DNA from: Paenibacillus sp. OK003
GTDB taxonomy: Bacteria; Bacillota; Bacilli; Paenibacillales; Paenibacillaceae
Assembly (NCBI RefSeq): GCF_900109515.1
Contig: NZ_FOBD01000001.1
Coordinates: 496,001 to 560,000, forward strand
Reading direction: 5' to 3'
DNA: 64,000 bases
The notes under the pieces are model-generated. The model did no database searches and was not told the origin of the DNA. It was given only the letters and a program-made list of their open reading frames with translations. The translations under genes were made by a program, and so were the position numbers. Positions 1-64,000 of the stretch are shown in pieces; the first letter of the stretch is position 1, and each line of letters starts with the position of its first letter.

Positions 1-669
1 GTTGGCATCATGGGTCCATCAGGCAGCGGCAAAACAACATTGCTAAACATGATTTCAACCATCGACCACCCTACTTCAGGGGAACTGAAGATTGCAGGTA
101 AGAACCCGTTTGAACTGAATCACGATGAACTGGCTTTGTTCAGACGCCGAGAGCTGGGGTTCGTATTTCAGTCGTTTAACCTGCTCAACACACTCACGGT
201 AAAAGAAAATATTGTCCTGCCGCTTACGCTGGACGGCGTACCGGTTGAGGAGATGAATGAACGTGTTGATCGACTCGCAGAGAAGCTCGGCATCGCATCT
301 CTTCTGAACAAACGCACGTATGAAATTTCCGGAGGTCAGGCCCAGCGGACCGCAATCGCACGAGCCCTGATCCATTCTCCCAAGCTGGTGCTGGCCGATG
401 AGCCTACAGGAAATCTCGATTCGAAGGCAGCGCGTGATGTAATGGAGATGCTGGAACGTCGCAACCAGGAAGATCGGGCCACCATGCTGCTGGTCACGCA
501 TGACGCTGTTGCGGCAAGTTATTGCAGCCGGGTTGTATTTATTAAGGATGGACGACTGTATAACGAAATTCATTATGGAGATAACCGATCGACGTTCTAT
601 CAACGAATCATCAACGTATTATCCCTGATGGGAGGCTCAGGACATGAATTTTCGCCAGTTCGCCATTAA
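1..669 (+). CDS. Bce-type ABC transporter ATP-binding protein (5' partial)
   Basis: The reading frame is already open at base 1, so the N-terminus lies outside the window; the first visible residues lead straight into the Walker A motif GPSGSGKTT. The signature appears as ISGGQAQR, followed by Walker B (LVLADEP) and the H-loop (LLVTHD). It overlaps the downstream FtsX-type permease by 26 nt, the usual layout of BceAB/BcrAB-like peptide-antibiotic detoxification and sensing modules in Firmicutes, where this subunit powers a permease dimer at the membrane. The cognate BceRS pair is not visible and may lie upstream. Family assignment is firm; the substrate is unknown. Confidence 0.93.
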   Translation, partial: VGIMGPSGSGKTTLLNMISTIDHPTSGELKIAGKNPFELNHDELALFRRRELGFVFQSFNLLNTLTVKENIVLPLTLDGVPVEEMNERVDRLAEKLGIASLLNKRTYEISGGQAQRTAIARALIHSPKLVLADEPTGNLDSKAARDVMEMLERRNQEDRATMLLVTHDAVAASYCSRVVFIKDGRLYNEIHYGDNRSTFYQRIINVLSLMGGSGHEFSPVRH

Positions 670-2596
670 TAATGTTGTTCGCAACAAACGAATTTACCTG
701 GCCCATTTTCTGAGCAGTACGTTTTCCGTCATGATCTTTTTTACGTATGCGCTGCTCTTGTTTCACCCAGATCTGAAGGATGGACTGAAGGGTTCAAGTG
801 GGACAGTGACCATGCTTGCGAATCAGGGGTTTTTGATTGCTGAGATCATTATTTTCATCTTTTCGTTTCTGTTTCTGCTCTATTCCGTAGGTTCATTTCT
901 AAAGACGCGTAAAAAAGAATTCGGCATATTTCAAATCATTGGCATGACACGTAAACAGATGAACCGACTGTTATTTATGGAAAACTTGTGCATTGGACTC
1001 GCCGCCATTGTGGCAGGCGTTGGATTAGGAATGATCTTTGCCAAGCTGATCCTGTTGATCTGCGGTTCGATGCTGGCGGTGGAAGAAAGTCTCCGATTCT
1101 ATTTTCCATTAAAAGCAATCGCACTTACTGTCGGAGCATTTCTGCTGCTATTTGTTGTGATTGCGCTGAGCTCATCGCTGCTGATGCGAAAAGGGTCATT
1201 GATTGACCTTGTAAAATCAGAGGAAAAACCAAAACCCGAGCCAAAGGCTTCTCGTCTTTTAGCACTTCTCTCCGTCATACTCATTGGGGGTGGATATGCG
1301 GGTGTATTTGCCTTTGTATGGATCACATACTCTTTCCCTTTGCTGCTTGGTAGTGTTGTTTTGGTTATTGCAGGCACGTATCTGTTATTCACCCAACTTA
1401 GTGTGTATGCCATTCGGGCGCTTAAAGGCAATAAGCGTTTGTTTTTCCGCAAAACGAATTTGCTGTTTTTGTCCGAACTTACCTATCGAATGAAAGATAA
1501 TGCGGTCATGTTTTTTATGGTGAGTATAATCTCGGCTTCCGCCTTTACAGGCATTGGTACGATGCTGGCGATCGCTGATCCGGGATTGTCATCCATGACG
1601 AATCCATATGCATTTACTTACCAGAATTCATGGGATACACCTGGCGCAGAACGGCACATCAGGAAGATCGAAGAGACACTGATTGATAATGAGGTTCCTT
1701 ATCAGAAAGGAAGTTATACTCCGCTGTTTGATGACGAGGGGAACTATATCATCAAACTAAGTGAATATAATCATCTTGCCAAGGCACTTGGTTACAAAGA
1801 GCGAACTTTGGAGAATGTCAACGACTCGTTTATGACACCGGGTAATCTTACGAGTCGCAAGGAATTACGTGCACAGGCCGGGCAGGGTTCAACTCAGAAA
1901 AATATCAGTATGTGGGAAGTTCAAGAAAAAGTCAGATTAATAACACCTGCAACCGATATCGTCATCCCTACTGAATACAAAAGGGACGTTTATGTGGTAT
2001 CCAATGAGCTTTACGACAAGATGAATAAGGAATTTAATATTCAAATCGAGGCTGATGAAAATTATTATCCCGATAGAAAGACGCAATTTGTTGTGACAGA
2101 TTGGATGGGAACGCGGAAGTTTGCTCCTGATCTGATTGAATCCATTCAAAATGACTCAAGTAATCGGGGCTACTTCGAGATCAGCGCTCTCGTGCTGGAT
2201 TGGCTTAATTCCAAACAAACCAATGGCATTATTCTAATTCTAAGTGGGTTGATTGGCATTGTCTTTTTCACCTTTGCTGCAAGCTTTACCTACTTCCGTT
2301 TATATGCGGATCTGGAACGGGACGAAGAGCAGTACCGCATGATTGGTAAGATGGGACTGAGTCGCCCGGAGCTTCGCAGCATCGTAACCAGACAGCTGGT
2401 ATTGATGTTTTTCCTGCCAATAGCCTTGGCCATTATCCACAGCTCTGTTGCATTCGTTGCATTACAGCAGTTGGTTGATTTCTCTGTTATGGGTTATACT
2501 TTGCGCATTTTCCTCGTATTTGCATCCATGCAGATTCTATTTTTCCTGCTGGTACGCTGGCGCTATCTGCGTCATATGTATGCCAAATTGATCTAA
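644..2596 (+). CDS. Bce-type ABC transporter permease (FtsX-like)
   Basis: A 650-residue membrane protein with an FtsX-type layout: one N-terminal membrane helix (about residues 20-40), a cluster of helices to about 250, an extracellular domain of about 200 residues (roughly 310-520), then a final helix group. That large domain between helices VII and VIII is the hallmark of BceB-type permeases, which bind cell-wall-active peptides or their lipid-II cycle targets. The start overlaps the ATPase gene, implying translational coupling. A strong terminator follows directly, so the operon ends here. The substrate cannot be read from sequence. Confidence 0.9.
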   Translation: MNFRQFAINNVVRNKRIYLAHFLSSTFSVMIFFTYALLLFHPDLKDGLKGSSGTVTMLANQGFLIAEIIIFIFSFLFLLYSVGSFLKTRKKEFGIFQIIGMTRKQMNRLLFMENLCIGLAAIVAGVGLGMIFAKLILLICGSMLAVEESLRFYFPLKAIALTVGAFLLLFVVIALSSSLLMRKGSLIDLVKSEEKPKPEPKASRLLALLSVILIGGGYAGVFAFVWITYSFPLLLGSVVLVIAGTYLLFTQLSVYAIRALKGNKRLFFRKTNLLFLSELTYRMKDNAVMFFMVSIISASAFTGIGTMLAIADPGLSSMTNPYAFTYQNSWDTPGAERHIRKIEETLIDNEVPYQKGSYTPLFDDEGNYIIKLSEYNHLAKALGYKERTLENVNDSFMTPGNLTSRKELRAQAGQGSTQKNISMWEVQEKVRLITPATDIVIPTEYKRDVYVVSNELYDKMNKEFNIQIEADENYYPDRKTQFVVTDWMGTRKFAPDLIESIQNDSSNRGYFEISALVLDWLNSKQTNGIILILSGLIGIVFFTFAASFTYFRLYADLERDEEQYRMIGKMGLSRPELRSIVTRQLVLMFFLPIALAIIHSSVAFVALQQLVDFSVMGYTLRIFLVFASMQILFFLLVRWRYLRHMYAKLI

Positions 2597-2608
2597 TATG
2601 AATCTATA

Positions 2609-2650
2609 CAACAGGCACCGGCCCTTAGGTTCGGTGTCTGTTGACTTTTT
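2609..2650 (+). terminator. Intrinsic terminator after the Bce-type permease
   Basis: A 12-bp stem (CAACAGGCACCG pairing with CGGTGTCTGTTG, one G-U pair) closes an 11-nt loop and is followed by ACTTTTT. Confidence 0.85.
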
Positions 2651-2780
2651 CCTGTAAAGCAAAGTACTATTTCAATAGATACAATATGTATCATTTTGAC
2701 GTAGCTTGAGTCTTGAAATGATTATAACTATTAACAACATTTAGTTTTCCTAGCCTTTCTAACTGAGAAGGAGGATTACA

Positions 2781-4220
2781 TTGAGCATAACGATGTCCCG
2801 TGGACAAGCTTATCTGCAACGGTTGAACGACGAACGGAATGTATGGCTGGATGGAGAACGTATTGGCGTAACAGCGCATCCTGCCTTCCGGGGAACCTTG
2901 CAAACAATTGAAGGTCTGTTCAATCTGGTGGATGATGCGGACACGAGAGAAACAGTGGCTTATTGGGATGAGCAGACGAATGGATATGTACATCAGGCTT
3001 TTCGAGTCCCCCGTAGTGCTCAGGAGATCAGTGACAGGGCGGCAGCCTTTCGATTGTGGTCGGATCGCACCTATGGGGTAATGAGCCGTCTCTCGGATTA
3101 CGCCCGATCCCGCCTGACCGGATGGTACGCCACACGGGATGCGATGGCTGTATATGACCCGGCCTATGGAGGTAAAATCGCTGCCTATTATGATGAGGCT
3201 AAACGGAAGGATGCCTTCCTGACAATTGTGCAGCGGGACCCGCAGATTAATCGTGCTCTGCCTGTAGGGGAAGATGAAGATGCGATGCTTCGAATCATTC
3301 GCACCAATACAGAGGGCGTTGTCCTCCGTGGTGCCAAGATGGTGGCAACTGCTGCTCCATATGCGGACGATATCATTGCATATCCGATTCAGCGCATTCC
3401 TGGACATCGTCCGGAATTGGCGCATATGGTTATAGTGGCAGCAGGAAGTCCAGGATTACATATGGTATGTAGAGAATCTTTTGCAACATTAGATTCAGAT
3501 ACTGCTCATCCGCTCAGTAGTCAGTATGATGAGATGGATGCTATATTATTTTTTGACGACGTATTTGTACCTTGGGAGCGTGTACTGCTGCACAACAATT
3601 CGGAAGCGGTATGGCAGATTCGCTGCAACGTGGCATCCTCCAGTCTGGCTTATCATCAGAGCATTATTCGGCTGCATTCGAAGCTGGAATTCATTACAGC
3701 CATCACGTCTTCCATTGCCAAGGAGATTGGAGTGGATGCCTTCCTGAATGTACAGGAACAGCTTGGGGAGATGATCAGCCAGATGCATACGATTGAAGGA
3801 CTCATCATCGCATCTGAGGCACAGGCTGCCCCGGATGTTCATGGGAACTGGCTACCATCATTCAAATATATCGAAACAGCCCGTAATCTGGGGAACCATT
3901 ATTACCCGCGCGCTGTTGAGATTTTGAAGACTATAGCTGCAGGTGGCCTTATTCAGATTCCTTCCGGGAAGCTGGAGCTCGAAGGTAGTATCAGCCCCTT
4001 GATGAACAAGTATCTAGGAGGCGTAACGTTGCAGGCACCGGAGAAGATTCGATTATTTCAGCTCGCCTGGGAGCTGACAGGAAGTCCGCTGGGAGCCAGA
4101 CATGATCTGTATGAACGTTTCTATGCCGGTGACCCGGTACGCAATCGGGCGAGTCAGTATGTGCAGTGTGACAAAGAGCGATTATATGCACGAGTTGAAC
4201 CCTGGTTACGCAGCAAGTGA
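2781..4220 (+). CDS. 4-hydroxyphenylacetate 3-hydroxylase family monooxygenase (HpaB-like)
   Basis: A 479-residue protein of the two-component, FADH2-dependent aromatic hydroxylase family (HpaB N-terminal and C-terminal domains, acyl-CoA-dehydrogenase-like fold). Length and the N-terminal pattern (RGQAYLQRLND, then a YDP..GGKI stretch) fit the family. Start is TTG at 2781 with AGAAGGAGG eight bases upstream; the in-frame ATG a few codons later has no such site. HpaB enzymes need a partner flavin reductase (HpaC), which is not present nearby. A palindrome at 2678-2692 precedes the gene. The exact phenolic substrate is uncertain. Confidence 0.85.
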   Translation: MSITMSRGQAYLQRLNDERNVWLDGERIGVTAHPAFRGTLQTIEGLFNLVDDADTRETVAYWDEQTNGYVHQAFRVPRSAQEISDRAAAFRLWSDRTYGVMSRLSDYARSRLTGWYATRDAMAVYDPAYGGKIAAYYDEAKRKDAFLTIVQRDPQINRALPVGEDEDAMLRIIRTNTEGVVLRGAKMVATAAPYADDIIAYPIQRIPGHRPELAHMVIVAAGSPGLHMVCRESFATLDSDTAHPLSSQYDEMDAILFFDDVFVPWERVLLHNNSEAVWQIRCNVASSSLAYHQSIIRLHSKLEFITAITSSIAKEIGVDAFLNVQEQLGEMISQMHTIEGLIIASEAQAAPDVHGNWLPSFKYIETARNLGNHYYPRAVEILKTIAAGGLIQIPSGKLELEGSISPLMNKYLGGVTLQAPEKIRLFQLAWELTGSPLGARHDLYERFYAGDPVRNRASQYVQCDKERLYARVEPWLRSK

Positions 4221-4262
4221 TGAATGATACTGAAACTTTACTTATTTTAGCTTTATATTTGA

Positions 4263-4290
4263 AGCTCTGGCCTGATGCCCGGGCTTTTTA
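4263..4290 (+). terminator. Probable weak terminator after HpaB-like gene
   Basis: AGCTCTGG pairs imperfectly with GCCCGGGCT-type sequence (one mismatch, one G-U) and runs into TTTTTA. A weak but correctly placed hairpin. Confidence 0.5.
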
Positions 4291-4434
4291 TTTAGGTTAT
4301 CTTTAGAAATGGTTTAGATTGATTTAAGAGACGTAGTATATAGTAGTAACGTATAGACATATGAACAATAGCAAACGGAATGTACGAATTCGAATGAAAA
4401 CTGAATTTATTGAAATAGGAATGAGAGGATTCGC

Positions 4435-5142
4435 ATGAGATACACACTATTAATTGCAGATGACGAACCCGAAATTGTGGAACTGCTTCAGCTGTACCTC
4501 GAGAAGGACTACAACATTGTGACAGCCGTTAATGGGGTAGATGCGCTAGAGTGTATCCGTTCAACTCAGATCGATCTGGTCATACTGGATATTATGATGC
4601 CCGTGATGGATGGACTCCAGTTGATCAAACAAATCAGGTCCACGCACCATATGCCTGTTCTGTTCCTGTCGGCCAAAAGCCAGGATCATGACAAAATCCT
4701 TGGACTCGGACTAGGTGCCGACGACTATATTTCCAAACCTTTCAATCCCTTGGAAATTGTCGCCAGAGTGGAAGCTTTGCTCAGAAGAGTCAATCAATTT
4801 GACGCACCTGACGTGCCTGCTGCCAAGGAGTTGAATCTTGTGCTCGGTGAGCTCAGGCTTGATCGATCCCAATGTATCCTTTTTCGCTCGGGTAAGCCTG
4901 TGACATTGACCTCTACAGAGTACAAAATTGTGGAGCTTCTGCTGGAGCAGCCAGGCCGTGTCTTCACCCGTAAAAAAATATACGAAGCCGTTTGGGGAGA
5001 TTATTACGCGCATGAGGACAGTACGATAATGGTACATATCAGTAACATTCGGGAGAAGATCGAGCGCGACTCCAGGCAACCGGAATATTTAAAAACGATA
5101 AGGGGACTGGGATACAAAATTGAAGCGCCCATGGAAAGCTAG
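4435..5142 (+). CDS. OmpR-family response regulator
   Basis: 235 residues: receiver domain (1-115) with acidic pair D9/D10, phospho-acceptor D52 in VILDIMMPVMDG, S79 and K101 (ISKPF), then a winged-helix DNA-binding domain (about 130-232, ending in TIRGLGYKIE). The start ATG has a GAGAGG site about 8 bases upstream. The sensor kinase gene begins inside the last codons of this one (23-nt overlap), so the two are co-translated. Targets are unknown; the neighbouring AI-2E and Asp23 genes are candidates by position only. Confidence 0.95.
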   Translation: MRYTLLIADDEPEIVELLQLYLEKDYNIVTAVNGVDALECIRSTQIDLVILDIMMPVMDGLQLIKQIRSTHHMPVLFLSAKSQDHDKILGLGLGADDYISKPFNPLEIVARVEALLRRVNQFDAPDVPAAKELNLVLGELRLDRSQCILFRSGKPVTLTSTEYKIVELLLEQPGRVFTRKKIYEAVWGDYYAHEDSTIMVHISNIREKIERDSRQPEYLKTIRGLGYKIEAPMES

Positions 5143-6571
5143 AGAAAAGAGACTGTTGCAAACGTCCCTGACACTGGACTTTTTGCTGTTCAACTTCTTT
5201 TTGTTGCTACTGGTAGCCATCGTGTACATTATCATTAATCTGGATGTGGTCGATTTCCGTATATCGGATCAGGTGGTTGATCCCGATCTGAATGTGGAGG
5301 CGCATGTGTATGTAACAGAACTGGAGAACGAATGGCTATCAGGTAGTTCCGATGAGGCCAATAATACCGAGATTCAGCGTCTCAAGGACAGCGGAGGATG
5401 GATTGAAGTGCTGGATACGGATCGCAGGGTCATTCGTTATATCGGGGACAAGCAGGATTCGTTCACTCAATACAGTGAAGCTGAGCTATATGCAGGACTC
5501 GAAAACCGAAATGAACAGCCGTACTACTACTCCATTAGTCCGCTTACGTCAGAGGGAGCTGCAAAGTACGTTTTGCTGAAGATTCCGCGTGATCTGGTCA
5601 GTGTGCGAATTAATGATAATCAGCTGATTACCAATTTGAAGCATCCGTTGTCGTTTTACATTATGATCGGGATCGGGTTGGTCTTGCTGTTAATATTCGT
5701 ATACAGTTATTGGGTCGCCCGTCGAATCAAAAAACCGCTAAGTATTCTTTCTCTGGGTCTTACCCAGATGATACAGGGGAATTATAGTACACGCATGTCC
5801 ATCTCGGCAGAGCGGGAATTTGTCCAGATTGGAGAAACCTTCAACTATATGGCGGACGTCATTGAGAACACATCTGCGGAGAAGCGTTATGCGGAAGAGA
5901 GCAAGCAGCGACTGATTGTGGACCTGTCACATGATCTCAAGACCCCGATCACGAGTATTCAAGGATACGCCCAGGCTTTGGTGGAAGGGCGAGGGGAAGA
6001 CAAGGATAGGCAGCAGCGCTATCTGGGATATATCTACAATAAGTCCGTTCAGGTCGCACGCATGATTCAGAATATGCTGGAATTGCTCAAAGTGGATTCA
6101 CCTGACTTCCGTATGCACATTCAGCAGCGGGAAATCGGCGAGTTTGTACGTGAAATTATGGCCGACACGTATGGTGAGATTGAGCAAAACCATTTTGGCC
6201 TGCATGTGCTCGTCCCTGATGAAGAGATCTATGCGAGGTATGATCCGGAACTGTTGTCCAGAGTGATTCAGAACCTGATTACAAATGCCTTGTCCTACAA
6301 CCCGCGGGGGACGGAGCTGCGTGTGGAGTTAATCCCACTGGACAACCATGTAGTTATTGAGGTTGCTGATACCGGTGTGGGTATCCCTCAGGAGCTGTGG
6401 GCAACCATCTTTAATCCATTTGTGCGCGGGGATGAGGCTAGGACGGGAACCGGGGGTACGGGGCTTGGACTGGCAATTGCGCGGCGGAACACCGAGAAAA
6501 TGGGGGGACGATTAACACTTTCCCAGCGTGGACGAGAGACGACGGTGTTCACTATACAGATTCCGAAATAA
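5120..6571 (+). CDS. Sensor histidine kinase (HAMP, HisKA, HATPase)
   Basis: 483 residues from a TTG at 5120: membrane helix 1 (about 17-40), extracellular sensor loop (about 41-177), helix 2 (about 178-198), HAMP linker, HisKA with H271 in LSHDLKTPITS, and an ATPase domain with N-box NLITNALSYNP, DTGVGIP and GTGLGLA. This long external sensor is unlike the tiny-loop BceS kinases, so the pair is unlikely to serve the upstream Bce-type transporter. The start overlaps the regulator gene; another start further in cannot be excluded. Confidence 0.93.
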   Translation: MKRPWKAREKRLLQTSLTLDFLLFNFFLLLLVAIVYIIINLDVVDFRISDQVVDPDLNVEAHVYVTELENEWLSGSSDEANNTEIQRLKDSGGWIEVLDTDRRVIRYIGDKQDSFTQYSEAELYAGLENRNEQPYYYSISPLTSEGAAKYVLLKIPRDLVSVRINDNQLITNLKHPLSFYIMIGIGLVLLLIFVYSYWVARRIKKPLSILSLGLTQMIQGNYSTRMSISAEREFVQIGETFNYMADVIENTSAEKRYAEESKQRLIVDLSHDLKTPITSIQGYAQALVEGRGEDKDRQQRYLGYIYNKSVQVARMIQNMLELLKVDSPDFRMHIQQREIGEFVREIMADTYGEIEQNHFGLHVLVPDEEIYARYDPELLSRVIQNLITNALSYNPRGTELRVELIPLDNHVVIEVADTGVGIPQELWATIFNPFVRGDEARTGTGGTGLGLAIARRNTEKMGGRLTLSQRGRETTVFTIQIPK

Positions 6572-6671
6572 AGAACCGACATAAAGGATAAGGTTGACAT
6601 AAACATTGTGTCATTCTGATCGTAATTTGCAACATGCTCATATAGAAAAGGTTAAGTGGAGGGGAAACTTT

Positions 6672-7751
6672 TTGTTCAAAGTAAATTCGTTTGTACGTTT
6701 CAGCATTGCACTGGCACTGATACTGATTAATATCTATCTGTTATCACGTGTCAGCTTTATTTTCCAACCGCTTGTTACCATGATTACGGTGATTACCGTG
6801 CCGATGATGTTGTCCGTATTCTTTTATTATCTGCTGCGGCCACTCGTCAATTACATGGAAAAAAAGAAGCTGAATCGCACACTTAGCATTCTGCTGATCT
6901 ATCTGGTGTTTGGTATACTGTTCGCCCTGTTTATTATAGGGTTATGGCCTTCACTCCGCGAGCAGTTGATCAATCTGGTAGAAAACGCACCAAATCTGAT
7001 CAATTCACTGAGTTTGCAGCTTAAAGAGCTGGAACAGAACGGTGCCATCAAGGCTTTGTTCCCGGAAGGGTCGACCCCGTTTTCGCAGATTACGGAGTAC
7101 ATTAACAAAGGCTTCACCTTTGTAACGAACTATGTGAGTGGATTCTTCTCACTTATATCCAGCTTTGCGATTGTTCTGTTTACTTTCCCGATCATTTTGT
7201 TCTACATGTTGAAGCAGGGAGAGAAATTCGGCCGTAAGCTGGTGCACATTGCACCAAAACGCTTCCAAAAAGACAGCCGTGACGTGGTACTTGAGATCGA
7301 TCAGGCGTTAAGCGGTTTTATTGTTGGACGAGTTCTTGTGAATCTGGCACTGGGCGTGCTGATGTATATCGGTTTCCTGATCATCGGTCTCCCGTATGCC
7401 CTGCTGTTAACCGTAATTGCGGTCATTATGAACTTTGTTCCGTTTATCGGGGCGATTCTGTCCTCCGTTCCTATTGTCATTATGGGACTGGTGGTATCCC
7501 CTTCGGTTGCGATCTGGTCACTCATTATTATTCTGGTAGCACAGCAAATTCAGGATAATCTGGTTGCACCGTATGTATTCGGCAAAAAACTCGATATTCA
7601 CCCGCTTACCACCATTATATTGGTGCTGGGCGCAGGTGATCTGGGCGGCATTATTGCCATTCTGATTATCATCCCTGTCTACATGATCGTTAAAATTATT
7701 TTGGTTCGAATCTATCAGCTATTCTTTAAGGACAAATGGCAGAATGCTTAA
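6672..7751 (+). CDS. AI-2E family transporter
   Basis: 359 residues, about eight membrane helices, with the family pattern of an amphipathic central segment (about 110-160) and a C-terminal GAGDLGGIIAILIIIPVY stretch. The open frame extends back to 6606, but TTG at 6672 has TGGAGGGGA seven bases upstream and gives the standard N-terminus FKVNSFVRF. Members are broad-specificity secondary exporters (AI-2, Na+/H+ or other); substrate not predictable. The Asp23 protein gene starts 33 bases downstream in the same direction, probably one transcript. Confidence 0.9.
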   Translation: MFKVNSFVRFSIALALILINIYLLSRVSFIFQPLVTMITVITVPMMLSVFFYYLLRPLVNYMEKKKLNRTLSILLIYLVFGILFALFIIGLWPSLREQLINLVENAPNLINSLSLQLKELEQNGAIKALFPEGSTPFSQITEYINKGFTFVTNYVSGFFSLISSFAIVLFTFPIILFYMLKQGEKFGRKLVHIAPKRFQKDSRDVVLEIDQALSGFIVGRVLVNLALGVLMYIGFLIIGLPYALLLTVIAVIMNFVPFIGAILSSVPIVIMGLVVSPSVAIWSLIIILVAQQIQDNLVAPYVFGKKLDIHPLTTIILVLGAGDLGGIIAILIIIPVYMIVKIILVRIYQLFFKDKWQNA

Positions 7752-7784
7752 ACATTTATAACTTATATAGAAGGAGTGGAGATC

Positions 7785-8183
7785 ATGTCTGAAATCATCC
7801 CACAACCATACATTGAACCTGAGTATATTGAGCCACAATTGGTTCAAATGGGCGCTATTCATATTTCCAACGATGTAGTATCCAAAATTGTAGGTATGGC
7901 CGCTCAGACTACAGAGGGAATATCCTCTATGTCTGTTGGTCTTACGGAAGGAATCGCCAAGAGTATCAGCGGAAAAAGCTTGCAAAAAGGGATTGACGTT
8001 GCGATCAAAGATGATCAGGCATCCATCCAACTGCGAATTAATGTTCAATATGGCAGGAAGATGCATGAAGTCTGTCAGGAACTTCAACATAATGTGCAGC
8101 AAGCTGTGGAGCAATTAACAGGCATTATGGTGAATGAAATTAAAGTTCAAGTGGTAGGCGTAACCATGCAGGAGCAAGTTTAA
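7785..8183 (+). CDS. Asp23/Gls24 family envelope stress protein
   Basis: 132 residues. The pattern GAIHISNDVVSKIVGMAAQTTEGI and the VNVQYG-like strand, followed by an amphipathic helix (VCQELQHNVQQAVEQLTG) and a VNEIKVQVVGV strand, is the Asp23 (DUF322) fold. ATG at 7785 has AAGGAGTGG six bases upstream. Family members coat or support the inner face of the membrane and are linked to alkaline or cell-wall stress. It follows the AI-2E gene closely and shares the terminator at 8251. Confidence 0.9.
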   Translation: MSEIIPQPYIEPEYIEPQLVQMGAIHISNDVVSKIVGMAAQTTEGISSMSVGLTEGIAKSISGKSLQKGIDVAIKDDQASIQLRINVQYGRKMHEVCQELQHNVQQAVEQLTGIMVNEIKVQVVGVTMQEQV

Positions 8184-8250
8184 AGCAGAACGATTAGAAC
8201 GAACGAATGGAATTCAGTCATAAGCAGGTAGTGATATCCTGTGTAAAAAT

Positions 8251-8303
8251 ACAAAACAGCACGTTCCCATTAGCTGCATAAATGGGAAGGTGCTGTTTTG
8301 TGT
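8251..8303. terminator. Bidirectional terminator between Asp23 and AraC genes
   Basis: ACAAAACAGCAC plus TTCCCATT pair with AATGGGAA plus GTGCTGTTTTGT. T-rich tracts flank both sides, so it can end transcription from both converging genes. The stop codon of the minus-strand AraC gene falls in the loop and its last codons form one arm. Confidence 0.8.
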
Positions 8304-9115
8304 TTGCGATAATACGTAGGGGCTTCGCCCATAACTTTTTTGAACATTTTCGAGAAAAGCAGCTGGTCCGCATATCCAACGGAACGGGAGATATCCCCAA
8401 TGGTCAAAGCCGGGTCCAGCGTCAGCTCAGCCGCCCTGCGCATGCGGTAATTGACCAGATAAGACTGAATGCTGGTGCCCATCTTGTCTTTGAAGAGGGA
8501 GCATAAGTAACTGCGCTGCAACCCAACATGAGACGCAATGGACTGTACGGTGATGGTATTGGCATAATTAATCTCAATGAAATCCATGACCTGAGTGACA
8601 TAGGTTTCTTTTGTATAGTCCTGGAACGGAATAGGTCTATCCTCACTGGCCCGATCAATCAAAATGGAGAAAAACTGAAAGAGCAATCCCGTCATGCTGA
8701 TCTCCCATCCCTTATGGGTGTTGCGAGAGCTAATCATGCGGTGCAGACAGGAGCGCATCTCGTCATCGTCATTACCCATCTCAAAGATCGGATGGTGCTC
8801 AGACAGGCAAGCCTGCTGTAATAACGAAGGGCAGGTGCTTCCTTGGAAAGCAACCCAGCTATACTCCCACGGATCATCCTGATCTGCTTCATAATGAACG
8901 ACAGAATGAGGCACGATGAGGAACCCTTGTCCTTTGTGCAGCGTAACCTTTTTGCCTCCAACTTCGAAGGTACCTTTGCCGTCCAATATGTAATGGATTT
9001 TGTAATAATCCCGCATGGCCGGGCCGAAGTGGTGACCGGGTGCGCAAGCTTCTGTGCCGTAATGAAGGAGCTGCAGCTCCTGAAAGTGATTGTTTTTGCA
9101 CATATACGTAATCAA
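8270..9115 (-). CDS. AraC family transcriptional regulator
   Basis: 281 residues: an N-terminal cupin sensing domain (about 10-150, with GKGTFEVGGKKVTL and HYEAD) and a C-terminal pair of helix-turn-helix motifs (about 180-275; IASHVGLQRSYLCSLFK and IGDISRSVGYADQLLFSKMFKK). TTG at 9115 has AGGAG nine bases upstream. It is divergent from the aldo/keto reductase, 203 bases apart, so it may control that gene. The cupin type is typical of sugar-responsive regulators; the inducer is unknown. Confidence 0.9.
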   Translation of the reverse strand: MITYMCKNNHFQELQLLHYGTEACAPGHHFGPAMRDYYKIHYILDGKGTFEVGGKKVTLHKGQGFLIVPHSVVHYEADQDDPWEYSWVAFQGSTCPSLLQQACLSEHHPIFEMGNDDDEMRSCLHRMISSRNTHKGWEISMTGLLFQFFSILIDRASEDRPIPFQDYTKETYVTQVMDFIEINYANTITVQSIASHVGLQRSYLCSLFKDKMGTSIQSYLVNYRMRRAAELTLDPALTIGDISRSVGYADQLLFSKMFKKVMGEAPTYYRKHKTAPSHLCS

Positions 9116-9318
9116 GGCTATTCACTCCTGTTATGAGGTCGTTATACCTTGCATTTTAACATATAAAAGGTGAAAAGGAATCGTTTTATAAATATCATTT
9201 GATGAAGATACCAATCATTTTTCCATATCGTTGTAGTGAAATGCCATATCGTTTTAGATGGAAATTGTCTAAGATGAGAGGGTATTCAATAACTTTTACA
9301 GGAAAAGAGAGATTAACC

Positions 9319-10323
9319 ATGCCTTATACTGCGAGTGAACAACGATACAGTGAAATGAAGTATGCACGCTCTGGCAAAACCGGAATTAAGCTGCCGCAAA
9401 TAGCCCTTGGCTTATGGCAAAACTTTGGTGGAAACCGCACCCTGGATATTCAGGAAGAGATGATCCTGCGCGCATTTGATCTGGGGATTAACCATTTCGA
9501 CTTGGCCAACAACTATGGACCACCTCCAGGATCAGCCGAAGAGAATTTTGGTGTCATTCTCAAAAAACATCTGCGTCCTTACCGCGACGAACTGCTCATC
9601 TCAACCAAGGCAGGTTATCATATGTGGAACGGTCCTTACGGGGAATGGGGTTCTCGCAAAAACCTGATTGCTAGTCTGGACCAAAGTCTGAGCCGGATGG
9701 GACTGGATTACGTAGATATTTTCTATCATCACCGTCCAGATCCGGAGACACCGCTCGAAGAAACGATGACTGCGCTGGATCATATCGTTAGACAGGGTAA
9801 AGCTCTGTATGTAGGCTTGTCCAACTATGATGCCGAACAGACGAAAGAAGCAGTTACTATTTTGCGTCGTCTCGGAACACCTTGTCTGGTTCACCAGCCA
9901 AACTATTCGATGCTGCATCGCTGGATTGAGGATGGATTGCAGGATGTGCTGGATGAGCACGGCGTAGGATCGATCGCCTTCTGTCCACTTGGCCGCGGAC
10001 AATTGACGAATAAATATGTGGACAAGATCAAGGAAGAGCGCGCTAATCCAACAGGCAATCTGAGAAAAGAAGCCTATACGGACGAACGGATCGCCAAGTT
10101 CGAAGCCCTTCAGGCGGTTGCTGAACGTAGAGGTCAAACGATCTCCCAATTGGCGCTGAACTGGATTTTGCGTGGTAACCGAGTTACTTCCGCTCTGATT
10201 GGCGCAAGCCGTGTGTCACAGATCGAAGAAAACGTAGCCGCCCTTCAGGCACCAGACATGACGACGGAAGAGCTGAGTGAAATCGAAAGTATCTTGGATG
10301 GCATTGGAAACTACGCTTGGTAA
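9319..10323 (+). CDS. Aldo/keto reductase (YghZ/Gpr-like)
   Basis: 334 residues, TIM-barrel NADPH reductase. The catalytic set is visible: D and Y in FDLANNYG, K in ISTKAGY, H in FYHHRPD. The C-terminal NWILRG..VTSALIGAS motif binds the cofactor. Closest in style to the E. coli YghZ (L-glyceraldehyde 3-phosphate reductase) group. Upstream extension to 9199 lacks a ribosome site; ATG 9319 has AAAGAGAG ahead. Divergent from the AraC regulator and ended by the hairpin at 10418. Confidence 0.92.
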   Translation: MPYTASEQRYSEMKYARSGKTGIKLPQIALGLWQNFGGNRTLDIQEEMILRAFDLGINHFDLANNYGPPPGSAEENFGVILKKHLRPYRDELLISTKAGYHMWNGPYGEWGSRKNLIASLDQSLSRMGLDYVDIFYHHRPDPETPLEETMTALDHIVRQGKALYVGLSNYDAEQTKEAVTILRRLGTPCLVHQPNYSMLHRWIEDGLQDVLDEHGVGSIAFCPLGRGQLTNKYVDKIKEERANPTGNLRKEAYTDERIAKFEALQAVAERRGQTISQLALNWILRGNRVTSALIGASRVSQIEENVAALQAPDMTTEELSEIESILDGIGNYAW

Positions 10324-10417
10324 ACTTGTAACGCAGAGATACGACTTTGTAGATTCAGAGTCATGTCTACAATGATTAAATGGATCCATTTGTTATAGAT
10401 ATGTTGGGATAACGAAG

Positions 10418-10451
10418 GTGTCTTCCTGTAGTCGGGAGGACACTTTTTTTG
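10418..10451 (+). terminator. Intrinsic terminator after aldo/keto reductase
   Basis: GTGTCTTCC pairs with GGAGGACAC (one G-U) and is followed by seven T residues. The rest of the 294-base gap to the next gene shows only a likely promoter near 10565-10580 (TATAATATAT). Confidence 0.85.
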
Positions 10452-10617
10452 TCTTAAATATCATTCTTTATATGTAGAGATAGACCTTTTAGAGCTTGTC
10501 TTAATTGACCTGTGTTTATTTTTTTCTTAAACTATTTCATATCATAGCACCAGGTCCTAGGATTTAGGGTATAATATATAGATGCTATACATTTGAAATA
10601 TGAAGGAGAGGCTCCAT

Positions 10618-12210
10618 TTGAATTTTCAACAGTGGATTTCGCCTGAAACCTATAACCTGACATCCGAGATGGAGAATCACCCGTCGGATCGGGTTGCACT
10701 TAGATGGCTAAGCGATCATAAAGAATTGGAAGAGATCACTTATGGTGAGTTATTGAAACAGGCCAATCGTCTTGCTGGAGGCTTGCGTGATCTTGGTTTG
10801 GAGAAGGGCGACCGGGTGCTGGTCATGGTACCACGCCGGATTATTGCCTATGTTATATACATTGCCTGCCTGAAACTGGGCATTGCTGTTATTCCTTCTT
10901 CCGAAATGCTGCGTGCGAAAGATCTGGAGTATCGTCTTCGGCATTCCGAGGCCCGGGCTGTCATTGTCTGGTCCGAGACGACTGCTGAAGTTGAAAAGAT
11001 AAATGCAGATTTGCCAGCGTTGGCACATCGCATCGTTGCATCACCAAATGGTGATGATAGCTTACCTGGAGAAGGCTGGGTCAATGTACACCAGTTAATG
11101 CAAGGCCAGTCCGATACGATGGCTGCAGTAGAAACACATCGTGACGATATGGCTATTCTCGCTTATACCTCCGGTACGACTGGTAATCCAAAAGGCGTAG
11201 TACATAGTCATGGTTGGGGGTATGCCCATTTGCGGATCGCTTCATCGTTATGGCTGGATATTCAGCCTTCGGATACGGTCTGGGCAACGGCTGCACCGGG
11301 CTGGCAAAAATGGATCTGGAGTCCGTTTCTGTCCGTGCTTGGAAGAGGGGCGACCGGACTGGTTTATAATGGATCATTCCAACCCAAACGTTATCTGGAA
11401 CTGTTGCAGGAGCATCAGATCAACGTCTTGTGCTGTACGCCGACGGAATATCGGTTAATGGCCAAAGCAGACGATCTGGGTCACCATGATCTGTCCGCAC
11501 TGCGCAGCGCCGTGTCTGCTGGTGAGCCGCTGAATCAGGAAGTAATTGAAATTTTCCAGCGTCACTTTGACCTGACGATCCGGGACGGATATGGACAAAC
11601 CGAGAGCACGCTGCTGATCGGCAGCTTGAAAGATGCTCCTGTACGAATCGGTTCCATGGGGCAGTCCATTACACCAGGCCTCATTGAGATCATTAACGAA
11701 GAAGGACAACCTGTACCTGCTGGTGAAGTAGGGGATATCGCAGTGCATAAGGATATGCCAGCCTTGTTCCGTGCTTATTACCAGGATGAGGGACGGAAGG
11801 AAGCGAATCAGCGTGGGGATTATTTTGTAACAGGTGACCGCGCACGCAAAGACGAAGAAGGCTACTTCTGGTTTGAAGGCCGCAGTGATGATATCATTAT
11901 CAGTTCGGGTTACACGATTGGACCGTTCGAGGTGGAAGAAGCGTTGATGAAACACGCCAGCGTGAAGGAATGTGCGGTCGTAGCAAGTCCTGATGAGATC
12001 CGTGGTAACGTAGTGAAAGCATTTGTAGTGCTGAGAGACGAGTCTCTCGCATCACCAGAACTGGCGCGTGAACTGCAAAACCATGTGAAGGAATGGACAG
12101 CACCCTACAAATATCCACGTAAAATCGAGTTTGTAGCCGATCTTCCGAAAACAAACTCCGGTAAAATCCGCCGGATCGAGCTGCGTGAGCAGGAGAAACG
12201 CAAGGCTTAA
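10618..12210 (+). CDS. Acyl-CoA synthetase (AMP-forming, MbcS/AcsM-like)
   Basis: 530 residues of the ANL superfamily, activating a medium or branched short carboxylate to its CoA ester via an acyl-adenylate. Motifs: P-loop AYTSGTTGNPKG (about 185), GYGQTES (about 327), the TGDRA hinge, and the C-terminal catalytic lysine in KTNSGKIRR. TTG at 10618 is favoured because AAGGAGAGG sits six bases ahead; the ATG at 10600 would overlap that site. It resembles B. subtilis YtcI/MbcS. The M29 aminopeptidase follows 51 bases later. Confidence 0.9.
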   Translation: MNFQQWISPETYNLTSEMENHPSDRVALRWLSDHKELEEITYGELLKQANRLAGGLRDLGLEKGDRVLVMVPRRIIAYVIYIACLKLGIAVIPSSEMLRAKDLEYRLRHSEARAVIVWSETTAEVEKINADLPALAHRIVASPNGDDSLPGEGWVNVHQLMQGQSDTMAAVETHRDDMAILAYTSGTTGNPKGVVHSHGWGYAHLRIASSLWLDIQPSDTVWATAAPGWQKWIWSPFLSVLGRGATGLVYNGSFQPKRYLELLQEHQINVLCCTPTEYRLMAKADDLGHHDLSALRSAVSAGEPLNQEVIEIFQRHFDLTIRDGYGQTESTLLIGSLKDAPVRIGSMGQSITPGLIEIINEEGQPVPAGEVGDIAVHKDMPALFRAYYQDEGRKEANQRGDYFVTGDRARKDEEGYFWFEGRSDDIIISSGYTIGPFEVEEALMKHASVKECAVVASPDEIRGNVVKAFVVLRDESLASPELARELQNHVKEWTAPYKYPRKIEFVADLPKTNSGKIRRIELREQEKRKA

Positions 12211-12261
12211 ATGAATGTGCAGCAATAGTCATTCAAATATGAATCAGGAGTGAACACAACC

Positions 12262-13506
12262 ATGAGTAATTTTGAACAATCCTTTGAAAAATCGTTGGAA
12301 CAATACGCAGAGCTGGTTGTCAAAGTCGGCGTAAATATTCAGAAAGGACAGGATCTGCTCGTAACGGCACCCATCGAAACATTGGAATTCACCCGTCTGA
12401 TCGTGCAAAAAGCGTATGCGGCTGGCGCCAAGTATGTACAGGTTGATTTTGATGATGACGATATTACACGCAGTCGTTTTGAACATGGCTCTGATGACAG
12501 TTTTGATTATTACCCGGCCTGGAAGGCGGAAATGATGGAGAAGTTTGCCGAAGCAGGCGGCGCTACGCTCACGATCAAAGTACCTGACCCTGAATTATAC
12601 AAAGGCATCAATTCCGACAACGTTTCGCGTGCAACCAAAGCGGCGGCTCATGCACGTCGCGGATTTTCGAAATATACACGTAACCACGAAATTAGCTGGT
12701 GTCTGATCAAAGCGCCAACCAAGGCGTGGGCGAACAAAGTATTTGCCGACATTCCAGAGGAAGATCGCATTAACGTGATGTGGGAAACCATCTTCAAAAT
12801 GAACCGTGTCGATGGCGGAGACGCTATTCAGAACTGGAAAAAACATCTGGACACCCTGAATGCCATGAGTGATTTGCTGAACAAGAAAAATTATAAAAGC
12901 TTGCACTACCGCGCACCCGGAACGGATTTGAAAATCGAACTGGTGAACAACCATATTTGGGGTGGCGGCGGTAGCGAAAACAAGCAAGGTGTGTATACCG
13001 TTGCGAACATGCCGACAGAAGAAGTATTTACCATGCCGAAGCGCAGTGGAGTCAACGGATTTGTCAGCAGCACGATGCCGCTGAATCTGAACGGACAACT
13101 TGTAGATCAGATGAGAATTACGTTTAAGGATGGACAGGTCGTTGCTTTTACAGCAGCTTCGGGCGAAGAGCATCTGAAAAACCTGTTTGCCACCGATGAA
13201 GGTGCGCGTTATCTTGGTGAAGTGGCCTTGGTGCCGCATGATTCCCCAATTTCTAACTTGAATCGTATTTTCTATAATACCGGTATTGACGAGAATGCAT
13301 CCTGCCATCTAGCTGTGGGAAGTGCATATCCATTCAACATGAAGGATGGTACGACGATGTCTAACGAGGAATTGCTGAAACATGAATGCAACGTCAGTCT
13401 GACCCATGTGGACTTTATGATCGGCTCCGCGGGGCTGGACATTGATGGTGAGTTGCAGGATGGTACGGTGGAACCTGTATTCCGCAAAGGGAACTGGGCA
13501 TTTTAA
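12262..13506 (+). CDS. M29 family aminopeptidase (AmpS/PepS-like)
   Basis: 414 residues, thermophilic-aminopeptidase (M29) family: cytosolic two-metal exopeptidase that clips N-terminal residues from small peptides. Typical blocks are GQDLLVTAPIE near the N-terminus, NMPTEEVFTMP and the C-terminal DFMIGSAGLDIDG. An upstream in-frame GTG at 12250 overlaps the AGGAG site, so ATG 12262 is used. Probably co-transcribed with the acyl-CoA synthetase; ended by the terminator at 13534. Confidence 0.93.
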   Translation: MSNFEQSFEKSLEQYAELVVKVGVNIQKGQDLLVTAPIETLEFTRLIVQKAYAAGAKYVQVDFDDDDITRSRFEHGSDDSFDYYPAWKAEMMEKFAEAGGATLTIKVPDPELYKGINSDNVSRATKAAAHARRGFSKYTRNHEISWCLIKAPTKAWANKVFADIPEEDRINVMWETIFKMNRVDGGDAIQNWKKHLDTLNAMSDLLNKKNYKSLHYRAPGTDLKIELVNNHIWGGGGSENKQGVYTVANMPTEEVFTMPKRSGVNGFVSSTMPLNLNGQLVDQMRITFKDGQVVAFTAASGEEHLKNLFATDEGARYLGEVALVPHDSPISNLNRIFYNTGIDENASCHLAVGSAYPFNMKDGTTMSNEELLKHECNVSLTHVDFMIGSAGLDIDGELQDGTVEPVFRKGNWAF

Positions 13507-13533
13507 TTGGTGAGAACAAGGCAATAAGTTATA

Positions 13534-13575
13534 AACAAAGGCGACTTCAACGTTGGAGTCGCCTTTGTTGTTTTT
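13534..13575 (+). terminator. Intrinsic terminator after M29 aminopeptidase
   Basis: ACAAAGGCGACTTCAA pairs with TTGGAGTCGCCTTTGT, followed by TGTTTTT. It may also act on the converging GyrI-like gene. Confidence 0.85.
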
Positions 13576-13600
13576 GGCATCCACAACAACTATGAATGAT

Positions 13601-14065
13601 TTATAGCGGCTTAACGGGGACACATATTTCGCAAAAATCCAGAAGAAGCAGATCACCCGCATACCTTTCCATAATGGGTTTGTTGTCCATGATACACCCA
13701 TTGCTCTGCAAATACGGAAAAATCTCGGTCCAGGCTTGCTTCATATCTTCTGCTGTATGTTTGACTTTGCAAACCAGATATGGCCCGCCAGGAAGTTCTG
13801 CTTCTTCAAGATGGGGAGCCGACTCATCCAGGCCATAATCCTCCGATATGACAATACAAGCATCATATCTGCATTGAGAGGGGAGGGTGGTTTCCGGATT
13901 ATCCTGCGGAATGCCGAACAAGATGGTCGACCTTGTAAGCAGGCCTTTGGATCTTGCCCAGGTCTTTAACGTCTCCATCGCGTGGCTGTTGGCAGGGCCA
14001 TACGGCCCCACTTGACGCACATAGGCAATTCGGGATGTTGGCAGGTTTTCGATGTGGAATTCCAT
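13601..14065 (-). CDS. GyrI-like small-molecule-binding domain protein
   Basis: 154 residues forming one GyrI-like/AraC effector-binding domain (SHS2 repeat): IENLPTSRIAYVRQVGPYG at the N-terminus, RYDACIVISED in the middle, GPYLVCKVKHTAEDM..AWTEIFPYL late. No DNA-binding domain is attached, so this is a stand-alone ligand binder or possible hydrolase of the GyrI superfamily. Convergent with the aminopeptidase gene. Ligand unknown. Confidence 0.87.
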   Translation of the reverse strand: MEFHIENLPTSRIAYVRQVGPYGPANSHAMETLKTWARSKGLLTRSTILFGIPQDNPETTLPSQCRYDACIVISEDYGLDESAPHLEEAELPGGPYLVCKVKHTAEDMKQAWTEIFPYLQSNGCIMDNKPIMERYAGDLLLLDFCEICVPVKPL

Positions 14066-14197
14066 TGGTTTTCATTCCTTTCGTTGCGGTTATGGGTTAC
14101 ATCTCGAATGCTATCATGGTATAAAAAAATATTCATATGTATTTTTGGAAAAAGAAAGATTGGTTTGACGTGCGATTTCTTTATTCTCGGAAGATAG

Positions 14198-14235
14198 AAA
14201 AGAGGCCGATGATCTGATCATCAACCTCTCTTTTG
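14198..14235. terminator. Hairpin terminator after nitroreductase (minus strand)
   Basis: AAAAGAGG and GATGATC pair with GATCATC and CCTCTCTTTT. On the minus strand it ends in a T-rich run just beyond the nitroreductase stop codon. Confidence 0.75.
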
Positions 14236-14276
14236 TAATGGAATCAGTGAAAAGTTACGGATATCACTTTCCCAAG

Positions 14277-14909
14277 TTATTCTGCATGCATTTTGTTGAA
14301 GCTGACATATTCGTTAATCGGTTTGCGGTATCCGCGCGGACGTTGTTTGGCGTCTGACTTTTTGCCGATTGTAATCAGCATGGCAGGTACATAATGGTCT
14401 GGAATATCCAAGCTACGTTGCAACTCTTCAGCGTCGAAGCCAATCATGGGGCAGGTGTCCCAACCACGATCCTGAGCGATCAGCATCAATTGCATCGCTG
14501 ACAAGCTGGCATTACGAATTGCATCTTCCCTCTGGAAGAACCTTCCCCGAGTTTCGTAAAATTCAATGACGCTCTGCGATTCTTGCTCGTATTGGAACGG
14601 AGTAAGCGCGCCAAGGTTCAGCAGGCCCTCATTAATTGTACGGATGTGATGGTGTGCGTTGACATCTCCGAGGACAACAATGACCGCAGAGGCGGTTTTA
14701 ACTTTATATTGCTGTGAAGCTTCATAGACTTTTTCTTTCTGAGCCGGGTCCGTCAGCACAAGATAGTGCGTATGTTGGAGGTTAAAGGCGGAAGGTGCGA
14801 ATTTGTTCAAGGCAAACATTTCATGCAATTCTGAATCTGGAATCTCAATTCCTTCTTCAAAAATAACGGCGGATCTGCGGTTTTTGACCAGATTCTCCAA
14901 TTCACTCAT
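14277..14909 (-). CDS. Nitroreductase family protein
   Basis: 210 residues, FMN-dependent NAD(P)H oxidoreductase fold. The N-terminal NRRSAVIFEEG (flavin phosphate contact) and the KFAPSAFNLQHTHYLVL stretch are typical, as is the late GWDTCPMIGFDAEEL motif. It resembles the B. subtilis MhqN/YodC branch that reduces quinones or nitro-compounds. No MhqR-like regulator is adjacent. Transcribed alone from the gap at 14910-15038. Confidence 0.9.
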   Translation of the reverse strand: MSELENLVKNRRSAVIFEEGIEIPDSELHEMFALNKFAPSAFNLQHTHYLVLTDPAQKEKVYEASQQYKVKTASAVIVVLGDVNAHHHIRTINEGLLNLGALTPFQYEQESQSVIEFYETRGRFFQREDAIRNASLSAMQLMLIAQDRGWDTCPMIGFDAEELQRSLDIPDHYVPAMLITIGKKSDAKQRPRGYRKPINEYVSFNKMHAE

Positions 14910-15038
14910 GGTAGTTCCCTCGCTTATGTATGGTTTATAAACTGACTATATCACACTAGGTTACTTTATGTAAGTATTATTTTCGAATAAGACAAGATCT
15001 GCCTGCCATACGATAAAATAAAACAGAAAAGGTGATTC

Positions 15039-15314
15039 ATGAAAACATTCATCACAAGGTACAGGGCTGGAAAGTCGCGTAATGAATTTCAGGTATACGT
15101 CATCGAATCCTCCACGCTAAAACGTTTTTTGGTGGTGGAGATGGTATTGGGTACCCTCGCTTACAATGTTGCACTGTATCTGTTTCATAATGCACTTCTG
15201 GCTGGCGTTGGTTCCTGGGCCGGGACGGAGAGTGTGAAGAGGCTGCCAGTCGTTTTCAGAAAAATAGCAGGTCGGCAGGAAGGCTCAGGGGGCATGAGCA
15301 TGTTTTTTACTTAA
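15039..15314 (+). CDS. Hypothetical protein, 91 residues
   Basis: Not recognised. ATG 15039 has AAAAGGTG eight bases ahead. The first half is basic and polar (KTFITRYRAGKSRNEF), the middle has one hydrophobic stretch (about residues 30-60, FLVVEMVLGTLAYNVALYLFHNALLAGVG), and the tail is glycine-rich. It may be a small membrane-associated protein. The opposite strand carries no competing gene. Coding status is moderate because there is no family support. Confidence 0.45.
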   Translation: MKTFITRYRAGKSRNEFQVYVIESSTLKRFLVVEMVLGTLAYNVALYLFHNALLAGVGSWAGTESVKRLPVVFRKIAGRQEGSGGMSMFFT

Positions 15315-15358
15315 GAAATAGGACGGCTTATGGGCCCCAGGCTTTCTTTTTCAATCGT

Positions 15359-15446
15359 AAGGAACACCGGACACGTTATTTCCTAAAATGCTCCAAAAAA
15401 TGTTACATATGGCCTAAACCCCGTTATAACGTGTCTGAGGTTCCTT
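15359..15446. repeat. Imperfect intergenic inverted repeat, 21-bp arms
   Basis: The arm at 15359-15379 matches the reverse complement of 15426-15446 at 18 of 21 positions, with a 46-base interior. It lies in a gene-free stretch (15315-15566) between the hypothetical ORF and the TetR gene. There is no T-tract and no transposase. It could be a MITE- or REP-like element; no second copy was seen in the window. Confidence 0.55.
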
Positions 15447-15566
15447 AGCATTTTGCAGGGCGCTACAACCTCTCATATCACGTCTCATCTTTGTACACTC
15501 CATGTCTTCTGCTCCAACTCCGAACAAGGAGAGAGGAACACCATGATAAATAAGTCTGACGGCCAT

Positions 15567-16187
15567 TCATCTCACCACCGTACCCCGCAAAAAAATTTCG
15601 ACAATCTCCTTACCTAAATTTAAAGTGGAATCATGTTCTCTTAATGTATCTACCTTATTGCCGATGACCATCATTGTTGAGAAGGTTTGCGCGAGAAGCA
15701 TGGAATTGTTGCTTCGAAGAAGGTTATTATCCATCGCATCTTTAAAATAATCAGCCAGTTCTACGTAAATTTTATTTTCCGCTGCTCTGATTTCCTCGAT
15801 CTGTTTCTCACTCAAATATCTCTCCGCTTCTCTGAGAAGAGTCTCAATCTCCGCATGAGGATTAGCTAACCTTGCTTCTGCCACATGGAGCAGTCCTGTT
15901 TCCAGATTGTCTGCTTCTCTTAATAATCGTGACGTAGCTTGGTGCACATGTTTAAACATGGTTGTAACCGCAATCTTAAAAAGTTCCGGTTTACTGGTGA
16001 AGTGATAATAAATGGATGGTTTAGAAACATTGCAAGCTTTAGCGATCTGTTGGAGTGAGACAGGTTCATACCCATGCTCCATAAACAGCTTGGCGGCCGT
16101 TTGAAGAATTATTTCTTGTACGGGTAAATCCTCTCCTGCTTGTTTGGGTCTTCCTGGTGAGCGTTGTGAATCTGTATTCATTTTCAT
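15567..16187 (-). CDS. TetR/AcrR family transcriptional regulator
   Basis: 206 residues with an N-terminal helix-turn-helix (about 22-70: AAKLFMEHGYEPVSLQQIAKACNVSKPSIYYHF), then a helical ligand domain. ATG 16187 has GGAGGT ahead. It is divergent from a membrane-anchored alpha/beta hydrolase, and the 149-base gap holds the palindrome TTACCGGTAA, so it likely represses that gene and itself. Ligand unknown. Confidence 0.92.
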   Translation of the reverse strand: MKMNTDSQRSPGRPKQAGEDLPVQEIILQTAAKLFMEHGYEPVSLQQIAKACNVSKPSIYYHFTSKPELFKIAVTTMFKHVHQATSRLLREADNLETGLLHVAEARLANPHAEIETLLREAERYLSEKQIEEIRAAENKIYVELADYFKDAMDNNLLRSNNSMLLAQTFSTMMVIGNKVDTLREHDSTLNLGKEIVEIFLRGTVVR

Positions 16188-16248
16188 GAGTACCTCCGTG
16201 AATATTTTATGACAACTTATCCAATGAATAAGATTGGACTTGTAATTT

Positions 16249-16266
16249 TACTTACCGGTAAATATA
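16249..16266. promoter_or_regulatory. Candidate TetR operator
   Basis: Perfect core TTACCGGTAA (16252-16261), with partial extension of the symmetry on both sides, between the divergent TetR and hydrolase genes. Position and symmetry fit a TetR dimer site. Confidence 0.5.
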
Positions 16267-16336
16267 ATTTACTAGAACTGATGCAGCAATGCAATGATAA
16301 CCTAATCCAAAATAATGATTGAAAGAGGTTTTAACT

Positions 16337-17107
16337 TTGGCAAAAACAGAGAAAAAAAACAAATGGACTAAAATATTGATAGGGGGAGTTTCCCTCATCG
16401 TAATTGTAGTCATTGGCTTATTGGTATATCTCAATTCGATAACCTACAGTCCTTCCGAACAAGCGGAACTCGCATTCCAGAACGATAATCAGGTCAAAGT
16501 AACAGAGGTCAAAGACGGTTATAAATTTGAGCCACAAACCGGGGAAGTAATCGAACCGAATATTATTTTTTATCCTGGAGGTTTAGTCGAACCGGAAAGC
16601 TACTCACCATTTGCCAGAGAACTGGCTTTACGGGGGCATCGCGTATATATTGCGGAAATGCCACTGAATCTAGCCATTTTTGGTCAAAATAAAGCGGACT
16701 CCTTTCTTGAAGAACACCCAGACGAATCATTTGTTATTGGGGGTCACTCTTTAGGAGGTTCATTTGCAGCGAGATATGCTTCGGAACACAGTGAGAAGCT
16801 TAAGGGTGTATTTTTCTTGGCTTCTTATGCGGATGAGGGCGGATCCATAAAAGACACTGATTTATCTGTTTTGCAAATTACAGGTACAGCAGATGGAGTT
16901 CTCAATAAAGAAGCTTGGGAAAGTGCCAAAACCAATCTACCTGCTGACACTTTGTATGTCGGTGTAGAAGGAGGGAACCATGGCCAATTTGGCTCTTATG
17001 GGAAGCAAAAAGGGGACAATGATCCAGCGATTGAGGAAGAGCAGCAATTAAAACAGGTCGTTGATGCTGTAGAGGAATGGAGCACAGAACTGAATAGTAA
17101 ACCTTAA
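16337..17107 (+). CDS. Membrane-anchored alpha/beta hydrolase
   Basis: 256 residues: a basic N-terminus, one membrane helix (about 13-33) and an exported alpha/beta-hydrolase domain with oxyanion region YPGGLVEPESY (about 79-89), nucleophile S138 in GGHSLGG, an aspartate in ITGTADG and histidine in GGNHGQF. TTG 16337 has AAAGAGG eight bases ahead, better than the TTG at 16319. Enzymes of this shape hydrolyse esters or lipids at the outer membrane face. Divergent from and probably controlled by the TetR regulator. Confidence 0.88.
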   Translation: MAKTEKKNKWTKILIGGVSLIVIVVIGLLVYLNSITYSPSEQAELAFQNDNQVKVTEVKDGYKFEPQTGEVIEPNIIFYPGGLVEPESYSPFARELALRGHRVYIAEMPLNLAIFGQNKADSFLEEHPDESFVIGGHSLGGSFAARYASEHSEKLKGVFFLASYADEGGSIKDTDLSVLQITGTADGVLNKEAWESAKTNLPADTLYVGVEGGNHGQFGSYGKQKGDNDPAIEEEQQLKQVVDAVEEWSTELNSKP

Positions 17108-17208
17108 ATCTGCTATGAATCGAACTTAACCTTTACATCAATGTGGTTGAGCTGATCCTTCTCTATATGATTTGGAGAACGATTAAATTGTTATAGATAT
17201 AATGCAAG

Positions 17209-17245
17209 CAGGACGTGGCCCAATTCGGCCCCGTCCTGTTAGTTG
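17209..17245. terminator. Hairpin between hydrolase and VanY-type genes
   Basis: CAGGACGTGGCC pairs with GGCCCCGTCCTG around a 6-nt loop. The T-tract is weak on both strands, so termination is probable but not certain; it lies between two converging genes. Confidence 0.6.
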
Positions 17246-17316
17246 TATCTGTCATTTACATACAATAGTCATATGAGAGTGGAGTGAATACCTTTTGTCA
17301 TACAGATTACTACTGT

Positions 17317-18093
17317 TTATTTGGCGCGCTCCAGGTACTGTTCGAGTGTAAGGTTCTGGCTCGTAATTTCCCCCGCAATATACACGCCAACATAACGCAC
17401 ATGCCATGGCTCATAAGAATAGCCTGTCAGTTTCTCCTGATCTTTGCCATAACGAATGATAAATCCGTATTTATGTGCATTGGCTTTCAGCCATTTGCCT
17501 TCTTTGGTGTTTCCAAAGCTTTGTTGCAAATCATATCCCGCTGATGCACTGGAGATATCCATCGCAAGACCCGTCTGATGTTCACTTTGTCCAGGACGAG
17601 CACTGGTTTTATTCGCAACGGCTTCGCCTTTGATACTTGCATTACGGTCAAAAATGGATTTTTGGGTAGCATAAGAGCGATAACCGGACACGGCTTTGAT
17701 ATCAATGCCGTCTTTTTTTGCTGCTGCGAACAAGTTCTCAATTGCTGTGGCAGCTACTTTACGCATTTGCTTTTTCGGACTGGAGCCGGAGAAGCTAAAT
17801 GGGATGTTAGGAACAACCAGATCCTGAGGGGCATAGGTTGAAGGCAGGTTTCTCTTTTTATTCACTAGCACAACCGTGCTTGATAGATTTGTTACCGTTG
17901 CCAGGCCACTGCTGCTCGTTTTGATTGTGCGTCCAGGTGCATTATCGTGCAGGAATTGAGTGAAGCTGGAGCTGGTAGCAGATGCGACCGGATTCAGTTC
18001 CTTAGTGAAGGGCAGCGTTGTGAATGCTGAGCCTGCTACGACAGAACCTATAAGTATCGTGGATACGATGGATTTACGTGTAAAAGATTTCAT
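17317..18093 (-). CDS. D-Ala-D-Ala carboxypeptidase, M15B (VanY-type)
   Basis: 258 residues: signal peptide (about 1-38, ending near PVASA), a spacer, then a VanY domain. Zinc ligands are H172 and D179 in SEHQTGLAMD and H231 in EPWHVRYVG, with E228 as catalytic base; SGYRS precedes them as usual. It would trim the terminal D-Ala from peptidoglycan stem peptides outside the membrane. No VanRS/HAX genes are near, so this is a housekeeping cell-wall enzyme rather than a resistance cluster. Confidence 0.92.
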   Translation of the reverse strand: MKSFTRKSIVSTILIGSVVAGSAFTTLPFTKELNPVASATSSSFTQFLHDNAPGRTIKTSSSGLATVTNLSSTVVLVNKKRNLPSTYAPQDLVVPNIPFSFSGSSPKKQMRKVAATAIENLFAAAKKDGIDIKAVSGYRSYATQKSIFDRNASIKGEAVANKTSARPGQSEHQTGLAMDISSASAGYDLQQSFGNTKEGKWLKANAHKYGFIIRYGKDQEKLTGYSYEPWHVRYVGVYIAGEITSQNLTLEQYLERAK

Positions 18094-18245
18094 GATGTGT
18101 GTTCCTCCTCGGGTTATATCAATCTCGTTCTTTGGTATATACCGAGTATACTAGAGGATTATATCCATAGGTTCTCCAATTGTTTCCGAGTTGTAAACAA
18201 AGTTTGCGAGATTCATAGCTTTTAATTGTCTGACGAGAAAAAGAG

Positions 18246-18287
18246 CACAAAAAAAGACTCTGCACCTTTTGTGCAAAGTCTTTGTGT
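18246..18287 (-). terminator. Terminator after YqkB-like gene (minus strand)
   Basis: On the minus strand GACTTTGCAC pairs with GTGCAGAGTC and is followed by an eight-T run. It is 58 bases past the stop of the YqkB-like gene. Confidence 0.75.
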
Positions 18288-18344
18288 ATACATCGATAGG
18301 CTAGGCGAATCAAATGCTCATTATTTCAGCCACGAATGTTTGGA

Positions 18345-18707
18345 TTACAGCTCGCATGAAACAGAATTGCCGGAGCTTCCAGCAGCCACTGCGCGGGCAT
18401 CCCGAACACGGACATTGCTGCTGAGTACACCGGAATCACTGCTTAATTTGAAGGAAGGATAGTTGGGCTCCGTGTCCAGCTTCATGTGCTGCTCCAGGTT
18501 TAACTGTTGTTTCGGATCGACATAGAATGGCACCAGATTAGTTTCAATTTGTACATCCAGAGCTTCGGGTTCATCCACGATAAGTATGGCGATAATTCCG
18601 TTACAGCCACAACCTTCCATGTCATAGATTACTTTGAAATAACCGGGCTGATCCTTCAGGCTTTCAGTTAATCGCGCAGCAGCCAAATCTGTAATTTGAA
18701 TATGCAT
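18345..18707 (-). CDS. Iron-sulfur biosynthesis family protein (HesB/YqkB-like)
   Basis: 120 residues with an HesB-like fold: MHIQITDLAAARL start, KVIYDMEGCGCNG cysteine motif, and a long C-terminal tail. The open frame runs back to 18824, but the start at 18707 has AAAGGAGTG ahead and a normal family N-terminus. Related to B. subtilis YqkB, a presumed Fe-S or metal-binding accessory protein; a biochemical role is not established for this subgroup. Confidence 0.87.
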   Translation of the reverse strand: MHIQITDLAAARLTESLKDQPGYFKVIYDMEGCGCNGIIAILIVDEPEALDVQIETNLVPFYVDPKQQLNLEQHMKLDTEPNYPSFKLSSDSGVLSSNVRVRDARAVAAGSSGNSVSCEL

Positions 18708-18835
18708 ATCGCTACACTCCTTTATATGTTGGCATAATTGTAATGGTAAATGGAATAATTCAACTTCTACTGTCATTATACCACTTTGGCAAAAATCAAA
18801 GCATTTATTTTCTTGACTAATCACCAGAAGCCGTA

Positions 18836-19417
18836 ATGATTCTGTTCATCAAGGAAGCGTCATGGAACGTCGTGAAACGATTCGTCTTGCTTGGCAGTGC
18901 TTCCGTTGATGAAGACGGACCTATATTTGGCAAAGTACATCAAAGCTTGAAGGAGCTTGCTCCTGAGTGGACTGTACTACAGCTTTCCTATTTTATGGAG
19001 AACTTTACAGAGGGACCGCATCGGGAGACGATGAAGCAACTCGGGAAAATCTATAGTGCTGCTGGTGACGGTAAAATTGGTTTTGTCAGCGCAGATGATA
19101 TCGCGGCAGTTGCCTTCCATGCTCTGACAGATGTTGTCCCCCATAATACAGCTCATATCATTACAGGGCCGGAGACATTGTCTTATGGTCAAGTTGCGGA
19201 CATCATTAGTCGTTTATTGGATCAGCGTATTGATCATGATTCATTGTCGGATGCAGAACTCAGAAATAGCCTGATTCATGCGGGAATGCCGGAAGATTAC
19301 GCCACGGCTCTGGCTGGACTGGATGTATTCATCCGTGAGGAAGGAAGAGAAGATCAAACGACGGAGACGGTGTTGAAAATCACAGGTGATTATATGTGTA
19401 CGCTTTTGGGGAAATAG
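18836..19417 (+). pseudogene. 5'-truncated NmrA-type NAD(P)-binding protein remnant
   Basis: The 193-residue frame begins mid-domain: VKRFVLLGSASVDEDG normally sits about 90-100 residues into NmrA/SDR-type proteins, and the following EWTVLQLSYFMENF, VSADDIAAVA and ITGPETLSYGQVADIIS match their C-terminal half. The N-terminal Rossmann GxxGxxG strand is missing; upstream is the promoter region of the opposite-strand YqkB-like gene. No good ribosome site precedes the first ATG. Probably a decayed fragment left after rearrangement. Confidence 0.75.
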
Positions 19418-19457
19418 ATGAGAATGAATGTTTGATAAAAGGGAGAGAAGAGAACGG

Positions 19458-20501
19458 ATGATTCAGTTCGAAAATGTATCCAAGCAATACCCTGATGGAA
19501 CCCATGCTCTGCGTCAGGTGAATCTCAACATTAATAAGGGAGAGCTGTTCGTCATGATTGGTCCGAGCGGTTGCGGCAAAACCACAATGCTCAAAATGAT
19601 CAATCGTCTGATCGAGCGGACAGATGGGACCGTACGAATTAATGAACGGCCTATCGATGAATATAACATTCATGAATTGCGGTGGAATATTGGATATGTG
19701 CTGCAACAGATTGCGTTGTTCCCACATATGACGATTGCCGAAAATATTGCGGTTGTTCCTGAACTCCGAAAGTGGAAGTCAGAGCAAATCAAGGAGCGCG
19801 TACATACTTTGCTGGACATGGTCGGACTGAAAGGCACCACATACAGTGATCGCAAGCCTGCTGAGCTATCGGGTGGACAACAACAGAGAATCGGTGTATT
19901 GCGCGCACTCGCTGCCGATCCCGAAATTGTACTGATGGATGAACCGTTCAGTGCACTTGACCCGATGAGCCGTGAAAAATTACAGGACGATATTCTGGAT
20001 ATTCAGCGTCAGATGAAGAAGACGATTGTGTTTGTTACCCATGATATTCAGGAAGCGATGAAGCTGGGTGATCGTATCTGCATTATGAAGGATGGGCAAG
20101 TATTGCAGGTGGGTACCCCGGAAGAACTAATCCAGCAGCCAGTCAATGAATTTGTACGTGACTTTGTCGGCAGTTCTGGTCCGGATAGGAGTTCACAGCC
20201 TGTATCTGGTGGGGGCGACCCGATGTATGAATTAAGAGCGGCCTCCGGCGAACAAGAACGACTGATTTCTATATTTGATCTTGAAGCGATCATGTCACCG
20301 CTCTCACCCGGGCATGTGCCGAAGTCGGCCAAAACGGCTGTTCCCGTATCGATTACGCTGCCGGATTTAGTGAAGATCATGGCTTCTCATGATCATTTAC
20401 TGGTCGAGAAAGACCACCAGATTATTGGCCAGGTCAGTCGAGCCGATCTGATCCGGTACTGGTCCGAGCAGCTGCAGGAACGAGGTGAAGCACATGAGTA
20501 G
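19458..20501 (+). CDS. Compatible-solute ABC transporter ATP-binding protein (OpuCA-like)
   Basis: 347 residues: ABC ATPase (1-235) with [17 protein letters not shown] and [10 protein letters not shown], followed by a C-terminal regulatory region (about 255-340) with one recognisable CBS-like half ([10 protein letters not shown]). It matches the quaternary-amine transporter ATPases (glycine betaine, carnitine, choline). ATG 19458 is chosen over 19428 because GGGAGAG precedes it and homologues start MIQFENVSK. The permease gene starts inside its last codons (8-nt overlap). Confidence 0.9.
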
Positions 20502-22008
20502 ATTTACGGAAGTATTCAGCGAGCGGAAAGGACAGTTGTTGTCTGCCCTCCTTGAGCATATTCAAATCTCATTTATCGCGTTGTTCTTTGCCGTTCTGAT
20601 CGCTATTCCGCTTGGCATTTATCTGACACGCAAGCCAAGAGTGGCTGAACCGATAATTGGGGTAACAGCCATATTGCAAACGATCCCGTCTCTGGCTCTA
20701 CTCGGATTGCTCATTCCTTTATTCGGCATCGGTACATTTCCCGCGATTGTTGCGCTTGTAGTGTATGCCCTGCTTCCGGTACTCCGCAACACGTATACGG
20801 GCATATCCGAAGTCGATCCTTCCATGGTCGAGGCAGCGAATGCAATGGGCATGAACAGTCGTCAACGTCTGACCAAAGTGGAGCTGCCACTCGCGATGCC
20901 TGTCATTATGGCAGGCATCCGTACCGCAATGGTTCTGATTGTAGGTACAGCAACACTTGCAGCCCTGATTGGTGCAGGGGGTCTGGGTGAACTTATTTTG
21001 CTTGGTATCGATCGAAATGATACGGCATTGATTATTCTGGGAGCCATCCCAGCCGCATTGCTTGCCATTTTGTTTGATGTGCTGCTCCGCCAGTTCCAAC
21101 GTTTATCGTTCAAGAAAACGCTGGTCACTCTTGGAACACTCGCTCTGGTTGCCATTCTGGTAATCACGATTCCTTGGCTCTCCCGTGGAGGGCAGAAAGA
21201 TCTGGTTATTGCCGGCAAGTTGGGTGCTGAACCGGAGATTCTGATTAATATGTACAAATTGCTGATTGAAAAAGATACCGATCTGAAGGTTGAATTGAAA
21301 CCAGGATTGGGAAAAACCACATTTCTGTTCAATGCACTGAAATCAGGTGATATTGATATTTATCCAGAGTTTACGGGTACCGCCATCTCTGAATTTATGA
21401 AGGAAACCGCAGTTAGCACTGATCGCACAGAAGTGTATGAACAAGCAAGAGACGGGATGTTGAGCCAATTCAATATGGTTCTTCTGAACCCGATGGATTA
21501 CAACAATACGTATACGTTGGCCGTACCTCAGAAGGTTGCCGATCAGTATAATTTGAAGACGATATCCGATCTCAAGTCAGTACAGCAGCAGATCAAGGCA
21601 GGATTCACACTGGAATTCTCTGATCGGGAAGACGGTTATGTTGGAATTAAGAAGAAGTATGGCATCAAATTCCCGAATGTGGCCACAATGGAGCCGAAAC
21701 TGCGTTATGCAGCCGTTCAGCGTGGAGACATCAATTTGCTGGATGCTTACTCCACAGACAGTGAACTGAGACAGTATAAACTCGTTGTGCTGGAGGATGA
21801 TCAGGCATTGTTCCCGCCATATCAGGGGGCGCCGATGCTCCGCAAAGAAACGGCAGACCAATATCCGCAGCTTGTGGAGGTATTGAATCAACTTGCAGGC
21901 CGGATCACGGACGATGAGATGCGTCAAATGAATTACGAAGTGAACGTTAATGGAGCCAGTCCAGAACAAGTGGCAAATGATTATCTGCAAAAAGCAGGGT
22001 TACTATAG
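20494..22008 (+). CDS. Compatible-solute ABC permease fused to substrate-binding protein
   Basis: 504 residues joining two proteins: residues 1-215 form a BPD-type permease (EAA-like loop [21 protein letters not shown]), and about 235-504 an OpuAC-type binding domain ([34 protein letters not shown]). The fused binding domain is held at the outer face next to the channel, as in other OpuC/BusAB-like fusions. With the upstream ATPase this makes a complete two-gene importer for betaine-like osmolytes. ATG 20494 lies behind GAGGTG. Confidence 0.92.
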
Positions 22009-22047
22009 CTTGATATTCACGGTTATACATGAAGAGGAGGAACTACC

Positions 22048-23391
22048 ATGACACAACCTTATGATCTGATCGCGATTGGAACCGGAAGCGCTGCAAGCTC
22101 TGTTATATCCCGCTGCGCCGAAGCCGGATGGAACATTGCCGTGATTGATGAACGAGAGTTTGGTGGAACCTGTGCGTTGCGGGGCTGTGATCCCAAAAAA
22201 GTCCTTGCAGGAGCGGCTGAACTGATCGACTGGAATGAACGAATGAAGGGCAAAGGAGTGGAAGGTAACGCTTCTATTCAGTGGTAGGATCTTATGGCGT
22301 TCAAGCGAACGTTTACGGAGAGTATTCCGAGAGCAAGCGAGGATAAGTTCAAGCAGGCCGGGATGGACACCTTTCATGGCAAGGCTTCTTTCGTCGACGA
22401 AGATCACATTCGTGTAGGGGACGAAGTGCTGCAGGGGAAACATATTCTAATCGCAACAGGTGCGCGTCCGGCGCCACTTCCTATTGATGGGGCAGAGCAT
22501 CTGAGATACAGCGATGATTTTCTTGATCTGGAACAGCTGCCGGATAAATTGGTTCTGGTGGGTGGAGGTTACATTGCTTTTGAATTTGCCCATATTGCGG
22601 CCAGAGCTGGTACGGAAGTTCATATTATTCATCGAGGTGAACAGCCGCTGGAGCAGTTTGATTCACAGCTGGTGGATCTACTGCTGCAAAAATCCGAAGA
22701 GGTAGGCATTCACGTGCACTTGAATGCGGAAGTGAAGGCGATTCGTCAGCAGGGAAACACATATGTGGTCAGTGGAACCCGCAATGGGGCTGATCATCAA
22801 TGGCAATGTGGACTTGTCGTTCACGGAGCAGGGCGTATTCCGAATGTAGAGGGGCTTGAACTGGAGAAGGGAAATGTAAGCTATACGAAAAAAGGCATCT
22901 CCGTTAATGAGTACTTGCAGAGCGAAAGCAATCCAAGAGTCTACGCGGCCGGCGATGTTACCGCAACGGAAGGACTTCCGTTGACTCCGCTCGCAGGCCA
23001 AGAATCACGCGCAGTATCCTTGAATCTGCTTGAAGGCAATCATAACAAACCTAATTATAAAGTAATGCCCTCCATTGTATTTACCGTGCCATCCCTGGGT
23101 TCTGTTGGCCTTGATGTCGAGCAGGCCAAGAAAGAGGGCTATGAGGTGAAGGTAAATGACATGTCGAAATGGTATACTTATAAACGTACGAATGAAAAAT
23201 TTGCCATGGCCAAAGTTGTAGTCGACAAGGCAACAGGACGCATCCTGGGTGCCCATGTATTGGGTGGCAAAACAGAAGAACTGATTAACCTGTTCGCTAT
23301 GGCAATTCAGTTCGATTTGACAACCGATCAGCTAAACACCATGAATTTTGCATATCCTACAGCCGCATCGGATATAGGCTCTTTATTTTAA
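22048..23391 (+). pseudogene. FAD/NAD disulfide oxidoreductase interrupted by an amber codon
   Basis: A pyridine-nucleotide disulfide reductase (glutathione/mercuric reductase-like) that would be 447 residues but for TAG at 22285-22287. The first part has the FAD dinucleotide fold (IAIGTGSAASSV) and redox cysteines in GGTCALRGCDPKK. After the stop, the same frame continues with FKRTFTESIP, ATGARP, the NAD-binding LVGGGYIAFEFAHIAARAG, AAGDVTAT and the dimer domain ending at 23391. A likely ancestral TCG (Ser) would give the family pattern W-S-D-L-M. Strong AGAGGAGG precedes ATG 22048. Either a recent nonsense mutation or a sequence error. Confidence 0.85.
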
Positions 23392-23420
23392 TGTGATGGT
23401 GTGGAAGGAAGGGAAGAATC

Positions 23421-24029
23421 ATGTCAGTTCATTTTCATCGGATTCATGAAGCCGAGTGGACAACCGAACCGGTTCAGGCGCGAACGGAAGGTGACCGTCT
23501 AATTGTGGAGGCACAGGAGGGCAGTGACTTCTGGGAGAAGACCTTCTATGGTTTCTGTCATCAGAATGGACATGCCATGCTTGCTCCATGGGATGGAACC
23601 AAGGCAATCGAAGTATCATTTGATCTGAGTTCATTCACGGAATTATATGATCAGGCAGGGTTAATGCTCTGGTATGGACAGGATCAATGGATCAAGGCGG
23701 GGGTTGAAGTAAATGACGGCGTGGCTCATGTAGGGGCGGTCGTAACGGATCGGTTTTCCGATTGGTCGCTTTCACCTGTACCGGAGTGGGGTGGACGCAT
23801 CGTTACCATTCGGGCTTCATACCACGACGAAGCCGTAGTTATTCGTGCCCGCACGGATGAGCATCCTTGGCGTACCATTCGGGTCGCGAGGTTTGCCTAT
23901 CCGACGAACAAGCAGGCAGGACCGTTTCTCTGTTCTCCGAAGCGTGCCGGGTTCGAGGTTGCGTTTACCAAATGGAAATTGACTGAACCGGATCAGGATC
24001 TGCACACAGACCCTCCCATTGCCGATTAA
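23421..24029 (+). CDS. DUF1349 domain-containing protein
   Basis: 202 residues of a concanavalin-A-like beta sandwich (DUF1349): DFWEKTFYGF, DQAGLMLWYGQDQWIKAGVE, SDWSLSPVP and GPFLCSPKRAGFEVAFTKWKL are the characteristic blocks. No signal peptide, so it is cytosolic. Role unknown; members are thought to bind carbohydrate-like ligands. Lies 29 bases after the broken flavoprotein and ends at a long terminator. Confidence 0.88.
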   Translation: MSVHFHRIHEAEWTTEPVQARTEGDRLIVEAQEGSDFWEKTFYGFCHQNGHAMLAPWDGTKAIEVSFDLSSFTELYDQAGLMLWYGQDQWIKAGVEVNDGVAHVGAVVTDRFSDWSLSPVPEWGGRIVTIRASYHDEAVVIRARTDEHPWRTIRVARFAYPTNKQAGPFLCSPKRAGFEVAFTKWKLTEPDQDLHTDPPIAD

Positions 24030-24065
24030 GATGGGTTTGGTTGGAAAATGTGACGCAATTGCAAC

Positions 24066-24116
24066 AAACGAAAACAAGCAAGTCTTCCTTGGTGGAGGAC
24101 TTGCTTGTTTTCGTTT
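24066..24116. terminator. Long bidirectional terminator
   Basis: A 23-bp stem (AAACGAAAACAAGCAAGTC, TTCC, then GGAGGACTTGCTTG and TTTTCGTTT) with a 5-nt loop. The A and T ends make it symmetric, so it can serve the DUF1349 gene and possibly the converging SET gene. Confidence 0.85.
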
Positions 24117-24234
24117 CCATTAGGCAGCGCCATAGGTTAATTTATCAAGCCTACAACGGATTATGTTGGGGTTTATTTAAGTTTTTTTTCACATGATGCT
24201 GCACTGCTGCTGTAGCTTATTATCGAAGTCTTGT

Positions 24235-24708
24235 TTATTTGTTTGAATCCGTGTTCTGGGAGCCAGACTCGATGTCATCAGCATCCTCTTCACCATCACT
24301 TGTTTCGTTCAGCTCACGCATACGTTCCTCGTAATCATCCAGAAACCATAATGGGTCCATGTTATCTTCCTCGCCATTATAATTGATCAATACTTCTTCA
24401 CCGGCTTTGATATCTTTATAGGCATAGAAGTCAAAGGTGTGGTTTTCGAAGTTGATGTCATAAGTGGCATTAGGCTCGTAAGAATGATTGATCAAACTGC
24501 CGTAGCCCAGCAGGATAGCCGTATGATTGGCTCCGTATTCGAATACGTAATCTTCGATAATTGTTTTCTCAACATGTTCGTGGTCTTCATTGGGATAAGG
24601 GACAACCGGAGCCTGATGGATCAGCTGGCCTTTCGGAATGTCTACGGTCGCAAATACGCCGCGGTTAAATTCACCATTACTCAATTTGGATTGTTTCACT
24701 TCAATCAT
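24235..24708 (-). CDS. SET domain-containing protein
   Basis: 157 residues consisting of a SET fold: GEFNRGVFATVDIPKGQLIH at the start, GYGSLINHSYEPNA (SAM and lysine channel, NHS motif) in the middle, IKAGEEVLINYNG at the end, then an acidic tail rich in E and D. ATG 24708 has AGGTG ahead; the GTG at 24717 is within that site. SET proteins are lysine methyltransferases; the bacterial target is not known. Monocistronic. Confidence 0.88.
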   Translation of the reverse strand: MIEVKQSKLSNGEFNRGVFATVDIPKGQLIHQAPVVPYPNEDHEHVEKTIIEDYVFEYGANHTAILLGYGSLINHSYEPNATYDINFENHTFDFYAYKDIKAGEEVLINYNGEEDNMDPLWFLDDYEERMRELNETSDGEEDADDIESGSQNTDSNK

Positions 24709-24885
24709 GATTTTCACCTGATGCTCTCCAAGAGAGCTCCATTCTTATAGTAGTAAGTCGTTTAAGCAAAAATTTTAACTCATCCATACCTATAAGGCAA
24801 ATGTCATTGATATCAGTTTGACTGGATCAGGGGTCATAACGAAGGACATTTCATCGAAAGATGGTGGTAAATTTACAATATGGCG

Positions 24886-24915
24886 TTGAGTTGTGCATGA
24901 TATAACGCTTATAAT
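24886..24915 (+). promoter_or_regulatory. Sigma-A-type promoter of ABC-F gene
   Basis: TTGAGT (24886-24891), 18-base spacer, TATAAT (24910-24915), about 38 bases ahead of the ABC-F start codon. Confidence 0.6.
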
Positions 24916-24953
24916 ATACAAAGAATTAAGTCTATATAGAAAAGGTGTCATGA

Positions 24954-26510
24954 ATGAGCATATTAAATGTCGAAAAATTAAGTCACGGTTTTGGTGACCG
25001 TGCTATCTTTAACAACGTTTCTTTCCGCCTCCTGAAAGGCGAACATATTGGTCTGATCGGGGCCAATGGTGAGGGTAAATCCACCTTCATGAACATTATT
25101 ACGGGTAAACTCCAGCCCGATGAAGGTAAAGTGGAGTGGTCCAAACGCATGCGTGTCGGATATTTGGATCAGCACGCTGTGCTCAGCAAAGGACAATCCA
25201 TTCGTGATGTCCTTCGTGGTGCGTTCCAGTATTTGTTCGACATGGAACAAGAAATGAATGATATGTATGGCAAGATGGGCGATGTAACTCCGGAGGAATT
25301 GGAACAACTGCTGGAGGATGTAGGTACGATTCAGGATACGCTGACTAACCAAGATTTCTACATGATCGATGCCAAAGTCGACGAGACAGCACGTGGTCTG
25401 GGTCTGACCGATATTGGTCTGGATAAGGACGTAAACGATCTTAGTGGTGGACAACGTACGAAGGTACTTCTCGCCAAGCTGCTGCTTGAAAAACCGGATA
25501 TTTTGCTCCTGGATGAGCCTACGAACTATTTGGATGAATTGCATATCGAATGGCTGAAACGCTATTTGCAGGAATATGAGAATGCCTTTATTTTGATCTC
25601 GCATGATATCCCGTTCCTGAACAGTGTAATTAACTTGATCTATCACATGGAAAATCAGGATCTCACCCGTTATGTGGGCGATTATAGTCATTTCCAGGAA
25701 GTCCATGAGATGAAAAAACAGCAACTGGAGTCGGCGTATAAGCGTCAACAACAGGAAATTGCTGATCTCAAGGATTTTGTGGCCCGTAATAAGGCAAGTG
25801 TGGCTACACGCAACATGGCGATGTCCAGACAGAAGAAATTGGACAAGATGGATGTCATCGAAATCGCCAAGGAAAAACCGAAACCACAGTTTAACTTCCG
25901 TGATGCAAGAACGTCCGGCAAGCTCATTTTCGAAACAAAAGGCCTTGTCATTGGTTACAATGAGCCGTTATCGAGACCACTGGACCTGCGCATGGAGCGT
26001 GGTCAGAAGATCGCTCTCGTTGGTGCGAATGGTATCGGTAAAACAACCCTGATGCGCAGCATTCTGGGCGAGATTCCAGCTTTGGAAGGTACCGTTCAGC
26101 GCGGTGAACATCTGGAGATTGGATATTTCCAACAAGAGATGAAGGATGCGAACTACAATACCTGTATCGAAGAGATCTGGCAGGAGTTCCCTTCCTATAC
26201 CCAATTTGAAGTGCGTGCTGCACTCGCAAAATGCGGACTGACGACCAAGCATATTGAGAGCAAGGTCGCGGTACTGAGCGGTGGCGAGAAAGCCAAAGTG
26301 CGTCTTTGCAAACTGATCAATAACGAAACAAACCTGCTCGTACTCGATGAGCCGACGAACCATCTGGACGTTGATGCGAAGGAAGAGTTGAAACGTGCAC
26401 TCAAAGCCTACAAAGGCAGCATTCTGCTGATCTCTCACGAACCTGAATTCTATCGTGATGTGGTTACAGAGACATGGAATTGTGAGTCGTGGACAACGAA
26501 GGTATTTTAA
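24954..26510 (+). CDS. ABC-F family ATPase (YkpA/YbiT-like)
   Basis: 518 residues: two ABC ATPase domains in one chain without membrane helices. Walker A motifs are GANGEGKS (about 36-44) and GANGIGKT (about 360), signatures LSGGQRTK and LSGGEKAK, Walker B LLLDEPTNYLD and LVLDEPTNHLD. Between them is a charged helical P-site linker. ABC-F proteins bind the ribosomal E site and tune elongation or protect against antibiotics; the YbiT/YkpA branch is usually housekeeping. A clean promoter precedes it and there is no leader ORF of the resistance-type ABC-F genes. Confidence 0.93.
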   Translation: MSILNVEKLSHGFGDRAIFNNVSFRLLKGEHIGLIGANGEGKSTFMNIITGKLQPDEGKVEWSKRMRVGYLDQHAVLSKGQSIRDVLRGAFQYLFDMEQEMNDMYGKMGDVTPEELEQLLEDVGTIQDTLTNQDFYMIDAKVDETARGLGLTDIGLDKDVNDLSGGQRTKVLLAKLLLEKPDILLLDEPTNYLDELHIEWLKRYLQEYENAFILISHDIPFLNSVINLIYHMENQDLTRYVGDYSHFQEVHEMKKQQLESAYKRQQQEIADLKDFVARNKASVATRNMAMSRQKKLDKMDVIEIAKEKPKPQFNFRDARTSGKLIFETKGLVIGYNEPLSRPLDLRMERGQKIALVGANGIGKTTLMRSILGEIPALEGTVQRGEHLEIGYFQQEMKDANYNTCIEEIWQEFPSYTQFEVRAALAKCGLTTKHIESKVAVLSGGEKAKVRLCKLINNETNLLVLDEPTNHLDVDAKEELKRALKAYKGSILLISHEPEFYRDVVTETWNCESWTTKVF

Positions 26511-26556
26511 GATAATACAATACGAGCGAGCTTGCATAAGCTCGGAGGGTGAGAAG

Positions 26557-26602
26557 AGGCGCGAATTTTGCTTGCAAAACAGGCAGAACTCGCGCCTTTT
26601 TT
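26557..26602 (+). terminator. Intrinsic terminator after ABC-F gene
   Basis: AGGCGCGA pairs with TCGCGCCT, with an inner TTGCTTGCAAAACAGG region, followed by six T residues. Confidence 0.8.
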
Positions 26603-26674
26603 GCGTGGTTTTAACGAAAAATGTTTGAGCCCAATTCACAGTTGACAGCTTGAATAAGGCAATAATATAATCCA

Positions 26675-26688
26675 AGAAAGCGATTACA
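26675..26688. promoter_or_regulatory. Near-cre site upstream of GH43/SLH gene
   Basis: AGAAAGCGATTACA matches the CcpA cre consensus TGWAANCGNTNWCA at 13 of 14 positions. A third LacI-like palindrome, GAAACCTGTTTC, lies at about 26700-26711. Confidence 0.5.
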
Positions 26689-26793
26689 TTTATATATTAG
26701 AAACCTGTTTCACTGCATAGGGGCAAGAAAGACACGGTATTCCGTATGGGTATCATTGCACTTAGAAGGGAAGACAGGTCTTTTTTCGCACTA

Positions 26794-26813
26794 TAATGAA
26801 ACCGGTTTCATTA
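26794..26813. promoter_or_regulatory. Perfect 20-bp palindrome with full cre match
   Basis: TAATGAAACCGGTTTCATTA is a perfect palindrome whose core TGAAACCGGTTTCA matches the cre consensus at all 14 positions. It is 122 bases ahead of the GH43/SLH start, in the 425-base gap 26511-26935. A CcpA or sugar-specific LacI-family repressor could bind; otherwise this gap holds only the terminator, the other two palindromes and an unexplained AGGAGGTGG at 26818. Confidence 0.65.
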
Positions 26814-26935
26814 AAATGAGGAGGTGGACCACGCTTTGTACTGACCGCTGGCTGCTGAGAAGGGTAGGCTGAATAACAACACCGCGCGTTCAAGAACCAT
26901 GCTTTCATCTTTCACCCCAAAGGAGAGAATGAACA

Positions 26936-29900
26936 TTGGATAAACTCAGGAAACCAATGATATTTATGTTATCTGCAACCCTTGCACTGTCTTCCGGGCC
27001 GTTGATGCTGCCGAGTAAGGCGTATGCCGATCTGAGCAGTATACCCGCCACGTTGCTTCAGGACGATTTTTCGGATGGGAATTACACGGATTCACCTGCG
27101 TGGAACGTAAACTCAGGCAATTGGGAAGTACTCGCGGACCCGACAGATACGTCCAACTCCACGCTTTTCCAGAGTGACACCAATGAAGGCATCATCTCTA
27201 CTGGAGACTCCATGTCGGACATGACCGTGTCCATGCGCTTTTACACGGGAGCCGGTCAGGGGTATCCGGGAATATTGCCGCGGTTTCAGGATAAGAGCAA
27301 CTTTTACTATTTTCAAATGCAGGTCCCCAATAATAAACTCGTTTTCTCCAAACGGGTGAACGGAACAGATACTACTTTGAAAACGGTGGACTATGCGTTT
27401 GCCAAAAATACATGGTACACACTCAAAGTGGTGTTATCCGGTACCACCATTCGCGGGTATATCGCGGAAAACGGCTCCGATCGGTTGGTATTCGATCTGG
27501 TCGATCCTACATACACGACAGGTACCGTGGGCATTCGGAATAAGTGGCAATCGGTACATGCAGATGACGTGATCATTGCCGAGCAGCCGCCGGGGAACGA
27601 TATCCAGCTCTCTATTGCCGAGCAAACGGCGTCTTCGGTTTCACTGCAATGGTCTGAAATCGCGGGTGCATCAGCCTATCGCCTGTACCGTTCCTCTACG
27701 CCTGAAGGCGGTTATTCTCTGGTAACTAGTACCGGATCTTTGGGACACACGGATGTAGGATTAAGCGGGGATACGGTGTATTATTACAAACTCGCTTATG
27801 AATACGGAGGTCTAACCGAGTCATTATGGACTGCTCCGCTGGAAGTTCGGACGACTGCGGCGGCACCACAGGCTCCTGGCGAATTAAAGGCCGAAGCACT
27901 CAATACCACAAGCGTGAAGCTATCTTGGTCCGCCGTGGACAAGTCAACGGGTTATCGCGTGGTTCGGGCCGAAGCTGGCAGTGAGCAATACGAGCAGATC
28001 TATGAAGGTAAAGGGCTAACATTCACGGATAATGCACTTGAGCCGGACACCAGCTACAGCTATCGTGTGACGGCCTTTAATGCAGCTGGTGAGTCAGCGG
28101 CCACTGTTGCAGAAGCCACGACATATTCCATTGACTCTCCTGCAGAGTTTGCTGCCACAGCTGTGACGGATACTTCAATCTCACTGGGGTGGAATGCCCT
28201 TACCGGATCTGATGTAACGTATACGCTCTCCAGGTCTACCAGTGCTACGGGTACGTATCAACAGGTCTATAGTGGGAATGAAAACACGTTTAACGATAGT
28301 GGTCTGACGATGGGCACAGGATATTTTTACATCATTCAGGCGACCGTGGACGGCGTAACTTCTCCAGCATCCGCACCGTTGGGTGTTGCCACACTTCGCA
28401 CAAGCATCACACCGGGGCAATTGTGGCCAGATCTGGAAGGTAAACCGATCGATGCGCATGGGGCTGGTTTTTTCTATGATGAACAGACGGAGACCTATTA
28501 CTGGTATGGCGAATATCATAAGGGCGGCTGGCCAGCTGTTGGTGTGCGTGTGTATTCATCGAAGGATCTCATGAATTGGACGGACCGAGGCATGGCTCTA
28601 ACAACACTGCAATCCATGGATGATTTTGATAATGACCCGTTGATCTCCAAATTGTATGCGGGGCGTGAGGACCGCGTGGATATCTGGGCAGATATTCGCA
28701 AAGGACGGATCATTGAACGACCAAAGGTCATTTACAACGACAAAACGAAGAAATACGTGATGTGGGCTCACATGGATGGTGATAAGGACCCTTATAACGA
28801 TAATGCGAACTACGGTAAGGCGCGTGCCGGTTATGCGATCAGTGACTCTCCGACAGGGCCTTTTGTGTATCAGAAGAGTTACCGGATGGACAGAGCTCCG
28901 GAAGGGGAGAAAGATTACTTCCCAAGCGATAAGGGCATGGCACGTGACATGACGTTGTTCAAGGATGATGACGGTACCGGTTATCTGATATATTCCAGCG
29001 AAGAAAACCTGACACTCTATATCTCCAAACTGAATGAAGACTACAGTGACGTAACAGGGTGGCATAAGGAAGGACGAACGGATGAAAAAGGCAATCCGGT
29101 ACGTGATTCGACCTATCAGGCTGAGTATGGCATAGATTACGTGCGTGTGTTCCCGGGAGGGCAGCGCGAAGCACCGGCGATGTTTAAGTATCAGGGGAAA
29201 TATTATATTTTGACTTCCGGGGCTTCCGGCTGGGCCCCTAACGAAAACAAAGTGACGGTGGCGGATAACATTTTTGGCCCGTGGTCAACGCAGACCAATC
29301 CGTTCGTGCGTACGTTGCCGAGCGATCCCGATCCAGGCAAGGCATTCGGCACACAGACCACATCCGTCATTCCGGTCGATCCGGAAAAAGGCAAGTTCAT
29401 TTACGTGGGGGATACGTGGAATGGTGGCAATTTCTCGAATGACGCTGCAAAATACGTGTTCTTGCCCATTGAGTTTGGAATAGGCTCCGACATCGCGATC
29501 AAGTGGTATAACAGCTGGACACCTGATCTGTTGAATTCGATGGGCAAGGTTGATATTGCTGATCCGTTGCCAGAAGCCGTGGCATTAGGCAAAGTACCAT
29601 CCCTGCCAACAACATTGAATGTGCGCGAGGGTGGTGAACTGGTGTCAACGCCAGCAGTATGGACAATTGATAACCGGGTCATGACGGCAGAAGATTTTGC
29701 TAAGCCAGGACCGCTCACGTTACAGGTAACGACACCGGAATATAACAACAAAAAGCAGGCAGTTCGCGTAAACGTCATCCCGGAAAACACACTCTATTTC
29801 GTGAATAGCGGAGGTTACGAAACGGCTGATTATAGTCTCATGGGTGCCTATATGAAAGGAACACTTGCCAACCCGGGAATGGCAGACCAGATGTACGCTC

Positions 29901-32161
29901 CGGTGGAGGGTCGCAATTGGGGGTATACCAGCGCAGATGCACTGTCATCCGGTTCAAATGGCGGAGATATATTCTCGACCGTACGTTATCTGAACGGTGG
30001 CAATGTCAGCAATTCACCTAAAGGCACGGACTTAACCTATAGATTTGATGTGCCAAACGGGACATACGATGTCTACGCCGGATTCAACGATCCGTGGAGC
30101 AATACATCGCGCAGAGCTAATTTCTTCATCAATGGCACCAATACCGGTGCAGTTACTTTTACGCCTGCCAGCGTTAGAGCCCACAAAGGCATCAGCGTGT
30201 CGGACAACAAACTGGAGTTGACCGTGCGCAATACGGCATCGCAGGACCCGATGATTAGCTGGATTATGATCGTTAAACCTGACGCCGCGCCACCTGCAAA
30301 TGATAGTGCTGGCCTTAATGCTGATGCGTTAGATTCAACGAGCGCAACGCTTCGCTGGGATGCTCATCTTGGTGCAGCAAGCTACAAGCTCTACCGCTCA
30401 GATCGTGAGCAAGGAGAGTATAAGGTGGTCTACAGCGGCAATGGACGGGAGTACACGGACAATGAACTGAACCCCGGCACGGAATATTATTACAAAGTGG
30501 AAGCTTTGGATGCGACGGGGCAATCCTTGAGAGGTGAATCTTCCGCTTATCAGGTGCACACGGCTCAGCAGAGCGCTGCGGATGTAGCAACAGGGATTAC
30601 GGCACTGGAACAGCCTTCCGCAGGTGCAAAAAAACTGAAGTTACCATCCGTACCACAAGGTTTCACGGTGAAGATCGCTTCCAGTTCGGTACCGTCGGTC
30701 ATTCAAACCGATGGAACGATTGTCCCACCATCTAAGGAAACAACAGTAACACTGGAGCTGGAAATTACTCGAACTTCTGACGACAGTAGAGCCTTGACTG
30801 TACCGTTGACAGTGAAGGTGCCGGCATCTGTTCCTTCCCCTGGAGGCACGGACCCTGGTTCGGGCGGTAATCCAGGCGGCAATTCCGGTGGGAATTCAGG
30901 AAATGGTTCTGGTTCAGGCAACAATGGCGGACAATCAGGAAGTGGAAGTCCAAGTGCAGAGAATGCTGTACCACAACCTAAACCGGAGAAAGACCGTTCC
31001 GTTCTGGAGTTGCAGGGACAGTCTGACCAGAAGGGTGTAGTGCAGTCCAACGTGGACGCTTCAACGATTAAAGAGGCTTTTCAAGTTGCACCTTCAACAT
31101 ATGCGGGTCAGCGCTTGGTCGAACTTCGGCTGAAGCCGGTTTCGGGAGCAACGGCATATGAAGTATCTCTGCCTGCCTCTGCGTTAATAGATCAGGGTGA
31201 GTCACATGTGTTCAACATTGTTACAGAGCTGGGGATGTTGGAGCTTCCTGCGACACTATTAACGAAGGATATAGTTGGTGATGGGATTGCATCCATCCGA
31301 TTGGTCAGAACGGAGCTACCAAAAACAGTCGCAGATCAGCTTGGCACGCAATATGGAGTCCAGCTTGAACTTCAACTGGATGATCAACCATGGCCATCGG
31401 AAAGCGAATTGAACCTTCGTCTGCCTTACCAATCATCACAAAATGCTCAGCAGGATCGGATTGTAGCATTTGTCATTGGCGCGAACGGTGTGGCAACCCC
31501 GTTGCCGCAAAGTTACTACGATCAAAAAAGCGGGCAGCTTGTATTTTCCGTAACATCACTCACAGGAAATTATACTGTTGTGTCTGTGGAGCAGACATTC
31601 GCAGATCTTGCAGAAGTGCAGTGGGCCAAGAAAGCAATGGAGGCTTTGGCTGTCCGAGGTGTAATTGATGCTGAGGCAAGCGGTGATTCCACCCAGTTAC
31701 ATCCAAAACAGGAGATGACCCGCGGCCAATACATGCAATGGTTGATGACTGCGCTGGGCTTGAATGCTTCTTCCGGGAATGCGTTCTCCGATGTCAGCAC
31801 TGATGCCACGTATTATAAAGCAGTAACTGCAGCGCGTTCGCTTGGCATCACTAGCGGCACCGGGGACGGGCGCTTTATGCCTGAGGCAACCATCACCCGT
31901 CAGGAAATGATGACGCTGACGGTGAGGGCACTTGGAGCGGCCGGATTGGTCGAGCCGGAATCAGCTTCGGTGGAAAGCCTTGTACAGTTCCGCGATGCTT
32001 CCACGATCCGATCATATGCCCGCGATAGCGTAGCCATGCTTGTGAAGCTGGGCATCGTCGGCGGATACAACGGAGAGGTGAAGCCTCTTGCCCAAGCGAC
32101 TCGTGCCGAATCGGCCACACTGCTGTATGCAATGATGAGCAAATTGATTTGGCCTAACTGA
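26936..32161 (+). CDS. Secreted GH43-like/FN3/carbohydrate-binding/SLH surface protein
   Basis: 1741 residues. Signal peptide 1-32 (cleavage near KAYA-DLS). About 35-215 is a concanavalin-type lectin domain; three FN3 modules follow (about 220-490); about 495-880 is a five-bladed GH43-type propeller with D506 (DAHGAG), D671 (RDMTLF) and E745 (REAPAMF) at the base, modulator and acid positions; then an Ig-like strand set, a malectin-like binding domain (about 960-1115), another FN3, a Gly/Ser/Asn linker (about 1300-1340), a ZU5-like region and three SLH repeats (about 1560-1741). It should be anchored to the wall and trim plant or microbial galactans or arabinans. TTG start at 26936 behind AAAGGAGAG. 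Confidence 0.9.
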   Translation: MDKLRKPMIFMLSATLALSSGPLMLPSKAYADLSSIPATLLQDDFSDGNYTDSPAWNVNSGNWEVLADPTDTSNSTLFQSDTNEGIISTGDSMSDMTVSMRFYTGAGQGYPGILPRFQDKSNFYYFQMQVPNNKLVFSKRVNGTDTTLKTVDYAFAKNTWYTLKVVLSGTTIRGYIAENGSDRLVFDLVDPTYTTGTVGIRNKWQSVHADDVIIAEQPPGNDIQLSIAEQTASSVSLQWSEIAGASAYRLYRSSTPEGGYSLVTSTGSLGHTDVGLSGDTVYYYKLAYEYGGLTESLWTAPLEVRTTAAAPQAPGELKAEALNTTSVKLSWSAVDKSTGYRVVRAEAGSEQYEQIYEGKGLTFTDNALEPDTSYSYRVTAFNAAGESAATVAEATTYSIDSPAEFAATAVTDTSISLGWNALTGSDVTYTLSRSTSATGTYQQVYSGNENTFNDSGLTMGTGYFYIIQATVDGVTSPASAPLGVATLRTSITPGQLWPDLEGKPIDAHGAGFFYDEQTETYYWYGEYHKGGWPAVGVRVYSSKDLMNWTDRGMALTTLQSMDDFDNDPLISKLYAGREDRVDIWADIRKGRIIERPKVIYNDKTKKYVMWAHMDGDKDPYNDNANYGKARAGYAISDSPTGPFVYQKSYRMDRAPEGEKDYFPSDKGMARDMTLFKDDDGTGYLIYSSEENLTLYISKLNEDYSDVTGWHKEGRTDEKGNPVRDSTYQAEYGIDYVRVFPGGQREAPAMFKYQGKYYILTSGASGWAPNENKVTVADNIFGPWSTQTNPFVRTLPSDPDPGKAFGTQTTSVIPVDPEKGKFIYVGDTWNGGNFSNDAAKYVFLPIEFGIGSDIAIKWYNSWTPDLLNSMGKVDIADPLPEAVALGKVPSLPTTLNVREGGELVSTPAVWTIDNRVMTAEDFAKPGPLTLQVTTPEYNNKKQAVRVNVIPENTLYFVNSGGYETADYSLMGAYMKGTLANPGMADQMYAPVEGRNWGYTSADALSSGSNGGDIFSTVRYLNGGNVSNSPKGTDLTYRFDVPNGTYDVYAGFNDPWSNTSRRANFFINGTNTGAVTFTPASVRAHKGISVSDNKLELTVRNTASQDPMISWIMIVKPDAAPPANDSAGLNADALDSTSATLRWDAHLGAASYKLYRSDREQGEYKVVYSGNGREYTDNELNPGTEYYYKVEALDATGQSLRGESSAYQVHTAQQSAADVATGITALEQPSAGAKKLKLPSVPQGFTVKIASSSVPSVIQTDGTIVPPSKETTVTLELEITRTSDDSRALTVPLTVKVPASVPSPGGTDPGSGGNPGGNSGGNSGNGSGSGNNGGQSGSGSPSAENAVPQPKPEKDRSVLELQGQSDQKGVVQSNVDASTIKEAFQVAPSTYAGQRLVELRLKPVSGATAYEVSLPASALIDQGESHVFNIVTELGMLELPATLLTKDIVGDGIASIRLVRTELPKTVADQLGTQYGVQLELQLDDQPWPSESELNLRLPYQSSQNAQQDRIVAFVIGANGVATPLPQSYYDQKSGQLVFSVTSLTGNYTVVSVEQTFADLAEVQWAKKAMEALAVRGVIDAEASGDSTQLHPKQEMTRGQYMQWLMTALGLNASSGNAFSDVSTDATYYKAVTAARSLGITSGTGDGRFMPEATITRQEMMTLTVRALGAAGLVEPESASVESLVQFRDASTIRSYARDSVAMLVKLGIVGGYNGEVKPLAQATRAESATLLYAMMSKLIWPN

Positions 32162-32190
32162 CAATAACAACCATTTTATCCTAAGAAGAG

Positions 32191-32240
32191 AAGGCTTACT
32201 TCAACCTGGATTACAGGAGTAAGTAAGCCTTTTTCTTTTT
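32191..32240 (+). terminator. Intrinsic terminator after GH43/SLH gene
   Basis: AAGGCTTACTT pairs with AAGTAAGCCTT around a 19-base loop, followed by TTTCTTTTT. It also faces the converging oxidoreductase gene. Confidence 0.8.
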
Positions 32241-32322
32241 GCTTATGCGCCCTGGCATGGGGGATAACTGGATGGTGAAGTCACTCTTAACGAGCAAGTC
32301 GCTTTCTTTCCGATTGTAGAGG

Positions 32323-32883
32323 TTACTTGTAATGTCTGCCGATTTGATACGCTTGCTCCATCAAGCTCTCGATATGGGTTTTGGAATCGGATATCGTTTC
32401 ATAGAGAAACTCCACTCGGGATTCCTGCAATCTTGCATAACCCGCAATCCCATTATTCAGATAGTTCGAAATCATGTTGTAATAATCGTATTTATGGAAT
32501 GACGCCTCCGTTCCTCCAGCTAGTGCAATCCAGAGTGCCTTTTTGGAGTTTGTTTTGTTCAGCAGCCCCATGTTCCATACCTTGTCCAGATAGGCTTTGA
32601 GCATGGAAGGAACGTTGTACCACCATACCGGGAAAATAAATACAATGGCATCAGCCGCAAGCACACGATCCAGCTCTTTGCGAATCATAGGAGCATGCTG
32701 TTTGTCGGGATTTTGCCAGTCTCGCTCATCTTCTATACGATATAGTGGATCAAATCCGTCATGATATAGATCGAGGATATCGATTTCATGGGAATTCTCC
32801 TGTATCCCTTCTATAAAACGATTCATCACGGCAAATGTTAGGGAGTCCTGTCTTGGGTGAGTAACGACCAATTTGATTTTCAT
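32323..32883 (-). CDS. NAD(P)H-dependent oxidoreductase, flavodoxin-like fold
   Basis: 186 residues with the quinone-reductase/MdaB flavodoxin fold: THPRQDSLTFAV phosphate loop, VFIFPVWWYNVPSMLKAYLDKV (flavin and dimer contact) and ALWIALAGGTEASF. It would carry out two-electron reduction of quinones or azo compounds with FMN or FAD. Monocistronic; convergent with the GH43 gene. Confidence 0.9.
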   Translation of the reverse strand: MKIKLVVTHPRQDSLTFAVMNRFIEGIQENSHEIDILDLYHDGFDPLYRIEDERDWQNPDKQHAPMIRKELDRVLAADAIVFIFPVWWYNVPSMLKAYLDKVWNMGLLNKTNSKKALWIALAGGTEASFHKYDYYNMISNYLNNGIAGYARLQESRVEFLYETISDSKTHIESLMEQAYQIGRHYK

Positions 32884-32994
32884 GTATGAGTAACTATTGA
32901 GAAGTACGCACCTTCGAGTGCTGTAGATACCTTGAGGTTCTTCGGTTACTTATGATAATGGATATACATATATGTGATTTAAGGGGGATTACCA

Positions 32995-33129
32995 GTGGAA
33001 CAGGAACTGAAAAGATATGAGAGTGGTGTGCAGGCAATCATCGACCGCATCTGTCTGTGGGGAGAGAATCTTCTGGACAGAGTATATGGAGATAAAAACA
33101 AAGTACTGGAGAATCATTTTAGCGAATAA
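32995..33129 (+). CDS. Small hypothetical protein, 44 residues
   Basis: Reading from GTG 32995 to TAA 33129: MEQELKRYESGVQAIIDRIC and on to ENHFSE. It has a strong AAGGGGGAT ribosome site, a plausible -10 (TATGATAAT) about 40 bases ahead, and its own terminator. The sequence is an amphipathic, mostly helical, charged peptide with one Cys and no membrane segment. Not recognised. Confidence 0.6.
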   Translation: MEQELKRYESGVQAIIDRICLWGENLLDRVYGDKNKVLENHFSE

Positions 33130-33166
33130 ATTCCGCTTTCGACTTCGAACTAACTGCTCCCGAATT

Positions 33167-33220
33167 AAAAAACAACAAAAACCTTCCTGAATCGAGGAGA
33201 AGGGTATTTGTTGTTTTTTG
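33167..33220 (+). terminator. Intrinsic terminator after the 44-residue ORF
   Basis: AAAACAACAAA pairs with TTTGTTGTTTT, with a second ACCTTC/GAAGGGT stem inside, ending in TTTTTT. Confidence 0.75.
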
Positions 33221-33263
33221 CCCTTTATCAGTGAAACTGATAAATACCATAAAATCATCGAAA

Positions 33264-33292
33264 TTGACCCCTACCATCGGGTATGGTAGGTT
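33264..33292 (+). promoter_or_regulatory. Candidate cysJ promoter with spacer palindrome
   Basis: TTGACC (33264-33269) and a weak TAGGTT (33287-33292) are 17 bases apart. The spacer holds the perfect inverted repeat CCTACCAT(33270-33277)/ATGGTAGG (33283-33290). A second inverted repeat, TTTATCAG/CTGATAAA, is at 33224-33244. The layout suggests a repressor site over the promoter; the regulator is not identified. Confidence 0.45.
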
Positions 33293-33360
33293 CAAGAGAG
33301 TAGAAATTAATATGATCATTTTAGTAGGAATTAAAATTGACGTAATGCGCGAGGTGGCAA

Positions 33361-35205
33361 ATGGTGGAACTTCAAGTGACAAACAGCCCTTTTAATCAGG
33401 AACAGGTTGAGCTGCTCAATCGCCTTATTCCTACATTGAACGATGGACAGAAAACGTGGCTTAGCGGATATCTGACAGCCATTCAGGGATTTGCGGCTGT
33501 AGCTGCACCTGCTGGTGTGGAACAACAGCCTGCATCTTCAGCAGGTATTACTCCTGAAAGTGCACCTGTTGCGGCGTCCAGGGAAGTTACGGTACTCTTT
33601 GGATCACAAACCGGGAACTCCAGTGGACTATCCAAGAAACTGGCGAAAAAGCTGGAAGAGCAGGGGCTTCAGGTGACCCTGTCGTCAATGGGAGATTTCA
33701 AACCGAACGGACTGAAAAAAGTAGAGAATCTTCTCATTATTGTCAGCACACATGGAGAAGGCGAACCGCCGGATAATGCGATTCCGTTGCATGAATTCCT
33801 GCATAGCAAACGAGCTCCGAAGCTCGATGGATTGCGTTACTCCGTATTGGCTTTGGGAGATACTTCGTATGAGTTCTTCTGTAAAACAGGCAAGGATTTT
33901 GACATTCGTTTGCAGGAACTTGGCGGAACAGCGCTTGTACCACGTGTGGACTGTGATGTAGATTTTGATGAAGCGGCTGCAGAGTGGATGAATGATGTGC
34001 TTGCTTCACTCAGCAGCACACCGGCTGCTGCGGGAGCGGTAACCAGTGAAGCAGTTGGAGCCGCAGTAAGCAGCGGTGAATCCGAGTTCAACCGGACGAA
34101 TCCATTCAGAGCTGAAGTCCTGGAAAATCTCAACCTGAACGGCAGAGGATCGGACCGCGAGACACGTCATATCGAATTGTCTCTGGAAGGTTCCAATCTG
34201 GACTACGAGCCGGGCGATAGCCTCGGTGTGTTCCCTGAGAATCATCCACGCCTGGTCGATGAGCTGATCGCAGCCATGGAATGGAATGCGGATGAGCGCG
34301 TTACGGTGAATAAAAGTGGAGACCAGGTTTCTGTACGTGAAGCATTATTGCGTTACTTCGAAATTACTGCTGTCACAAGACCCGTTGTGGAGCAGCTGGC
34401 AAAGCTGAGCCCGGGTAGCGGGTTGCCCGCTCTGCTTGCAGATGATTCGGAATTCCGCAAAGTCATGAACAGCTGTGACTTGCTGGATATAGTACAGGAT
34501 TATCAGCTTAAAGGTATTCCGGCTGCATCATTCGTAGCTGTGCTTCGCAAAATCCCGGCACGTCTGTATTCGATTGCAAGCAGTTCGAAGTCTTTCCCGG
34601 ATGAAGTTCATCTTACTGTTCGTACGGTACGTTACGAATCACGTGGCAGAGAGCGCTACGGTGTGTGCTCTGTTCATCTGGCTGAACGAGTTGAACTAGG
34701 GGATACATTACCTGTATTTATTCAGCAAAATCCAAACTTCAAACTGCCGGAGAACCCGGATGCTCCAATCATCATGATTGGACCAGGTACAGGTGTAGCT
34801 CCGTTCAGATCATTCCTTGGAGAGCGTGAAGAGACGGGTGCAGAAGGCAAAACGTGGCTGTTCTACGGCGATCAGCATTTCTCCACCGATTTCCTCTACC
34901 AGACAGAGTGGCAGCGCTGGCTCAAGGACGGCGTTCTTACGAAGATGGATGTCGCTTTTTCCCGTGATGCAGAAGAGAAAGTATATGTGCAGCATCGGAT
35001 GCTGGAACACAGCAAAGAGCTGTATCAGTGGCTACAGGAGGGTGCAGTTGTATATATCTGTGGTGACGAGAAACGAATGGCACATGATGTTCATGCTGCA
35101 CTCGCAACCATTCTTGAACAAGAGGGTGGCCTAACACCTGAACAGGCAGCGGAATATCTGACACGTTTGCAACAGGAAAAACGGTATCAGCGGGATGTGT
35201 ATTAA
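33361..35205 (+). CDS. cysJ: Sulfite reductase flavoprotein, alpha subunit
   Basis: 614 residues: flavodoxin domain (about 78-215, FGSQTGNSSGLSKKLA), FAD-binding with connecting domain (about 245-455, YEPGDSLGVFPEN; RLYSIASS), and NADPH-binding domain (about 460-614, IGPGTGVAPFRSFL, YICGDEKRMAHDVH), ending in the conserved aromatic VY. It passes electrons from NADPH via FAD and FMN to the CysI hemoprotein, reducing sulfite to sulfide for cysteine synthesis. ATG 33361 has GAGGTGG ahead. cysI follows 54 bases later. Confidence 0.97.
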   Translation: MVELQVTNSPFNQEQVELLNRLIPTLNDGQKTWLSGYLTAIQGFAAVAAPAGVEQQPASSAGITPESAPVAASREVTVLFGSQTGNSSGLSKKLAKKLEEQGLQVTLSSMGDFKPNGLKKVENLLIIVSTHGEGEPPDNAIPLHEFLHSKRAPKLDGLRYSVLALGDTSYEFFCKTGKDFDIRLQELGGTALVPRVDCDVDFDEAAAEWMNDVLASLSSTPAAAGAVTSEAVGAAVSSGESEFNRTNPFRAEVLENLNLNGRGSDRETRHIELSLEGSNLDYEPGDSLGVFPENHPRLVDELIAAMEWNADERVTVNKSGDQVSVREALLRYFEITAVTRPVVEQLAKLSPGSGLPALLADDSEFRKVMNSCDLLDIVQDYQLKGIPAASFVAVLRKIPARLYSIASSSKSFPDEVHLTVRTVRYESRGRERYGVCSVHLAERVELGDTLPVFIQQNPNFKLPENPDAPIIMIGPGTGVAPFRSFLGEREETGAEGKTWLFYGDQHFSTDFLYQTEWQRWLKDGVLTKMDVAFSRDAEEKVYVQHRMLEHSKELYQWLQEGAVVYICGDEKRMAHDVHAALATILEQEGGLTPEQAAEYLTRLQQEKRYQRDVY

Positions 35206-35259
35206 TTACAGATCATATGCCGGATAAGGCATCCCGGAGATACGAGAGGAGAAAGCAGC

Positions 35260-36981
35260 ATGGCTTATAATAACTTACTTAACCCGCAGCGCACGAACAG
35301 TGATGTGGAAGATATAAAGATCAAAAGTGACTACTTGCGTGGAAGTCTGACTGAAACGCTGGCGGATCGGATCAGTGGTGCGATTCCTGAGGATGATAAC
35401 CGTCTGATGAAACATCACGGCAGTTATATGCAAGACGACCGTGACCTGCGTAATGAGCGGAATAAATCCAAGCTGGAGCCTGCCTACCAATTCATGTTGC
35501 GTGTGCGTGCTTCCGGAGGCATTGTTACACCCGAACAGTGGTTGATGATGGATCGTGTAGCGCATAAATATGCCAATGAAACGATTCGTTTGACGACGCG
35601 CCAATCATTTCAGCTGCATGGTGTGCTCAAATGGGACCTCAAAAATACCATTCGTGAAGTAAACGATTCGTTGCTCAGCACCCTTGCTGCATGTGGCGAC
35701 GTGAACCGGAACGTCATGTGTAATCCGAATCCGGACCAATCGGATATTCATGCTGAAGTATATGAATGGGCATGCCAGGTGAGTAATCATCTTGACCCAC
35801 GCACTCGTGCGTACCATGAGCTGTGGCTGGATGGAGAGAAAATTATCGATTCACAGGACGCGGATGAAGAAGTAGAGCCGATCTACGGCAAAGTGTATTT
35901 GCCGCGTAAGTTCAAAATCGGGATTGCCGTTCCACCATCCAATGATGTAGATGTGTTTTCGCAGGATCTCGGCTTTATCGCTATTGTAGAGAATGGCAAG
36001 CTGCAAGGCTTTAACGTATCTGTCGGCGGGGGTATGGGGATGTCTCATGGTGATCCGAAGACTTATCCTCAGGTGTCTAAAGTCATTGGTTTCTGTACAC
36101 CAGAGCAAATGATTGATGTTGCGGAGAAAACGGTTATGATTCAGCGTGATTATGGGGATCGTGCTGTGCGTAAACATGCCCGTTTCAAATATACAATCGA
36201 TGACCGCGGCCTCGCCTGGTTCGTGGAAGAACTGACGAGTCGTCTCGGCTGGAAGCTGGATGCGGCGCGTGAATTCCATTTTGAACATAATGGAGATCGT
36301 TACGGTTGGGTAAAAGGCAGCAACGGCAGATGGCACTACACCTTGTACATTCAAAATGGACGTGTAAAGGATGTGGACGGTTATCCGCTCATGACAGGTC
36401 TGCGTGAAATTGCCAAAATCCATACCGGAGATTTCCGTCTCACAGCGAATCAGAATCTCATTATCGGAAACATCAGCAGCCAGAAGAAGAAAAAGATTGA
36501 GGCACTGATTGAGCAATACAATCTGACCGATGGTGCTCACTACTCGGCGCTTCGCAGAAGTTCTATGGCTTGTGTGGCGCTTCCGACTTGTGGTCTTGCC
36601 ATGGCGGAGTCCGAACGGTATCTGCCTTCACTGATCGACAAGCTGGAGCCTGTACTGGACGAAGCAGGGCTGAGAGACGAAGAGATTGTCATTCGTATGA
36701 CGGGTTGCCCGAACGGCTGCGCGAGACCGATGCTGGCTGAGATCTCGTTTATCGGCAAAGCTCCGGGAAAATACAATATGTACCTCGGCGGAAGTTTTAC
36801 CGGGCATCGCTTGAACAAATTGTACAAAGAAAATATTGGCGAAGCCGAAATTTTGGATACATTGACTCCAATGGTGAATCAATATGCCAAAGAGCGCCAT
36901 GATGGTGAGCATTTTGGAGATTTCGTCATTCGTGCCGGTTATGTGCCTGAAGTGCTGGACGGTCAGCAGTTTCATGCCTAA
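35260..36981 (+). CDS. cysI: Sulfite reductase hemoprotein, beta subunit
   Basis: 573 residues with two ferredoxin-like and two siroheme/4Fe-4S repeats. The iron-sulfur and siroheme cysteines are C438 and C444 ([10 protein letters not shown]) and C483 and C487 ([10 protein letters not shown]). The [16 protein letters not shown] [12 protein letters not shown] motif binds sulfite and siroheme. It reduces sulfite to sulfide with six electrons from CysJ. Strong AGGAG ribosome site; cotranscribed with cysJ. No sulfate uptake or activation genes are in the window. Confidence 0.97.
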
Positions 36982-36997
36982 GTAGATGAATTTGTGC

Positions 36998-37032
36998 AGA
37001 GAAGCATTCCCTAGGGAATTGCTTCTTTGGCG
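36998..37032 (+). terminator. Hairpin after cysI
   Basis: AGAAGCATTCCC pairs with GGGAATTGCTTCT; the tail TTGGCGTTTTT is only moderately T-rich. Confidence 0.55.
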
Positions 37033-37191
37033 TTTTTGGATCGTTTTTCTTTGGGATTTCGGAACGTAGCAAGGTGATATTGACTTGGCTTTTACCATTT
37101 TTTCGTGAGTCTAAACTTGTTGAAGTAAGCCCAACAAGATATAATGACAAAGTAGAAAGCAGATTATATGTTGAAAGTGAGCGGAAACGAT

Positions 37192-37908
37192 ATGGGTCGT
37201 AAGTGGAATAATATTAAAGAAAAAAAAGCTTCAAAAGATGCAAATACCAGCCGGGTCTATGCTAAATTCGGCGTTGAGATTTATGTAGCTGCCAAGAAGG
37301 GCGAACCGGACCCGGAAGCGAACCGCGCACTGAAAGTCGTGCTGGAGCGTGCCAAAACGTATAACGTACCCAAAGCCATTATTGACCGTGCCATGGAAAA
37401 GGCAAAAGGCAGCGGGGACGAAAATTATGAAGAACTTCGTTATGAAGGATTTGGGCCCAATGGTGCCATGGTGATCGTGGATGCCCTTACCAATAATGTG
37501 AACCGTACTGCACCGGAAGTGCGCTCTGCATTTAACAAAAACGCGGGGAATATGGGTGTGAGCGGATCTGTTGCTTATATGTTTGATCCTACAGCGGTAA
37601 TTGGGGTAGAAGGCAAAAACTCCGAGGAAGTACTGGAACTTCTGCTTGAAGCAGATGTGGATGTACGTGATATCGTGGACGAAGACGATGCTGTGATCGT
37701 ATATGCAGAACCGGATCAATTCCATGCTGTACAGGAAGCATTTAAAGCTGCCGGTGTTACTGAGTTTACCGTAGCCGAGCTGACGATGCTTGCGCAAAAC
37801 CATATTGAACTTCCAGAGGATGCACAAGCCCAGTTCGAGAAGCTGATTGATGCGCTTGAAGACCTTGAAGATGTTCAGCAAGTGTACCATAACGTAGAGT
37901 TCGTTTAA
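37192..37908 (+). CDS. yeeI: YebC/PmpR family regulator (YeeI-like)
   Basis: 238 residues, near-identical in pattern to B. subtilis YeeI: start [20 protein letters not shown], then [41 protein letters not shown] and [19 protein letters not shown]. YebC-fold proteins act as transcription regulators (PmpR) or as ribosome factors that ease polyproline stalls. ATG 37192 is chosen from homology; the frame opens at 37168. Monocistronic, ends at a two-way terminator. Confidence 0.93.
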
Positions 37909-37947
37909 GCGAATTACACGAATTAAGCGAAACGTGGTTCGATTGCC

Positions 37948-37993
37948 AAAAAGAGTGTCTAGCCAATCAACGGATTGGACAGACACTCTTTTT
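37948..37993. terminator. Bidirectional terminator between yeeI and DMT gene
   Basis: AAAAAGAGTGTCT, then CCAATC, pair with GATTGG, then AGACACTCTTTTT. It serves yeeI and the minus-strand DMT-Crp-DMT operon. Confidence 0.9.
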
Positions 37994-38002
37994 ATTGTTC
38001 TC

Positions 38003-38491
38003 CTATGAGTCGGATTGCAATGCACCAGGAGATTTTTTCGATTTTGCCGATTTGCTACCGCCAAACTTGAATAACACAATACCGCCCACGATGACAAGAA
38101 CGCCCAGAAGCTGGTTCCACGAGAATGGGATTTGTTCCAGTCCAAGCCATCCCATGGAATCAAACAGCAAAGCGAAACTTAACTGGGATGTAAGTACGAT
38201 CGAGATCGCAAAGGTGGGACCAAGCAGCTTCATGCCCTGAACGAGACAGAAGACCACCCCAACACCGATGGCTCCGCTAAGCCAGTACCAGGGCTGCATA
38301 TGTTGGAAGCTGAACGTATTCTCTCCCTCCACCAGCAGAGAAATCAGAAAAGATGCAATAAACCCGGTGAAAAGCACCATCGTTGTTGTAGACCACGAGC
38401 CGGTACGTTCATTAACCTTACTATTAAAGATGGTCTGCAGACTGACAAGAGAACCTGCCAGTAACGCAAGCAAAATACCTGTAATGATCAT
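38003..38491 (-). CDS. Half-size DMT family transporter (YdcZ/DUF606 type), 162 residues
   Basis: Five membrane helices and a short basic tail. Characteristic blocks: GILLALLAGSLVSLQTIFNSKVNER and WLSGAIGVGVVFCLVQGMKLLGPTFAISIVLTSQL. DUF606 proteins are half-size relatives of EamA transporters and probably work as dimers. It is the last gene of a three-gene minus-strand operon whose first gene is a paralogue (39240-39665), so a heterodimer is plausible. Substrate unknown. Confidence 0.9.
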   Translation of the reverse strand: MIITGILLALLAGSLVSLQTIFNSKVNERTGSWSTTTMVLFTGFIASFLISLLVEGENTFSFQHMQPWYWLSGAIGVGVVFCLVQGMKLLGPTFAISIVLTSQLSFALLFDSMGWLGLEQIPFSWNQLLGVLVIVGGIVLFKFGGSKSAKSKKSPGALQSDS

Positions 38492-38506
38492 AGGATAGAG
38501 ATCTCC

Positions 38507-39205
38507 TTATTCATAGATGTTGTGACCCGCCACTTCTGCCAGACCTGCCCGATCTTTGACCATAATAAAGCCCTGATCCCGCATGATTAATCCATCTGCA
38601 CACAGCTTCTGAATCACCCGATTCAAATGCCGATAACTCGTACCGATCAGATTCGCGATATCTGTCAAATTAAAGGCGTCCAGTTCTTCGTGGACAACAG
38701 TTCCCGCTTCTTCGGTAGAGATGGAGAGCAGATAGCTGGCTAATCGAACCTCGACCGGATACATCAGGTTGAAGTTGGAGAAGTTCGAATCGATATAAAA
38801 CTTGTGGGAAATAATTTTGAGCAAAAATTTCAACAGGGGTGCGGAATCGCTGGCGAGTTCAGCTAACCATTGATAATGAATGCGCAGCATCACGACAGGT
38901 GAGACCGCCTGTACGGTGTTCACGATGTTACTCTCCCGAACGTACTCAATATCACCAACCACCTCAAGCGGTGTTTTGAAGCAAAGAACGAGTGTTTTAT
39001 CCTGTGGTGAGGTCGTGAAGATTTTGATTTTCCCTTCGACCAGCACGTATAAATATTCGGATGTTTCGCCTTCACGGCAGATTAATTCGCACTTCTCGAA
39101 GTGGCATAACGTCATATGCGGATGCAGGGGCTCGTGAAATACCGATTCGAGTTGATACTGTTTCAAATAGTGCAGCAATTGATGATGATTCTGGAATTCT
39201 TCCAT
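38507..39205 (-). CDS. Crp/Fnr family transcriptional regulator (YeiL-like)
   Basis: 232 residues: cyclic-nucleotide-binding-type beta barrel (about 15-135, REGETSEYLYVLVEGKIKIF) and a C-terminal winged helix-turn-helix (about 150-220, FNLTDIANLIGTSYRHLNRVIQKL). The barrel lacks an obvious cAMP phosphate-binding GELAL-RSA pattern and has few Cys, so ligand control is unclear. ATG 39205 has GGGGGTG ahead. It lies between two half-size transporters, probably regulating them. Confidence 0.9.
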   Translation of the reverse strand: MEEFQNHHQLLHYLKQYQLESVFHEPLHPHMTLCHFEKCELICREGETSEYLYVLVEGKIKIFTTSPQDKTLVLCFKTPLEVVGDIEYVRESNIVNTVQAVSPVVMLRIHYQWLAELASDSAPLLKFLLKIISHKFYIDSNFSNFNLMYPVEVRLASYLLSISTEEAGTVVHEELDAFNLTDIANLIGTSYRHLNRVIQKLCADGLIMRDQGFIMVKDRAGLAEVAGHNIYE

Positions 39206-39239
39206 AGTGTATTTCACCCCCGACTTTATAATCCACCAG

Positions 39240-39665
39240 CTAGAGCTTCATAATAATGACGCCCGTAACCATTAATGCGATACCCAGAAATTGCGGTAGT
39301 TTCATTTTTTGCTTTACAACACCAAACCATCCGTTACTGTCGACCAGAAAGGTCAGGAACAGCTGTGCAATCAACAGGGCTGAGATCGTAAAAGTTACCC
39401 CAATTTGCTGGATTGCCGTGACTTCGCTGAAAATAATCACTGCACCAAACGCCCCTCCCGCCAGGTACATGGGCTTCACTTGCTTCAATCCTTGCAGGTT
39501 GATGTCCCGCACGAATACAAGGATCAGAGCCGCCAGAATGAACCCGGTGAGTTGGGTAATGGTTGCGGCTTGCCAGGTGCCCATGTCCGTACTGATTCGG
39601 GTATTGGCAACCCCTTGCAGGGTAATGCATGCACCGCCTAAAAGTGCAAAAATAATTCCTCTCAT
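39240..39665 (-). CDS. Half-size DMT family transporter (YdcZ/DUF606 type), 141 residues
   Basis: Five membrane helices, matching the 162-residue paralogue two genes downstream: GIIFALLGGACITLQGVANTRIS, LAGGAFGAVIIFSEVTAIQQIG and PQFLGIALMVTGVIIMKL. It is the first gene of the operon (34 bases before the Crp gene) with AAGGAG ahead of ATG 39665. Likely pairs with its paralogue in the membrane. Confidence 0.9.
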   Translation of the reverse strand: MRGIIFALLGGACITLQGVANTRISTDMGTWQAATITQLTGFILAALILVFVRDINLQGLKQVKPMYLAGGAFGAVIIFSEVTAIQQIGVTFTISALLIAQLFLTFLVDSNGWFGVVKQKMKLPQFLGIALMVTGVIIMKL

Positions 39666-39833
39666 GGTTGTACTCTCCTTGTCGCGTCATTACTTCTTCG
39701 ATTTCTATTAAATGATATATCCACTCAAAAAGCCAAGGACAAATGTCCTCAGCTCAGAAGTCATAGCATTTAGAGTACAATAAACCCTCCGCAAAATCCA
39801 GACAGAACCCACGATGGTTCGTGATTCTGAGAA

Positions 39834-40631
39834 TCACAATACTTGAAACACCGGTTGCTCACCAATAAAATGAACAGGCAATTTCGGAAAAGCTGTAGCC
39901 AATCGTTCAGACAAAAGCTTCATCCCGGAAGCCTCACTCTCGGCATGACCAATCATAAGAAGAGCCTTTTGTTTTCCTTGCTGCACAGCATCACGCATGT
40001 ACTCCGGTGTCTCCCATTCGAATCCTTCACCAGCGACAATTAGATCCAACTCTTCCTGTTGAAGCAGAGGAATGTTTAGATTGCCGTTGCCTCGAAAACC
40101 AACAAGCACTGCTGCTCGTCTGCATATCATCTTTGGATCACCAGCTAGGCGTACATATTCGATGCCAAGCGAACGTTTTATATGTTCCGCAATAAGCTGA
40201 ACTGCCATTCCTTCCGGAAAGGACAGAATGTCAGCTTCCGGTTTACGAAGTGCTACAGATGATGACCATCCTAATGCCTGAACCAATCCTTCCGTAATGC
40301 CATCCGGTTGAAAGCGGTGAATGGCATCATGGCAACGATAGATCGCAATTCCACCGTTGTCGATTAGCGTTCTCTTGGTTTCATAGACCGGATCATCAGC
40401 TAGCCAATCGGTATGGCTATGATGATTATAGAAGGGAGGTTCATGAGCGATAATTAGATTAGCTCCGCGCTGTATGGCATGCTCAATCACATGTTGTGTA
40501 GGCATAAAAGTTACAAAAATACCTGTGACCGTTTGGTTGGGTGAACCCGTAATCAGTTGATCCACGGTGTGTTCAGGTAACTCAACATTTTCCGTGAGAT
40601 GTTGTATAATGTCTTGAATCGTTATGTTCAT
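39834..40631 (-). CDS. Nif3-like dinuclear metal centre protein
   Basis: 265 residues. The GTP-cyclohydrolase-I-type Nif3/YqfO family shows TGIFVTFMPTQHVIEHAIQRGANLIIAHEPPFY with the metal-binding His, and MIGHAESEASGMKLLSERL near the end. The family binds two metals; its reaction is not established. It lacks the inserted PII-like domain of the long Bacillus YqfO form. ATG 40631 has GGAGG ahead; frame extends to 40694 without a ribosome site. Its stop codon falls in a small GTGATTC/GAATCAC hairpin (39821-39837). Confidence 0.85.
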   Translation of the reverse strand: MNITIQDIIQHLTENVELPEHTVDQLITGSPNQTVTGIFVTFMPTQHVIEHAIQRGANLIIAHEPPFYNHHSHTDWLADDPVYETKRTLIDNGGIAIYRCHDAIHRFQPDGITEGLVQALGWSSSVALRKPEADILSFPEGMAVQLIAEHIKRSLGIEYVRLAGDPKMICRRAAVLVGFRGNGNLNIPLLQQEELDLIVAGEGFEWETPEYMRDAVQQGKQKALLMIGHAESEASGMKLLSERLATAFPKLPVHFIGEQPVFQVL

Positions 40632-40748
40632 AGGTATAATTCCTCCAGTGACAGGATATAGGATTAGTTTACCATTTTGAAGAAAGAACGGCACTTTAGA
40701 TTAGACTTGCTAGATGGGGGAAAAGAGGTTATACTAACCAAAAGAAAC

Positions 40749-40766
40749 GGAATGAACGTTCATTCC
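40749..40766. promoter_or_regulatory. TetR operator 1 (perfect palindrome)
   Basis: GGAATGAACGTTCATTCC, 18 bp, directly upstream of the TetR start. It differs from operator 2 only in the two central bases (CG against TA). Confidence 0.8.
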
Positions 40767-40788
40767 TAAAAGAAGGAGGGATAGATTC

Positions 40789-41361
40789 ATGGCTAAAGGC
40801 AGCAAAAAAGATGATATTTTTGCAGCTGCTTTAACGCTTTTTGCCCAGAGGGGGTTCGATGCAACAACCATGCCGATGATTGCGGATTCGGCTCAGGTAG
40901 GAGCGGGAACCATATATCGATATTTTACGAACAAAGAAGTATTGTTGAATGAACTCTTTCAGAAAAGTATCAGGGAGTTCCTTGATGCCTTGAAACATGG
41001 CTTTCCGGATAAACCCATTTCTGTACGTGAGCAGTTTCATCATATATTCCGTGGATTGTTCAAATTCGCTGAATCCGATCCTGACCGGCTAAAATTTATT
41101 AATTCTACCGGTAATGCACTACATTTTCACGATGAAAGCAAGGAAAGCGTCAATGAATTTATGGGGTTTCTGAATGACTGCATCCATAAGGGACAGCAGC
41201 AGGGAGCTATTCTTATGTTGCCGACAGAAGCATTAATGAACATTGTCTATGGTGCTTCTATGCATTTGTTTGAACACTTTAACAAAGGTCTTTTGGAAGC
41301 AACGCCGGAGTTAATGAACCAGCTTGAAGAGTGCCTGTGGAATGCCATTAGAGTCCATTGA
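40789..41361 (+). CDS. TetR/AcrR family repressor of MMPL efflux
   Basis: 190 residues: helix-turn-helix (about 8-55, FAAALTLFAQRGFDATTMPMIADSAQVGAGTIYRYFTNKE) and helical ligand domain. ATG 40789 has AAGGAGGGA ahead. Two near-identical palindromes, one in its own promoter and one before the downstream MMPL transporter, indicate autoregulation and control of that efflux pump. The gap to the transporter is 78 bases with no terminator. Confidence 0.93.
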   Translation: MAKGSKKDDIFAAALTLFAQRGFDATTMPMIADSAQVGAGTIYRYFTNKEVLLNELFQKSIREFLDALKHGFPDKPISVREQFHHIFRGLFKFAESDPDRLKFINSTGNALHFHDESKESVNEFMGFLNDCIHKGQQQGAILMLPTEALMNIVYGASMHLFEHFNKGLLEATPELMNQLEECLWNAIRVH

Positions 41362-41389
41362 TTCTATTGGCCTTTTTTACAACATAAAC

Positions 41390-41407
41390 GGAATGAATAT
41401 TCATTCC
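41390..41407. promoter_or_regulatory. TetR operator 2 (perfect palindrome)
   Basis: GGAATGAATATTCATTCC, 18 bp, 32 bases before the MMPL start codon. It matches operator 1 outside the central dinucleotide. Confidence 0.8.
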
Positions 41408-41439
41408 TATACTAGACATAAGGTGTGTGAGGATAAAGT

Positions 41440-44400
41440 ATGAGTAAACTTAGAAACCCCAGAACGCTTTCCTTGATTTTATGGATACTTATTACCGTAG
41501 TTTCAGTAGTGACGATGCCTGATTATGGTCAGCTGGTCAAAGAAAAAGGAGAAATTTCAATTCCTGAAACGGCTCAGAGCCAAATCGCTGCTACGATGAT
41601 GAAAGACATGGATAGTGATAGTGGGAATACCTATTCAATCATCGCTGTATTTAACAGTGGAGAAGATGCACAGGCATTAACCAAGCAGCAGAAAACGGAA
41701 ATCGAATCTGTTTTGTCCAACCTGAAAAATCAGGAAAAACAACTGAATATACAGACGCTCACAACCCATCTGGATGGTGAAGAGCAAGCTGATCGACTTA
41801 TATCCGAGGACCAAACCACGATTTTAACCCAAATCACAGTCACTAAGGATGAGGATATTCCCCTTTCGGAAGTGGTGAGTCAGTTAAATGAGGCGACAGC
41901 CATCTCAGATGTGAATACATATCTGACAGGAGCAGATCTGATTGGTGATGATTTTGGCAAATCGATTGAGGATGGGGTACAGAAAACAGAGATTATCGCG
42001 GTTATTTTTATCCTCGTTATTCTGATTATTATTTTCAGATCGCCGATTATTCCCGTTATCTCACTGCTTACGGTGGGTATATCTTACGTTGTTTCATTGG
42101 CGATTGTGGGTCATCTTGTAGACTTGTTTAACTTTCCGTTCTCTAACTTTACCCAAGTGTTTATGGTTGTGATTTTATTTGGGATCGGTACGGATTACAA
42201 TATTTTGTTATACACCAGATTTAAGGAAGAGTTGAGCAGACAAGGCGGGGATGTACTTCTCGCAACCAAAACGACGTTTAGAACGGCAGGACGTACTGTG
42301 TTATATAGCGGTATTGCTGTATTCATCGGATTCCTTGCTTTGATGCTCGCCAAGTTTCAGCTGTACCAGGCAACCTCTTCCGTGGCATTTGGAGTAGCGG
42401 TTCTCATTATTGTCCTTAATACGTTGAATCCATTCTTTATGGTTGTATTAGGGAAAAAGATGTTCTGGCCATCGAAGAAATTTGAAGGTCACGCAGATAG
42501 CCGCTTATGGGGATTTTTGTCTCGGAACGCGGCAAGAAGACCATTTCTTGCAATCATTCTTGTTGCCGTGATTAGCATTCCGTTTTTGTTCAGCTACAGC
42601 AACCGGCTTAGTTATAATGATCTGTTTGAGGTCAATAACAACTATACATCCAAACAGGGAATTAATTTGATCATGGATCATTACGCGCCAGGCTTCTCTG
42701 CCCCAACCACATTGGTTGTACAATCCGAGCAGTCGATGGATAACCAAACGCTTTTAAAAGCACTGGATGATCTGACGGATAAGGTATCCAAAATGGATGG
42801 TGTGTCCGTAGTTTATAGCGTTACCCGACCAACCGGAACAAAAATCAAGGATTTGTATATCAATGATCAGGCGGATGAGCTTAATCAAGGTATCGGGAAG
42901 GCGAACAATGGAGTAGGCACCATCAACGAAGGATTATCTTCTGCGGCAGGCCAGTTGCAATCATCCAATGATCTGAGTGATGTGCAGCAGTTGATTGATG
43001 GTACAAGCCAGTTGCAAGAAGGAGTCTCAGCTCTGGGGAAAGCCATGAATCAGGTGACGGTCGGGCTGAGCGATGGGGGGAAAGGCGCAGATACATTGAA
43101 AAACGGCCTGGCTACCCTCAGAGATAAAGTAGGTATACTATCTAAAGGTACAACGAAGTTACAACAAGGATATGCTGATCTTGAACAGGGACTAGGTTCG
43201 TTCAGTGATGCCTTTACAAGTATCAAAACAGCAATTCAGGGTGCACTAGATGCCTACGCTCAAATCGAAAGTAGTATGACAAGACTCATTACGAATCATC
43301 CTGAGTTACAGCAGGAAGAAGACGCGGTACAAATCATGGGCATTGCCCAGGCGGCTCAAAGCGATCTGAACAAGTTATACACACAGATGGACCCGCTGAT
43401 GGTGCAGTACAATGGTGCTCTGGGTTCATTCAAGGAAGCGAACAAAGCCCTGGCTCAGGTTAACGAAGGTTTAACTCGGGTGACTTCGGGTGTGGGTCAA
43501 CTTGAAGGTGGAGCCGGAGAGTTATCTGCAGGTCTGGTTAATGGTGCAAGTGGCAGCAAGCAGATCGCTGGGAAAACGTCTGAAGTTGAAAAAGGACTTG
43601 TACAAATTAATCAAGGACAACATCAGTTATTAACCGGTCTGAACGACCTGCAAGCGAAGATGGGTGAACTGAAATCGGGACTCACCGCAAGTACTGAAGG
43701 TCTTACAGAAGTTTCCAAAGGTCTTGGGGATGCAGAGGAGTATTTGGGCAATCTGGGACAGTCTGATGCAGCCAAAAGTTTCTATATTCCTGAAGAGGTA
43801 TTAACAGGAGAAGAGTTCCAAGCATCGCTAGATACTTATATGTCTGATGACCGGAAGACTGCGGAAATATCCATCATTTTAACAGACAATCCTTACTCTA
43901 AAGAGGCGATGGATGTTGTCCGAAATCTGAGCAACCAACTGAACACAGCCCTTGTTGGTACGGATTTGAGCGAAGCCAAAGTGGCGCTTGGTGGGGTGCC
44001 TTCACAAAATCTTGATCTACAAAAATTAGCTGGAGGTGACCTGAGCAGAACTTCCTTGATTATGTTGATTGGGATTGGGCTCATTCTTCTGGTAATCATT
44101 CGTTCATTCTGGCAGTCCGTAATCATTGTTGGCTCGTTGTTCCTGACGTATTACGTTGCGCTTGGTCTGAATGAATTGTTAGTAGTGGGGCCGCTTAACG
44201 TGGATTATCTGAGTTGGAACGTTCCTTTCTTCAGTCTGATTATGATCGTTACACTTGGCGTGGACTACAGCATTTTCCTCATGATGAGATATCGCGAGAT
44301 TGAAGGTGATCCGGTTCATAAAATTACGGAGGCTTCCCGCAATATCGGAGGAGTCGTCATCTCTGCCGCTGTTATTTTGGGAGGTACCTTTGCTGCCCTG

Positions 44401-44559
44401 ATTCCTTCCGGTGTAGTTACATTGATTGAAGTTGCTATATCTGTCATCATTGGATTGGTATTACTCAGCTTTGTGATGCTTCCGATCTTGTTACCGGCCT
44501 TAATCAGTCTATTGCATAAGTTAGCGAATTGGGGCTATGAATCCAATGAAAATAAATAA
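41440..44559 (+). CDS. MMPL family RND-type transporter
   Basis: 1039 residues: two six-helix bundles (about 180-370 and 860-1030), each with the MMPL proton-relay DY (GIGTDYNILL and TLGVDYSIFL). Between them lies an extracellular domain that includes a coiled stretch (about 480-765) of repeated L..G...L..G patterns resembling YhgE/Pip proteins. Such chimeras (B. subtilis YdgH type) export lipids, peptides or drugs. Its promoter carries the TetR operator. Substrate unknown. Confidence 0.93.
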   Translation: MSKLRNPRTLSLILWILITVVSVVTMPDYGQLVKEKGEISIPETAQSQIAATMMKDMDSDSGNTYSIIAVFNSGEDAQALTKQQKTEIESVLSNLKNQEKQLNIQTLTTHLDGEEQADRLISEDQTTILTQITVTKDEDIPLSEVVSQLNEATAISDVNTYLTGADLIGDDFGKSIEDGVQKTEIIAVIFILVILIIIFRSPIIPVISLLTVGISYVVSLAIVGHLVDLFNFPFSNFTQVFMVVILFGIGTDYNILLYTRFKEELSRQGGDVLLATKTTFRTAGRTVLYSGIAVFIGFLALMLAKFQLYQATSSVAFGVAVLIIVLNTLNPFFMVVLGKKMFWPSKKFEGHADSRLWGFLSRNAARRPFLAIILVAVISIPFLFSYSNRLSYNDLFEVNNNYTSKQGINLIMDHYAPGFSAPTTLVVQSEQSMDNQTLLKALDDLTDKVSKMDGVSVVYSVTRPTGTKIKDLYINDQADELNQGIGKANNGVGTINEGLSSAAGQLQSSNDLSDVQQLIDGTSQLQEGVSALGKAMNQVTVGLSDGGKGADTLKNGLATLRDKVGILSKGTTKLQQGYADLEQGLGSFSDAFTSIKTAIQGALDAYAQIESSMTRLITNHPELQQEEDAVQIMGIAQAAQSDLNKLYTQMDPLMVQYNGALGSFKEANKALAQVNEGLTRVTSGVGQLEGGAGELSAGLVNGASGSKQIAGKTSEVEKGLVQINQGQHQLLTGLNDLQAKMGELKSGLTASTEGLTEVSKGLGDAEEYLGNLGQSDAAKSFYIPEEVLTGEEFQASLDTYMSDDRKTAEISIILTDNPYSKEAMDVVRNLSNQLNTALVGTDLSEAKVALGGVPSQNLDLQKLAGGDLSRTSLIMLIGIGLILLVIIRSFWQSVIIVGSLFLTYYVALGLNELLVVGPLNVDYLSWNVPFFSLIMIVTLGVDYSIFLMMRYREIEGDPVHKITEASRNIGGVVISAAVILGGTFAALIPSGVVTLIEVAISVIIGLVLLSFVMLPILLPALISLLHKLANWGYESNENK

Positions 44560-44583
44560 TGAATATTACTCTATGCTTAGCTA

Positions 44584-44628
44584 ACGACTTCTGACCAACA
44601 TATTTCAGGCGTCGTGAGAGGGGATTTT
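44584..44628 (+). terminator. Possible weak terminator after MMPL gene
   Basis: ACGAC and CTGA pair with TCAG and GTCGT across a small internal loop, with GATTTTTC 10 bases further on. Weak. Confidence 0.35.
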
Positions 44629-44756
44629 TCAGGCTATTGAAGACCGCTGCAAAATGTATAGAGGGAAGGTATTTAAACTGGATATCAGTTTGAATGTCTT
44701 TCTTTTTTCTGCTAATTAGGAAAGTATTATTTTCATCACCGCAGGTCCAGGACAAG

Positions 44757-44765
44757 TGTTATAAT
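44757..44765 (+). promoter_or_regulatory. Extended -10 promoter of the TerB/ATPase/helicase operon
   Basis: TGTTATAAT (TGN plus TATAAT) with no clear -35. Because the TATAAT overlaps the first in-frame ATG (44764), that ATG cannot be the start and the one at 44824 is preferred. Confidence 0.6.
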
Positions 44766-44823
44766 GATGAATATGGATACACTTGTTCGTATTCACACGC
44801 AGAGGAAGGTGAAACGGAATTCA

Positions 44824-46407
44824 ATGAAAGAGGATTCAAGACAACTGGAATTTATGGAGATCGACCTGAGCGAAGAGCCGATCACAGCGGCAGTCCCGGT
44901 TCCTGATCGTTCAACGATTGTCCGTGCTGATTTTGATATAAGATTGCCTGGCGGCATATTGTCTTCGGAGAAAAGGTTTGTAGAGGAAGGAAGGCAACTC
45001 GTTGAAGTAGAGGGGGAGCAGGCTCCCTCGGTTCCTTTTATGAGTTATTGGCCGACTTATGGTGTTATGAACAAACCCCAGCGCAAGTGGTATATGTATT
45101 GGAGGACAGAAGTCAGGCAGGGACGTTTCCCTGATACGGATCTGTCCTATCTGTTTGTTCATATTTATGAACTGATTAACGGAATTGGTTGGCAGGAACC
45201 ACAGGAGGGTTACGACCAATTAAAACAGCTATGGATCAACTATCGTGAACGGCTTCCGCAGTTGGATGTATACATGCAGGAATGGATTATTGATTATGAT
45301 CTCGTACATGAGTTGAACATGTCATTATCCGAGATGGTGGAGCTTTCGAGTGGCTATCTTACACCGGAGATTTTGGATAAGGAATTGCACCGGCTGTTAA
45401 GCAGCAATATATCGGATATCTCGCTGAAGCTGTTACAACGATATTATGACTACGACATTACGCTCAGCAAATTTTACAGGGATGGCGGCAAAGAAATTTT
45501 GGAACAGTACATTCCCCGAGTCATGGCTTTGGTTGATTCTTATCTGATGCGTACACGCAAGGTCGGCATATTGGATCAGTTTGAGCTAAATCATGAAAGG
45601 ACGATCGAACGTACGTTGTTTCGAAAGGCCGTATATGACGACTCCATTTATGGAAAATCGGTTCGAATAACATATGTTCCGATTGGAGAGCATGCAGATT
45701 TTGTCCAGTTGGTAACCCGGGTTTTTCGATGCACGGAAAATAAATGCCGTGAACTGCTTGGTTTCCGAGGGCGACTTCGTGGAAAGACCCTTGAACCTGA
45801 GCTTGCAAATGTGATTGAACGTTACCTGGACAAAGCCTTTGCAGTCGAGCAAATGCCAGTAGTAGAGCAACCGATAGTCCGCATTGATGCGGAGAAACTT
45901 GCATCGTTGCAGCAGGAAAGTGAATATGTGCGCAGAGCACTCATGATCGAGGAAAATCGTACCTCCGAAGATGAGGATGCGAACAATGCGAGCAGCCAAG
46001 CTCCTATAACGATTCAAAATTCAACGGATGACACTAAAAGAGCTGAGGAGTCAGACCAACCGGAGGTTGGCTTTGAGGGAGCGCTTAAAACTGACGGAGT
46101 TCATGAAAGCGGGATTAGCGAGCCATTATCATTACAATGGGAGGCGAATTTTTCTGCTGATCTGGATGAAGAGTGGTTGCAGTTCTCTGAAATGCTGTCT
46201 TCGCAGCATGTACAGGCAATTCACGCCTTGCTTGGTGTCAACCCGGATACGGACCTGATGCGGGTGTCTGAGCAATACGGCACGATGCCTGCACTCCTGT
46301 TGGATGAAATGAATGATATGGCTATGGAAACGATTGGTGATCTACTGATTGATGGTGATCGCATAGTTTCCGATTATATAAATGTGTTTGAACATGTGAA
46401 GAGGTGA
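44824..46407 (+). CDS. TerB-N/TerB-C domain protein (Shango SngA-like)
   Basis: 527 residues. TerB-N occupies about 60-250, with the block MSYWPTYGVMNKPQRKWYMYWR followed by DLSYLFVHIYELING; a middle segment has SYLMRTRKVG and a Lys/Arg-rich stretch; about 360-440 is a low-complexity acidic linker; TerB-C is about 445-525 (DEEWLQFSEMLSSQHVQAIHALLG, VSEQYGTMPALLLDEMND). TerB domains are linked to membrane stress, tellurite response and phage defence. ATG 44824 has GGAAGGTG ahead. Stop is 7 bases before the ATPase GTG, implying one operon. Confidence 0.88.
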   Translation: MKEDSRQLEFMEIDLSEEPITAAVPVPDRSTIVRADFDIRLPGGILSSEKRFVEEGRQLVEVEGEQAPSVPFMSYWPTYGVMNKPQRKWYMYWRTEVRQGRFPDTDLSYLFVHIYELINGIGWQEPQEGYDQLKQLWINYRERLPQLDVYMQEWIIDYDLVHELNMSLSEMVELSSGYLTPEILDKELHRLLSSNISDISLKLLQRYYDYDITLSKFYRDGGKEILEQYIPRVMALVDSYLMRTRKVGILDQFELNHERTIERTLFRKAVYDDSIYGKSVRITYVPIGEHADFVQLVTRVFRCTENKCRELLGFRGRLRGKTLEPELANVIERYLDKAFAVEQMPVVEQPIVRIDAEKLASLQQESEYVRRALMIEENRTSEDEDANNASSQAPITIQNSTDDTKRAEESDQPEVGFEGALKTDGVHESGISEPLSLQWEANFSADLDEEWLQFSEMLSSQHVQAIHALLGVNPDTDLMRVSEQYGTMPALLLDEMNDMAMETIGDLLIDGDRIVSDYINVFEHVKR

Positions 46408-46414
46408 TTGGGCA

Positions 46415-47755
46415 GTGGCAGAACTTAAAATACCGAAGCGGCTGACTACCGCACTAGTGAATTCGTTGACAGCGGGCGTTGTGCCACGAATCGGACTGGA
46501 GCAGATTGCTGTTGGCCGGAAGTCTGAAGTGGACGCGATCTTGCGGGATATGGACAACATTGCGGAAGGCGGGGCAGCTTTTAAGCTGATTACAGGAAGG
46601 TATGGAAGCGGAAAAAGTTTTCTGTTACAGATGATTCGTAACTATGCGATGGATCGGGAATTTGTTGTGGCGGACGCCGATTTGTCACCTGAGCGCAGAC
46701 TGGTGGGAACCAAAGGTCAGGGGCTTGCAACATACCGTGAGCTGATGACTCGTCTGTCTACTCGTACACGTCCGGATGGCGGGGCACTGGAACCGATTTT
46801 GCAAAAATGGATCGCTGGTCTTCAGCAGCAAGCGATGCAAAGTCAGGGCTTGCGCCCGCATGATCCGTCTCTTCCTGCTGAAGTCGAGAAGCAGATCTAT
46901 GCGGTGACGAACGAAATGCAGAATTTGGTGCATGGATTCGATTTTGCCAAGGTGCTGGCTTCGTACTGGAACGGGTATAAATTGGCGGATGATGACCGTA
47001 AACAGGCAGCGCTGCGCTGGTTGAGAGGCGAATTTGCAACCAAGACAGAAGCCAAGAAAGAGCTGGCTGTCGGCGTCATCATTGACGATGATAACTGGTA
47101 TGACTACTTCAAATTATGGTCCGAATTCACGGCACGGATCGGTTATAAAGGACTGCTGTTGTTCATAGATGAAGCGGTGAATCTGTACAAAATTACAAAC
47201 AGCATATCCCGGCAAAGCAACTACGAGAAGCTGCTTACCATGTTCAATGATACGATGCAGGGCAAAGCAGAACACCTGGGTATCTTTGTAGGCGGCACAC
47301 CACAATTTGTGGAAGATGAAAGACGCGGACTCTTCAGTTATGAAGCACTTCGTTCGAGACTCATTGATGGCCGCTATGCAGCAAGAGAATATGCGAATTA
47401 TACCGGACCGATCTTGAAACTTTCGATGTTGTCCCATGAAGAGATTTTGATTCTGTTGCAGAAGCTGCGTCAGATACATGCCCTACATTTTGGCTATAGT
47501 GCAAGTCTGACGGATGAGGATTTAGTTGATTTTATGCAAACAGCGGTCAACCGGCTAGGCGCGGATGAGTTACTGACTACACGTGAAGTGGTACGGGACT
47601 TCATGGATGTGCTGCACACGCTCCATCAGAATCCTGAAGTGACCTATGTTCAATTACTTGGTGAGCGAGCAGTCAAACCGCAGGAAGCAGGAAAAGGAAC
47701 GGATTCTTCATCTGCTGATGATTTGGATGATTTTCTGGCGGAGTTTGAATTATGA
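46415..47755 (+). CDS. DUF2791 P-loop ATPase (BrxD/SngB-like)
   Basis: 446 residues of the BREX-system ATP-binding family: Walker A GRYGSGKS (61-68, K67), Walker B LLFIDEA (D252, E253), sensor region GIFVGGTPQFVEDERRGLFSYEALRSRL, and a C-terminal winged-helix-like part ending in an acidic tail. Such proteins are AAA/STAND-like switches that load or license a partner nuclease or helicase. GTG start behind GAGGTG; its stop overlaps the helicase ATG by 4 nt (ATGA), so the two are translationally coupled. Confidence 0.9.
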   Translation: MAELKIPKRLTTALVNSLTAGVVPRIGLEQIAVGRKSEVDAILRDMDNIAEGGAAFKLITGRYGSGKSFLLQMIRNYAMDREFVVADADLSPERRLVGTKGQGLATYRELMTRLSTRTRPDGGALEPILQKWIAGLQQQAMQSQGLRPHDPSLPAEVEKQIYAVTNEMQNLVHGFDFAKVLASYWNGYKLADDDRKQAALRWLRGEFATKTEAKKELAVGVIIDDDNWYDYFKLWSEFTARIGYKGLLLFIDEAVNLYKITNSISRQSNYEKLLTMFNDTMQGKAEHLGIFVGGTPQFVEDERRGLFSYEALRSRLIDGRYAAREYANYTGPILKLSMLSHEEILILLQKLRQIHALHFGYSASLTDEDLVDFMQTAVNRLGADELLTTREVVRDFMDVLHTLHQNPEVTYVQLLGERAVKPQEAGKGTDSSSADDLDDFLAEFEL

Positions 47756-49965
47756 GTGAGAACCCTTTCTATCGACTGGCCCCTTTTGTACAGGAATTTA
47801 TTTATAAAAAAAGATGGGAATCACTTCGGCCAGCCCAGATTGAAGCTTGTAATATTTGTTTTCATACCCCACATCATATGCTGATTGCGGCAGGTACAGC
47901 CTCCGGCAAGACGGAGGCGGCTTTTTTTCCTGCACTGACCGAGCTGCATGAACGGCCCTCCAAATCCGTGGGCATCTTGTACATCGGGCCGCTTAAGGCA
48001 CTCATTAATGACCAATTCGAGCGACTAAAGGACCTACTGTCCGAGGGGAATATTCCGGTATGGCACTGGCATGGGGATGTGCCTCAGGCAGAGAAAACAC
48101 GTCTCATGCGAAGTCCCTCCGGTGTGCTTCAGATTACGCCCGAATCGCTGGAAGGTCTGCTGATGAATCGTCCCAATGCCATTCCGGCGCTATTTCATGA
48201 TCTGCGATATGTCATCATTGACGAGGTTCATGCATTCATGGGAGCGGACCGAGGCATTCAGGTGTTGAGTGAGCTGGCGCGAATTGAACGTATGGCTGGA
48301 TGTAAACCGAGAAGAGTGGGATTATCTGCGACACTAAGTGATTATGAAGCTGCTACAGCCTGGCTCGCTGCTGGAACTAATCAGGGGGTGGATGTGGTTT
48401 CTTCCCCCGGTGGTCGCAAGCTGCGTTTGCGGGTGGAGCATTTTTCGTTTCCGGATGCACGGGATGAAGAACAGGCGGAACATCTGCATAACGCACGTAA
48501 AGTCTATTACGACTTCATCTATGAGAGTACACATCGCAAAAAAGCTTTGATATTCACCAATAGCCGAACGGATGCCGAAGTCACTATACTTGAGATGCGG
48601 CGTGTCGCCGCACGGAGACATGAGCGTGACGTATTCCATGTTCATCATGGGAGCATTTCCGCCATGTTGAGAGAAGAGACCGAAGCTGCCTTGCGAACCG
48701 GATCAGGGCCAGCAGTAGCTGCGGCTACCGTAACGTTGGAACTGGGGATTGACCTGGGTGAACTGGAGCGGGTTGTGCAGCTTGGAGCACCTTATAGTGC
48801 ATCGAGCTTTGTTCAGCGCCTTGGACGGTCAGGCAGGCGTGAGGATATGGCTTCCGAGATGTTATTTGTATGTCCGGAAGAAGAGGATGAGGAAGCTCAA
48901 TTGCCTGCTCGAATGCCATGGACACTTATGCGGGCTATTGCTGTTATTGAATTGTATGTAAAAACCAAGTGGGTTGAACCCCTTGAGGCCCGGAAGATGC
49001 CGGTGGGTGTGCTCTATCATCAGACGATGAGTATACTGAAAAGCATGGGGGAGGCTGAACCCAAAGAATTGGCTGAGGCCATGCTTTCGCTCGCACCATT
49101 CGCGGAGATTCGTGCAGATCAATATCAGATTTTTCTAAATTATCTGATTGAGACTGATCATCTGCAATGGACAGAAGATCGGACTTTAATCATCGGGCTT
49201 ACGGGTGAGAAAACCGTCAATAACTATCGCTTTTATGCGGTGTTCAAAGATGATGAAGAGCACAAAGTGCTGAACGGTTCCGAGGAGATCGGCTCCATTA
49301 CAACCGTGCCGCCACCTGGATACTGTTTCTCTCTTGCCGGGAAACTGTGGAAAGTGGAAGAGGTCGATCACAAGCATAAAGCCGTGTATGTGAAGGCGGC
49401 TAAAGGCAAAGTGGATACGTTATGGCTGGGTGCGGGTGGGGACATTCATACGACGGTCGTCCAGAAAATGCGTGAAGTACTGTCCGACACGGTGATATAT
49501 CCGTATCTGTCTCCGCAAGCGGTAAATCGGTTGGAACGCGCCCGGCGACTTGTACGTGAAAGTGGATTACTGAAACAGGTTGTCATTCCAGCCGGAGGAG
49601 ATTCCTTGTATGTATTACCTTGGGTGGGAAGCAAGTCTTTCCGCACACTGGAACGTTTAATGAAGCACAATTTGTCTGACAAGCTTGCCTTGCGATCTGT
49701 TGTACCTATGGAGCCTTATTATTTTGTGGTGTCAGGAAAAGTGGATGGCCGCACACTTTTGGCCGAGATCATGAGTGAATGTCGATCAGCGAAAGACGCA
49801 TCTGCGTTACTTTCAGAGGATGAAGCACCGTATCTTGGTAAATATGATGAATTTGTGGCTCCTCCATTGATCCGTGAGGCTTTTGCAGTGGATGGATTGG
49901 ATTTAAATGGTCTCAAAGAAGGATTGCAGCAAACGTTAACATGGGATTCTTCATCTATGAAATGA
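47752..49965 (+). CDS. Lhr-like DEVH-box helicase (BrxHI/SngC-like)
   Basis: 737 residues of SF2: motif I TASGKTEA (49-56, K53), Ib-like TPESLEGLL, motif II DEVH (157-160), motif III SAT in VGLSATLSD, IV ALIFTNSRTDAE, V TVTLELGIDLGEL and VI QRLGRSGRR, followed by an Lhr-type C-terminal extension without the winged-helix pair of Lhr-core repair helicases. ATP-driven nucleic-acid translocase. Third gene of the TerB-ATPase-helicase operon; no separate nuclease is evident, so this protein or an unrecognised domain of TerB-N would act on nucleic acid. Confidence 0.9.
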   Translation: MSENPFYRLAPFVQEFIYKKRWESLRPAQIEACNICFHTPHHMLIAAGTASGKTEAAFFPALTELHERPSKSVGILYIGPLKALINDQFERLKDLLSEGNIPVWHWHGDVPQAEKTRLMRSPSGVLQITPESLEGLLMNRPNAIPALFHDLRYVIIDEVHAFMGADRGIQVLSELARIERMAGCKPRRVGLSATLSDYEAATAWLAAGTNQGVDVVSSPGGRKLRLRVEHFSFPDARDEEQAEHLHNARKVYYDFIYESTHRKKALIFTNSRTDAEVTILEMRRVAARRHERDVFHVHHGSISAMLREETEAALRTGSGPAVAAATVTLELGIDLGELERVVQLGAPYSASSFVQRLGRSGRREDMASEMLFVCPEEEDEEAQLPARMPWTLMRAIAVIELYVKTKWVEPLEARKMPVGVLYHQTMSILKSMGEAEPKELAEAMLSLAPFAEIRADQYQIFLNYLIETDHLQWTEDRTLIIGLTGEKTVNNYRFYAVFKDDEEHKVLNGSEEIGSITTVPPPGYCFSLAGKLWKVEEVDHKHKAVYVKAAKGKVDTLWLGAGGDIHTTVVQKMREVLSDTVIYPYLSPQAVNRLERARRLVRESGLLKQVVIPAGGDSLYVLPWVGSKSFRTLERLMKHNLSDKLALRSVVPMEPYYFVVSGKVDGRTLLAEIMSECRSAKDASALLSEDEAPYLGKYDEFVAPPLIREAFAVDGLDLNGLKEGLQQTLTWDSSSMK

Positions 49966-50027
49966 CGTAATAACGTATGTCTTTTGTTTTTAATTTGGAT
50001 TAAAAAAATTTAAATTGTGAATCAGGG

Positions 50028-50056
50028 TTGACACCACCTCACCTGCCATGTAATAT
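50028..50056 (+). promoter_or_regulatory. Strong sigma-A promoter of riboswitch-EamA transcript
   Basis: TTGACA (50028-50033), exact 17-base spacer, TAATAT (50051-50056). Expected start near 50063, about 240 bases ahead of the EamA gene. Confidence 0.85.
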
Positions 50057-50105
50057 ATGAAAAGTCGTCACACACGAATCGCAAACAACAAATGCATATA
50101 TCATT

Positions 50106-50180
50106 TCGTATAACCTCGCAGGCCGAAAGTGTACACAGGGCGAGGGTCTCTACGGGAAGCCTATACTTCCTAACTACGAT
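50106..50180 (+). promoter_or_regulatory. Purine-family riboswitch aptamer variant
   Basis: P1 TCGTA (50106-50110)/TACGA (50175-50179); J1/2 TAA; P2 CCTCGC/GCGAGG (50114-50119, 50140-50145) with a 20-nt loop where 7 is normal; J2/3 GTCTCTAC (50146-50153), the canonical core; P3 GGGAAG/CTTCCT with 6-nt loop CCTATA (normally 7); J3/1 AAC with an extra A. The pocket base equivalent to position 74 is C (guanine-like). The core is clearly purine-type, but the loop-loop pair cannot be the standard one. It precedes an EamA exporter. Confidence 0.7.
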
Positions 50181-50222
50181 GCCAGGAATCATTGTATTCC
50201 TTGCTCGTAGTTAGGATTTTTG
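50168..50222 (+). terminator. Riboswitch expression platform: terminator overlapping P1 and J3/1
   Basis: CCTAACTACGA (50169-50179) pairs perfectly with TCGTAGTTAGG (50205-50215), with an inner GGAAT/ATTCC stem, then ATTTTTG. The left arm contains the 3' half of P1 and J3/1, so aptamer folding and termination exclude each other. Ligand binding should therefore switch transcription on. Confidence 0.8.
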
Positions 50223-50300
50223 CATTTGGATGGTGTCTGTGACCTTGGCATAAATCAAACATGCGGACGCATTTTTCGATCATCAGGAGGTTTATCTACA

Positions 50301-51254
50301 ATGAAATATTATCTGTCCGTTCTCGCAGGAGCGATGAGCTATGGCATATTATCCACAATTGTGGTTCTGGCTTACGGCGAAGGGTACAAACTTGGAGAGG
50401 TTGTGGGCACACAGCTGATCACGGGCTTTATCCTGTCCTGGATGCTGGCATTATACTCGAAGTTTAGAATGAAACGGAAATCACAGGCAGATGGAAAACC
50501 ATCAGCAGCTGTAGCAAAAGCATTCCAGAAATTAACGTGGAAGCAGCGTTTGCTGTTAATGGCTGCAGGGACACCGACGGTAATTACGGGTCTTGTCTAT
50601 TATCAGTCTTTGCGGTATATTCCCGCGTCACTAGCCATTATTCTTTTGTTCCAATTTACGTGGATTAGCGTATTGATTCAGGCCGTGAGTAAACGTCAGC
50701 GTCCTGACAAGGTAACATTCCTGACTTTGATTATCCTGTTTGGCGGAACATTGCTGGCAGCAGGTTTCCTGGAACAGGGACTCGGAGAGTTTAACGGCTT
50801 GGGCATAGCGCTTGGCTTAATGGCGGCTGTAAGTTACTCCCTGTTTGTAATGTTCAGTGGTAGAGCGGTTCCATCAGCACATCCGGCTTTTCGCAGTGCA
50901 TGGATGGTGACCGGAGGTCTGGTCTTGCTGTGCATCCTGTTCCCGCCGACGTTCCTGTTTAACGGATTGATTTGGAGCCAGCTGCTTGTCTTCGGATTGT
51001 TGCTTGGCTTCTTCGGAGCTTTTATCCCGCCAGTACTGTTCGCAGTAGGTGTGCCTCATATTGGGGGCGACATGGCCGGAATTCTTGGTGCAGTTGAGCT
51101 CCCAATCGCGGTGCTGCTCTCAGCCATTGTGCTTCACGAGCATGTGAGCCCATTGCAATGGATCGGGGTTATTGTGGTGCTAATTGGTGTAGCGTTGCCA
51201 GAGATCTATAAGTTACGGATGAGACGAAGTCGAAATACACCTATATATTCCTGA
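50301..51254 (+). CDS. EamA family transporter (riboswitch-controlled)
   Basis: 317 residues, ten membrane helices in two EamA repeats: GAMSYGILSTIVVLAYGEG in the first and GLGIALGLMAAVSYSLFVMFSGRA and GGDMAGILGAVELPIAVLLSAIVLHEHVSPLQWIGVIVVLIGV in the second. Members mostly export metabolites, amino acids or nucleobase-like compounds. ATG 50301 has AGGAGG ahead; the frame opens further upstream but inside the leader. Placement behind a ligand-ON purine-type switch suggests export of a purine-like compound when it accumulates. Confidence 0.93.
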   Translation: MKYYLSVLAGAMSYGILSTIVVLAYGEGYKLGEVVGTQLITGFILSWMLALYSKFRMKRKSQADGKPSAAVAKAFQKLTWKQRLLLMAAGTPTVITGLVYYQSLRYIPASLAIILLFQFTWISVLIQAVSKRQRPDKVTFLTLIILFGGTLLAAGFLEQGLGEFNGLGIALGLMAAVSYSLFVMFSGRAVPSAHPAFRSAWMVTGGLVLLCILFPPTFLFNGLIWSQLLVFGLLLGFFGAFIPPVLFAVGVPHIGGDMAGILGAVELPIAVLLSAIVLHEHVSPLQWIGVIVVLIGVALPEIYKLRMRRSRNTPIYS

Positions 51255-51295
51255 TTGGCGAATAGATAGAACGATAAAGACAATAGCTATAGCTG

Positions 51296-51325
51296 AAAGA
51301 GCCTGAGTGATTCAGGCTCTTTTTG
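51296..51325 (+). terminator. Intrinsic terminator after EamA gene
   Basis: AAAGAGCCTGA pairs with TCAGGCTCTTT around GTGAT, followed by TT. Confidence 0.85.
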
Positions 51326-51457
51326 GATGAATATATTTATTGGGCTAAATAACGTACCATCGATATGGCCCATTCGAGTCATTTTCAATTTTAACTGGAT
51401 GGGGTATGCTGAAGAAGAGTTGCAATAGAATGGGAACATAGACAGAGGAGCGTTGAG

Positions 51458-51883
51458 ATGAAAAGCTGGATTAGCAAAACCTGGCCTTGGCTAACGCTGG
51501 GTCTTGTTGTAGTTGTGGTGCTTGGATCGTTTATGGTGTTTTTTTTGGCGAAGGACATGTCCCCCGGTTCAGGAAGTGCTGTAACGGCCAAAGTCGAGAC
51601 GGCAGAGGATTTGAAGGGATATGAAGTTATTGATGTTAATGTAAGCAACGACGGCTTTGAACCTAATGTTATTGAAGTTAAAGCCGGAGTTCCAACCAAA
51701 ATTAACTTTATCCTTACCCGCAAGGTTACACATGTTAAATCGGTAGCGGCTGACAAGCTGGGTATGGATCTTTACATGCAAAAAGGAAACAACTATTATA
51801 CTGTAGACAAGGATATCCAACCTGGTGAATATGAACTTCACTGCGGTATGTACATGATTTACGGAACAATTAAGGTCATATAA
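51458..51883 (+). CDS. Cupredoxin-domain protein (EfeO/CtaC-like fold)
   Basis: 141 residues: one N-terminal membrane helix (about 9-31) and an external cupredoxin domain. The copper site is suggested by Cys and Met in ELHCGMYMIYG near the C-terminus, with DGFEPNVIEVKAGVPTKINF as the usual first strand pair and HVKSV holding a His. It is likely a membrane-tethered copper carrier or electron-transfer domain. Monocistronic with its own terminator at 51890. Confidence 0.88.
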   Translation: MKSWISKTWPWLTLGLVVVVVLGSFMVFFLAKDMSPGSGSAVTAKVETAEDLKGYEVIDVNVSNDGFEPNVIEVKAGVPTKINFILTRKVTHVKSVAADKLGMDLYMQKGNNYYTVDKDIQPGEYELHCGMYMIYGTIKVI

Positions 51884-51889
51884 TGGACA

Positions 51890-51929
51890 GGAGCAAAGAT
51901 TCTTCAATGGAATCTTTGCTCCTCTTTTG
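51890..51929 (+). terminator. Intrinsic terminator after cupredoxin gene
   Basis: GGAGCAAAGATT pairs with AATCTTTGCTCC around a 9-nt loop, followed by TCTTTT. Confidence 0.85.
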
Positions 51930-51980
51930 TGTGCGTGATATCATGGACTAGTGATCAATTTCATCTGGAGGTGGCCAAAT

Positions 51981-53003
51981 ATGAAAGCGCTTTTTATTGG
52001 AGGAACGGGTACCATCAGTACAGCAATTACCGATCAGCTTGCGAAGCAAGGCTGCGAACTTTATTTGATCAACCGAGGAAATCAAAATGATAATTTGCCT
52101 GCGCAAATCAAAGTGCTGCAAGCCGATATTAACGATGAAGCACGGGTTGCGGAGCTGATTGCCGACCTGGAGTTCGATGTTGTCGCAGACTTTATCGCGT
52201 TTGTACCTTCACAGCTGGAGAGAGATTACCGTTTGTTCAAAGATAAAACAAAGCAGTTTATATTTATCAGTTCGGCATCTGCCTATCAGACACCACTTGC
52301 TGACTATCGGATCACGGAAGGTACGCCATTATCCAATCCGTATTGGGAATATTCGCGCAACAAAATTGCCTGTGAAGACTATTTGATGAAACAGTATCGT
52401 GAAGAAGGATTTCCAGTCACCATTGTGCGTCCAAGTCATACGTATAGTGAACGTTCTGTACCTCTCGGTGTACATGGAGCAGCGGGAAGCTGGCAGGTCC
52501 TCAAGCGCATACGAGAAAATAAACCCGTACTCATTCATGGAGATGGCACATCTCTCTGGACCATAACGCATAACCGTGATTTTGCCAAAGGATTTATTGG
52601 CCTTATGGGCAATATTCACGCGATTGGTGAATCGGTACATATTACCTCAGATGAGTCAGTAACCTGGAATCAGATCTATGAAATTATTGCAGGAGTGCTT
52701 GGTGTCAAGCTTCATGCGGTGCATGTATCTTCCGAGTTTTTGGCGGCGTGCAGTGATCAGGATCTTCGCGGCGGTCTGCTGGGAGACAAGGCGAATACGG
52801 TTGTATTTGATAACAGTAAATTAAAAAGGCTTGTTCCGGAATTTGTGGCAACCATTCGGGCTGATCAAGGAATCCGGAGTACCATAGAATATATTCTTGC
52901 ACATCCTGAATTGCAGACCGAAGATCCCGAATTTGATGCGTGGTGTGACAAGGTGGTCGGAGCATTGGATGAAGCGTTACTGAAAATTAGAGATGAGAAG
53001 TGA
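51981..53003 (+). CDS. NAD-dependent epimerase/dehydratase-like protein (SDR)
   Basis: 340 residues, extended SDR fold with the N-terminal nucleotide site ALFIGGTGTISTAI. The segment FIFISSASAYQTP carries the catalytic Ser region and EYSRNKIACEDYL the YxxxK pair. Sugar-nucleotide epimerase/reductase-like; substrate unknown. ATG 51981 has GGAGGTGG ahead (the frame opens at 51951). The esterase gene starts 9 bases after its stop, one operon. Confidence 0.88.
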   Translation: MKALFIGGTGTISTAITDQLAKQGCELYLINRGNQNDNLPAQIKVLQADINDEARVAELIADLEFDVVADFIAFVPSQLERDYRLFKDKTKQFIFISSASAYQTPLADYRITEGTPLSNPYWEYSRNKIACEDYLMKQYREEGFPVTIVRPSHTYSERSVPLGVHGAAGSWQVLKRIRENKPVLIHGDGTSLWTITHNRDFAKGFIGLMGNIHAIGESVHITSDESVTWNQIYEIIAGVLGVKLHAVHVSSEFLAACSDQDLRGGLLGDKANTVVFDNSKLKRLVPEFVATIRADQGIRSTIEYILAHPELQTEDPEFDAWCDKVVGALDEALLKIRDEK

Positions 53004-53012
53004 GGTGAGCAT

Positions 53013-53669
53013 ATGTCGCAAACCGGGCATCGACTGGTAAAAGAAATTACCAAAACCGTCACTTTGGACTATTTGCTGCACATTCCTGAGAAGGAGCAAC
53101 CACTTGCAGAGGACCAGAAATGGCCTGTCATTTTGTTTCTTCATGGTGCAGGGGAACGCGGTAATGATCTGGACATGCTTAAAGCAAACGGGGCTCCGCT
53201 TATTGCCGATCAGGACAAGAGTTTCCCGTTTATCGTGATTTCACCGCAATGTCCTGTGGACGAATTTTGGGGTATGCATCGCGAAGCTGTTATGGCCCTT
53301 CTGGAACATGTTTTGGAAACCGAAGCAGCTGACCCAAACCGGGTGTATCTTACAGGTCTGAGTATGGGCGGGTATGGTACTTGGGATCTGCCCCTGTTTT
53401 ACCCCAATACATTTGCAGCATTGGCTCCTGTATGTGGGGGAGCGGACCCTTCCAAAGCGGAAGAACTGCGTAATATACCGATCTGGGCGTTTCATGGGGC
53501 CAAGGATGACATCGTTTATGTTACGGAATCCGAGAAGATTGTTCATGCGCTTGAAGCGTTAAACGCGGATGTGAAGCTGACGATATATCCTGACGGTAAT
53601 CATGATGCTTGGACCGAAACGTATGACAACCCGGAGCTGTACAAGTGGTTTCTCAGCCATTCGTTATAA
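53013..53669 (+). CDS. Alpha/beta hydrolase esterase (prolyl-oligopeptidase/PHB-depolymerase-like)
   Basis: 218 residues: oxyanion motif LFLHGAGERGND (about 41-52), nucleophile S117 in GLSMGGYGTW, Asp in HGAKDDIVYV and His in DGNHDAW. No signal peptide, so cytosolic. It is of the carboxylesterase type that removes acyl groups from sugars or polyesters. Pairs in an operon with the SDR gene, suggesting a shared sugar or acyl-sugar substrate. Confidence 0.88.
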   Translation: MSQTGHRLVKEITKTVTLDYLLHIPEKEQPLAEDQKWPVILFLHGAGERGNDLDMLKANGAPLIADQDKSFPFIVISPQCPVDEFWGMHREAVMALLEHVLETEAADPNRVYLTGLSMGGYGTWDLPLFYPNTFAALAPVCGGADPSKAEELRNIPIWAFHGAKDDIVYVTESEKIVHALEALNADVKLTIYPDGNHDAWTETYDNPELYKWFLSHSL

Positions 53670-53710
53670 TTAATGAATCGTGAATTGACAATATTCAGCA
53701 TTCTTAAGTA

Positions 53711-53739
53711 TTTACTTTCGTTATTTGAATCGTTATAAT
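53711..53739 (+). promoter_or_regulatory. Promoter of the giant SLH gene
   Basis: TTTACT (53711-53716), 17-base spacer, TATAAT (53734-53739). Start near 53746, which places the hairpins at 53757-53816 in the transcript leader. Confidence 0.65.
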
Positions 53740-53756
53740 CAAGAAAAAATGACACT

Positions 53757-53816
53757 TGTTAGGGGAGGCACCCCAACAGAGGACTTTGTTCCTTTGTTGG
53801 GGTGCCTCCTTTTTTT
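53757..53816 (+). terminator. Leader attenuator: antiterminator against terminator
   Basis: Terminator: GGAGGCACCCCAACA (53764-53778) pairs perfectly with TGTTGGGGTGCCTCC (53795-53809) and is followed by seven T. Competing hairpin: TGTTAGGGG (53757-53765) pairs with CCCCAACA (53771-53778) leaving one bulged A. The second strand is shared, so the two folds exclude each other, as in an attenuation control. Confidence 0.6.
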
Positions 53817-53841
53817 GGTGTGCAGAAAAGGAGAGCAGACG

Positions 53842-56800
53842 TTGAAGAAATCTGAGAAGCGTATTAAAAAACAGGCCGAGCAGCTTACCAAAGTGGTACT
53901 GGCATTTGCCTTGCTGTCACCCCAAGCCTTGCTGGTCGAATGGGGTTCAACGGCCGTTATGGCTGAAGCTGTGGAAACCATCAGTATTGTATCCGATACT
54001 TCCAGCATGAAGGCTGTTCAATCCTCCAAGGTGAAGGTGGAGATGAATAGTGATGGCAAATATAGAATTGTGTTGCTTCCTAATACAAACGTATTTTACG
54101 GTGGCGATACCGGGAATGTATCCACCATTATTGATCATAACGGAACACCCGTTAATTTTAAGTCGCTGCCCCTTAATTATTATCGAATCAATAATAATGT
54201 AATCGAAATGTCTAGGCAGAAAGACAACGTAGAGTATATTTTGCGCGTGTCCATCGTTAATGCTACATCTCAGGGCGGTTATATGAAGGTGGAGCTGGAG
54301 GCTGTTAACCGCAGCGGCTCTACGCTCAATCTGGGAGGTACGTTCTATTGGGATACGATGGTAAATGGCAACGATGCTTCTCCGTTTGAAGTGATTGAGA
54401 ACGGCTGGCGCAATTATAGCGGTGGTGTTCAGGTAACCGCTTTTTATGCCAACACGTATAACGTTGTGGATGCGGATCGCATTTTCATGGGGCAGTACAA
54501 TAGCCCGGATAACGCGCAGCTGACAGGTGGTTCTTCTCCATCTTCCTTTACGCCAGGGCAGACCGTTACCGCAACGGATACTGCTGCGCAGTTTTGGTGG
54601 GACGGCAAAGCAACCGCGAACCAGGCTTCACGCAAATTTTCGACGATTGTGGGGATTGGTCCCAAAAATGCACCGCCTTCATTTGCACTATCGGCACCGT
54701 CTTCGGGCCAGACCTATTACAAAGGAGAACAGCTTCAAATATCCGGTACAACCCGGGATACGGATGTGGGAGATCTTCTGACTGTCAAATGGTCAATCGA
54801 CGGAGGCTCCGAAAACATGTTGACACAGATGACGGCTACAGGTTCCAATCAGTCGTTTAACACGAATTACACATTGCCTGACACGCTCGCAGATGGCGCA
54901 CATACGTTGCAGGTATGGGTTATGGATGACAAGGGAGGGGTCTCCTCTGCGGGCACGGTCAACTTCACGGTGAAAAGTTTCGTTGTTCCGGGAACACCGA
55001 CATTTACATCAGTCAACAATAATAATCTGACGGTGAATTGGGACAAGAAGGAAAATGATGCTTCCGTGACGTATGAACTGAAAAATGTAACGACGAATCA
55101 GACCTTCGATACAGGTACATCAAATAGCCGGCAGGTGACCGGGCTTACACCGAATACTCCGTATTCTTTTGCTGTGCGCGCCAAAAATTCGGTCGGTTCC
55201 TATACGGGATATTCAAGTCCAGCTAGCAAGTTTACACTAGCCAATGCACCAAGCGATGCAGCTGTGAGCCAGTCGGGTAACTCCGTTACGGCTAGTTGGA
55301 ACAACAATGGCAATCCTGCGGGAACGGGTTACAAAACGGAAATACGTAACTCCGTCGGACAAGTGCTTGTATCGGGTACAACTTCATCAACTCGTACTGA
55401 ACTTGCGTTAACTGGACTTGCAGACGGAATATATGACGTATATGTAGCAGCACTGAATGGAGAAGGCATACAGACTGCATTTGCCTCTGCAGGTCAGATC
55501 ACAAAGGACACAACCGGTCCCACCGCTCCCTCGATAGCAATCAATCCTTCTTCTTGGACTAAGGAAGATGTCCTGGTTACGATTACAGCAGGTTCGGATG
55601 CCTTAAGTGGTGTGCAGAAGACACAGTACAAACTAGGGATTGGAGGAGAATGGAAGGAATACACTGCTCCCTTTACGGTTGCTTCTGAAGGAAACACGCT
55701 CATAATTGCACGAAGTATAGATGCATTTGGCAATACAGGACAGGAGGCTTCGGTTATAGCGCGAGTGGACCGTACAGCTCCGACACCTCCCGTCATTTCG
55801 TTAAATCCTCCGGAGTGGACCCATTCGGCAGTAACGGTGACGTTAACGGCAGGTACGGATGAAGCAAGCGGAGTCGGTCTTACGCAATATAGGCTTGGAG
55901 GTGAAGGGACTTGGGTCGATTATCGAGAGCCATTTACCATCCATACGGAAGGAATAACCGAGATTCAGGGGCGAAGTGTGGATCGGGCCTCTAACGTCAG
56001 TGCGTCAACTTCAGCCACTGCCCGAATTGACAAGACTGGCCCTGATGAGCCAAAGATTACACTCAGTGATGATGAATGGACAAACCAGGATGTGTCTTTT
56101 GAAATCACCAGTGGTGAAGATACAGGCAGTGGACTTGCCAAAAGCCAATATCGTCTTAACGAACAAGGCCCCTGGATCGATTACACTGGAGAAGTGAAGG
56201 TTACCGAAGAAGGGCAAACCACCGTATATGCGCGCTCGCTTGACAAGGTAGGGAATGTAAGTACTGTTGCGAAAGCACTCATTCGACTGGATAAGACCGC
56301 TCCAACAGAGCCGGTTATTACATTAAGTCAGTCAGGCTGGAGCAAGGAAGCTGTACAATTTACGATTGCTGGCAGCGTAGATGAACATGCCATTTCGTAT
56401 GAATATAGTTTGAATGATGGTCCATATATTGCAGGAAACTCAGGCACAGTGAGTTCAAACGGTCCCAACGTCATTCTAGCCAGAGCGAGAGATGCTGTCG
56501 GAAACGTTAGCAAGGAGATTAGTCGTACAGCTTATGTCGATCAGGTTGCTCCAACGATTACATTTACACCGAATGGACAAGGCTGGATTGACACTAATAT
56601 ATCTGCTACCGTTCAATATGAAGATCCTGATTCGGGTATCAATGAGAATTCGCGATTGTACAGTGTGACCAACAGTACCGCATCGCCAGACAACTGGAAT
56701 GAAGCCCGCTCGAATGAGCCTGTAATTTCAATTGAATCCGAAGGCATTTGGTATATCCATGCCAAAACAATAGATATGGCAGGGAATACATATGAGACCG

Positions 56801-59800
56801 TATCAGCACCTTATCAGATCCAGCACAAGCCACAGCAACCGGGGAATGCGAGCATCACACAGATCAGTGAGACTTCGGCAGAACTTACGTGGGATTTGCC
56901 CACAGGAGAATGGTATACCGACGGGTATCAGTATGAAATTATAAACCATACGACAGGCCAGTCCTGGACACTGGATTATCCTAAACATACACTCACTGAT
57001 CATTCCCTGAGTGGTGGTCAAGTCTATGATTATGAAATGAGAGTTCGAAACCATACTGGCATCAGTGATGCAGTATCTGTCCGTGCACTGACAATCCCCG
57101 CGGCACCGGGATCATTACAAGTTCAAAAAGTCGATTCCCAGCCTGAGCTGGCAGAAGTACATTTTGATTCGGTTCAAGGTGCTACTGCGTACCGGATCAC
57201 GGCAGCAACTTCGGATGGAAGTATTGTTTTTGACCAGATGATCTCCGATTCTTCCAATATTCCGTATATGACCAATCTGGTCCCGGGGAGCATTCATACG
57301 ATTTCGGTCACAGCACTGAATGAGAGTGGTGCGGGAGAAATCAGCAGGGTGGGATTCCTGACATTGCCTGCAGCACCTGGTGAATTTGCGGCAGTGCAGA
57401 TTCGGGAGCATGAGATCTCTCTGGGATGGGAGACGGTAACGTCAGCAACGTATTACAGCCTTTCACGCAGTGGAGCTGGAGTCTACGAAGGATTGGAAAA
57501 GGAGTATGTGGACGCAGGTCTGGATAGTGGAACAGAGTATAGCTATGAGTTGCTGGCCGCAAACGAGACAGGAGAAGGCCCGGTAACAAGCTTGCAGAAG
57601 CTGATAACATTGCCGGGGGCCATTGAAAACCTGAGTATAGATAATGCTACAACAACGAGCATGCATCTCAGTTGGGAGCCTGTAAGAGGCGCGGAGCGAT
57701 ACGAAGTCTTTGTGAATGGGGAGAAGCGGGAGACGCTGCTTGCTGGAACTCATGAATATCTGCTAACGGGATTGACCGCGGGAACGTTGGTTCAGGTGCA
57801 CGTTCAGGCAGGCAATGGAAGTGGACAAGGTCAATCCAATCGAGTATCTGGAACGACGCTTCCCGAGAGTCCTTCAGGTCTTCACTTTGTTCAACCTACT
57901 GAAACAGGAGCAACACTCAGATGGGACGCAGTCCCCGGCGCAACGAAGTACCGGGTCGTTCTTGAGGGGCAGAGTTATGAGATTTCAGATACACAGCTTG
58001 AAGTCCATCAGTTATCAGGCAGCCGCCACTATACGTATCAGGTGCAGGCCGGAAATGCTGCCGGTTACGGTGCACCCACAAGCGGAGAACTGCTTACTTT
58101 GCCAACCAGACCTGAAGGACTCAAAGTAACACGTACGGATGAAACAAGTATTGGAGTGGAATGGCAATCTGTAAATACAGCCGAATCCTATATTGTGAGT
58201 ATCAATGGGACGGAAGTGGGGCGAACTTCGGGACTTGCCTATACGGCTAAAGAATTGTTGCCAGGTATGGAGTATTTAGTGGAAGTACAGGCCGTGAACA
58301 CGTCTGGAGTCGGTCAGTCCGCCAGCTTGATTCGATTATCCAAACCGACCGCCCCTTCAAAAATCGTTGTTGAACCAGGAGTACATAAAGCCACCTTGTC
58401 ATGGGCTTCGGTAGCAGGTGCCTCGGAGTATGTAATTCAGCAGGGGAACAAAGAGATTTACCGTGGAACAGAGCCGATGACCCTTATTTCAGGACTTGAG
58501 GATGGAACGATGCATCATTACACACTTGTTGCAGTGAACAGACAAGGGACCCCATCCGAAGCGACGGGTATATCCATACTTACATTGCCTGAGAAACCAG
58601 TTGAGATTAAGGCATCTGAAGTGTCGGAAAACAGTCTTAGTCTGGATTTTAGCAAAACAGGGGTAAAGGGTGCAGATGAATACATCATTGAACGCAATGG
58701 GCGAGAGATTGCTCGCATGGATGCGAGTGAAACCCGATTCGTAGATGAGGGTTTGTCGCCAGGCACGAAATATACGTACAAGATCCGGGCGGTTAATGCA
58801 AGTGGTTCGGGTGCTTCCCTTGCCTATGGAATAACAACTCAAACCATGCCACTATCCTCAGATGGGATTACAGTGATCAAGGGAACGCACGCGTTTGATC
58901 TGGCATGGGAAGCAGTAAAGGGAGCCGCCGCATATGAAATACGCAATCAGACAACGGGGGAAGTACAGACTGTGTCCGAACCATCGGTCCATCTCGCCAG
59001 TTTATTGGATGGCACGACGTATGCGTTTGAACTTACTGTCATGAATGAGGATGGTCACCGCTCTTCTCCTATTCAGGTTCTTTTGTTGACCAAACCCATA
59101 TCCCCACAAACAGCAAGTATTGCTGCGGTAACCGATCAATCGGCAACGCTGGATCTGAGTGGCAGCGCCACACGAGGCGCAGAACAATTGATCATTTTGC
59201 GAGATGGTATTGAAATTGACCGTATTCCGGCTGACAGTATCTCTTATGAAGACAAGAACTTGACGCCGGGAGAAAGATACACTTATACGGTTATGACTTC
59301 GAATGCTTCCGGCGATAGCGATACGGGATTTGATGTTCAATTGCGTACGCTGCCTGCAACAATTACGGAAACGCTGCATCCAGACGTGATTGAAGAGACG
59401 GAGGCAGTGATTAAGTGGACAAAGGTTCAAGGTGCAGAGGGTTACATTGTAATGATAGCGGACGACGAATTTACAACAATTACAGAGAGTGATTTGACTG
59501 AGGTTACCCTTAAGGGGCTAGTCAGTGCAGCCCAATATGATCAAGTACAGATCGTTCCTTATAATACAGCGGGTAATGGGATCCCAATGGTCGTTGCTCC
59601 ATTTTTCACGCTGCCTCATGTCGATTCTATTGTGATGAAGCTATATCCGGAGACGGATCATGCCAGACTGGAGTGGGATTTTCCTTACCTCAACGAAACG
59701 TTTGTGGTTCTAATGGATGGTAATGAGCTATATAGAGGCAGACAAAAAGAGTATATCGTAAAGGAACTTCAGGGCGGAACGAACTACTCCATTGAACTGT

Positions 59801-61398
59801 ATACCGAGAACGAGCAGGGGGATACATCACATAAGCTTAATTATACGGTGTTGACCAAACCGGAAGCTCCCAAGGAAGTGGAATATCGTTCGACACAGGA
59901 GAGCATACAACTTCAGTTCGAAAAGAGCCATGTCAAGGGGGCTGAGCAATTCATCATTGAACGTGACGGTGCGGAGATTGGCCGAGTGTCTGTTGACGAG
60001 CCTTATTACGAGGACCAAAGGCTTGAGCCTGGTGTAAATTATGTGTATACCATCAAAACCGTAAATGCTTCCGGTAAGAGCGAGGGCGGCTTTAATCTAA
60101 CAGCAGTAACACTGCCAGGCAAAATTCCTTCTCCACCCCAGGTGGAAGAACGCGCTCAGCACGGTGCAGATATTATATGGGATATGATTCCTGGTGCAGC
60201 AGGCTATCGCATCTATCAGGAAGACGAGCTGATTGCAACAACAATGGAAACGTCGATACATGTAACTGAATTGAAAAGTGCCCAGCACTATTCTGACTTT
60301 TCTATTGTGCCTTTCAATGAGGCGGGAGACGGAGAGACAGTTAATGTACCTGAGTTTGAGACATTGCCATCAGAAGAATTCACCGTTTCAGCGATCTCCC
60401 AGAGCACAAGCAGCATTGCATTGAGCTGGAAATTGGAATCTTTGAATGAAACGATCGTGCTTTCCAGTGGTGGGCGGGAGATTTATCGTGGAAAGGATCG
60501 AAGCTACATCTGGACAGGCCTAACGGGTGGGCAGCGCTATGATGTCATATTGTGGACTGAAAATTCAGCCGGGGAAAAAAGTGAAAGCCAGCAGGCCACG
60601 GCTGTGACTATGCCGTATCCACCTTCAAGCGGAAGTGGGGCTGGTTCGCCTGTACCTTCCTCCAAACCGGAGGATGCTCAGTCCGTTGTGTCCCAACCTG
60701 AGCAAAATGACAAAGCGGAAACAGCCGTCAAGAAAGAGGTCAAGTTCATTGATATTGGTCAAACATTCAATAAAGATCAGATTATATGGCTGGCAGAGCA
60801 AAACATCATTCAAGGTGTAAGTGAAACCCGTTTCGAACCCCGTCGTCCCATTACAAGAGCTGAGTTCACAGCACTTATTGTGCGATTAATGGGTCTGGAT
60901 ACATCTGCCGATTATCAGCATGCTTTTCAGGATGTGAATGATCAGGATTGGTTTGCCCCTGAGATCGAAGCAGCCGTAAGTCGTGGTATGGTACATGGCA
61001 TGGGAAATGGTAAATTTGCTCCTTATGCACTCGTAACCCGAGAACAGGCATCGAAAATCATTGCGAATGTTATTCGTAAAATCAAGCCGGAACCCGCAAC
61101 TTCCCGTCGTACTTTTACGGATCAGGTGGATGTGTCGGATTGGGCCAAAGAAGAGGTCGAAGAGCTTGCTGGAATGTACATGCTTACCGGGTACGAAGAC
61201 GGCAGTTTCCGACCCATGCAGCATCTGAGCAGATCTGAAGCCGCAGCCCTGATCTTCCGACTGAACAAACTGATCCGTATTATAGAAGAAGGTCAAACTA
61301 TGGAGGAAGAGAAGCGAACTATGGATGATAAAGGAACGAGTATAGACCTAGACGCTAAGACTAATACGTCGAAATGGAGTATAAAAGTCTTGGATTGA
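53842..61398 (+). CDS. Giant FN3/OmpL47-like/SLH surface protein, 2518 residues
   Basis: TTG 53842 has AAAAGGAGAG ahead; the frame opens at 53725 inside the leader. Domains: signal peptide (about 1-42), an N-terminal beta-rich domain (about 50-300), Ig-like repeats, two FN3 (about 390-553), five 87-residue OmpL47-like repeats (about 556-994; DKTAP..P pattern), about 14-15 FN3 modules (995-2260), a Pro/Ser linker, then three SLH domains (about 2300-2487) and a charged tail. It should be wall-anchored; no enzyme domain was recognised, so a scaffold, adhesin or substrate-binding role is likely. Confidence 0.88.
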   Translation: MKKSEKRIKKQAEQLTKVVLAFALLSPQALLVEWGSTAVMAEAVETISIVSDTSSMKAVQSSKVKVEMNSDGKYRIVLLPNTNVFYGGDTGNVSTIIDHNGTPVNFKSLPLNYYRINNNVIEMSRQKDNVEYILRVSIVNATSQGGYMKVELEAVNRSGSTLNLGGTFYWDTMVNGNDASPFEVIENGWRNYSGGVQVTAFYANTYNVVDADRIFMGQYNSPDNAQLTGGSSPSSFTPGQTVTATDTAAQFWWDGKATANQASRKFSTIVGIGPKNAPPSFALSAPSSGQTYYKGEQLQISGTTRDTDVGDLLTVKWSIDGGSENMLTQMTATGSNQSFNTNYTLPDTLADGAHTLQVWVMDDKGGVSSAGTVNFTVKSFVVPGTPTFTSVNNNNLTVNWDKKENDASVTYELKNVTTNQTFDTGTSNSRQVTGLTPNTPYSFAVRAKNSVGSYTGYSSPASKFTLANAPSDAAVSQSGNSVTASWNNNGNPAGTGYKTEIRNSVGQVLVSGTTSSTRTELALTGLADGIYDVYVAALNGEGIQTAFASAGQITKDTTGPTAPSIAINPSSWTKEDVLVTITAGSDALSGVQKTQYKLGIGGEWKEYTAPFTVASEGNTLIIARSIDAFGNTGQEASVIARVDRTAPTPPVISLNPPEWTHSAVTVTLTAGTDEASGVGLTQYRLGGEGTWVDYREPFTIHTEGITEIQGRSVDRASNVSASTSATARIDKTGPDEPKITLSDDEWTNQDVSFEITSGEDTGSGLAKSQYRLNEQGPWIDYTGEVKVTEEGQTTVYARSLDKVGNVSTVAKALIRLDKTAPTEPVITLSQSGWSKEAVQFTIAGSVDEHAISYEYSLNDGPYIAGNSGTVSSNGPNVILARARDAVGNVSKEISRTAYVDQVAPTITFTPNGQGWIDTNISATVQYEDPDSGINENSRLYSVTNSTASPDNWNEARSNEPVISIESEGIWYIHAKTIDMAGNTYETVSAPYQIQHKPQQPGNASITQISETSAELTWDLPTGEWYTDGYQYEIINHTTGQSWTLDYPKHTLTDHSLSGGQVYDYEMRVRNHTGISDAVSVRALTIPAAPGSLQVQKVDSQPELAEVHFDSVQGATAYRITAATSDGSIVFDQMISDSSNIPYMTNLVPGSIHTISVTALNESGAGEISRVGFLTLPAAPGEFAAVQIREHEISLGWETVTSATYYSLSRSGAGVYEGLEKEYVDAGLDSGTEYSYELLAANETGEGPVTSLQKLITLPGAIENLSIDNATTTSMHLSWEPVRGAERYEVFVNGEKRETLLAGTHEYLLTGLTAGTLVQVHVQAGNGSGQGQSNRVSGTTLPESPSGLHFVQPTETGATLRWDAVPGATKYRVVLEGQSYEISDTQLEVHQLSGSRHYTYQVQAGNAAGYGAPTSGELLTLPTRPEGLKVTRTDETSIGVEWQSVNTAESYIVSINGTEVGRTSGLAYTAKELLPGMEYLVEVQAVNTSGVGQSASLIRLSKPTAPSKIVVEPGVHKATLSWASVAGASEYVIQQGNKEIYRGTEPMTLISGLEDGTMHHYTLVAVNRQGTPSEATGISILTLPEKPVEIKASEVSENSLSLDFSKTGVKGADEYIIERNGREIARMDASETRFVDEGLSPGTKYTYKIRAVNASGSGASLAYGITTQTMPLSSDGITVIKGTHAFDLAWEAVKGAAAYEIRNQTTGEVQTVSEPSVHLASLLDGTTYAFELTVMNEDGHRSSPIQVLLLTKPISPQTASIAAVTDQSATLDLSGSATRGAEQLIILRDGIEIDRIPADSISYEDKNLTPGERYTYTVMTSNASGDSDTGFDVQLRTLPATITETLHPDVIEETEAVIKWTKVQGAEGYIVMIADDEFTTITESDLTEVTLKGLVSAAQYDQVQIVPYNTAGNGIPMVVAPFFTLPHVDSIVMKLYPETDHARLEWDFPYLNETFVVLMDGNELYRGRQKEYIVKELQGGTNYSIELYTENEQGDTSHKLNYTVLTKPEAPKEVEYRSTQESIQLQFEKSHVKGAEQFIIERDGAEIGRVSVDEPYYEDQRLEPGVNYVYTIKTVNASGKSEGGFNLTAVTLPGKIPSPPQVEERAQHGADIIWDMIPGAAGYRIYQEDELIATTMETSIHVTELKSAQHYSDFSIVPFNEAGDGETVNVPEFETLPSEEFTVSAISQSTSSIALSWKLESLNETIVLSSGGREIYRGKDRSYIWTGLTGGQRYDVILWTENSAGEKSESQQATAVTMPYPPSSGSGAGSPVPSSKPEDAQSVVSQPEQNDKAETAVKKEVKFIDIGQTFNKDQIIWLAEQNIIQGVSETRFEPRRPITRAEFTALIVRLMGLDTSADYQHAFQDVNDQDWFAPEIEAAVSRGMVHGMGNGKFAPYALVTREQASKIIANVIRKIKPEPATSRRTFTDQVDVSDWAKEEVEELAGMYMLTGYEDGSFRPMQHLSRSEAAALIFRLNKLIRIIEEGQTMEEEKRTMDDKGTSIDLDAKTNTSKWSIKVLD
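59092..60620 (+). repeat. Tandem 765-bp super-repeat (three FN3 each)
   Basis: The blocks at 59092-59856 and 59857-60620 (residues about 1751-2005 and 2006-2260) correspond module by module: RGAEQLIIL with KGAEQFIIE, QIVPYNTAGNG with SIVPFNEAGDG, LNETFVVLMDGNELYRG with LNETIVLSSGGREIYRG. A three-FN3 unit was duplicated and then diverged at protein level. Confidence 0.7.
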
Positions 61399-61441
61399 AT
61401 CACATGTAAATTCATCATTTCATCATCGCCAGTTGCGACAT

Positions 61442-61471
61442 TATCGGTTGTTCGACTTTTAATGTTATAAT
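61442..61471 (+). promoter_or_regulatory. Extended -10 promoter of treR-like gene
   Basis: TGTTATAAT (61463-61471), no strong -35. About 46 bases ahead of the GntR gene. Confidence 0.5.
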
Positions 61472-61516
61472 AGGTTGCCAATATGATAAAAAAAGGGTAA
61501 TGGACAGTGGTGATGA

Positions 61517-62230
61517 ATGATGAATAATAAATTTATCCGAATCTATGAAGATATTGCAGCTCGTATTCGGACTGGAGAAATTGAAGCAGGCACGCTGCTT
61601 CCCTCGGAACTGGATTTATCGGAAAGTTATCAAACGTCCAGAGAGACAATTCGCAAAGCGCTGAAAATGCTGTCTGAAGAAGGTTATATTCAGAAAATTC
61701 AAGGTAAGGGCTCCATTGTATTGGATATACGTAAAATTGATTTTCCTATTTCGGGCCTCGTCAGCTTCAAGGAACTGGCTAAAAAAATGGGACATCGGGC
61801 CAAAACGTACGTTAAGGTTTTTGAAGAAAAAAAGGTCGATCAGGCCTTGTTCAAAAAAATCAATTTTGGTCTGAATGAAAAGGTCTGGGAGATCAGACGT
61901 GTGCGCAAAGTGGATGGCGAACATGTCATTCTCGATAAAGACCATATAAGCCAGAGGCTTATTCCTGGTTTGAGCAAGGAAATATGTAATGACTCCATCT
62001 TCCAGTACATTGAGGAAGAGCTTGGGCTGACCATCTCTTTTGCCAAAAAGGAAATTTTGGTGGAGGAGCCTACTGCTGAGGATAGGGAATTGCTTGATCT
62101 CGAAGGATTCCACAATGTAGTTGTGGTTAGAAGTCAGGTTTACCTGGAGGATGCAAGTCAATTCCAGTTCACAGAGGCAAGGCATCGCCCGGACAAGTTT
62201 AGATTTGTGGACTTTGCCCGGCGGAGATGA
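61517..62230 (+). CDS. treR: GntR family regulator, TreR-like (UTRA domain)
   Basis: 237 residues: GntR winged helix (about 5-75, IYEDIAARIRTGEIEAGTLLPSELDLSESYQTSRETIRKALKMLSEEGYI) and a UTRA sugar-phosphate sensing domain (about 85-235) with the SFKELAKKMG and FTEARHRPDKFRFVDFARRR C-terminus typical of trehalose operon repressors. No trehalose uptake or hydrolysis genes are in view, so it is a solitary regulator here. Its start is the first of two adjacent ATGs; the ribosome site is weak. Confidence 0.85.
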   Translation: MMNNKFIRIYEDIAARIRTGEIEAGTLLPSELDLSESYQTSRETIRKALKMLSEEGYIQKIQGKGSIVLDIRKIDFPISGLVSFKELAKKMGHRAKTYVKVFEEKKVDQALFKKINFGLNEKVWEIRRVRKVDGEHVILDKDHISQRLIPGLSKEICNDSIFQYIEEELGLTISFAKKEILVEEPTAEDRELLDLEGFHNVVVVRSQVYLEDASQFQFTEARHRPDKFRFVDFARRR

Positions 62231-62254
62231 CATCCATTGACCATGCATATGAAA

Positions 62255-62308
62255 CAGAGGGTACCTGTTCACTTCTTTTAGGGGTGAACGAGGTGCTCTC
62301 TTTGTTTT
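62255..62308 (+). terminator. Intrinsic terminator after treR-like gene
   Basis: AGAG, ACCT and GTTCAC pair with GTGAAC, AGGT and CTCT across small bulges; ends in CTTTGTTTTG. Confidence 0.65.
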
Positions 62309-62321
62309 GAAAACGATTTGA
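62308..62321. promoter_or_regulatory. Near-cre site upstream of GH5 mannanase
   Basis: TGAAAACGATTTGA matches the cre consensus at 13 of 14. The 383-base gap (62231-62613) otherwise holds the treR terminator, a second near-cre at 62418 and no ORF. Confidence 0.5.
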
Positions 62322-62417
62322 AGTGTTTAAGGGGGAGATTGCCAAAGAGGGAGTGTGATGATGGCGGAGGTAGCGAGTACAAAATGAATTCCTTATCATG
62401 GTAAAAATAACTTGACC

Positions 62418-62431
62418 AGTAAGCGTTTTCA
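62418..62431. promoter_or_regulatory. Second near-cre site upstream of GH5 mannanase
   Basis: AGTAAGCGTTTTCA matches the cre consensus at 13 of 14, 183 bases before the mannanase start. Fits CcpA repression by preferred sugars. Confidence 0.55.
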
Positions 62432-62613
62432 TTTTATTATATGTCCATAACCTTAACGATAAAGTAAATAAAACTAAAGTGTTCATCTATTTTTAGGTTA
62501 TTTATTATTTTTAATAACCTTATTTTATGATCAGTTACTCTTGATTTTAGTTAACTTATTGCCTTGAGCAGGGTTAATTGAAATAAATAAAAAAATGTAG
62601 GAGGTTCTAGCGA

Positions 62614-63594
62614 ATGGTCAAGTTGCAAAAGTGTACAGTCTTTACCGTAATAGCTGCACTTATGTTGGTGATTCTGGGGAGTGCTGCACCGAAAGCGTCT
62701 GCTGCTACAGGATTTTATGTAAGCGGAGGCAAATTGTACGATTCCACTGGCAAGGCATTTGTTATGAGAGGTGTCAATCATGGACATTCATGGTTTAAGA
62801 ACGACCTGAACACGGCTATTCCTGCAATTGCCAAAACGGGTGCCAACACCGTACGGATTGTGCTCTCCAATGGCGTGCAGTACACCAAAGACGATCTGAA
62901 CTCCGTTAAAAACATCATTAATGTTGTAAGCGCAAACAAAATGATTGCGGTGCTTGAAGTACATGATGCAACAGGTAAGGATGACTATAATTCGTTGGAT
63001 GCAGCAGTGAATTACTGGATTAGCATCAAGGAAGCACTCATTGGCAAAGAAGACAGAGTTATCGTAAATATCGCGAACGAATGGTATGGAACATGGAACG
63101 GCAGTGCTTGGGCTGACGGATACAAAAAAGCGATTCCGAAGCTGAGAAATGCCGGGATTAACAATACGTTGATCGTGGATGCAGCGGGCTGGGGGCAGTA
63201 CCCACAATCCATCGTGGATTATGGACAAAGTGTATTTGCAGCAGATACACAGAAAAATACTGTGTTTTCGATTCACATGTATGAATATGCCGGTAAAGAC
63301 GCGGCAACCGTAAAAGCCAACATGGAGAGCGTGTTAAACAAAGGTCTGGCCCTGATCATCGGTGAGTTCGGTGGATATCACACGAACGGGGACGTCGATG
63401 AATATGCGATCATGAAATATGGTCAGGAAAAAGGGGTAGGCTGGCTTGCATGGTCCTGGTATGGCAACAGCTCCGATTTGAACTATTTGGACTTGGCTAC
63501 AGGTCCTAACGGAAGTTTGACATCCTTTGGAAACACGGTTGTGAACGACACTTATGGAATCAAAAATACTTCAAAAAAAGCAGGGATCTACTAA
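62614..63594 (+). CDS. Secreted GH5 (subfamily 8) beta-mannanase
   Basis: 326 residues: signal peptide 1-30 (cut near KASA-ATG), then one catalytic (beta/alpha)8 barrel. Acid/base E156 in NIANEWYG and nucleophile E251 in IIGEFGG are visible, with VMRGVNHGHSWF and GWLAWSWYGN as substrate-lining motifs. It cuts beta-1,4-mannan internally. There is no carbohydrate-binding module or SLH tail, so it is a freely secreted enzyme. AGGAGG eight bases ahead of ATG 62614; two near-cre sites upstream. Confidence 0.93.
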   Translation: MVKLQKCTVFTVIAALMLVILGSAAPKASAATGFYVSGGKLYDSTGKAFVMRGVNHGHSWFKNDLNTAIPAIAKTGANTVRIVLSNGVQYTKDDLNSVKNIINVVSANKMIAVLEVHDATGKDDYNSLDAAVNYWISIKEALIGKEDRVIVNIANEWYGTWNGSAWADGYKKAIPKLRNAGINNTLIVDAAGWGQYPQSIVDYGQSVFAADTQKNTVFSIHMYEYAGKDAATVKANMESVLNKGLALIIGEFGGYHTNGDVDEYAIMKYGQEKGVGWLAWSWYGNSSDLNYLDLATGPNGSLTSFGNTVVNDTYGIKNTSKKAGIY

Positions 63595-63679
63595 GGTCTA
63601 TTGGGTCTAGTATTTCTAAAAAAGATTCATCCAATCAACTAGTGACATTAAGCTTGTTCTGACCAAAAATTCTCTTCCA

Positions 63680-63712
63680 AACACTCTGACCAACACGTCA
63701 GGGTGTTTTTTA
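63680..63712 (+). terminator. Intrinsic terminator after GH5 mannanase
   Basis: AACACTCTGAC pairs with GTCAGGGTGTT around CAACAC, followed by TTTT. Confidence 0.8.
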
Positions 63713-63772
63713 TTGAAAGAAAAATCATTAAAACAGAAACTCTTTTGAATTTTTCCGTTTATATTTAAAATC

Positions 63773-63791
63773 TTTTGTTTTCAAAACAAAA
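63773..63791. promoter_or_regulatory. Perfect 19-bp palindrome upstream of aldolase gene
   Basis: TTTTGTTTT-C-AAAACAAAA, 54 bases before the aldolase start codon. A good shape for a repressor operator of a sugar operon; the regulator is not in the window. Confidence 0.45.
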
Positions 63792-63845
63792 CAAAGATGA
63801 TAAACTCTGATTAGGAATAAAACAAACATTATCGGAGGGGAACAA

Positions 63846-64000
63846 ATGGTACAGAGTTTATGGAATTCATCACAGGCTTCGGAGAAAACAACCGGACTGG
63901 AGCAACTGGTCTACCGATCCAATCTGATTGGGTCAGATCGCCGTGTATGTAACATTTTCGGAGGCAATACGTCTACCAAAACGACGGTGAAAGATTTTCG
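63846..64000 (+). CDS. Rhamnulose-1-phosphate aldolase/short-chain dehydrogenase (3' partial)
   Basis: The visible residues MVQSLWNSSQASEKTTGLEQ through LVYRSNLIGSDRRVCNIFGG and NTSTKTTVKDF match the N-terminus of the bifunctional RhaD/AraD-type class-II aldolase fused to an SDR (B. subtilis YuxG-like) used for L-rhamnose breakdown to dihydroxyacetone phosphate and lactaldehyde, then lactate. The gene continues beyond the window. CGGAGGGG lies ahead of ATG 63846. Confidence 0.8.
   Translation, partial: MVQSLWNSSQASEKTTGLEQLVYRSNLIGSDRRVCNIFGGNTSTKTTVKDF

Follow-up and report, generated by a model that had tools for sequence, protein, structure and literature searches.

The DNA analyzed here is a 64,000-nucleotide stretch of the Paenibacillus sp. 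OK003 genome (the window), and the features of interest lie on its + strand, where a promoter-like site, an aptamer, a terminator, a Shine-Dalgarno sequence, and the ATG of an EamA gene follow one another in that order. The gene (50301–51254) encodes a 317-aa protein, which matches the Pfam model PF00892 at 76 bits against a cut-off of 28.2, bearing out the EamA transporter proposed in the initial annotation. A sequence search for related proteins of solved structure returned none at E 0.01. Ahead of the gene lie the Shine-Dalgarno sequence (AGGAGG, 50285–50290), a predicted intrinsic terminator (50168–50221), and a purine-type aptamer (50106–50179). The promoter-like site, TTGACA-17-TAATAT (50028–50056), matches at 10 of 12 positions and is weak on its own, with one site found against a mean of 1.2 in shuffles; a 10/12 match at most 160 nt 5′ of P1 occurs in 73 of the best 80 orthologous loci, a count made without a control.

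Two sets of related loci were used. Searched at the DNA level, 197 related genomes gave 71 with a match; 70 of these were read, and four weak matches among them (L071–L074) precede other genes. The 28 distinct aptamers from the DNA-search loci form alignment A1, with one long-L2 sequence and L071–L074 left out, and the covariance model R1 was built from this alignment. The second set comes from an EamA protein search of named genomes, of which the best 80 of at least 564 relatives were kept; all counts out of 80 refer to these best 80 loci. All are from Paenibacillus or Cohnella, apart from two records that carry the name Bacillus sp., and they are not fully independent of R1, since they often come from the same or close species as its sources. 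R1 finds an aptamer 5′ of the EamA gene in all 80 (67.9–98.9 bits).

Aptamer architecture

The aptamer is a three-stem junction in which P1 pairs TCGTA (50106–50110) with TACGA (50175–50179), P2 pairs CCTCGC (50114–50119) with GCGAGG (50140–50145), and P3 pairs GGGAAG (50154–50159) with CTTCCT (50166–50171). J1/2 (TAA, or UAA in RNA; 50111–50113) holds the equivalent of U22, the 8-nt J2/3 (GTCTCTAC / GUCUCUAC; 50146–50153) holds those of U47 and U51, and J3/1 (AAC; 50172–50174) is composed of an extra base and the equivalents of A73 and C74. The two loops are a 20-nt L2 with GG at its 3′ end (50120–50139) and a 6-nt L3 that begins with CC (CCTATA, or CCUAUA; 50160–50165). P1, the three joining segments, and both loops are present as named in the initial annotation.

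Across the best 80 loci, U22, U51, and C74 are unchanged. J1/2 reads UAA in 77 loci and UAG in the other 3, and J2/3 is always 8 nt, reading GU, then U (53), C (26), or A (1), then UCUAC. The extra J3/1 base is genuine, and a 3-nt J3/1 recurs in these loci (AAC in 73, AGC in 3, UGC in 2, and AUC and UAC in 1 each). At the junction end of P3, the last pair is A-U, G-U, or G-C in 63 of 68 distinct sequences and non-standard in the other 5, which makes J3/1 3 nt long in most sequences and perhaps 4 in a few. L3 starts with CC in 80/80 and measures 6 nt in 76 and 5 nt in 4, and L2 ranges from 6 to 30 nt. When the aptamer alone is folded by energy, all consensus pairs form in 69 of the 80 loci, not in 80. 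A self-complementary octamer, GTGTACAC, lies in the window at 50129–50136; it is found in L2 of close relatives and is absent from distant members.

The purine assignment made in the initial annotation agrees with the Rfam purine model RF00167, which scores the window aptamer at 37.0 bits (E 1.4e-4 in a 351-base stretch; 37 bits and E 6.5e-4 in a whole-genome search), exactly its curated gathering cut-off of 37 bits. A run at the gathering threshold over the whole window lists nothing, which places the aptamer on the cut-off line. The same genome has three other purine aptamers, scoring 80.6, 71.3, and 65.5 bits, which precede purE-like, xpt-like, and NCS2-permease-like genes as read from their translations. 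Among 20 relatives searched at the gathering threshold, 13 match (37.6–53.2 bits) and 7 fall below, including L157 with its 99% identical EamA gene. A scan of a viral collection for the core pattern gave no match.

Conservation and covariation

In 68 distinct aptamers, 99.3% of the cells pair. Changes on both sides are seen in 5 of 17 pairs (shuffled mean 2.4) and in 41 cells, against a shuffled mean of 13.4 and at most 4 when the partners are slid; because the sequences were aligned to the model itself, the result leans towards the structure. The same test on the MAFFT alignment A1 gives 11 cells versus 2.6 shuffled. Further pair types are not striking in number (13 versus 11.8 shuffled, a value reached by 33 of 500 shuffles). 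The initial annotation had looked to a leader alignment for covarying P1, P2, and P3; this is borne out for P2 and P3 and not for P1, which has four invariant pairs out of five and therefore yields no covariation evidence of its own.

It had also been proposed that the normal kissing loops cannot form, an argument from loop length that does not hold. The extra length of L2 is added 5′ of the GG site, in some orthologs as a small additional hairpin, and L2 is as short as 6 nt in others. GG stands directly 5′ of the P2 3′ strand in 76 of the best 80 loci; in the remaining 4 a single A separates the two, and in 3 of these the A can add one P2 pair. CC opens L3 in 80/80. GG and CC, the bases that normally kiss, are therefore kept, and as they are invariant the contact itself is putative. 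The suggestion of an altered pocket fares no better, as U22, U51, and C74 are present in 80/80 and position 48, a C in the window aptamer, is likewise C or A in higher-scoring purine aptamers of the same genome, with C48 in the NCS2-permease aptamer and A48 in the purE aptamer. A change of ligand is possible, but the pocket bases give no sign of one, and guanine would be the default.

Distribution and association with EamA genes

A search of 392 genomes of the order with R1 gives matches at E 0.01 or better in 338, ordinary purine aptamers included, and the matches listed all reach at least 62.8 bits. Across 398 genomes of the phylum, 37 match; five of these score at least 89 bits and belong to the genus or family of the window, and the rest score at most 50.5 bits, indicating that in these samples the high-scoring subtype is confined to the order.

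The association also holds from the side of the protein. In an EamA protein search of 32 genomes, the two positive controls were recovered at 100 and 74% identity, and all 30 tested genomes that have no strong R1 match also have no EamA ortholog: nothing exceeds 46% identity, with paralogs at 36–46% in 17 and no match at E 1e-20 in 13. In the reverse direction, 24 of 27 R1 matches of at least 62.8 bits, among the matches listed, are followed by an EamA gene; the 27 comprise two groups, of 7 and 20, the 20 being drawn from the lower-scoring part of the list. Two of the exceptions precede an FAD oxidoreductase gene (L100 and L248, almost identical loci from two genomes), and in the third (L097) a transposase-like ORF stands behind an EamA-type aptamer. 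In three genomes (L027, L041, and L067) the EamA gene looks broken into two ORFs; such cases may reflect decay or sequencing errors.

Gene neighborhoods of the EamA gene differ between groups of the best 80 loci, which leaves the aptamer as its constant companion. We considered operon partners as a clue to the ligand and dropped them, as the 16 largest neighbor clusters are common only within groups of loci and the largest is present in 21/80. From the presence of the aptamer at the best 80 loci, the covariation of P2 and P3, and the lack of an EamA ortholog in the 30 tested genomes without a strong R1 match, we conclude that the match is beyond chance, and on this comparative evidence the purine-type aptamer in the EamA leader is confirmed as real.

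The predicted leader terminator and ON wiring

The predicted terminator of the window pairs 50168–50179 with 50205–50216 (fold −27.8 kcal/mol), is followed by five T (50217–50221), and can form only if P1, J3/1, and the base of P3 give way. A terminator of the same layout is predicted in all of the best 80 leaders, where its left arm takes up the last bases of the P3 3′ strand, all of J3/1 including C74, and much of the P1 3′ strand. The right arm pairs with C74 in 80/80; of the two variable J3/1 bases, one is paired in 80 and the other in 79, the single unpaired case being the AUC locus, and positions 1–5 of the P1 3′ strand pair in 74, 28, 71, 80, and 55 leaders. Because a script selected the register that pairs best ahead of the T run, the high pairing is partly by construction. 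This applies less to the covariation, in which changes in J3/1 are mirrored in the right arm (A-U to G-C in 5, to U-A in 2, and to U-G in 1). A generic terminator scan of the leader, with a loop limit of 8 nt, found none.

Folded from the P3 3′ strand to past the T run, the best 80 leaders have a median energy of −26.75 kcal/mol (range −39.5 to −18.8), compared with a median of −17.3 kcal/mol for the consensus aptamer fold without ligand, and in 80/80 the minimum-energy fold has C74 paired with downstream bases. Termination is therefore the predicted default. As ligand binding needs C74 free in the junction, binding should prevent termination. The ON wiring that the initial annotation had read from a terminator arm containing the 3′ strand of P1 is thus strongly supported by the predicted structures of all 80 leaders and by the covariation of the right arm with J3/1, and from it we infer the ON response itself. 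OFF wiring was ruled out, as the terminator is built from the aptamer's own 3′ side.

In the mechanism that we propose, P1, P2, and P3 would fold first in the nascent leader. When no ligand is present, the emerging 3′ strand would invade the 3′ strand of P1, then J3/1 with C74, and then the base of P3, completing the terminator. A ligand held by C74, U51, and U22 would block this invasion at the junction and let the polymerase pass.

Relation to known guanine-scaffold riboswitches

The EamA-linked form shares with guanine-I (RF00167) the three-stem junction, U22, U51, and C74, the 8-nt J2/3, the GG of L2, and the CC of L3. It differs in a J3/1 that is one base longer, an L2 of 6–30 nt, ON wiring, and the EamA target, and the 6-nt L3 of the window aptamer compares with 7 nt in the purE-type aptamer of the same genome.

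The B. subtilis pbuE adenine riboswitch reads adenine through U74, and PbuE is an MFS pump, from another family than EamA. The EamA form is like pbuE in its ON layout, with a terminator that takes its bases from P1, J3/1, and P3 (predicted in 80/80 of the best loci), and unlike this adenine riboswitch in having C74 instead of U74 (80/80). In PMC7707468, pbuE is described as an ON switch for a purine efflux pump in which strand exchange proceeds through P1, then J3/1, then P3. According to the same paper, the highly stable loop contact of xpt prevents strand exchange, and switching returns once that contact is weakened. By analogy, the short L3 may tune the loop contact for strand exchange, and odd features of this kind need not mean a new ligand.

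Two other leaders with ON-type terminators were observed. One (L153, from about 120) has a U74, adenine-type aptamer before a purine-nucleoside-phosphorylase-like gene; the other (L147:120–230) has a C74 aptamer before an MFS transporter gene and is possibly a second guanine-type exporter switch. Compared with NCBIfam, the L147 pump was not identified as a PbuE homolog, the best models (chloramphenicol-efflux and others) all falling below cut-off.

The family also includes forms near other guanine-scaffold classes; we labelled these loci by class from the description in PMC9295807. According to that paper, U22, U51, and C74 are the guanine contacts, and guanine-II aptamers keep all three despite junction insertions and bind guanine at 8.3 nM or better. 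Guanine-II is like the EamA form in occurring in Paenibacillus, in ON wiring, in the kept contacts, and in having a junction insertion (PMC9295807). Guanine-II-like aptamers of the same family, which precede phosphoribosyltransferase-domain genes (two confirmed by Pfam), are unlike it in their J2/3 (GUUUCUACA), J3/1 (CCAGGC), and 7-nt L3 (CCGUAAA). Membership in guanine-II is ruled out, as the EamA form has an 8-nt J2/3 and a J3/1 of AAC rather than CCAGGC with a one-base J2/3 insertion; leaving the end pair of P3 open lengthens J2/3 by one base and J3/1 to 4 nt, which is still not CCAGGC. Guanine-II-like aptamers (U51, J3/1 CCAGGC or ACAGGC) also precede Rieske-dioxygenase-like genes in L132–L134, a kind of target that the other loci show with U51G forms.

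Xanthine-II has the same scaffold, is likewise found in Paenibacillus, and is ON; it differs by U51G and a longer J2/3 and J3/1 (PMC9295807; loci L139–L141 and L143–L145). Aptamers with U51G precede allantoinase and dioxygenase-like genes in the family, one allantoinase being confirmed by NCBIfam at 378 against a cut-off of 358. With U51 in all of the best 80 loci, membership of the EamA form in xanthine-II is ruled out.

The 8-oxoguanine riboswitch is an ON switch of the Paenibacillaceae. It is mentioned as a guanine-scaffold variant in PMC9295807. In the same family the 8-oxoguanine deaminase gene behind L128 is confirmed by NCBIfam (598 bits against a cut-off of 532), and the aptamers of L128 and its look-alikes are unlike the EamA form in having a 7-nt J2/3. 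As J2/3 is 8 nt in 80/80 of the best loci, this form is ruled out for the EamA leader, the 7-nt length being our reading of loci before 8-oxoguanine deaminase genes and not a published consensus.

A further group precedes genes for uncharacterized FAD-dependent oxidoreductases (L100–L103, L105–L108, L110–L113, L152, and L248), the protein family being read from translations and checked by Pfam for the L106 gene. These aptamers, located near 1501 in L100–L113, have ON-type terminators and are widespread in the order. They are like the EamA form in their ON layout, and L100, L101, L110, and L248 also in P3 (GGAAG/CUUCC), a 6-nt L3, and a J3/1 of AGC; they are unlike it in their gene, in R1 scores of 43.4–62.8 bits (those scored), and mostly in a 7-nt L3 and a J3/1 of GGC. 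In three distant members from the phylum (L088, L093, and L094, near 1501), U51 is kept, J3/1 has extra bases (UGGC, CGGC), and the following genes resemble those for xanthine-dehydrogenase-type subunits.

Probable ligand and transported substrate

We favor the reading that the leader is a guanine-type variant in which guanine binding would lead to read-through into the gene of a predicted EamA exporter of guanine or a close relative, and we assign it a probability of about 0.63; its ligand, ON response, transport direction, and substrate are all ones that we infer. Guanine is favored because U22, U51, and C74 are the guanine contacts and guanine-II binds guanine despite its insertions (PMC9295807). 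Export of a purine by this EamA clade is suggested by the wiring and by two precedents, PbuE and PecM, the latter an efflux pump with an EamA domain, controlled by a xanthine/urate sensor (PMC6391409). Several observations count against the favored reading as a whole: the RF00167 score lies right on the cut-off and 7 of 20 relatives fall under it, the extra J3/1 base adjoins the ligand-pairing C74, the junction pair of P3 is non-standard in 5/68, the terminator register was selected for pairing and position 2 of the P1 3′ strand is paired in it in only 28 of the best 80 loci, the aptamer alone folds fully in 69 of these 80, and aptamers of similar core precede an FAD oxidoreductase gene in 2/27 and a transposase-like ORF in 1/27. 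We know of no purine substrate for the EamA clade of the window gene.

The figure of about 0.63 includes a reading with the same ligand and wiring, and for that reason the confidences given to the alternatives overlap and do not sum to one. This reading holds the element to be a plain guanine-I aptamer that has drifted in its loops and J3/1, so that only target and wiring are unusual; it differs from the favored one in what the structure signifies. Its pocket bases are those of guanine-I and RF00167 matches 13 of 20 relatives at up to 53.2 bits, and we still find it doubtful, as the 3-nt J3/1 and the 5–6-nt L3 are kept in 80/80 while L2 drifts freely, and the window aptamer reaches 37 bits against 65.5–80.6 for the other purine aptamers of its genome.

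An unlikely alternative keeps the ON layout and assigns it another purine (xanthine, 8-oxoguanine, hypoxanthine, or a toxic analogue), with the extra J3/1 base and the short L3 reshaping the pocket and the pump acting as a detoxifier. In its favor, the changed ligand of xanthine-II comes with inserted junction bases (PMC9295807), some EamA-type pumps are controlled by xanthine or urate (PMC6391409), and within the family, relatives of the scaffold are found upstream of an 8-oxoguanine deaminase gene and an allantoinase gene. Against it, the forms at those genes differ in J2/3 or at U51, and U22, U51, and C74 are unchanged in all of the best 80 EamA loci. A bolder version, which we offer as speculation and think improbable, is a further guanine-scaffold class with its own non-guanine purine ligand, switching on an EamA detoxifying exporter in Paenibacillaceae and an FAD oxidoreductase in sister forms; if true, it would give the first substrate named for this EamA clade. 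A plain attenuator that terminates without any ligand is very hard to credit, as the pocket and the covarying stems are kept in 80/80 while L2 drifts freely.

Implications

The fold and the pocket of this element are known; what is conserved here is the combination of J3/1 and L3 changes, ON wiring, and an EamA target. In the openly licensed literature we found no paper on a guanine-type riboswitch with an EamA/DMT transporter in Paenibacillus. The running text of PMC9295807 contains no transport-, export-, efflux-, or permease wording; the genes of 55 guanine-II aptamers are given in its figures and supplement, where an EamA gene may be named.

To our knowledge, the substrates of the EamA family are mostly unknown, and here one clade of the family is tied to purine sensing by an RNA kept across Paenibacillus and Cohnella. 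EamA genes are also found behind orphan ykkC subtype 2d RNAs (PMC7266159), so a substrate solved here would be a lead there, provided that these two groups of transporters are closely related. This RNA may also show how a junction can change for strand-invasion switching while its pocket stays intact. An exporter gene under a guanine-type ON switch would be the counterpart of PbuE under its adenine riboswitch and would imply control of guanine overflow in these bacteria.
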